From: a virus
Length of the DNA stretch: 20,428 bases
IMG/VR virus record: IMGVR_UViG_3300030101_002662
Span: 1 to 20,428 of that record
Direction: 5' to 3' (one strand)
In this document: piece by piece, positions 1-20,428 of the stretch
How positions within the stretch are numbered: the stretch's first letter is position 1
Layout of the letters: each line of letters begins with the position of its first letter
Notes under the pieces: model-generated
What the model saw: the letters and a program-made list of their open reading frames with translations, nothing else
The model's database searches: none
Told to the model about the DNA's origin: nothing
Translations under genes and position numbers: made by a program

Positions 1-69
1 TTAACAGATAATTGGGATGAAGTTTTAGAATTTGTAAATAACTATGGAGGTAAAAATGCAAATAAATAA
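1..69 (+). CDS. C-terminal end of a small phage protein (partial)
   Basis: Frame 1 is open from the first base to a TAA at 67-69 and gives the last 22 residues of a protein that begins before the window. The visible tail ends in Gly-Gly-Lys-Asn-Ala-Asn-Lys and has no recognisable motif. Its last 14 bases overlap the next gene, whose ribosome binding site lies inside this coding sequence. That tight stop/start coupling matches the rest of the cluster and supports it being a real gene. No function can be assigned. Confidence 0.55.
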   Translation, partial: LTDNWDEVLEFVNNYGGKNANK

Positions 70-532
70 ATTAGAACTTAAAAATATAAAATACTTTGCA
101 AGTGGTAGTGAAGAAACTCCTTGCTATAATGCAGACATTTTTATTAATGGTAAAAAAGCCATTCATGTTTCAAACAATGGGTGTGGTGGTTGTGATAGTC
201 AATATCCACATAAAAGTTTTACATTTCAAACTGTGATGGATTTACAAGATTATTTAGTCAAAAAATATAAAGAGGAATTTGAACCAATTGATTCATGGTG
301 TCATGACAGACTTTATGAGTATCTTGATCAAAAGAAAATAAAAAGAGATATGAAGACTAAATTTATTTGTATTAATAAAAATACAAATGAACTTTTTGCA
401 TATGAAAAAAATACAGGAATTTCAGATTCTGCTTTTCAAGATCATATGGATAAGAATCATCCAAGTAGTACTTGTTTAAATTTTTTGCCATTTGATCAAG
501 CATGGAAACTTTTTGATGGAGCAACATCATGA
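56..532 (+). CDS. Conserved phage protein of unknown function, 158 aa
   Basis: I place the start at 56 and not at the in-frame ATG at 44. The GGAGG at 46-50 sits five bases before the ATG at 56, while the ATG at 44 overlaps that same Shine-Dalgarno. The N-terminal half looks like a compact beta-rich domain, with a Gly-Cys-rich turn (NNGCGGC, about residues 40-46) that recurs in phage hypothetical proteins I remember. There is no signal peptide or membrane segment. The C-terminal half is rich in Lys, Asn and aromatic residues. It overlaps the next gene by four bases (ATGA). Its ribosome binding site is complementary to the CCUCC loop of the candidate small RNA at 1877-1975. Function unknown. 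Confidence 0.85.
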   Translation: MQINKLELKNIKYFASGSEETPCYNADIFINGKKAIHVSNNGCGGCDSQYPHKSFTFQTVMDLQDYLVKKYKEEFEPIDSWCHDRLYEYLDQKKIKRDMKTKFICINKNTNELFAYEKNTGISDSAFQDHMDKNHPSSTCLNFLPFDQAWKLFDGATS

Positions 533-852
533 CAATAGTAAAAGATAATCCACTTGATACATCTGAGATTACAATTGAAAAAGTTGAGTACCATAGAAAT
601 GGAGTATGTGGCGAACCTTTTTTTGTAATTAATTTTAAATGTGTAAAAGTAGGTGAAATGGTCGGAATTGTATTTGTTAAATATAAAGAAGATCATAATA
701 AATATTTTTTAGACATGAATCCAAAAGTAGCAGTTTTTGAAAGAGAAAAACTTGGAGAGGGCATTATTGAATTTGGTCAAAACTCTTTTCGTGGCGACCA
801 TTATTCAAGTTATTTATTATATGCCATTAATCAAAAATATAAGGAGAATTAA
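529..852 (+). CDS. Conserved phage protein of unknown function, 107 aa
   Basis: A small soluble protein that starts in an ATGA overlap with the preceding gene. Two stretches look like a family signature: YHRNGVCGEPF at about residues 21-31, and FGQNSFRGDHY near residues 82-92. I remember similar strings in short hypothetical proteins of marine phages, so I take it as a conserved family, not a chance frame. No catalytic motif, signal peptide or membrane helix is visible. The TAA at 850-852 directly abuts the ATG of the next gene. Function unknown; membership of the early small-gene cluster is the only context. Confidence 0.85.
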   Translation: MTIVKDNPLDTSEITIEKVEYHRNGVCGEPFFVINFKCVKVGEMVGIVFVKYKEDHNKYFLDMNPKVAVFEREKLGEGIIEFGQNSFRGDHYSSYLLYAINQKYKEN

Positions 853-1245
853 ATGGATACTTATAAAGTATTAACTAAAATTTATGAAACTTGGGGAGAG
901 ATCAATTGCATCTCTCCACTACCAAGTGCAGATGATTTAAGGTTCGATGCCCTACATGGTAGGACAAGCATTTCCAACAAACAAATAAAATGGCTTGAGA
1001 AATTTCAGCGAGTATGGGCAGTAGCCGAGGATCATGAACATAAGATGAGTCAAACTGAAGAAGATAAATGTATGATGTTGTGGCATGATTATATGGAATG
1101 GGACAAGAGAGGATTCCAAGAATTTTTTATTGAAGAGTTTGGGTTCTCAATTAATGACGACATTACTTATAAGCAACTCAAATTATTGTGTGAAGTTTTA
1201 ATCCCTCATGCCAAAACTTATTATCACCCGAAGTGGAGTAAATAA
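853..1245 (+). CDS. Hypothetical phage protein, 130 aa
   Basis: Starts immediately after the stop of the upstream gene, with AAGGAG at 841-846 as a well-spaced Shine-Dalgarno. The product is Trp-rich and acidic, with charged helical stretches and no obvious domain. An acidic centre (residues about 55-75) is followed by an aromatic segment around residues 78-95. No signal peptide or transmembrane helix. The stop overlaps the next start by one base (TAATG), so the two are probably translationally coupled. I do not recognise the family. Confidence 0.8.
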   Translation: MDTYKVLTKIYETWGEINCISPLPSADDLRFDALHGRTSISNKQIKWLEKFQRVWAVAEDHEHKMSQTEEDKCMMLWHDYMEWDKRGFQEFFIEEFGFSINDDITYKQLKLLCEVLIPHAKTYYHPKWSK

Positions 1246-1454
1246 TGGGAAAATTTAAAAGTAAATTAATGGAGCGAGAGGACGAGTTTTGGTCTATCGC
1301 TCAAGATAATATTAACGATTGTGATTCTGTCGAAGAGTTTGTTGATCTAATGAAAGAGCATTATGATCTTCATTCTAAAACCGACAAAAAAGTTATTACT
1401 GAAGAATTACAGGATATGTGGTCTAACACTTTTGATCATGTGGGAGAAGACTAA
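1245..1454 (+). CDS. Hypothetical small acidic phage protein, 69 aa
   Basis: A 69-residue, highly charged, probably all-helical protein rich in Asp and Glu, with no recognised motif. It is joined to both neighbours by one-base TAATG overlaps at 1243-1247 and 1452-1456, which strongly suggests coupled translation within one polycistronic message. The upstream GTGGAG at about 1234-1239 can serve as ribosome binding site. Function unknown. Confidence 0.75.
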   Translation: MGKFKSKLMEREDEFWSIAQDNINDCDSVEEFVDLMKEHYDLHSKTDKKVITEELQDMWSNTFDHVGED

Positions 1455-1651
1455 TGGCAATGACAATTAAAGAATGGAAAAAGGCAGAAGTTAAAGGCTT
1501 TGATGTTTTTCTTGAAACGGGAGTTTGTATAAGAGGTTTTAAGAAGTGGGACAAAAAAGCTAAAAACGAGGCGATTAAAAAATTTATTGAGATTCTACAG
1601 AATGATCAAGTTGATTTTGATTATCATGAGAATAGAACAGATCAAGAATGA
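1454..1651 (+). CDS. Hypothetical small phage protein, 65 aa
   Basis: The start is taken at 1454 in a TAATG overlap with the upstream gene, with GGGAGAAG just before it. A second in-frame ATG at 1460 is a possible alternative. The protein is basic in its centre (GFKKWDKKAKNEAIKKF, about residues 28-44) and acidic at the end. No domain, signal or membrane segment is seen. Its stop at 1649-1651 merges into the strong Shine-Dalgarno AAAGGAGGTG of the following gene. Function unknown. Confidence 0.7.
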   Translation: MAMTIKEWKKAEVKGFDVFLETGVCIRGFKKWDKKAKNEAIKKFIEILQNDQVDFDYHENRTDQE

Positions 1652-1665
1652 AAGGAGGTGAAAAT

Positions 1666-1854
1666 ATGAATACAGTAAAAGAAGCTAAAGACGATTTAGT
1701 AAAGTTTGTTGAAAATGAAAGAGATACTTCTCGTCTTTATAGTAGACTACTTGCTTTGTATGAGTCTAAAACTATTATAACTAAAGAACTGCAAAAAAAG
1801 ATAGATGCTACTGAAAAAGAATTGTTGGCGAAAGGCGAAAAACTTGACCTATAA
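1666..1854 (+). CDS. Hypothetical small helical phage protein, 62 aa
   Basis: The start is at 1666 and not at the in-frame ATG at 1648, because AAAGGAGGTG at 1651-1660 is a near-perfect Shine-Dalgarno five bases upstream of 1666. The product is almost entirely predicted helix, rich in Lys and Glu, with heptad-like Leu/Val spacing. It could be a coiled-coil dimer. It is the last gene before the terminator at 1935-1975. A promoter -35 box (1844-1849) lies in its last codons, so the gene end doubles as the start of the small-RNA cassette. Function unknown. Confidence 0.75.
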   Translation: MNTVKEAKDDLVKFVENERDTSRLYSRLLALYESKTIITKELQKKIDATEKELLAKGEKLDL

Positions 1855-1873
1855 TTCTTTAATATGTTATAAG
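1844..1873 (+). promoter_or_regulatory. Sigma-70-type promoter for the candidate small RNA
   Basis: TTGACC at 1844-1849 is followed by an 18-base spacer and TATAAG at 1868-1873, with TG at 1865-1866 making an extended -10. Transcription would begin near 1878-1881, almost exactly where the 5' strand of the RNA stem begins. Boxes and spacing are seen directly; activity is inferred. Confidence 0.6.
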
Positions 1874-1876
1874 AAT

Positions 1877-1975
1877 ACTATCTGCAAACCTCCATGTAAA
1901 ATTTTGTCTTAATTTACACTTTGTAGATAGTCTGAAGAGCCGAGATTTCATCCAAATATTCTCGGCTCTTTTTTT
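1877..1975 (+). ncRNA. Candidate phage small RNA exposing an anti-Shine-Dalgarno CCUCC
   Basis: This is a non-coding stretch bounded by a promoter (1844-1873) and an intrinsic terminator. A 12-bp stem pairs 1877-1888 with 1920-1931, with one G-U pair. Inside it, 1895-1900 pairs with 1913-1918. Between the two stems lies an asymmetric internal loop with CCUCCA at 1889-1894, the complement of GGAGG. A three-base linker then leads into the terminator hairpin. The predicted transcript is about 97 nt. Small RNAs with CCUCC or UCCC loops that block ribosome binding sites are established in Alphaproteobacteria and Firmicutes; that role here is inference. A structured leader or attenuator of the downstream gene is the alternative. 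Confidence 0.55.
1935..1975 (+). terminator. Rho-independent terminator
   Basis: A perfect 11-bp stem, AAGAGCCGAGA at 1935-1945 with TCTCGGCTCTT at 1960-1970, encloses a 14-base loop. It runs into a T tract ending at 1975. It ends the candidate small RNA and would also end read-through from the small-gene operon upstream. It is the clearest terminator in the window. Confidence 0.92.
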
Positions 1976-1985
1976 ATCTTTTTAC

Positions 1986-2013
1986 TTGTGTCCCAAGTAG
2001 TTTCATATATAAT
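1986..2013 (+). promoter_or_regulatory. Candidate sigma-70-type promoter
   Basis: A consensus TATAAT at 2008-2013 lies 16 bases after a weak -35-like TTGTGT (1986-1991). It falls directly after the terminator and about 35 bases before the next gene start, where a restarted transcript is expected. The poor -35 match leaves room for an activator or for chance in AT-rich DNA. Confidence 0.5.
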
Positions 2014-2047
2014 TAAGATAAGACTAAAATTTACAATGGAGAATAAT

Positions 2048-2281
2048 ATGAATGTAAATCAATTAATTAAACATCTTCAATCTCTTGTCAAAGAAGATAA
2101 GAACATTGGAGAAATGCATATTAGAGTCCTTGAGGATTCTGCCTTTGAAGACGATGGAGATGCCAAGGGAAACTTTTGGATTGATCAAGAAAGTCAGATA
2201 ATGGTTTGCCCATTACCAAATGGTAGCTTTCCATCTGACGAAGATTTTAAAGGCGAACTTATTTTGAGGGGGCAAGAATAA
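2048..2281 (+). CDS. Hypothetical small acidic phage protein, 77 aa
   Basis: I choose the ATG at 2048, six bases after GGAG at 2038-2041. A longer in-frame GTG at 1988 lies in the promoter region, and the ATG at 2036 overlaps the Shine-Dalgarno. The product begins with a short helix (NQLIKHLQSL) and is acidic, with a Gly-Asp rich centre. The pattern helix, then VLEDSAFEDDGDAKG, resembles small phage or bacterial proteins of unknown role; this is only an impression. It is the first gene after the terminator, so it probably heads a transcript. Its leader (2026-2041) is partly complementary to the small RNA. Confidence 0.8.
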   Translation: MNVNQLIKHLQSLVKEDKNIGEMHIRVLEDSAFEDDGDAKGNFWIDQESQIMVCPLPNGSFPSDEDFKGELILRGQE

Positions 2282-2282
2282 T

Positions 2283-2471
2283 ATGAAAGTAATTTTTGAA
2301 ACCGATGATTCAAGGCTCGTGATCCCATTGGACAAAGAGCCTTATGTTGAAGTTAGATGTTCAGAATGTGGTGGTCATGGATATGTCCCTCATAAAACTG
2401 AGTTACTTAATTGTCATGTTTGCAAAGGACATGGCTCACAATTTTATAATAATGGAGAAATAAATGAATAA
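2283..2471 (+). CDS. DnaJ-type zinc-finger miniprotein, 62 aa
   Basis: Two CxxCxGxG-type motifs are visible: CSECGGHG with cysteines 26 and 29, and CHVCKGHG with cysteines 44 and 47. This is the signature of one zinc site from the cysteine-rich domain of DnaJ. The protein has no J domain and nothing else beyond a short beta-like N-terminus, so it is a stand-alone zinc knuckle, not a chaperone. Zinc binding is an established property of the motif; a role in binding a protein partner or nucleic acid is inference. It starts two bases after the previous stop and overlaps the next gene by eight bases. Confidence 0.85.
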   Translation: MKVIFETDDSRLVIPLDKEPYVEVRCSECGGHGYVPHKTELLNCHVCKGHGSQFYNNGEINE

Positions 2472-2949
2472 TGTTATTGAATTAAATTCTTTTAATTATG
2501 TTCCTTTACAGAACAATTTAAAGAGAGAAGTTGTAATTAATAAGATGTGTGGATCACATTTTTTAGGTGCATTTGATTCTGTTAAGCTTGAAGAATTACA
2601 TGAAAAGTTTGGATCACCAATGATTTATAGTGATGAAGAGGGTGATTACAAAGTTAAATATCAATGGTGTATAGAATTTGAAGATGGGTTGATTGCAACG
2701 ATCTACGATTGGAAAGTTGACTATTCAAAAGTTTCTGTTCATGACCAACAAATGACATGGCATATAGGTGGTCATGATTCAAGAGTCATGGATCGTATAT
2801 ATAAAATTGTTAATTTAGATGAAAAGATGACTTATCATGAAGCTATCATGACGATTGAAAAAGCATTTTTAACGATGAAAAGTCGTGACGTTAAATTTAA
2901 TTATGACCGATTAAATATTGCATGGTCAAAGATTCAGCGAGGTGTGTAA
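2464..2949 (+). CDS. Hypothetical phage protein, 161 aa
   Basis: A soluble protein starting inside the end of the zinc-finger gene, with GGAG at 2454-2457 as ribosome binding site. Residues about 58-100 alternate aromatic, acidic and small residues (YQWCIEFEDGLIATIYDWK), suggesting a beta-sheet domain. The C-terminal 50 residues look helical. I remember similar IEFEDG-ATIYDWK strings in other phage proteins without assigned function. No catalytic motif or membrane segment. The stop overlaps the next start by one base (TAATG). Function unknown. Confidence 0.82.
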   Translation: MNNVIELNSFNYVPLQNNLKREVVINKMCGSHFLGAFDSVKLEELHEKFGSPMIYSDEEGDYKVKYQWCIEFEDGLIATIYDWKVDYSKVSVHDQQMTWHIGGHDSRVMDRIYKIVNLDEKMTYHEAIMTIEKAFLTMKSRDVKFNYDRLNIAWSKIQRGV

Positions 2950-3161
2950 TGAGTAAAGTTAAATTATCAACACCGATGTGGGTAGAATTATATTCTACCC
3001 TCGCTAATTACGTTGAAGAATATGGTAGTATTGACAATCGTTTTGATGATGATGGCAATCGTAAAGAAGAATATGAAGATGAATTTTGTATGATTGTTGA
3101 CAATGTTGAATCTATCATGGAGAAATTTTTCATAAAAGCAGATATTAATGAGGAGGTATAA
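2949..3161 (+). CDS. Hypothetical small acidic phage protein, 70 aa
   Basis: The start at 2949 is preferred over the in-frame ATG at 2922. The TAATG overlap with the previous stop and GAGGTG just upstream support it, and 2922 would extend the gene into its neighbour for no reason. The protein is strongly acidic (DDDGNRKEEYEDEF, about residues 31-44) and probably helical. Very acidic small early proteins are often DNA mimics or inhibitors of host enzymes, but nothing specific shows that here. Function unknown. Confidence 0.75.
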   Translation: MSKVKLSTPMWVELYSTLANYVEEYGSIDNRFDDDGNRKEEYEDEFCMIVDNVESIMEKFFIKADINEEV

Positions 3162-3338
3162 ATGTCAGATCAAGAATTACAAAATTTTAAAGATGGAACG
3201 TTTGATGCCTTGGTTCATGGTCAAAGGGACGAGGACAAAAATTCATCACATTATACCCGAGGTTACGACTTCGGGTTAGGTATAGTTAATGAACTTAATA
3301 TCCTAGGTGCTTGTTTTTTAGAGGGAGATACAAAATGA
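3162..3338 (+). CDS. Hypothetical very small phage protein, 58 aa
   Basis: A 59-codon frame that starts with the base after the preceding stop. It is preceded by the strong Shine-Dalgarno AGGAGG at 3151-3156 and ends in an ATGA overlap with the next gene at 3335-3338. The perfect fit into the gene tiling is the main evidence that it is real. The sequence contains HYTRGYDFGLGIVNEL near its end, resembling the R-G-Y-x-x-G-x-x-x-G helices of small phage proteins. It is too short for domain assignment. Function unknown. Confidence 0.75.
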   Translation: MSDQELQNFKDGTFDALVHGQRDEDKNSSHYTRGYDFGLGIVNELNILGACFLEGDTK

Positions 3339-3556
3339 AAAATGACCAACAACAGATTGAATTTATGTATGAGAAATTATTAGACTTTTCTGAGAAACAT
3401 AAGGACGATATTGAAGTCCCTAATATGTGTAGAGTTTTGGCGATGTTCTTGTGTGAATTATGTTATGATTGCTCTCCATCGGGCAATCATGCAAGTCACT
3501 TAATATTATCAGCGATGATAACGAAAATGGAACAAAAAATAGATAAAGGTCATTAG
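3335..3556 (+). CDS. Hypothetical small phage protein, 73 aa
   Basis: The start at 3335 is favoured over the in-frame ATG at 3311: the former has GAGGGAG at about 3321-3327 and an ATGA junction with the upstream stop. The protein is helical, with a cysteine-containing amphipathic centre (cysteines near residues 29, 37, 40 and 43), and ends in a basic helix. The cysteines are not in a clear zinc-ribbon arrangement. Its stop directly abuts the next start. Function unknown. Confidence 0.75.
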   Translation: MKNDQQQIEFMYEKLLDFSEKHKDDIEVPNMCRVLAMFLCELCYDCSPSGNHASHLILSAMITKMEQKIDKGH

Positions 3557-3766
3557 ATGTCACACTTTAAATTATCAAAAAATGAGATAGACTTATTCGT
3601 AAGAAGTATGAAATCTTATAGAAAAAAATTAGATGAGGATCACCCGAATGACTATCCATATGTGCATCCGATATCAAAAGAAAAAAGATATTTGGATTTA
3701 ACAATTGGTAAACTGGAGAATGAACTTAAAACAAGATCAATGCGACCACATAAGGTAACATCATGA
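3557..3766 (+). CDS. Hypothetical small basic phage protein, 69 aa
   Basis: Starts immediately after the previous stop, with AAAGGT at 3544-3549 as ribosome binding site, and ends in an ATGA overlap with the methyltransferase start. It is rich in Lys and Arg and probably helical at both ends, with a Pro-Tyr rich turn (HPNDYPYVHP, residues about 29-38) between them. No known domain. Because it is translationally linked to the methyltransferase it may be co-expressed, but nothing shows a shared function. Confidence 0.75.
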   Translation: MSHFKLSKNEIDLFVRSMKSYRKKLDEDHPNDYPYVHPISKEKRYLDLTIGKLENELKTRSMRPHKVTS

Positions 3767-4734
3767 AACTTAGACACTTTGATGTCTGCTCGGGAATCGG
3801 GGGTTTTGCCCTCGGTTTTCGTTGGGCAGCACTTTCAGAACCTGTGGCTTTTTGTGAGATAGACCCGTATTGTCAAAAGGTTTTAGCAAAAAATTTCCCG
3901 AATATCCCGATATTTAATGACGTAAAGGAGTTAGTCAATGAAAAAACCAAACCCGAATCAACCCGAACTATTCCCGACCACGACATCCTCACCGCTGGAT
4001 ACCCATGTCAGCCGTTCAGCGTGGCGGGCAAACGGAGAGGCGAGGAAGATCCGAGAAACATCTGGCCTTACGTGTATGAGATTGTTAAAAGAAAACACCC
4101 CACTTGGTGTGTTTTCGAGAACGTTTATGGTCACGTTGCCATGGGACTCGACAAGGTGCTTAACGAAATGGAAATGGAAGGGTACACCACACAAACGTTT
4201 ATTGTTCCAGCTTGTAGCCTTGATGCACCCCACCTCCGTAATAGACTCTGGATTATTGCACACTCCAACCGCCAAAGCGAATCAACTAGCACCAAGTATG
4301 GTGGAGAGGGACAAGGGGAGTTGGGGCATGTGGCCAACACCCCAAGCACGGGATTGGAAAGACAGTCTGAACACAGTCCCTCCATCAGTTGCAGCGGGGA
4401 GAAGAGGAGCGAGTCTAGGTCAAAAACTAGCCGAGAGAATGCTATGGCCGACACCCAATGCATGGGACGGGAGCCGAGGTCCGAGGAGCGAGAAGAATTT
4501 ACAGGAGAAGAATCACATGGTGAATCTGATCACCGCAGTTCAAACGGATCAGAGGAGGAACGAGCAAGAAACTGGTGGCAGTTTGAACCCAACGTGGGTC
4601 GAGTGGCTTATGGGGTATCCTCAAGGGTGGACAGACTTAGAGGATTAGGAAATGCAATTGTCCCACAAATAGCAATGCAAATAGGACTATCAATAAAGGA
4701 GGCAGTTGAATATGGAAGCAGAAAAAAAGATTAG
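3763..4734 (+). CDS. dcm: DNA (cytosine-5)-methyltransferase, Dcm type
   Basis: This enzyme would transfer a methyl group from S-adenosylmethionine to C5 of cytosine in a specific DNA sequence. Motif I, FDVCSGIGGFALGF, spans residues 6-19. Motif IV, GYPCQPFS, carries the catalytic Cys82; motif VI has Glu-Asn-Val at 119-121; and a motif VIII-like LRNRLW is at 158-163. Motifs IX-X end in RVDRLRGLGNAIVPQIA. At 323 residues it has a usual length for small phage enzymes. Residues about 170-275, where the target-recognition domain belongs, are low in hydrophobics and rich in Ser, Glu and Arg. This part coincides with a second gene in the +1 frame. No restriction partner is visible, so a protective or orphan role is likely. 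The DNA is markedly more GC-rich than its surroundings. Confidence 0.93.
   Translation: MKLRHFDVCSGIGGFALGFRWAALSEPVAFCEIDPYCQKVLAKNFPNIPIFNDVKELVNEKTKPESTRTIPDHDILTAGYPCQPFSVAGKRRGEEDPRNIWPYVYEIVKRKHPTWCVFENVYGHVAMGLDKVLNEMEMEGYTTQTFIVPACSLDAPHLRNRLWIIAHSNRQSESTSTKYGGEGQGELGHVANTPSTGLERQSEHSPSISCSGEKRSESRSKTSRENAMADTQCMGREPRSEEREEFTGEESHGESDHRSSNGSEEERARNWWQFEPNVGRVAYGVSSRVDRLRGLGNAIVPQIAMQIGLSIKEAVEYGSRKKD
3924..3930 (+). promoter_or_regulatory. Internal Shine-Dalgarno for the nested gene
   Basis: AAAGGAG lies inside the methyltransferase coding sequence exactly seven bases before the ATG at 3938 in the +1 frame. The same motif and spacing precede the genes starting at 10003 and 12250. It supports independent translation of the nested frame. 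Confidence 0.7.
3938..4648 (+). CDS. Nested +1-frame gene inside the methyltransferase, 236 aa
   Basis: This frame lies wholly inside the methyltransferase gene yet has its own Shine-Dalgarno (3924-3930) and family-like motifs. Three Pro-Thr-Pro modules appear: HTPTA at residues 108-112, WPTPQARDWKD at 132-142 and WPTPNAWDG at 170-178. A C-terminal block, LNPTWVEWLMGYPQGW, follows at 216-231. A central stretch (SRTFMVTLPWDSTRCLTKWK) matches the style of phage proteins I remember ending in NPxWVEWLMGxPxGW, usually near cytosine methyltransferase genes and sometimes themselves labelled methyltransferase. Its own biochemical function is unknown. In the alternative frame, low GC-related stop density could leave a long frame by chance, but the motifs and start signal argue for a translated protein. 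Confidence 0.72.
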   Translation: MKKPNPNQPELFPTTTSSPLDTHVSRSAWRANGEARKIRETSGLTCMRLLKENTPLGVFSRTFMVTLPWDSTRCLTKWKWKGTPHKRLLFQLVALMHPTSVIDSGLLHTPTAKANQLAPSMVERDKGSWGMWPTPQARDWKDSLNTVPPSVAAGRRGASLGQKLAERMLWPTPNAWDGSRGPRSEKNLQEKNHMVNLITAVQTDQRRNEQETGGSLNPTWVEWLMGYPQGWTDLED

Positions 4735-4867
4735 GACAATCCGTTGGGACGGAACGTGTAAAAAATGTGGTGTCAAATCATATTTTCCAGTTGTACGATT
4801 TAATCAAGTTAGAACACTTATGTGTATACTTTGTTATTGGGAGGCAAAAAAAAATGAGTTTAGATGA
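4712..4867 (+). CDS. Zinc-ribbon miniprotein, 51 aa
   Basis: A 52-codon frame starting at 4712, with AAAGGAGG at about 4696-4703 upstream, overlapping the end of the methyltransferase by 23 bases. Four cysteines form two CxxC pairs (residues 16/19 and 38/41) separated by a short basic and aromatic stretch, the pattern of a zinc ribbon. Before the first pair is a basic segment ending RWDG. The geometry predicts zinc binding; DNA or RNA contact is inference. The stop region overlaps the next start at 4854. Confidence 0.75.
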   Translation: MEAEKKIRTIRWDGTCKKCGVKSYFPVVRFNQVRTLMCILCYWEAKKNEFR

Positions 4868-5096
4868 TTTAAGAAATCCAAATTCTTTGGTTTATAAATG
4901 TTCTAAAATTTCAATTTTAGTGCAAAGAGTTAATTACAAAAAAAAGGCTGATTATGATTTTTTTGTAGAGAAGTTGTGTGAGGAAAACGACATAACTGTT
5001 AAACAATTTAAAGATTATGAAAAACAATATTGGGAAAATATAAATAAAGTTAAGGAGGGAGTATTTAATGTTCAAAGCGATAACTTTGATGTGTAG
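4854..5096 (+). CDS. Hypothetical small phage protein, 80 aa
   Basis: The start at 4854 is chosen because GGGAGG at 4839-4844 precedes it by nine bases. The longer in-frame start at 4767 would cover most of the zinc-ribbon gene and has no ribosome binding site. The product is charged, Lys- and Glu-rich and probably helical (YDFFVEKLCEENDITVKQF in its middle). It overlaps the zinc-ribbon gene by 14 bases and the next gene by 29 bases. Function unknown. Confidence 0.72.
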   Translation: MSLDDLRNPNSLVYKCSKISILVQRVNYKKKADYDFFVEKLCEENDITVKQFKDYEKQYWENINKVKEGVFNVQSDNFDV

Positions 5097-5268
5097 CATT
5101 TGGTTTATTAATGGAGAACCAAAACAATCATGCTTCACACATATGTTTAGTTGGGAGTTCCAAACAAAAGAGGAATGTCAATTTAAAATTTTAAATTACT
5201 CAAGATTTGAAATACCAAAGAATCATAAGATTATTTTATCTGAGTGTGTATTGGCCAAGAAATCATAG
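5068..5268 (+). CDS. Four-cysteine small protein, tandem copy 1, 66 aa
   Basis: Preceded by AAGGAGGGA at 5052-5060, seven bases before the ATG. The N-terminus MFKAITLMCSIWF is hydrophobic but short, and there is no convincing signal-peptidase or lipobox site (the residue before Cys9 is Met). Cysteines at 9, 22, 37 and 60 are in the same positions in the next gene. That even spacing suggests either two disulfides in an exported protein or a metal site. The two proteins share about 53% identity over their first 60 residues (my count, 32 of 60), so this is a tandem duplication. Function unknown. Confidence 0.8.
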   Translation: MFKAITLMCSIWFINGEPKQSCFTHMFSWEFQTKEECQFKILNYSRFEIPKNHKIILSECVLAKKS

Positions 5269-5278
5269 GGGAGTATAA

Positions 5279-5494
5279 ATGTTTAAAGCATTAGCACTTG
5301 TATGTAGTGTATGGATTGCAGACGGAAGAGCCAAACAAGAATGTTTTACCCATAAGTTTAAGTGGGAGTTTGAAACTAAGAAAGAATGTCAGATGCGATT
5401 GATTTACTATCAAGCAAAAGAATTACCACATTATCAAAAGATGGTATTAAGTGAGTGTACAAAATTTACTCATCGTTATCGTGATCGTAAATAA
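5279..5494 (+). CDS. Four-cysteine small protein, tandem copy 2, 71 aa
   Basis: Paralog of the gene just upstream, with identical positions for cysteines 9, 22, 37 and 60 and shared blocks such as CFTH, WEF, KxEC and LSEC. The N-terminal MFKALALVCSVW is again hydrophobic. The C-terminal tail is longer and basic (HRYRDRK). AGGGGAG at 5267-5273 is the ribosome binding site. Its last 29 bases overlap, tail to tail, a small gene on the opposite strand (5466-5630). Both copies have stayed open while diverging, which implies both are used. Function unknown. Confidence 0.8.
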   Translation: MFKALALVCSVWIADGRAKQECFTHKFKWEFETKKECQMRLIYYQAKELPHYQKMVLSECTKFTHRYRDRK

Positions 5495-5630
5495 TCTCGA
5501 AGAAGACATCATCATCTTCGATAAACTCTTCATTAAGGACATTAGTTGAGGATTTTATTTTTTCTAATTTTTGTTTTGCTTTTACAAAATCTATAACATT
5601 GTCTTTTGTTTCGGGTCTATCTGTAACCAT
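5466..5630 (-). CDS. Hypothetical very small acidic protein downstream of the SNF2 helicase, 54 aa
   Basis: A 55-codon minus-strand frame running from an ATG at 5630-5628 to a TAA at 5468-5466. Its start lies within the helicase 3' end (40-base overlap). It is preceded on that strand by GAGGAGG with seven bases of spacing, one of the best ribosome binding sites in the window. The first half is Lys-rich and helical; the second is very acidic (EEFIEDDDVFFEIIYDHDND). Such a tail could bind a basic partner such as the helicase or mimic DNA, but that is speculation. Its end overlaps the plus-strand four-cysteine gene. Confidence 0.65.
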   Translation of the reverse strand: MVTDRPETKDNVIDFVKAKQKLEKIKSSTNVLNEEFIEDDDVFFEIIYDHDNDE

Positions 5631-7069
5631 TGCCTTGCCTCCTCTCCTAAAACTTTTGCACCAATGTCAATTTTATTTTTTAATGCTTTTACTATTCTTT
5701 CGTCAATTGTATTTTCACTTATAAGGTCTATATAGGTAACTTTGTTGGTTTGGCCAATACGATGACAACGATCTTCAGATTGCATTCGAGTTTCTAAATT
5801 AAAATCATTAGCATAGTAAACAACAGTATTAGCCTGGTTAAGTGTGATGCCATAACCCGCAGTAGATGGATTGCCTACAAAAAACCTCATTGGATCATCT
5901 TTGTCTTCAAATGCATTTATAACTCGAACTCTTTCTTCTTGTGTTGTATCTCCATAATAACATCCAACAGATTCTTTTCCATAAACTTGTGCAAGTTTAT
6001 TTGATATTGATACAATGTCATAACGGAATCTCGAATAGATAAGCATCTTACCCGAAGTCTCTTCACATATATTTAAAAGTTCATTAAGTCTGTTTGTAGG
6101 AAACTCAAGCATCCGTCCATCATCCGATTTAAGATGTCCCGATAGTATCTGCTGCAGACGTAACATTTGTGTGATCATCATAGGTGCAGTAACTACCGCA
6201 GTATCAAGAAGTAAGATAGCCTCTTGCTGAATCTTCTTATACATTTTGTTTTGCTCGTCTGTGTTCTGCACATAACGTGTAATATAAATTTTATTTGGCA
6301 GATCAATACAATCTTTTTTCAGAACTCTAAATATATATAATCCTATCTTTTCAAGTAACTCATCTAATCTTTTGTAGCCAACAATTTGTTGAAAGCTATG
6401 TGATCCAAGTTGCCTTTTTAGTAAATTAGCATGACGATTAAGAAAAGCATAGTAGCTCGGGAAACCTAAGATACCAGGATCGAGGAACTCAAACTGAGAC
6501 CAAAGATCCAAGGGCGATTTGGTTACAGGTGAACCTGTCAGTATTCTTTTATATTTAAAATCTTTACCAATCTTAATAAGTGATTTGGTTCTTTTGGCCT
6601 TGGGATTCTTGATAGCAGTTGATTCATCTATAGCTATAAGTCCCCGCTCTCCAAACTTCTTGGCCATCCATGTCCCCGCTTTGATACCTCGAGGACTAGA
6701 AAAAGCCTCAATGTTCATGATGAATATTCTCATGGCAGTTGTGGTCTTCTTAAAAAATTCATTTAAATTTTTCTCATAGGCCATAGTTCTGTTTGATTGC
6801 CAATACATAATTTTGTATTCTAATGTATCAGTAAAGTGTGTTGGTATTTCTTTTTCAACCCAATTACGATAAACACCTTTAGGAGCAAGTATGAGAGCGA
6901 AGTTTATTTCTTTTGTGGCACGTAAGTATGCTATGTTATCAATCAACACTTTTGACTTACCTGTACCCATTTCCATGAAAAACCCAAATACTCTCAAATG
7001 TTTCGCTTGGTCTAAAGCATCTTTTTGGTGCTTATATGGTTTTGTTTTCATTATGTGGTTGACATTCAT
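5591..7069 (-). CDS. SNF2-type DNA helicase/ATPase, 492 aa
   Basis: An ATP-driven double-stranded DNA translocase of superfamily 2. Motif Q is at HQ (14-15), Walker A is MGTGKS (34-39) and Walker B is DEST (148-151). Motif III is LTGSPV with the SNF2-type PLDLWSQFEFLDP following it. Domain 2 has YSRF, STAGYGITLNQA and the SNF2 hallmark EDRCHRIGQ near residues 434-442. No extra DNA-binding domain is present, and the length matches phage minimal SNF2 proteins. The start at 7069 has GGAG seven bases upstream. It is one of only two minus-strand genes within a plus-strand region, diverging from the replication operon. A role in replication, recombination or clearing proteins from DNA is inferred from family knowledge. 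Confidence 0.92.
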   Translation of the reverse strand: MNVNHIMKTKPYKHQKDALDQAKHLRVFGFFMEMGTGKSKVLIDNIAYLRATKEINFALILAPKGVYRNWVEKEIPTHFTDTLEYKIMYWQSNRTMAYEKNLNEFFKKTTTAMRIFIMNIEAFSSPRGIKAGTWMAKKFGERGLIAIDESTAIKNPKAKRTKSLIKIGKDFKYKRILTGSPVTKSPLDLWSQFEFLDPGILGFPSYYAFLNRHANLLKRQLGSHSFQQIVGYKRLDELLEKIGLYIFRVLKKDCIDLPNKIYITRYVQNTDEQNKMYKKIQQEAILLLDTAVVTAPMMITQMLRLQQILSGHLKSDDGRMLEFPTNRLNELLNICEETSGKMLIYSRFRYDIVSISNKLAQVYGKESVGCYYGDTTQEERVRVINAFEDKDDPMRFFVGNPSTAGYGITLNQANTVVYYANDFNLETRMQSEDRCHRIGQTNKVTYIDLISENTIDERIVKALKNKIDIGAKVLGEEARQWLQIDPKQKTML

Positions 7070-7088
7070 CCTATCGCTCCTATATAGT
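7059..7088 (+). promoter_or_regulatory. Promoter for the replication operon
   Basis: A full consensus -35, TTGACA at 7059-7064, is followed by TATAGT at 7083-7088 (18-base spacer), or by TATATA at 7081-7086 (16-base spacer). Transcription would start near 7094 and reach the gene at 7145. The -35 lies inside the 5' end of the helicase gene. It overlaps the minus-strand promoter at 7091-7118. Confidence 0.65.
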
Positions 7089-7090
7089 CT

Positions 7091-7118
7091 AATATAAACA
7101 TTTAAAATGTAATTTCAA
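7091..7118 (-). promoter_or_regulatory. Promoter for the SNF2 helicase
   Basis: On the minus strand TTGAAA (7118-7113) is followed by a 16-base spacer and TATATT (7096-7091). The start would be near 7084, giving a leader of about 15 bases that contains the helicase ribosome binding site (7080-7077). It cannot be occupied by RNA polymerase at the same time as the plus-strand promoter. Confidence 0.6.
7098..7110. repeat. Short inverted repeat in the divergent promoter, possible operator
   Basis: ACATTT and AAATGT flank a single central A, a 13-base palindrome lying between the -10 and -35 boxes of the helicase promoter and just after the start point of the plus-strand promoter. A repressor bound here could affect both. 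It is AT-rich and short, so chance is quite possible. Confidence 0.3.
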
Positions 7119-7144
7119 CCTAAACCTGAAGAGGAGATACTTTT

Positions 7145-7702
7145 ATGGCTGAAGAAATATTTGAAGAAATGTTCGATGATACAAGTCTCGACAAAGTAGA
7201 GGGTAATACAATGAAAAGTTTATCCACTGTTGTTAAGGATTTGGATCAGCTTACACAAGAGATTAATCAAAAGGAAGAAGAGTTAAAAGCTCTTAAACTT
7301 CAAAAACACAAAGTTTCAACTGAGCAGATACCCGCCATGATGGATGAGATGGGTGTCCAACGATTGGACGTTGAAAATTTAAGTGTAAGTTTAAAACCTT
7401 TGATTAATGCATCAATACCACCGACTAGGAAAGAAGAAGCCTACAAGTGGTTAAGAGATAATGGCCTTGATGATATTATTAAGAACGATGTCATCATGTC
7501 ATTTGGTCGGGGCGAAGACAACGTTGCGGGGGATCTGATGTATGAACTCGAGAAACGTGGTATGCACCCCGAGAAGAAGACACACATTCACTCAATGACT
7601 TTAAAAGCATTCATTAAGGAACGTGTGGAGAAGGGGTTACCAATAGATCTAGATCTGTTTGGTGCCTTTGTAGCAAGAACCGCTGACATAAAAAGGAGAT
7701 AA
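7145..7702 (+). CDS. Conserved phage coiled-coil protein of the replication module, 185 aa
   Basis: The first gene of the replication operon, with AGGAG at 7131-7135. Residues about 25-60 form a charged coiled coil (Glu, Lys and Leu heptads), followed by IPAMMDEMGVQRL (62-74). Then comes a compact domain with AYKWLRDNGLDDIIKNDV (99-116), FGRGED (120-125), and a C-terminal HSMTLKAFIKERVEKGLPID (149-168). I recognise this order as a conserved family found in many tailed phages beside polymerase and primase genes, though its activity is not known to me. Three bases separate its stop region from the next start, so the two are likely co-translated. An accessory role in replication is inferred from context. 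Confidence 0.85.
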   Translation: MAEEIFEEMFDDTSLDKVEGNTMKSLSTVVKDLDQLTQEINQKEEELKALKLQKHKVSTEQIPAMMDEMGVQRLDVENLSVSLKPLINASIPPTRKEEAYKWLRDNGLDDIIKNDVIMSFGRGEDNVAGDLMYELEKRGMHPEKKTHIHSMTLKAFIKERVEKGLPIDLDLFGAFVARTADIKRR

Positions 7703-7704
7703 TA

Positions 7705-8487
7705 ATGTCAAAAGCAGTAACAAAAAAAGAGGACAATCTTCCCTCTGCAATAGAAGATGTAATTTTTGAGACCGCTGGAGAAGGCATTGACTACGATACT
7801 TCGGAACTACAGATTCCGTTTCTTCGTTTAGTCCAAGCCATGTCCCCACAGTTAAAGAAAGCTGACCCAAAATTTATTGCGGGTGCATCTCAAGGGGATA
7901 TGTTTAATACTGTTACAGGACAGTATTGGGATGGCGAAGAAGGTGTAGTCGTTATACCTTGCTATCAAGAAACAAAATATCTGGAATTTGTGCCACGTGA
8001 TTCTGGTGGTGGTTTTGTAGGAGAGATTGCTCCCGACAATCCCATAATACAACAAGCCAAACGTGAGGGTAACAAAGAGTTGTTACCTAATGGTAACGAA
8101 CTTGTTAAATCAGATCAGCACTATTGCATTATACTTGATAATGATATTCCAACATTAGCTATTCTCGATATGAAAGTATCACAATTAAAAGTTAGCAGAC
8201 GTTGGAAGACACAGATTGCAATGCTCAAAGTTAAAAACAAGAATGGCGAACTTGTTGTACCATCTGTTTACTCAAACATGTGGAAGTTCAAATCTGTTGA
8301 GGAGAGCAATGATCAAGGTACGTTTTTCAATTGGACTTTTGAACGTGTCGGTTTCGTTCAAGACAAGAGTCTTTTTGAAGAGGCTAGAAAATTTAGAGGA
8401 TCTGTTATGAAAGGGGAAGCCAAGGCAAGAGCCGAGGACATAGCAGATATAGGTACATCAACTAAAGTAGATGATGATCATTTCTAA
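7705..8487 (+). CDS. Conserved phage protein, candidate single-stranded DNA-binding protein, 260 aa
   Basis: A family seen in many tailed phages, recognised here by IPFLRLVQAMSPQLKKADP (37-55), GDMFNTVTG (64-72), the VVVIPC strand, and VPRDSGGGFVGE (96-107). The middle is beta-rich and basic (MKVSQLKVSRRWKTQ). The C-terminus is KVDDDHF, an acidic tip ending in Phe as in phage and bacterial single-strand binding proteins. That tip and the position just before the primase are the reasons for the SSB suggestion. I cannot see an OB-fold directly, and database members are often labelled only hypothetical or virion-associated. AAAAGGAG at 7691-7698 is the ribosome binding site. Confidence 0.8.
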   Translation: MSKAVTKKEDNLPSAIEDVIFETAGEGIDYDTSELQIPFLRLVQAMSPQLKKADPKFIAGASQGDMFNTVTGQYWDGEEGVVVIPCYQETKYLEFVPRDSGGGFVGEIAPDNPIIQQAKREGNKELLPNGNELVKSDQHYCIILDNDIPTLAILDMKVSQLKVSRRWKTQIAMLKVKNKNGELVVPSVYSNMWKFKSVEESNDQGTFFNWTFERVGFVQDKSLFEEARKFRGSVMKGEAKARAEDIADIGTSTKVDDDHF

Positions 8488-10022
8488 TGAGCCTAGCACA
8501 AAAGTTCATGGCGGTGTTTGAAGGATCAAGCACTGCCCATGGGCAAACAACTATCGGAAATGTACGGAAGAATGGTAAGACAGATGCAAGAAGTTTTATC
8601 GTTAAGGAGCCTTTGACACTTGAATTAGTACAAGAGCATTTAAGTGGTAGTAAAGGTATTGGCTCCATACCCATAACACATGAGAACAAATGTAAGTTTG
8701 GTGTGTTAGATATAGATACATATCCCATCGATCATGTAGCCATAGCAAAGAAATGTAAGACTATGAAACTACCTTTTGTTGTATGCAGAAGTAAATCGGG
8801 TGGGGCACATTTATTTTTATTTTTAAAAGAATATTATCCCGCAGTGGATGTAAGAGATTATTTAGGTGAGATGGCAGCAGCACTTGGCCATTCAACCTGT
8901 GAGATATTTCCAAAACAAGATCAGATACTTGTCGATCGTGGGGATGTAGGAAACTTTATTAACTTACCATACTTTGATGCAGACAACAGTTTAAGGTATG
9001 CAGTAGATGACAAAGGCAAAGAATTAAATCTAGAATCTTTTTTAGAGTTTGCACAAAAGAAAACTGTAACGTTAGATGATTTAAACAAATTAAATTTAGG
9101 TAATGACAAAAAAGAATTTGAGGATGCTCCGTGGTGTCTTCGTATCTTTTTTAATTTAGGTATACCAGAGGGTCAGAGGAACAAGGTTCTATTTCATGCG
9201 GGTAAGTATGCAAAGAAAAAGTTTCCAGAAAGTTGGAAACAAATGCTTGAGACTTGGAATAACAAGTATTGCTCTACACCTTTACCGGCTTCTGAGATTG
9301 TAACAATACAACAACAACACGAGAAAAAAGAATATGAGTATCTGTGTAAGGACGAGCCTATGCAGAGTCATTGTGATAAGAAGGCATGTAAACAAGCAAA
9401 GTATGGTATCGGTGGCCATGATACGTTGCCCGAGATTGGCGGATTAACAATCTTAAAATCAGAGCCAAGACTTTTCTTTTTGGATGTTGATGGCAAAAGA
9501 TTAGAGCTATCAACTGAACAATTACAAATGCCTATACAGTTTCAACGTGCATGTATCGAGCAAATTGATTTCATGCCTCCGTTGTTTAAACCAGGAGATT
9601 GGCAGATTTTGGTAAATAATCTGTTATCAACTGCAACATCAATAGAAGCTTCTGAAGAACTGACTATGACAGGACAGTTTAAAGAACTTGTAGAAACCTA
9701 CTGCACAAGCCGTATTCGGGCAAAGTCACCCGAAGAACTGAACATGGGTAAACCATGGACAGAAGATGACTTAACATATTTTACCATGAAAGGTTTGCAG
9801 GAGTTTTTGAAACAAAGAGGGTTTACAACATTCAATAGACCACAGATCCAACAAAGACTTAAAGATTTGAATAGTGGCCAAAAGTGTAATGGCATGAAAC
9901 AAATCAAGTTAGATAATGGTAAGTGGACAAATCTACGAGTGTGGTGGGTTCCTCAATTTGAAACGACTGAAGTGGATTTAACAATTACAAAGGAGAATGA
10001 TGATGACGAAATCCCATTTTGA
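8487..10022 (+). CDS. Archaeo-eukaryotic-type (TOTE-like) primase, 511 aa
   Basis: Primases of this fold make primers or polymerise DNA using two metal ions. The catalytic DxD is LDIDTY with Asp75 and Asp77, followed by SKSGGAHLFLFL (102-113) with the family His108. Then come FPKQ (141-144) and NFINLPYF (156-163), the pattern of the primase domain of TOTE conflict systems. A C-terminal primase region (about 217-310) includes RNKVLFHAGKYAKKKFP and a Cys-bearing stretch (YLCKDEPMQSHCDKKAC). The rest is unassigned, perhaps a winged helix near 430-480. The last residues, NDDDEIPF, imitate the tip of bacterial SSB. It starts in a TAATG overlap with no clear Shine-Dalgarno, so translation is probably coupled. 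Confidence 0.85.
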   Translation: MSLAQKFMAVFEGSSTAHGQTTIGNVRKNGKTDARSFIVKEPLTLELVQEHLSGSKGIGSIPITHENKCKFGVLDIDTYPIDHVAIAKKCKTMKLPFVVCRSKSGGAHLFLFLKEYYPAVDVRDYLGEMAAALGHSTCEIFPKQDQILVDRGDVGNFINLPYFDADNSLRYAVDDKGKELNLESFLEFAQKKTVTLDDLNKLNLGNDKKEFEDAPWCLRIFFNLGIPEGQRNKVLFHAGKYAKKKFPESWKQMLETWNNKYCSTPLPASEIVTIQQQHEKKEYEYLCKDEPMQSHCDKKACKQAKYGIGGHDTLPEIGGLTILKSEPRLFFLDVDGKRLELSTEQLQMPIQFQRACIEQIDFMPPLFKPGDWQILVNNLLSTATSIEASEELTMTGQFKELVETYCTSRIRAKSPEELNMGKPWTEDDLTYFTMKGLQEFLKQRGFTTFNRPQIQQRLKDLNSGQKCNGMKQIKLDNGKWTNLRVWWVPQFETTEVDLTITKENDDDEIPF

Positions 10023-10245
10023 AGAAAAGCAATCCTTTTCGAGGGACACAGTTTTTCTGACACAACCTGAGGTTAGTGAATGGTTAAAGATATCAAAGTC
10101 AACTCTGTACAGATGGGTGCAAGAAGGTGCATTCCCTAGACCTGTTGTTCTTGGTAAGCCAGAAAAAAATGGCACATCAAGATGGGTTGAGGATGAGATA
10201 CAAGAGTGGCTTGATAACCGACCTCGAGAAAAAGCCGATGCATGA
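10003..10245 (+). CDS. AlpA/excisionase-like helix-turn-helix DNA-binding protein, 80 aa
   Basis: I use the third of three consecutive ATGs, at 10003, since AAAGGAG at 9989-9995 is then seven bases away; the ATGs at 9997 and 10000 are too close. Residues 17-47 form the MerR-like winged helix typical of AlpA regulators: FLTQPEVSEWLKISKSTLYR then WVQEGAFPRPV. SRWVEDEIQEWL, at about residues 60-71, completes the fold. Such proteins bind DNA as regulators or excisionases. No integrase is seen in the window, so a regulatory role in replication or early expression is as likely as excision. It overlaps the primase end by 20 bases and the helicase start by eight. Confidence 0.87.
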   Translation: MTKSHFEEKQSFSRDTVFLTQPEVSEWLKISKSTLYRWVQEGAFPRPVVLGKPEKNGTSRWVEDEIQEWLDNRPREKADA

Positions 10246-11755
10246 GGAGTTAATATTCGGACCACCAGGGTGTGGCAAGACTCATACATTGATTGATCTT
10301 GTCAAAGATGAATTGAGTAAAGGCACCCCACCCGATAGAATAGGTTTCGTATCTTTTTCTAAGAAGTCTATAGGAGAAGCAAAGGAACGTATATCGGAAC
10401 AAACAAAACTATCACTCAAGGATGTTCCGTGGTTCAAGACTCTTCATTCAACGGGATATCATTGGCTTGGCCTAGGCGACTCTAACATGCTGACACGAGC
10501 AGACTTTACGAACCTAGGCAATGAGCTTGGTATTATCTTTGATGGTAATACTGCAAAATCAAATAGTGATGGTGTGTTGCTACAATCGTTTAACAAAGGT
10601 AATCAGTATCTTGAATTGATTGGCCGTGCCAACATGAGAGAAGTATCATTAGATCAAGAGTATAATGACAATGGCGATTATCAACTAAGCTATTCTTTCT
10701 TGAACAAAGTCGATAAGGTCTACAAGGCATACAAGAAACAGTATGAGAAGTATGACTTTACAGACATGATACAATACTTTGTTAAGCAAGGCAGTGCACC
10801 ATTACTTGATGTATTGATTGTAGATGAGGCACAGGATCTTACAAAGTTGCAATGGTCTATGGTCAATGTACTCAAACAATCAGCAAATAGAATTTATTAT
10901 GCGGGAGATGACGATCAAGCGATACATGTGTGGAATGGTGTTGATGTGAAAAATTTCATGAGATCATGTGAAAACATCCGCATACTTGATCAGAGTTATC
11001 GTGTACCAAGATCCGTACATGAGATAGCCAATCGCCTTGTGAATAGAATAGAAGTAAGACAGGCAAAAAGTTGGAAACCTACAGAGCGTGAGGGTTCTGT
11101 GGATTATCATATGAATTGGTATGATGTAGATATCGATAAAGGGTCATGGACGATCATGGCAAGAACAAACAATATTGTGAACAAGATAGAAGTTAATCTT
11201 CGTGACAATGGTTATTTATATGAAAGATTTGGTAAAATTTCATTAGAAAATGAATTTATTCAGTTTATGAATATGTGGGAGGAACTTAAAAAAGACAAGA
11301 GTTTACCTCTCGAGACAATTAAACAGTTTTATAGTTACGTGCCAAAGCAAGGCAAGAACCAAGTTGTAAAAAGAGGTTCAGCAAAAACGTTAGAGTATTT
11401 AGATCCACAAAGCAGTTTATGTTATGACGAGCTAGTGGCCAATCATGGGTTAGTCGCACCTAAATCAATGAGAGGAGAAGATGTAGTTAATATGTCAGAG
11501 GACGATCAGAGATACAAGGCAGCGATACTACGAAGGGGGGAGGATTTGGAGAACCCTCGTATTAAATTATCAACAATACATCAGATGAAAGGCGGAGAGG
11601 ACGACAACATTATATTGATGTCAGAGTCATGCCATCCTGCAGTTAATGCAAAGAATCAAGATGATGAGCATCGTGTATTTTATACGGGGGTCACAAGAGC
11701 CAAACATAATTTACACATCATTGATTCATTCGGGAGGTATAGATACGTGATATGA
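10238..11755 (+). CDS. UvrD/Rep-family (SF1A) DNA helicase, 505 aa
   Basis: A 3'-5' helicase family by sequence. Walker A GPPGCGKT is at residues 8-15 and Walker B VDEAQD at 195-200. Then follow AGDDDQAIHVWNG (motif III), LDQSYRVP (motif IV), LSTIHQMKGGEDD (motif V) and YTGVTRAK (motif VI) close to the C-terminus. The start at 10238 puts Walker A at the N-terminus, as in the family; an in-frame ATG at 10127 would add residues encoded within the AlpA-like gene and is rejected. No strong ribosome binding site precedes 10238, so coupling through the eight-base overlap is likely. At about 505 residues it is short for UvrD, lacking the long 2B insertions. A replicative or recombination role is inferred. 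Confidence 0.92.
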   Translation: MHEELIFGPPGCGKTHTLIDLVKDELSKGTPPDRIGFVSFSKKSIGEAKERISEQTKLSLKDVPWFKTLHSTGYHWLGLGDSNMLTRADFTNLGNELGIIFDGNTAKSNSDGVLLQSFNKGNQYLELIGRANMREVSLDQEYNDNGDYQLSYSFLNKVDKVYKAYKKQYEKYDFTDMIQYFVKQGSAPLLDVLIVDEAQDLTKLQWSMVNVLKQSANRIYYAGDDDQAIHVWNGVDVKNFMRSCENIRILDQSYRVPRSVHEIANRLVNRIEVRQAKSWKPTEREGSVDYHMNWYDVDIDKGSWTIMARTNNIVNKIEVNLRDNGYLYERFGKISLENEFIQFMNMWEELKKDKSLPLETIKQFYSYVPKQGKNQVVKRGSAKTLEYLDPQSSLCYDELVANHGLVAPKSMRGEDVVNMSEDDQRYKAAILRRGEDLENPRIKLSTIHQMKGGEDDNIILMSESCHPAVNAKNQDDEHRVFYTGVTRAKHNLHIIDSFGRYRYVI

Positions 11756-11979
11756 TTACATTAAAACAAGCAAAAAGAGATTTAACTTTAAGAGTTAAAG
11801 CATTAGAGGAAACTATTAAATTTTTAAAAGAAAATGCTTATTATGAAGATATTTGTAAAAATTGCCATGAACTAATGAAAGTGAAAGTAATTAAATATTT
11901 TACTTATAAAGACTATTGTTCAAATAGGTGCCGTACTCAAGCGTATGATACAAGAAAGAAATTAAAGGCACAAAAATGA
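11752..11979 (+). CDS. Zinc-finger small protein, paralog 1, 75 aa
   Basis: Begins in an ATGA overlap with the helicase stop. Residues 1-30 form a basic helix (TLKQAKRDLTLRVKALEETI). Then Cys35-x2-Cys38 and, 17 residues later, YCSNRC (Cys56, Cys60) form a treble-clef-like zinc site, followed by a basic tail. The next gene has the same plan, with Cys35 and Cys38 at identical positions, so the two look like diverged duplicates. Zinc binding is predicted from the motif; nucleic-acid binding is suggested by the basic flanks. Exact role unknown. Confidence 0.78.
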   Translation: MITLKQAKRDLTLRVKALEETIKFLKENAYYEDICKNCHELMKVKVIKYFTYKDYCSNRCRTQAYDTRKKLKAQK

Positions 11980-12263
11980 AAACTTATGAACAAGCAAGAA
12001 GAGAGTATGATAAAGAAATAGAAGAAGCAAAGGATCGAATAAAAAATATTAAGGCAACCAAAACTTTTGATTTTAAATGTCCTCAATGCAAAAAGATAAA
12101 ACAAATTTTGGTGATCAGAATGAAGCAAGGCCGTCTAGGTCTTAAATATTGTAGTCCAAATTGCAGAGGTGCGGCTCATAGACATAAACATAAGAAAAAA
12201 TTTATTGATGAAATCACACGTTTAAGAAAAAGAGTAAAGGAGTTAGAAAATGAAAAGAGATAA
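11976..12263 (+). CDS. Zinc-finger small protein, paralog 2, 95 aa
   Basis: Starts in an ATGA overlap with paralog 1, with AAAGG at 11964-11968. It has a charged N-terminal helix (residues 1-28). Cys35-x2-Cys38 is followed by YCSPNCRGAAHRHKHKKK (58-75), with Cys59 and Cys63 completing the site, and a C-terminal coiled coil (TRLRKRVKELENEK). The extra C-terminal helix makes it longer than its neighbour. The Arg, His and Lys cluster after the last cysteine suggests nucleic-acid contact. Function unknown; its place between helicase and polymerase suggests an accessory role in replication. Confidence 0.8.
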   Translation: MKTYEQARREYDKEIEEAKDRIKNIKATKTFDFKCPQCKKIKQILVIRMKQGRLGLKYCSPNCRGAAHRHKHKKKFIDEITRLRKRVKELENEKR

Positions 12264-12516
12264 AGCATTAAAAATAGCAGAAGGTTTAGTTAGTGAAAAA
12301 AGAGCGAGTGTTTATGGAGATGCTCGTCTAAATCATCAACGGATAGCAAATATGTGGAGTGTTATATTTGGTATCAAAGTTCAAGTTTGGATGGTATATT
12401 TAGCTATGGTAGCGGTCAAGATGTCTAGGATTATGAATAAGCCAGAGCATGAAGATTCGTGGATTGATATCTGTGGATACGGAGCATTAGGAGCAGAAGA
12501 GAAAGAAGATAAATGA
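12250..12516 (+). CDS. DUF6378-like small phage protein, 88 aa
   Basis: The ribosome binding site AAAGGAG at 12236-12242 is seven bases before the ATG. The protein carries the signature I associate with the DUF6378 family: VYGDARLNHQRIANMWSVIF at 21-40, a helix with KMSRIM (57-62), and HEDSWIDICGYGAL (67-80). That family is common in phages and its role is not established as far as I know; the conserved Asp, His and Tyr residues could form an active or nucleotide-binding site. It overlaps the polymerase start by four bases (ATGA), so co-expression with the polymerase is likely. Confidence 0.82.
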   Translation: MKRDKALKIAEGLVSEKRASVYGDARLNHQRIANMWSVIFGIKVQVWMVYLAMVAVKMSRIMNKPEHEDSWIDICGYGALGAEEKEDK

Positions 12517-14402
12517 AAGACAAAAATACAATAAGTTTCTTAGAACGTATGGAGATGAGCACTTTGGAAAAAGAATGGACTGTGCCTCAGTCATTTCCAG
12601 ACTTGACAGATTCAAAATATATAGCGATCGATTTAGAAACATCTGATCCAAACTTGTTAGAACTTGGTCCAGGGTGGACACGTAATGATGGATTTATTGT
12701 AGGCGTTGCCATAGCAGCGGGTGACTTCGTAGGTTACTATCCTTTCAGACATGAGGGTGGTGGTAATATACCAGAGGAAAAAGTTTTTTCGTGGCTAAGA
12801 AAACAACTTAATACACCTCATATTCCAAAGATAATGCACAATGCCATGTATGATGCGGGGTGGCTAAGATGGGCAAATATAGAAGTCAAAGGTAAGATTA
12901 TAGATACGATGATTGCTGCACCTCTCATTAATGAAAATAGATTTAGCTATGCACTAAATGCACTTGGTCGTGATTACCTAGGTAAACGAAAGAATGAAAA
13001 AATACTCAATGCAGCAGCTAAAGATTGGGGTCTTGATCCAAAGAAAGAGATGTGGAAACTACCCTCACAATTTGTAGGCACATATGCTGAACAAGATGCA
13101 TCTCTTACGCTAGAATTATGGAATAGGTTTGAGCAAGAGATAAGACAACAAGAACTGACAAACATCTTTGAGTTAGAAACTGCACTGATACCTCTTGTTC
13201 TTGAAATGAGGCAAAAAGGTGTCAGAGTTGATTTAGACAAAGCAGAGCAAACTAAGACAAAACTTTTGGAAATGAAAAAACAAGTTACAAAAGAAATTAA
13301 AGATGATACCAACATAGATATAGAACCATGGGTAGCAACAAGCGTTGCCAAGGTCTTTGATCATTTTAATATACATTACGAAAGAACAGGTAAGAGTGAG
13401 CAACCCTCTTTTACCAAGGCATGGCTACAAGGATGTCCACATGCCATTGCATCAAAAGTATTAAGACTTCGAGAACTTGATAAGGCACACAATACATTTA
13501 TCGATAGCATACTCAAACATAGTTACAAAGGCAGAATACATTGTGAATTACATCAGCTTCGTAATGATGATGGTGGTACAGTTACAGGTAGGTTTAGCTC
13601 ATCCAATCCTAATCTTCAGCAAATACCATCACGTGATCCAGAGATTAAGAAAATGATTCGTGGTTTATTTATTCCAGAAGATGGAGAGCAGTGGGGTAGT
13701 TTTGATTACAGTAGCCAAGAGCCAAGGTTACTTGTGCATTACTGTAGTGTCGTCAATCAAGGCAGTCAAATACTCAATGATATTGTAGAAAAGTATCAGA
13801 CAGAAGATGTAGACTTTCATCAGATGATGGCAGACATGGCAAACATCACTCGTAAAGAGGCCAAGACAGTAAATCTAGGCATTATGTATGGCATGGGTAA
13901 ACAGAAACTTGCAGACACACTTGATATCAAACTTGATGATGCCAATGAGTTGTTACAAACCTATCATCGTAAAGTTCCATTTGTAAAAGAACTTGCAGAT
14001 CGTGTCATGAATAAGGCACAGAAACATGGCAAGATTAGAACTGTGCTAGGTCGGATGTGTCGCTTTGACATGTGGGAGCCAAAGACGTTTGGTTATAATC
14101 AGCCTATGAAACGTGAGGATGCAGAAAAAGAATACGGACCAGGGATTAGACGAGCCTTTACATATAAGGCACTCAATAGATTAATCCAAGGCAGTGCAGC
14201 AGATCAGACTAAGAAAGCCATGGTGGATTGTTTTAAGGAGGGATTAGTGCCACTGCTTACAGTGCATGATGAACTTTGTTTTAGTGTCAGTTCGCAGAAA
14301 CAAGCAGATAAAATTACAGAGATTATGGAACAAGGATTACCACTAAAAATACCAAGTAAGGTTGATCAAGAACTCGGCAAAGATTGGGGAGAAGTTGGTT
14401 AG
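12513..14402 (+). CDS. polA: Family A DNA polymerase with 3'-5' exonuclease, 629 aa
   Basis: The phage replicative polymerase. The proofreading domain has Exo I AIDLET (Asp40, Glu42), Exo II HNAMYD (Asn110, Asp114) and Exo III YAEQD (Tyr191, Asp195). The polymerase domain has TGRFSSSNPNLQQIP, motif A FDYSSQEPRLL (397-407, catalytic Asp398), motif B RKEAKTVNLGIMYG (447-460) and motif C HDE (585-587). There is no 5' nuclease domain, so its length fits phage enzymes. The residue equivalent to E. coli Phe762 is Leu455, the Leu762 class described for marine viruses. It starts in an ATGA overlap, and its TAG overlaps the lysozyme stop on the other strand. Confidence 0.97.
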   Translation: MKDKNTISFLERMEMSTLEKEWTVPQSFPDLTDSKYIAIDLETSDPNLLELGPGWTRNDGFIVGVAIAAGDFVGYYPFRHEGGGNIPEEKVFSWLRKQLNTPHIPKIMHNAMYDAGWLRWANIEVKGKIIDTMIAAPLINENRFSYALNALGRDYLGKRKNEKILNAAAKDWGLDPKKEMWKLPSQFVGTYAEQDASLTLELWNRFEQEIRQQELTNIFELETALIPLVLEMRQKGVRVDLDKAEQTKTKLLEMKKQVTKEIKDDTNIDIEPWVATSVAKVFDHFNIHYERTGKSEQPSFTKAWLQGCPHAIASKVLRLRELDKAHNTFIDSILKHSYKGRIHCELHQLRNDDGGTVTGRFSSSNPNLQQIPSRDPEIKKMIRGLFIPEDGEQWGSFDYSSQEPRLLVHYCSVVNQGSQILNDIVEKYQTEDVDFHQMMADMANITRKEAKTVNLGIMYGMGKQKLADTLDIKLDDANELLQTYHRKVPFVKELADRVMNKAQKHGKIRTVLGRMCRFDMWEPKTFGYNQPMKREDAEKEYGPGIRRAFTYKALNRLIQGSAADQTKKAMVDCFKEGLVPLLTVHDELCFSVSSQKQADKITEIMEQGLPLKIPSKVDQELGKDWGEVG

Positions 14403-14845
14403 GTTGTAACATTCTGCATACGATCTACGAGTCGTTGTGCTCTGTTGGTTACTTGGTTATACCATCTCGAATCTTTCATTTGAACGGCAGCCTCAGACCA
14501 ATCACCAGAGTCAACGGCTTGCTTCATCTTGTGAAAGCGAGATAAACGAGGCCGACCCATATTAAACATCATATTGGCTATAATTCTTTGTACTTCTTCT
14601 GGTAGTTCATCAAAATTATTATATAACAATCGACACTCATTTGTTGTTACTTCTACATCCTGGTCAAACAATTCATTGACACGCTCTTCATCTACCTTTG
14701 TGCCAACTTCGAGACCATGCTCTGGATCTGTACTTTGAATAAGGTGCCCAATTCCGCAGGTAGGCAAACCAAGATGGTCGAGATAGATTTCATACTTAAC
14801 GCCCTCATCGACTTTTAGTTCTTCTCTCAATTGTTCTATATTCAT
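14399..14845 (-). CDS. T4-type lysozyme (endolysin, GH24), 148 aa
   Basis: Hydrolyses the beta-1,4 bond of peptidoglycan. The T4 lysozyme triad is visible in order: Glu14 in VDEG, Asp23 in YLDHLG, Thr29 in PTCGIGH. The C-terminal SRWYNQVTNRAQRLV matches the T4 fold end closely. Its length is slightly short of T4 lysozyme. No signal peptide or anchor is visible, so release through a holin, or carriage in the virion, is needed; no holin is recognised in the window. AGGAAG lies six bases before the start, and the start overlaps the stop of the 1095-residue protein by one base. It is the last gene of the minus-strand late block. Confidence 0.95.
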   Translation of the reverse strand: MNIEQLREELKVDEGVKYEIYLDHLGLPTCGIGHLIQSTDPEHGLEVGTKVDEERVNELFDQDVEVTTNECRLLYNNFDELPEEVQRIIANMMFNMGRPRLSRFHKMKQAVDSGDWSEAAVQMKDSRWYNQVTNRAQRLVDRMQNVTT

Positions 14846-17800
14846 TACTGACTTCCTACTGTTGCTCTGGTTACAGGGTTTGGTACCAAGATTGGATTTA
14901 CGCCACCTGCAGATCCCACGTTAGCGGGTGGTTTTATGTCGGGTACATTAATACCTTTTATATTTGTTATAGCTCTGTCTCTCATCTGTTTAGCTTCTGG
15001 TGATAATCCAAACGGACCTTCAGACTTAACAGGCACAACTGCTGATGCAGGTGTTACACCCATCTGACCCAAGACTTGTTGTGATGATGTCTGCATAAAT
15101 TGTAAAGCTTGACCAAACGCATCGCCACCAGGCTCTCTACTCGCAAGTAATACTTTCATTACTGCAGGATTTCTCAAAGCTTTACTCATTGTCATATAAA
15201 AAGCAGCAGCGGGAATAGTTGCAAGTGGAGCAGTAAGCATTCCATAAAAACCTAAACCTAATGCAATTGTTGGTGCAGCAAGTCCACCTTTACCCTGTAG
15301 TGCAGCGTTAGACACTGCCACCATGTTATCTGCTAACTGAAATAAATTATCTGATTGTTGTTTACCAAACATTGTCTCTATTGTTTCACGACCATAACCA
15401 TTTAAGGTGCTTTGTAAATTACCACCTAATCTGCCAGACACAAAAGCTTCTTTGAAAGCGGGCGATTCTATATCTCCTAATGATCGAAGTATTCTTGTCA
15501 TTGCAGCATCTTTAACCGCTTCTACTGTAACTTCATCAAATCCACCTAATTCTCTAACAGTTCTATCTCCAACTTTTAATGTACCATTTTGAAAAGCTTT
15601 AATTCTATTGGCATTACCTCTAGAAAATAAATAGCTGACCATGCCTTCAGCATCATTATTTGCTAACGATTGCACAAACTTATTTGTATCAAAAGCTTTT
15701 AAATTTGCTAATTGAGAATTTCTAAGTTTAATTGCATTAGCTAGTGAAGTGTCTCCAAATCTATCTAAAACATTTTTATCGAATTGAGCACCTGTTTGTT
15801 TTAATAATGTTGAAAGCTTATTAATCTGAGCTAATTCATCTCCACTAAACAATACATTTTTTGTTGTGCCTAGCTCATCTATTTTACGGGCAAGTTTAAT
15901 ACCATCTATTTGTTCAACACCATTACGTAAAGAAAAATTACTTGGATCATTCATCTCTCGTTTAAACCATTCTTTAGCAAACTGTTGTCTGGTTGCATCA
16001 GCAGTTGTCGCTCCAATTTTTCTGCCTTCACGTATTTTTGTTAACTCGTCTTTTTTCTCGTTTATTGTTCTTCTAAAAGCATTCTTTGTTCTGCCTTCTG
16101 ACATTGTTCTTAAATAAGTTTCAGCGTCAGCAATGTTATCAAACAATCTGTTTCCTGGTCCGACTATTGTAATTTTTCTTAATGTACGATCTCCTACTTC
16201 TAGTCCTTCTATACCCGCAGTACCTCTAATAATTTTTAGTAAACGTTTTAAACGTTGAGGCTCGTTAGGTTTTACAAGATCGTCTAGATATTTAGAAGGG
16301 TCAAATTTTAATGTGCCTCTTTTTGTTTCTGAATATATTTTCTCAGCTATAACATCATCAAATCGTTTCATACCATTTGCATAGTATCGTCTTGATCTCT
16401 GTAAATTATTTAAACCTGTTTGAAGAGTTTGCAGTAAAGCATTTGTTGGTTCTTCAGAAAACTCCATACCAGACTCACCAAGTAAAGACTTTAAAGATTG
16501 TTGATCTGCTCTTGTCAAACCTGTTCCAGATACATCCCTAAAATTTCTTAATATTAATTCTAAATTTAATTCAGCCTGATCAAATGAATCATTAAAAGAG
16601 TTTTTGAGCATTTGTAAATTACCATTGGCAGTTGTAACCTTGAAGGCATCATCATATTGCATATCATTTAAAACTCGTCTTAAAAATTGTGCCTTTTCTG
16701 GTGTGAGATATGTATATTTCACGGCCTCTTCATCAGAAATCTGTCTACCAAATCTAGCCATAGAACGTTCTTTTGTTAACTGGATAGCGTTATCTATTTC
16801 TTTTAATATGGGTGCATTACCAGGAAAACTCCCTGTTTTGGCAGCATCATCAAGTGCTTGTTTAATTGGTGCTACTGGTATTATTTCGTTGTTTTTACCT
16901 AAAGATCTTGTGGCAGCAGTAAATAATGCATCTGACTGTTCATCAAATATAGCTTTGGACGTTAGTAACTTTCTTACTAAATCGCCACTTAATCTTTCTC
17001 CATTTTGTAATGGTCTTATAATTGATTCAATATCATTTTTAATTTGAGTGTCTAAAGTTTTTTCAGCACTTTTGATTTTGTCATCTAAAGTTGAATAAAT
17101 TGTGCCAATATCATTTTTAATTGTTGATTCTAATGTGTTCAATGCTTCTTGGTTCGTGCCTCGAAGACCACGTAGCTCTCTCATAAGTATTTTTAAATTT
17201 TCATCAGCAGCCTTTTGGTTAGGAAAAATACCCTCATAAATGGCTTGTAGTCTATTAAGAACTGGACGCAGTCCTGGTGCAGCACCTTCAATTGTTGGTC
17301 TAAAATTTTTTTCAAGTAATTGAGCAGCACCTCTTCTAGCGGCTTCAGCTTCTTGTCCAGCGGGACCTTTTATTAAACGACCAAACGCACGAGATATTAA
17401 TCGTCCGAATCCCTCACCTACAACACCTAATACACCCTCATAAGCAGCATCTCTCAATACGTCAGATGGAGATTGTCTTTGATAACCTTGAGCATACTCA
17501 AAAGCTTCTTCTGCAATTTTAGAAAGTGCCATGGTGCCACCAACAACAGCAGCAGCGGGTAAAAAAGCTGTTCCAGACATTACAAGTCCTGCAACAAGTC
17601 CAGTTCCTAGTGGTACACCCGCCTGTCCAAGAAAGTCTGCAAAGTCACCTGTTGAAAAACCCTCTTCATCAATAGCTATGTCACGACCCTCGCCTAGACC
17701 TAATATATCTCTTCCTTTTTGATTTAAAATAACACGGCCACCAGGGTCGAATGTATAAGCATCCTCACCAATTTTATCATTAAGATAAGCTATCTTTTCA

Positions 17801-18132
17801 TCTTTTGTCTCTCGTGCACCCAGTCCAGTTCTAAGTCCAAAATCATCAACACCTGTTTCATAATCAACACCAGGTAATTTCAAATCTGTTAATTCACCAG
17901 GCTTTGCTTTCTGCATGGTTGATGGCTCTATACCTGCTATTCTAAGTTTTCTTGCAAAATCTTGTATTTCTTCTTTAGATGCGGTTGCTAGATCTATATT
18001 TGGTGTAGCGGGTTGTGCTTCAAATAATTCTGGTCTTGCAGTTTGCATTTGTTCTATAACTGATTGAACTTCATCTGCTCCAAGTCCTTCAGTGTCTATG
18101 GTTACGCCACTTGGTAATTCAATTAAAGCCAT
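14845..18132 (-). CDS. Large probable internal virion/ejection protein, 1095 aa
   Basis: A long, mostly helical, Ala-, Leu- and Lys-rich protein. It opens with MALIELPSGVTIDTEGLGAD, resembling the short N-terminal signature of large phage virion proteins I remember. Two hydrophobic, Gly- and Ala-rich segments could insert in membranes: about residues 171-203 and 949-983. Between them lie long coiled-coil-like stretches, for example near 320-370 and 700-760. No transglycosylase motif is visible. Size, composition and position between other virion genes and the lysozyme fit an ejection protein that helps DNA cross the envelope, as in podoviruses. The start is one base after the upstream stop, with only a weak ribosome binding site, so coupling is likely. 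Confidence 0.8.
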   Translation of the reverse strand: MALIELPSGVTIDTEGLGADEVQSVIEQMQTARPELFEAQPATPNIDLATASKEEIQDFARKLRIAGIEPSTMQKAKPGELTDLKLPGVDYETGVDDFGLRTGLGARETKDEKIAYLNDKIGEDAYTFDPGGRVILNQKGRDILGLGEGRDIAIDEEGFSTGDFADFLGQAGVPLGTGLVAGLVMSGTAFLPAAAVVGGTMALSKIAEEAFEYAQGYQRQSPSDVLRDAAYEGVLGVVGEGFGRLISRAFGRLIKGPAGQEAEAARRGAAQLLEKNFRPTIEGAAPGLRPVLNRLQAIYEGIFPNQKAADENLKILMRELRGLRGTNQEALNTLESTIKNDIGTIYSTLDDKIKSAEKTLDTQIKNDIESIIRPLQNGERLSGDLVRKLLTSKAIFDEQSDALFTAATRSLGKNNEIIPVAPIKQALDDAAKTGSFPGNAPILKEIDNAIQLTKERSMARFGRQISDEEAVKYTYLTPEKAQFLRRVLNDMQYDDAFKVTTANGNLQMLKNSFNDSFDQAELNLELILRNFRDVSGTGLTRADQQSLKSLLGESGMEFSEEPTNALLQTLQTGLNNLQRSRRYYANGMKRFDDVIAEKIYSETKRGTLKFDPSKYLDDLVKPNEPQRLKRLLKIIRGTAGIEGLEVGDRTLRKITIVGPGNRLFDNIADAETYLRTMSEGRTKNAFRRTINEKKDELTKIREGRKIGATTADATRQQFAKEWFKREMNDPSNFSLRNGVEQIDGIKLARKIDELGTTKNVLFSGDELAQINKLSTLLKQTGAQFDKNVLDRFGDTSLANAIKLRNSQLANLKAFDTNKFVQSLANNDAEGMVSYLFSRGNANRIKAFQNGTLKVGDRTVRELGGFDEVTVEAVKDAAMTRILRSLGDIESPAFKEAFVSGRLGGNLQSTLNGYGRETIETMFGKQQSDNLFQLADNMVAVSNAALQGKGGLAAPTIALGLGFYGMLTAPLATIPAAAFYMTMSKALRNPAVMKVLLASREPGGDAFGQALQFMQTSSQQVLGQMGVTPASAVVPVKSEGPFGLSPEAKQMRDRAITNIKGINVPDIKPPANVGSAGGVNPILVPNPVTRATVGSQ

Positions 18133-18133
18133 A

Positions 18134-20107
18134 TTAACCTAATAAAAGTTTGTTTAGTTTATCTTTATCAAACTTACCGCCTTGAAAAAACTCACTGAGT
18201 TTTATTGTCTTTTGTCCTTGTCCTTGAGCACTTGCTCTTGCACCTGGACCAGCAATGCCTAAGTTTGCTATTTCTGCAAATTTAACAGGTGCTCCACTTT
18301 GAAAAGTTTGTCCTTGTGTTGCCACTAAAATATTTTCGATTTGTGCTAAAGATTTTTGTTGAGTTCTCTCCATAGTTTTATGAACACCTTGTAGTCTACT
18401 CAATAAAACATCATCATCTCTAAATACATAACCGCCTAACAATCCACCGCTACCCGTTGTAAAAAGTCCAACAATTTCTTGTGCCAATTGTCTATCAACG
18501 TTTGAAATATTTTTTGATCCTTCACCAAGTAAATCTTTAATTAATTGATTAGCAACTTTTCTCATATCAGCGTTGTATCGTTCAAGACTTTCATACTTAG
18601 TGCCCATATCAATACCAACAGCATTAGCTGCTTTGTTAACGATATTTTGAGCAGCGGGTGCTAAACCAGTTACATTGCCATCAGCAACTTGAAATATTTG
18701 TCCTTGTATAAGTGTCTGTAAATTTCTTGATTTAGTGAAAGTATCTGTTGCGTCAGTAACTTGTTTACCTAAAGAAATAAAATCTTTGTTTGATATTATT
18801 TTATCTTTCTGTGCTTTGGCAAGAGCTTTTTTAATTGCAGCGGCATTGTCTAGAGTTGCCTTTGTTAAGCTTTCTGTTGTAAGGCCAGATGGTATGCCAT
18901 TTTTTCTTATGAATCCTTCAGATAAATCAACAACGCTACCTTTTTCATAATTTTTACCATCAATCGTTACATCTTTACCCGCAATAAAATATTTAAGTTT
19001 TCTATCCTTAGAGCGTTCTTGTAGGCCATATCTTAATGCAGCTAGATCAACCTGTCTGTTAAAAGCATCTCTTTCTTTTTTATCTTTTAAAAACATATCT
19101 GCACCTTTATTAAGGCCATCAGCAATGTTAGTTATGGCATCTGGATCTTTACCCGCAGCAATAGAAAAGAATACTTTTGCTAAAGCGATATTTTTGTCCA
19201 TGCCCTCATACTCTGGTGCATTCTGTTTGAACTCACTCATAAGTTGTTTGAGCTCTGATTGTTGTTCTTCTTGAGAGCCAGTAGTGATTAATTTTTCTAC
19301 ATCTTCTTTTGTTGTTGGCTTGGGAACAACTTTATCATCTATTGTTGTGCCATCTTTTTTGGTCTTGACTTTATCATCTTTTTTATCATCACCTGTGCCC
19401 TTACCTACAAATGCTTTTTCATCATCAAGTTGTTTAGCTAACGCATCGGTTGATTGTTTTACATCAAATGGAACTGTGTCAAATGATAAATCATCTTGTG
19501 TTTCTGGAAATGGTTTCGGACCTTTTGAACCTTCTGGAATAATTTTTGTTATTTTACCAGGGATCATACCTATTGGTCTTTTGAATTTCTCATAACCCTC
19601 TATGTTCGTCACACGAGGTATTTTTGTTTGATCAACTCCAGTTAAGTCAATATTACCGCCACCTTCTTCTAATTCTTTTTTAACACCAGGTGTCATACCA
19701 CTAAAAGGTTTAAAAATATTTAAAAGATTTGCAACGCCTTGAGCAGTTTTATCGGCACCTGTTGCAATACCCTTTCCTATTGAACTTGCAATGAATCCAC
19801 CAGGACTAGTTGCAGTTTCTGGACTAAATAAACTTGCAAGACCCTCTGGATATTTAGGTCTTTTAAGTCTATTTCTAGCTATTTGTTTTACTTGTTCTCC
19901 CGTTAAATTAATAGTTGGATTATTACCAGATTGTCTACCTGCAATAAAAGACCTGTTAGGTTGAAAATATTTAGATCGTGGATTAGTAGAAAATATATTT
20001 GGATTAGCTACAACAGGACCGCCTAGTTGAAAACTAGCAATACCACCCATAGTATTTAATCTATTACGAGCGTTTCGATTAAACATTTTTCGGTTCATTA
20101 CACTCAT
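18134..20107 (-). CDS. Virion structural protein of unknown detail, 657 aa
   Basis: Starts in an ATGA overlap with the preceding minus-strand gene. The N-terminus is basic and Asn/Arg-rich (NRKMFNRNARNRLNTMGGI), followed by a Gly-Pro-rich unordered region. A Lys/Asp linker lies at about 236-262. After it a helical domain contains FSIAAGKDPDAITNIADGLN and AALRYGLQE, strings I associate with marine phage structural proteins. A C-terminal helical part follows. No membrane segment or enzyme motif. The order virion genes then lysozyme supports a role in the virion, perhaps an internal or tail-associated protein; the exact part is unknown. Confidence 0.78.
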   Translation of the reverse strand: MSVMNRKMFNRNARNRLNTMGGIASFQLGGPVVANPNIFSTNPRSKYFQPNRSFIAGRQSGNNPTINLTGEQVKQIARNRLKRPKYPEGLASLFSPETATSPGGFIASSIGKGIATGADKTAQGVANLLNIFKPFSGMTPGVKKELEEGGGNIDLTGVDQTKIPRVTNIEGYEKFKRPIGMIPGKITKIIPEGSKGPKPFPETQDDLSFDTVPFDVKQSTDALAKQLDDEKAFVGKGTGDDKKDDKVKTKKDGTTIDDKVVPKPTTKEDVEKLITTGSQEEQQSELKQLMSEFKQNAPEYEGMDKNIALAKVFFSIAAGKDPDAITNIADGLNKGADMFLKDKKERDAFNRQVDLAALRYGLQERSKDRKLKYFIAGKDVTIDGKNYEKGSVVDLSEGFIRKNGIPSGLTTESLTKATLDNAAAIKKALAKAQKDKIISNKDFISLGKQVTDATDTFTKSRNLQTLIQGQIFQVADGNVTGLAPAAQNIVNKAANAVGIDMGTKYESLERYNADMRKVANQLIKDLLGEGSKNISNVDRQLAQEIVGLFTTGSGGLLGGYVFRDDDVLLSRLQGVHKTMERTQQKSLAQIENILVATQGQTFQSGAPVKFAEIANLGIAGPGARASAQGQGQKTIKLSEFFQGGKFDKDKLNKLLLG

Positions 20108-20428
20108 TTACCGAATAACCCACCTAGTATACTGCCAAGACCACCTGTTCCACCACCACCAAAGGCACCAAATAAACTTGCAAGTCCACCCGCAAGACCA
20201 CCTATTTGTGACAGACGGCTAGGATCTGGTGTGGTTGTTGTGGTTAGTGCAGTCTGTGTTGATGGCACACCTCTAAATATGTCTGACATAAATGATAGTC
20301 TTTGATATGGCTCAAACTGTTGTTGGAGAGATGTGTTACGTAATGCGTCTAGTTCTGCTTGTTGTTGCGTTTGTTCTTGACCACCTAATCCAGATAGAAG
20401 TTGTATATCTCGTAGATTTGCTGCTTGA
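20104..20428 (-). CDS. C-terminal part of a virion protein, cut by the right edge
   Basis: The minus-strand frame remains open from 20289 through the window end, so the ATG at 20289 is internal and the gene begins beyond the window. Upstream residues include QQQFEPYQRLSFMSDIFRGV, which I recognise as a recurring string in phage structural proteins, followed by a TTTTTPDPS linker. The C-terminus is a Gly-, Leu- and Phe-rich hydrophobic run (GGLAGGLASLFGAF then a glycine track), about 35 residues long and possibly membrane-active. The stop overlaps the next start (ATGA). Its function is inferred from position only. Confidence 0.78.
   Translation of the reverse strand, partial: QAANLRDIQLLSGLGGQEQTQQQAELDALRNTSLQQQFEPYQRLSFMSDIFRGVPSTQTALTTTTTPDPSRLSQIGGLAGGLASLFGAFGGGGTGGLGSILGGLFGK

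Follow-up and report, generated by a model that had tools for sequence, protein, structure and literature searches.

Phage antisense RNAs acting at the start of translation are represented by c4 of P1/P7 and sar of P22, which, according to the relevant part of PMC12197685, block the translation start of the ant mRNA, c4 having complementary loops around the ribosome binding site. In the same part of that paper, lambda OOP RNA is listed (in a table) as 77 nt long; a single phage gene is described as the target for each of c4, sar, OOP, aQ, and 24B_1, and a wider effect on phage and host mRNA levels for VpdS. Among bacterial RNAs, the alpha-r14/NfeR1 CCUCCUCCC RNAs of Alphaproteobacteria carry an unpaired anti-Shine-Dalgarno (anti-SD) motif and have many predicted mRNA targets, as described in sections of PMC10746234.

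The RNA considered here lies in a 20,428-base virus record, which was analyzed at its full length and is further referred to as the window. It likely is a trans-acting phage antisense RNA covering the SD sites in the leaders of several promoter-proximal phage genes. As with c4 and sar, a loop complementary to the ribosome binding site of a phage mRNA is found, and the RNA would be a phage-encoded antisense acting at translation start, here predicted from sequence; in contrast to the one phage mRNA described for each of those in PMC12197685, several leaders, all belonging to the phage that encodes the RNA, are predicted here. It would resemble lambda OOP as a small phage RNA acting on phage mRNA (PMC12197685, in the part cited above), but OOP is cis-encoded against one gene, whereas this RNA is encoded apart from its predicted targets. 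It shares the unpaired anti-SD motif and many predicted targets with the alpha-r14 RNAs, which, in the cited sections of PMC10746234, have three hairpins each with CCUCCUCCC; here, a single hairpin carrying a single (C/U)CUCCAUGUAA loop is followed by a terminator, the predicted pairing extends far beyond the SD, and both the RNA and its predicted targets belong to a phage. The original prediction had likened the loop to those of the CCUCCUCCC RNAs of Alphaproteobacteria and of RsaE/RoxS, and the RNA is a member of neither alpha-r14 nor RsaE/RoxS: the window RNA has no Rfam match at the gathering level, RsaE/RoxS is not among its 17 matches up to E = 10, and the c4 antisense RNA family is not among its Rfam matches.

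Architecture of the RNA gene

The gap between the end of the upstream gene (1854) and the start of the downstream gene (2048) holds a promoter, a stem-loop, and a terminator. The features of the locus and its predicted targets in the window are as follows.

1844..1849, + strand: -35 element TTGACC, within the final codons of the gene upstream (sequence)
1865..1873, + strand: extended -10, TGT-TATAAG, at an 18-nt spacer from TTGACC (sequence)
1877..1931, + strand: RNA stem-loop domain with its outer arms at 1877-1888 and 1920-1931 (fold)
1889..1912, + strand: putative antisense segment CCUCCAUGUAAAAUUUUGUCUUAA, comprising the open CCUCCA loop, the 5' inner arm, and the apical loop with UUGUC (1904-1908)
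1934..1975, + strand: intrinsic terminator with U tract (fold), three pairs changed on both sides among relatives
1986..2013, + strand: TTGTGT-16-TATAAT, a promoter of its own for the downstream gene (sequence)
2020..2041, + strand: AAGACTAAAATTTACAATGGAG, the leader ahead of the gene at 2048 and a predicted target, with a duplex of -19.9 kcal/mol with the window RNA
44..51, + strand: possible target, AUGGAGGU ahead of the gene at 56, an 8-nt complement of ACCUCCAU

The sigma-70 promoter (TTGACC, 18 nt, extended -10 TATAAG) is present as originally placed; it had been missed by an automatic promoter scan because the scan demands T at the sixth -10 position, and the terminator had been missed because its loop is longer than 8 nt. 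The predicted 12-bp stem, CCUCCA internal loop, and inner stem were recovered by folding the window RNA, with MFE of -32.2 vs. -11.9 ± 2.6 in 200 shuffles (z = -7.8, no shuffle as low): the outer stem has 12 pairs, including one G–U, CCUCCA (1889-1894) is unpaired, and the inner stem is formed by 1895-1900/1913-1918. The terminator, too, was found, with 12 pairs (1934-1945/1960-1971; U tract 1969-1975) rather than the 11 originally given. The CCUCC/UCUCC loop is open, with an unpaired probability near 1, and opening the stretch from the loop to UUGUC costs 1.4–3.0 kcal/mol. A tRNA search of the region found none.

Positions 1877-1975 appear to encode a small non-coding RNA of ~97 nt, presumably transcribed from its own sigma-70-type promoter and ended at its terminator. 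The locus shows the features expected of an independent sRNA gene of the bacterial type: a promoter and intrinsic terminator of its own, a conserved fold, and no conserved reading frame.

Conservation among related phages

Homologues of the RNA were found in 11 further IMG/VR contigs, which gives, together with the window, 12 contigs and nine distinct RNA sequences. These form two clades: clade 1 comprises the window and L003, and clade 2, all other RNA-bearing contigs. L003 was picked up by a DNA pattern; in the helicase relatives L017, L021, L022, L023, and L025, the RNA was seen by aligning the gap; and L114, L117, L121, L123, and L131 were added by a promoter-plus-loop pattern. Among 11 helicase relatives at 81–83% identity, five extend to the locus, all five carrying the RNA, and the other six (L018, L019, L020, L024, L026, L027) end short of it and are uninformative, as are L179–L181, judged by spacing in L021. 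TTGACC is identical in 12/12 contigs, five of which came only from the pattern requiring CTTGACC and five via the helicase without that requirement. In clade 2, the -10 element, read by eye, is TATAAC, TAAAAG, or TAAAAA at 17-nt spacing, and the site of the downstream-gene promoter has TTGTAC...TATAAT.

A scan with the AAACCTCC..GTAA pattern gave 14 stretches, with the RNA in L003 only; the promoter-plus-loop pattern gave 32, 11 with the RNA and 21 that were chance or coding matches, judging from their contexts; the loop-only pattern gave 39, with ten known members and, by eye, no new one; and inspection of ten stretches from genome contigs found the RNA in none. A search from the downstream gene yielded one locus, whose displayed start is without such an RNA. 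Phage BLAST with the L017 region hit mainly staphylococcal phages over 23–26% of the query, from the terminator onward, which was taken as chance.

A covariance model trained on clade 2 RNAs (five sequences, none from clade 1) detects the window RNA at E = 2.1e-8 within the window. In a search of 100 sources totalling 1.14 Mb, the window RNA was detected at E = 1.2e-6, and the model matched 12/12 contigs and nothing else below E = 0.1. Weak matches in L104/L105 (E = 0.12), L177 (a terminator-like stem), and L179 (at or beside coding sequence) were dropped, and no convincing match was seen in L098–L107, which have a homologue of the gene at 1454. Separately, HTVC023P (L177) has at 10660-10760 a gap with possible inverted repeats beside a terminator-like stem.

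Covariation analysis of related phages, suggested as a check in the original prediction, supports the structure. Since MAFFT misaligned the 3' arm between the clades, a model-fitted alignment was used; in this alignment, which leans towards the structure, 243/243 pair cells of the nine distinct sequences are standard, and five pairs carry changes in both partners: three in the terminator and two, differing between the clades, in the outer stem. None of 500 shuffles equalled the covariation score, and sliding the pair partners gave 33–50% pairing, as opposed to 243/243 in the true register. L025 and L117 have gained an extra A–U pair in the outer stem through matched insertions. Variation is confined to other parts such as the stems, (C/U)CUCCAUGUAA in the internal loop and UUGUC in the apical loop being invariant in 9/9 distinct sequences. 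Loss of the stem or of CCUCC had been named as evidence against the RNA: the stem is kept throughout, and so is CCUCC, except for UCUCC in L022, L023, and L121. A conserved reading frame, named likewise, is not seen among the relatives, where the RNA stretches span 92–106 nt with indels not in threes. By these comparisons, the RNA structure is under selection.

For both the helicase and the DNA polymerase of the window, the closest counterparts (45–54% identity) are in phage 023Pt_psg01, Phage DSL-LC04, and pelagiphages HTVC023P/HTVC027P, and a 657-aa protein at 18134-20107 had no match in the same comparison. A single literature search on pelagiphage small RNAs found no relevant report in the library used, and the main text of a pelagiphage transcriptome paper (PMC12753301) is without the words sRNA, noncoding, or antisense. 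As to other genes of the window, a 236-aa frame (3938-4648, +) is completely contained in the gene for a cytosine methyltransferase (3763-4734), which is read in a different frame. The 236-aa frame matches PHROG 1008 (E = 1e-28) as well as 64 phage records, and in 54 of these the match spans 80% or more of the frame; it is apparently a conserved overprinted gene. Adjacent small genes at 5068-5268 and 5279-5494 (+) have similar N-termini (MFKA...) and probably arose by tandem duplication.

Complementarity to phage leaders

Several phage genes have 5' leaders to which the conserved loops CUCCAUGUAA and UUGUC are jointly antisense, e.g., UGACAAUUACAUG-(G)AGG, and the complementarity extends past the SD into UUACAUGGAG, often joined to GACAA. 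The loop complement of clade 1 reads UUAAGACAAAAUUUUACAUGGAGG, and that of most clade 2 members, UUUGACAAUUACAUGGAGG; whole or in part, it is present, among others, in leaders of L003 (AAGACAAAATTAAACATGGAG, AATTTTACATGGAG) and L121 (TGACAATTACATGAGG), and at three genes of L021 (TTACATGGAG). The strongest RNA–leader duplexes reach -24 kcal/mol. In the window, the leader at 2020..2041 ranks second, behind only the RNA's own antisense strand, and the 43-nt start region of the gene at 56 forms a duplex of -20.1.

With crude gene calls made for this analysis, and in contigs related to one another, starts pairing at -17 kcal/mol or below were found in 6/52 gene families of clade 1 and 10/94 of clade 2, the latter scored with the L017-type RNA throughout; shuffles keeping ACCTCC gave on average 1.2 and 0.7 families, respectively, and 0/300 reached the observed numbers. 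Related phages without the RNA have 1/80 and 3/80 such families (for two RNA versions). Distant, GC-richer relatives also score strongly (13/323 and 18/323), which counts against the antisense reading. Exact complements of at least 9 nt are found in 4/52 families of clade 1, a weak signal reached by 12/200 shuffles, and in 12/94 of clade 2, a strong one reached by 0/200.

Over six genomes, 19 of the 30 top-five duplex sites fall at predicted starts, the 12 shuffles per genome summing to 5.3 on average. Taken alone, the window has one of five top sites at a start, no better than shuffles; L003 has five of five, matched by at least one of its 12 shuffles, and several of its target leaders lie past the point in L003 that corresponds to the left end of the window. 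The target signal is not evident in the window by itself but is in its relatives.

Not counting the RNA gene, the 166 kb of RNA-bearing sequence contain 21 copies of ACATGGAG. There is none in 84 kb of L098–L107, a weak control in which several contigs are near-identical and the operator discussed below is also lacking; distant relatives have 32 copies in 801 kb, and two named phage stretches, two copies in 30 kb. The SD is preceded by AT (AT-GGAG) at 60/173 GGAG starts with the RNA vs. 11/111 (relatives in which no RNA was found) and 36/611, counts that include related contigs; by family, ATGGAG has 13/52 and 13/94 vs. 6/80 and 23/323. The 16S tail would favour AA-GGAG.

One orthologous gene allows us to compare the RNA and its leader across the clades. 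It encodes a 221-aa protein beginning with MLTTT, with weak similarity to GP88 below the Pfam cut-off. Its leader reads GAC-AAAATTAAAA-CATGAGG in L003 (clade 1) and GAC-AATTA-CATGAGG in L121 (clade 2), and the RNA complements are GAC-AAAATTTTA-CATGGAGG in clade 1 and GAC-AATTA-CATGGAG in clade 2. The duplex with the RNA of its own clade is -21.2 in L003 and -23.1 in L121, compared with -11.5 and -16.2 for the RNA of the other clade. Judging from these sequences, the RNA and the leader have changed length together in this gene. Other clade 2 genes show little or no discrimination, the longer clade 1 RNA pairing about as well with many of them.

Operator-like sites and the probable role of the RNA

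The site TACTACATANGACA lies at the start site of several promoters (L021 15320, 17596, 19734, and 19991; L003 5136; also L114, L117, L131, and others), so that many leaders begin with it, and is inverted upstream in other promoters. Because of these inverted occurrences, it looks like a protein operator, to which a phage repressor might bind. The operator-like leader part ACTACATANGACA could conserve GACAA for a reason other than RNA pairing, and the RNA complement loosely resembles the operator end. The RNA gene might then be an inverted copy of an operator-leader or share a protein operator with it, the complementarity reflecting descent or DNA binding instead of RNA pairing. We consider this unlikely: the operator may explain GACAA but not UUACAUGGAG, which persists in leaders with the operator upstream (L021 17216, L114 3909), and the paired changes that hold the RNA structure and the joint change of spacer length in RNA and leader also speak against it. 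By eye, the RNA's own promoter has no TACTACATANGACA site; therefore, the timing of the RNA may differ from that of its targets.

Alternatively, the RNA could be a general anti-SD RNA, the loop of which blocks any host or phage GGAGG site or titrates ribosomes, as would suit the open CCUCC/UCUCC and the frequency of GGAG at window starts. The original prediction placed GGAGG at nearly every gene; this was overstated, GGAGG being found at 7/31 and GGAG at 21/31 window starts by the crude gene calls. A purely general action seems quite improbable, as the conservation extends beyond CCUCC into AUGUAA and UUGUC, the signal is lost in the controls keeping ACCTCC, and the three relatives with the weaker SD complement UCUCC still hold CAUGUAAUUGUC. 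Of the role originally proposed, an independent phage RNA that exposes a conserved anti-SD loop and probably targets genes of the phage is retained, but a general block of GGAGG sites or of host translation is not, given the longer, specific complementarity concentrated at certain phage leaders. Finally, the position between genes and the terminator at the end would also fit an attenuator or leader belonging to the downstream gene, or merely the terminator and 3' UTR of the upstream operon, which is highly improbable, since another promoter follows the RNA and the cassette from TTGACC to the terminator is kept while the upstream genes vary among the relatives and the downstream genes differ between the window and L003.

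In the favoured reading, the exposed loops resemble antisense of the start regions of several phage genes, so that the RNA would probably switch these genes off post-transcriptionally. We infer transcription of the RNA, its pairing in the cell, repression, and its timing from the sequence, repression being the suggested direction because the predicted pairing covers the SD. The antisense segment would comprise 20–25 nt within the internal and apical loops. Once transcribed from its own promoter, the RNA would make the first contact with the leader SD through the open CCUCCA loop; the weak inner hairpin of 4–6 bp would melt, and the RNA would zip along the leader toward the leader 5' end, forming a duplex of 15–25 bp. 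This duplex would exclude the ribosome and perhaps also be exposed to RNase, so that a set of phage genes would be shut down or balanced after transcription.

A bolder reading, which we regard as possible but doubtful, makes this one RNA an antisense master switch of a phage regulon, pairing with near-full leaders (from the transcription start to the SD) of about ten promoter-proximal families that share the start-site operator; the RNA would probably have arisen by inversion of an operator-leader and then coevolved with its targets. If one trans-acting RNA matches many leaders in the phage that encodes it, it would do post-transcriptionally what a phage repressor does, and its covariation with the targets would be directly testable in uncultured marine phages.

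An unrelated ribosome-site hairpin was seen in clostridial contigs L168, L170, L173, and L174, where CCTCCATGTAA is followed by its complement TTACATGGAGG (TTACATGGAAG in L173) before the start codon.

Follow-up and report, generated by a model that had tools for sequence, protein, structure and literature searches.

Multispecific phage C5-methyltransferases (SPR, phi3T and H2), the subject of EMBO J papers of 1988 and 1996 cited in PMC8936443 and PMC12707154, reportedly carry several short target-recognising units arranged in tandem, and Lee, Kam and Shaw are said to have found in 1995 that the beta subunit of M.EcoHK31I is encoded within alpha in another frame, with both needed for activity. 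The larger subunit of M.EcoHK31I holds motifs I-VIII and X and the smaller one motif IX, with the predicted target-recognition domain placed in the larger subunit, and M.AquI consists of two polypeptides, the larger with motifs I-VIII and the smaller with IX-X (PMC3404938). The locus described here lies in virus record IMGVR_UViG_3300030101_002662, of which a stretch of 20,428 bases (the window) was analysed as a whole. An alpha gene of 323 aa entirely encloses a beta gene of 236 aa, both with ATG starts, and the offset of 175 nt places beta in the +1 frame (Table 1). A preliminary description had already pointed to a 236-codon gene nested in this frame of a methyltransferase, and its coordinates are exact; AAAGGAG was found where it had been reported, seven bases ahead of the beta ATG, and LNPTWVEWLMGYPQGW is present in beta. 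Of the three Pro-Thr-Pro blocks that it listed, two are exact (WPTPQARD and WPTPNAWD), whereas the third, LHTPTAKA, is only related.

The window pair shares its motif partition (I-VIII and X in one chain, IX in the other) with M.EcoHK31I and M.EaeI, a likeness drawn from their descriptions, and its beta is nested as the small subunit of M.EcoHK31I reportedly is. Since those features of the M.EcoHK31I kind that can be tested were found in the window, the principle is already known, and the most likely role of beta, as judged from sequence, is that of second subunit in a split enzyme of this kind. Recognition in the window apparently lies in beta and in several modules, unlike in M.EcoHK31I, and for the family as a whole the placement in beta proposed here disagrees with the published placement in the larger subunit (PMC3404938). 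The M.AquI partition recurs in a few of the related loci (L144, L200 and L214), but the window differs from M.AquI in retaining motif X in alpha and in the almost complete overlap of its two genes. The SPR, phi3T and H2 enzymes resemble the window beta, by description, in being phage enzymes with several units in series (in beta, putative recognition modules), but they are single chains read in one frame. Plasmid searches for a copy of M.EcoHK31I identified none, and nested pairs in E. coli prophages were found instead (L445, 3366-4127, and L446, 2501-3238); the PCP07014 copy is interrupted by stops in alpha and beta alike, and in PT62 both frames are open. No mention of a nested alpha/beta family was found in the literature on overprinting and frame transitions, nor any description of the family's breadth, its three frame partitions or its modular beta, which is weak evidence given that the literature was covered in part.

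We consider it likely that the locus encodes one split C5-methyltransferase, in which a catalytic alpha and a small-domain beta (N domain, target-recognition modules and motif IX) are active together. Alpha, in frame 0, would provide the catalytic large domain, with SAM binding, the PCQ loop and motif X, and would lack the small domain. Beta, in the +1 frame, would be initiated independently from its own Shine-Dalgarno sequence inside alpha and would supply this small domain, made up of a conserved N domain, interchangeable target-recognition modules in series and motif IX. Alpha and beta would assemble into an active heterodimeric methyltransferase that may methylate the phage DNA, probably against host restriction; a change of module would change the specificity, and several modules would allow several target sequences.

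Table 1. Features of the alpha/beta locus; positions are those of the 20,428-base window.
Feature	Position	Strand	Evidence
Alpha: catalytic subunit of a C5-cytosine methyltransferase, with motifs I-VIII and X but not IX	3763..4734	+	Pfam, M.HhaI alignment, AF2
Beta: gene nested in the +1 frame, proposed subunit for motif IX and target recognition	3938..4648	+	Homologs, register, permutation, substitution rates
AAAGGAG, putative Shine-Dalgarno sequence of beta, within alpha codons D-V-K-E-L	3924..3930	+	SD-like stretch in 74/88 relatives; Lys AAG 60/60
N domain of beta, over alpha motifs IV-VIII	3938..4252	+	Conserved block in two alignments; constraint in both frames
Beta module 1 (LLHTPTAKANQLAPSMVERDKGSWGM)	4253..4330	+	Other module there in L009, absent in L010
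Beta module 2 (WPTPQARDWKD...)	4331..4444	+	Module clustering
Beta module 3 (WPTPNAWDGSRG...)	4445..4576	+	Module clustering
Putative motif IX, read in the +1 frame (LNPTWVEWLMGYPQGWT)	4583..4633	+	Invariant core; hhalign via in-frame copies to canonical IX-X
Alpha reading of the module DNA: hydrophilic VIII-X linker, predicted disordered, putative beta passenger	4285..4575	+	AF2, substitution rates, module identities
Alpha motif X (LRGLGNAIVPQIAMQIGLSI)	4636..4695	+	Motif mapping, AF2

Alpha matched Pfam PF00145 (DNA_methylase) at 8.9e-42 over residues 4-202 only, and its alignment with M.HhaI was confined to M.HhaI residues 12-173, which span motifs I-VIII. The hallmarks of PF00145 are all present: motifs I, IV (PCQ), VI (ENV) and VIII, together with the large-domain fold. 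An AF2 model was confident for the large domain and the motif X helix, with M.HhaI entries as the best fold matches, but the small domain is missing from it, and residues 175-295 were modelled with low confidence and predicted to be disordered apart from one short helix. Motif mapping did not find motif IX in the alpha frame of the window, and alpha thus lacks the in-frame target-recognition domain and motif IX that a single-chain C5-methyltransferase has between motifs VIII and X.

The unexplained partner of the enzyme suspected in the preliminary description carries, by this analysis, the motif IX that is missing from alpha. The C-terminus of beta, LNPxWVEWLMGxPxGWTDL, is invariant or nearly so among relatives and appears to correspond to canonical motif IX. 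This assignment is made through copies of the motif in 21 relatives, where it stands in alpha's own frame directly ahead of motif X: aligned with canonical IX-X by hhalign, these in-frame copies gave an E-value of 2.5e-4 and a probability of 43% over 44 columns, and the C-terminus of beta itself hit the same site weakly (probability 4%, E 0.01). AF2 modelled beta alone poorly (mean pLDDT 48). Across 307 distinct loci the motifs are partitioned between the frames in three ways, with IX in +1 and X in frame 0 in 272 (the window type), both in frame 0 in 21 and both in +1 in seven, and the modules are in the +1 frame in 549 of 555 cases. The order of the motifs in the DNA is canonical; it is their reading that is divided between two frames.

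The middle of beta is built of units with a median length of 41 aa, each starting with [W/L/F/Y][P/A]TP. A census of 288 betas yielded 700 modules, among which 49 clusters occur in at least three loci, many at varying positions and several in both viruses and bacteria, and the 246 betas with two or more modules show 198 different orders. Like modules are more similar in the beta frame (identity 0.84) than in the alpha frame (0.57), and the beta-frame value is the higher one in 765 of 765 pairs; an alpha-frame stop occurs in only eight of 674 modules. The process of module gain or loss can be seen at work in L009 and L010, the two relatives closest to the window. Their DNA is about 97% identical except for one module, which has about 130 nt (a length divisible by three), is present in L009 only and is in phase in both frames; the window has a different module at this site. 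We infer from these patterns that beta is a target-recognition subunit of modular build whose gene is overprinted on that of the catalytic subunit, and the best reading of the alpha frame under the modules is that of a passenger linker, which would need only to stay open.

One alternative, that beta brings motif IX only and that targets are recognised by the VIII-X region of alpha, would agree with what PMC3404938 states for M.EcoHK31I. We regard it as improbable, as this region is predicted to be disordered and shows the sequence evolution of a passenger carried by beta, and as the modules remain in the +1 frame even where motif IX is in the alpha frame. The three motif partitions also resemble frame exchanges, and alpha stops after motif VIII in L144, L200 and L214, as might be expected if ribosomes shifted from the alpha into the beta frame and made one chain of motifs I-VIII, modules and IX with no separate beta start. 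Such a frameshift is highly improbable, since the conserved start region of beta, its Shine-Dalgarno sequence and its N domain all precede any useful shift site, and in the window type the fused product would be left without motif X.

The best evidence for beta as a subunit of the methyltransferase came from its distribution. Alpha-like genes were sampled from about 1,000 bacterial genomes in four groups, which gave 75 distinct enzymes. In-frame motif IX is lacking in 25 of these (19 found without using beta and six first found through it), and every one of the 25 contains a nested beta; the other 50 have an in-frame motif IX (35 called by pattern and 15 by eye), and none of them contains a nested beta. 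The score cut-offs were unequal (1e-40 in two groups and 1e-25 in two), so these proportions are not natural frequencies. Such strict complementarity argues for a subunit rather than a bystander, and together with the in-frame copies of the beta end motif directly before motif X it makes it very unlikely that beta has a separate function, for example as a regulator or anti-restriction protein carried along with the methyltransferase, although a separate role would fit the fact that no solved structure or function-tested family matches beta. One methyltransferase from the actinobacterial group (L414) has motifs IX and X before motif I, as if circularly permuted, and contains no nested beta.

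Whether two proteins are encoded was examined by permuting codons among synonyms, which kept each protein's sequence and retained alpha's own codon usage. With the alpha codons of the window permuted, the beta frame contained a mean of 4.8 stops and was open in 0.5% of trials; across 79 loci the averages were 6.65 stops and an open fraction of 0.0013, and permutation of the beta codons put 7.8 stops into the alpha frame. Substitution rates at alpha codon positions 1/2/3, which are descriptive because the 209 pairs of relatives are not mutually independent, were.173/.076/.426 in the alpha-only 5' region upstream of the overlap,.151/.065/.194 in the overlap with motifs IV-VIII,.407/.247/.279 in the overlap middle,.180/.075/.060 in the motif IX region and.168/.151/.470 in the alpha-only 3' region past the end of beta. 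Alpha third positions are thus sevenfold slower under the beta end motif, and in the overlap middle the fastest-moving position is the beta wobble; the third-position slowdown indicates that the silent sites of alpha are held by beta. Codon choice is fixed at sites that beta requires: the Arg codon of the alpha motif GRV ends in A in 67 of 67 cases (86/234 elsewhere), the Val codon after this Arg is GTG in 66 of 66 (115/401 elsewhere) and the Lys codon in the Shine-Dalgarno sequence is AAG in 60 of 60 (159/266 elsewhere). A scan of IMG/VR for GRVA...LGNA, made with the alpha motif alone, with no reference to beta and over CGN codons for the Arg, returned seven stretches with CGB for this Arg versus at least 120 with CGA.

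The proposal of the preliminary description that two conserved proteins are overprinted here is supported, and none of the three findings that it named as speaking against this was obtained: the homologs are more than translated methyltransferase genes, being conserved open frames with beta-frame identity above alpha-frame identity in all pairs of like modules; the synonymous sites of the methyltransferase are constrained across the overlap, with third-position rates falling from 0.426 upstream to 0.194 and 0.060 inside; and in practically all of the 88 relatives no stop interrupts the +1 frame along the matched region. These computational tests confirm beta as a genuine gene in the alpha +1 frame, presumably translated. 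That beta is a long shadow frame, open and similar merely through the conservation of alpha, is extremely improbable and was rejected computationally: the stretch is GC-rich, and the same bases read as W-P-T-P in beta and as x-A-D-T in alpha, so that some resemblance is automatic, but synonymous permutation fills the beta frame with stops, alpha third positions slow down in the overlap, synonymous codons are fixed where beta requires them, the module identities favour the beta frame (765/765) and beta is absent from 50 of 50 enzymes with an in-frame motif IX.

Relatives of beta were found in 64 phage records, at least 595 viral-contig stretches and 357 bacterial-genome stretches. Their overlap with alpha is in an identical +1 register in 88 of 88 phage and viral loci (best alpha match) and in 79 of 80 bacterial loci, the loci having been gathered by similarity to beta, so that these counts give the register and not its frequency; in the exceptional bacterial locus, L144, alpha ends after motif VIII and beta continues. 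The overlap with a methyltransferase in one shared register is what the preliminary description had suggested looking for, and its remark that such proteins occur near phage methyltransferases and are annotated as methyltransferases was right, as seen in phage records and in phrog_1008, which beta matched at 1.1e-28. Beta matched no Pfam or NCBIfam family, and searches of PDB sequences with beta and its modules returned chance hits only, with no solved structure matched. In Paenibacillus phage Lily the homologous nested frame is recorded as 'g62 internal gene'; two overlapping methyltransferases are listed in other Paenibacillus phages. Like beta, the phrog_1008 members and the Lily gene are homologous nested frames, annotated as methyltransferase or hypothetical protein, but their records state no subunit role or mechanism, unlike the reading given here. 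A marine phage record (L004, KT997847.1, 1794-2630) has alpha broken over two frames, and the annotation of putative cytosine-specific methyltransferase is given to beta. Five alpha/beta loci with equal scores lie on one chromosome of an uncultured Roseovarius (OX638333.1, L105-L109), as if in several near-identical prophages.

The nested alpha/beta arrangement occurs in many phages and bacteria but is seldom recognised. Many supposed single-chain cytosine methyltransferase genes would then be half enzymes, the other half being unannotated or mislabelled. It is plausible, and in our judgement slightly favoured, that these loci form a widespread class of C5-methyltransferase whose specificity lies in a separate overprinted subunit drawn from a shared library of dual-open modules of about 40 aa, which would be acquired, lost and rearranged by phages and bacteria alike, with changes of target, while the catalytic frame serves as a disordered linker. 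Being long, conserved in phages and in several bacterial phyla, and represented by hundreds of natural variants, this same-strand overlap is very well suited to studying how DNA is shared by two proteins. Should the modules serve in target recognition, every natural variant would directly test the match between a module and the DNA sequence that it reads. Downstream of the methyltransferase, the window also contains two tandem small paralogs on the + strand (5068-5268 and 5279-5494; MFKA..CS.W..G..KQ.CFTH.F.WEF.TK.EC).
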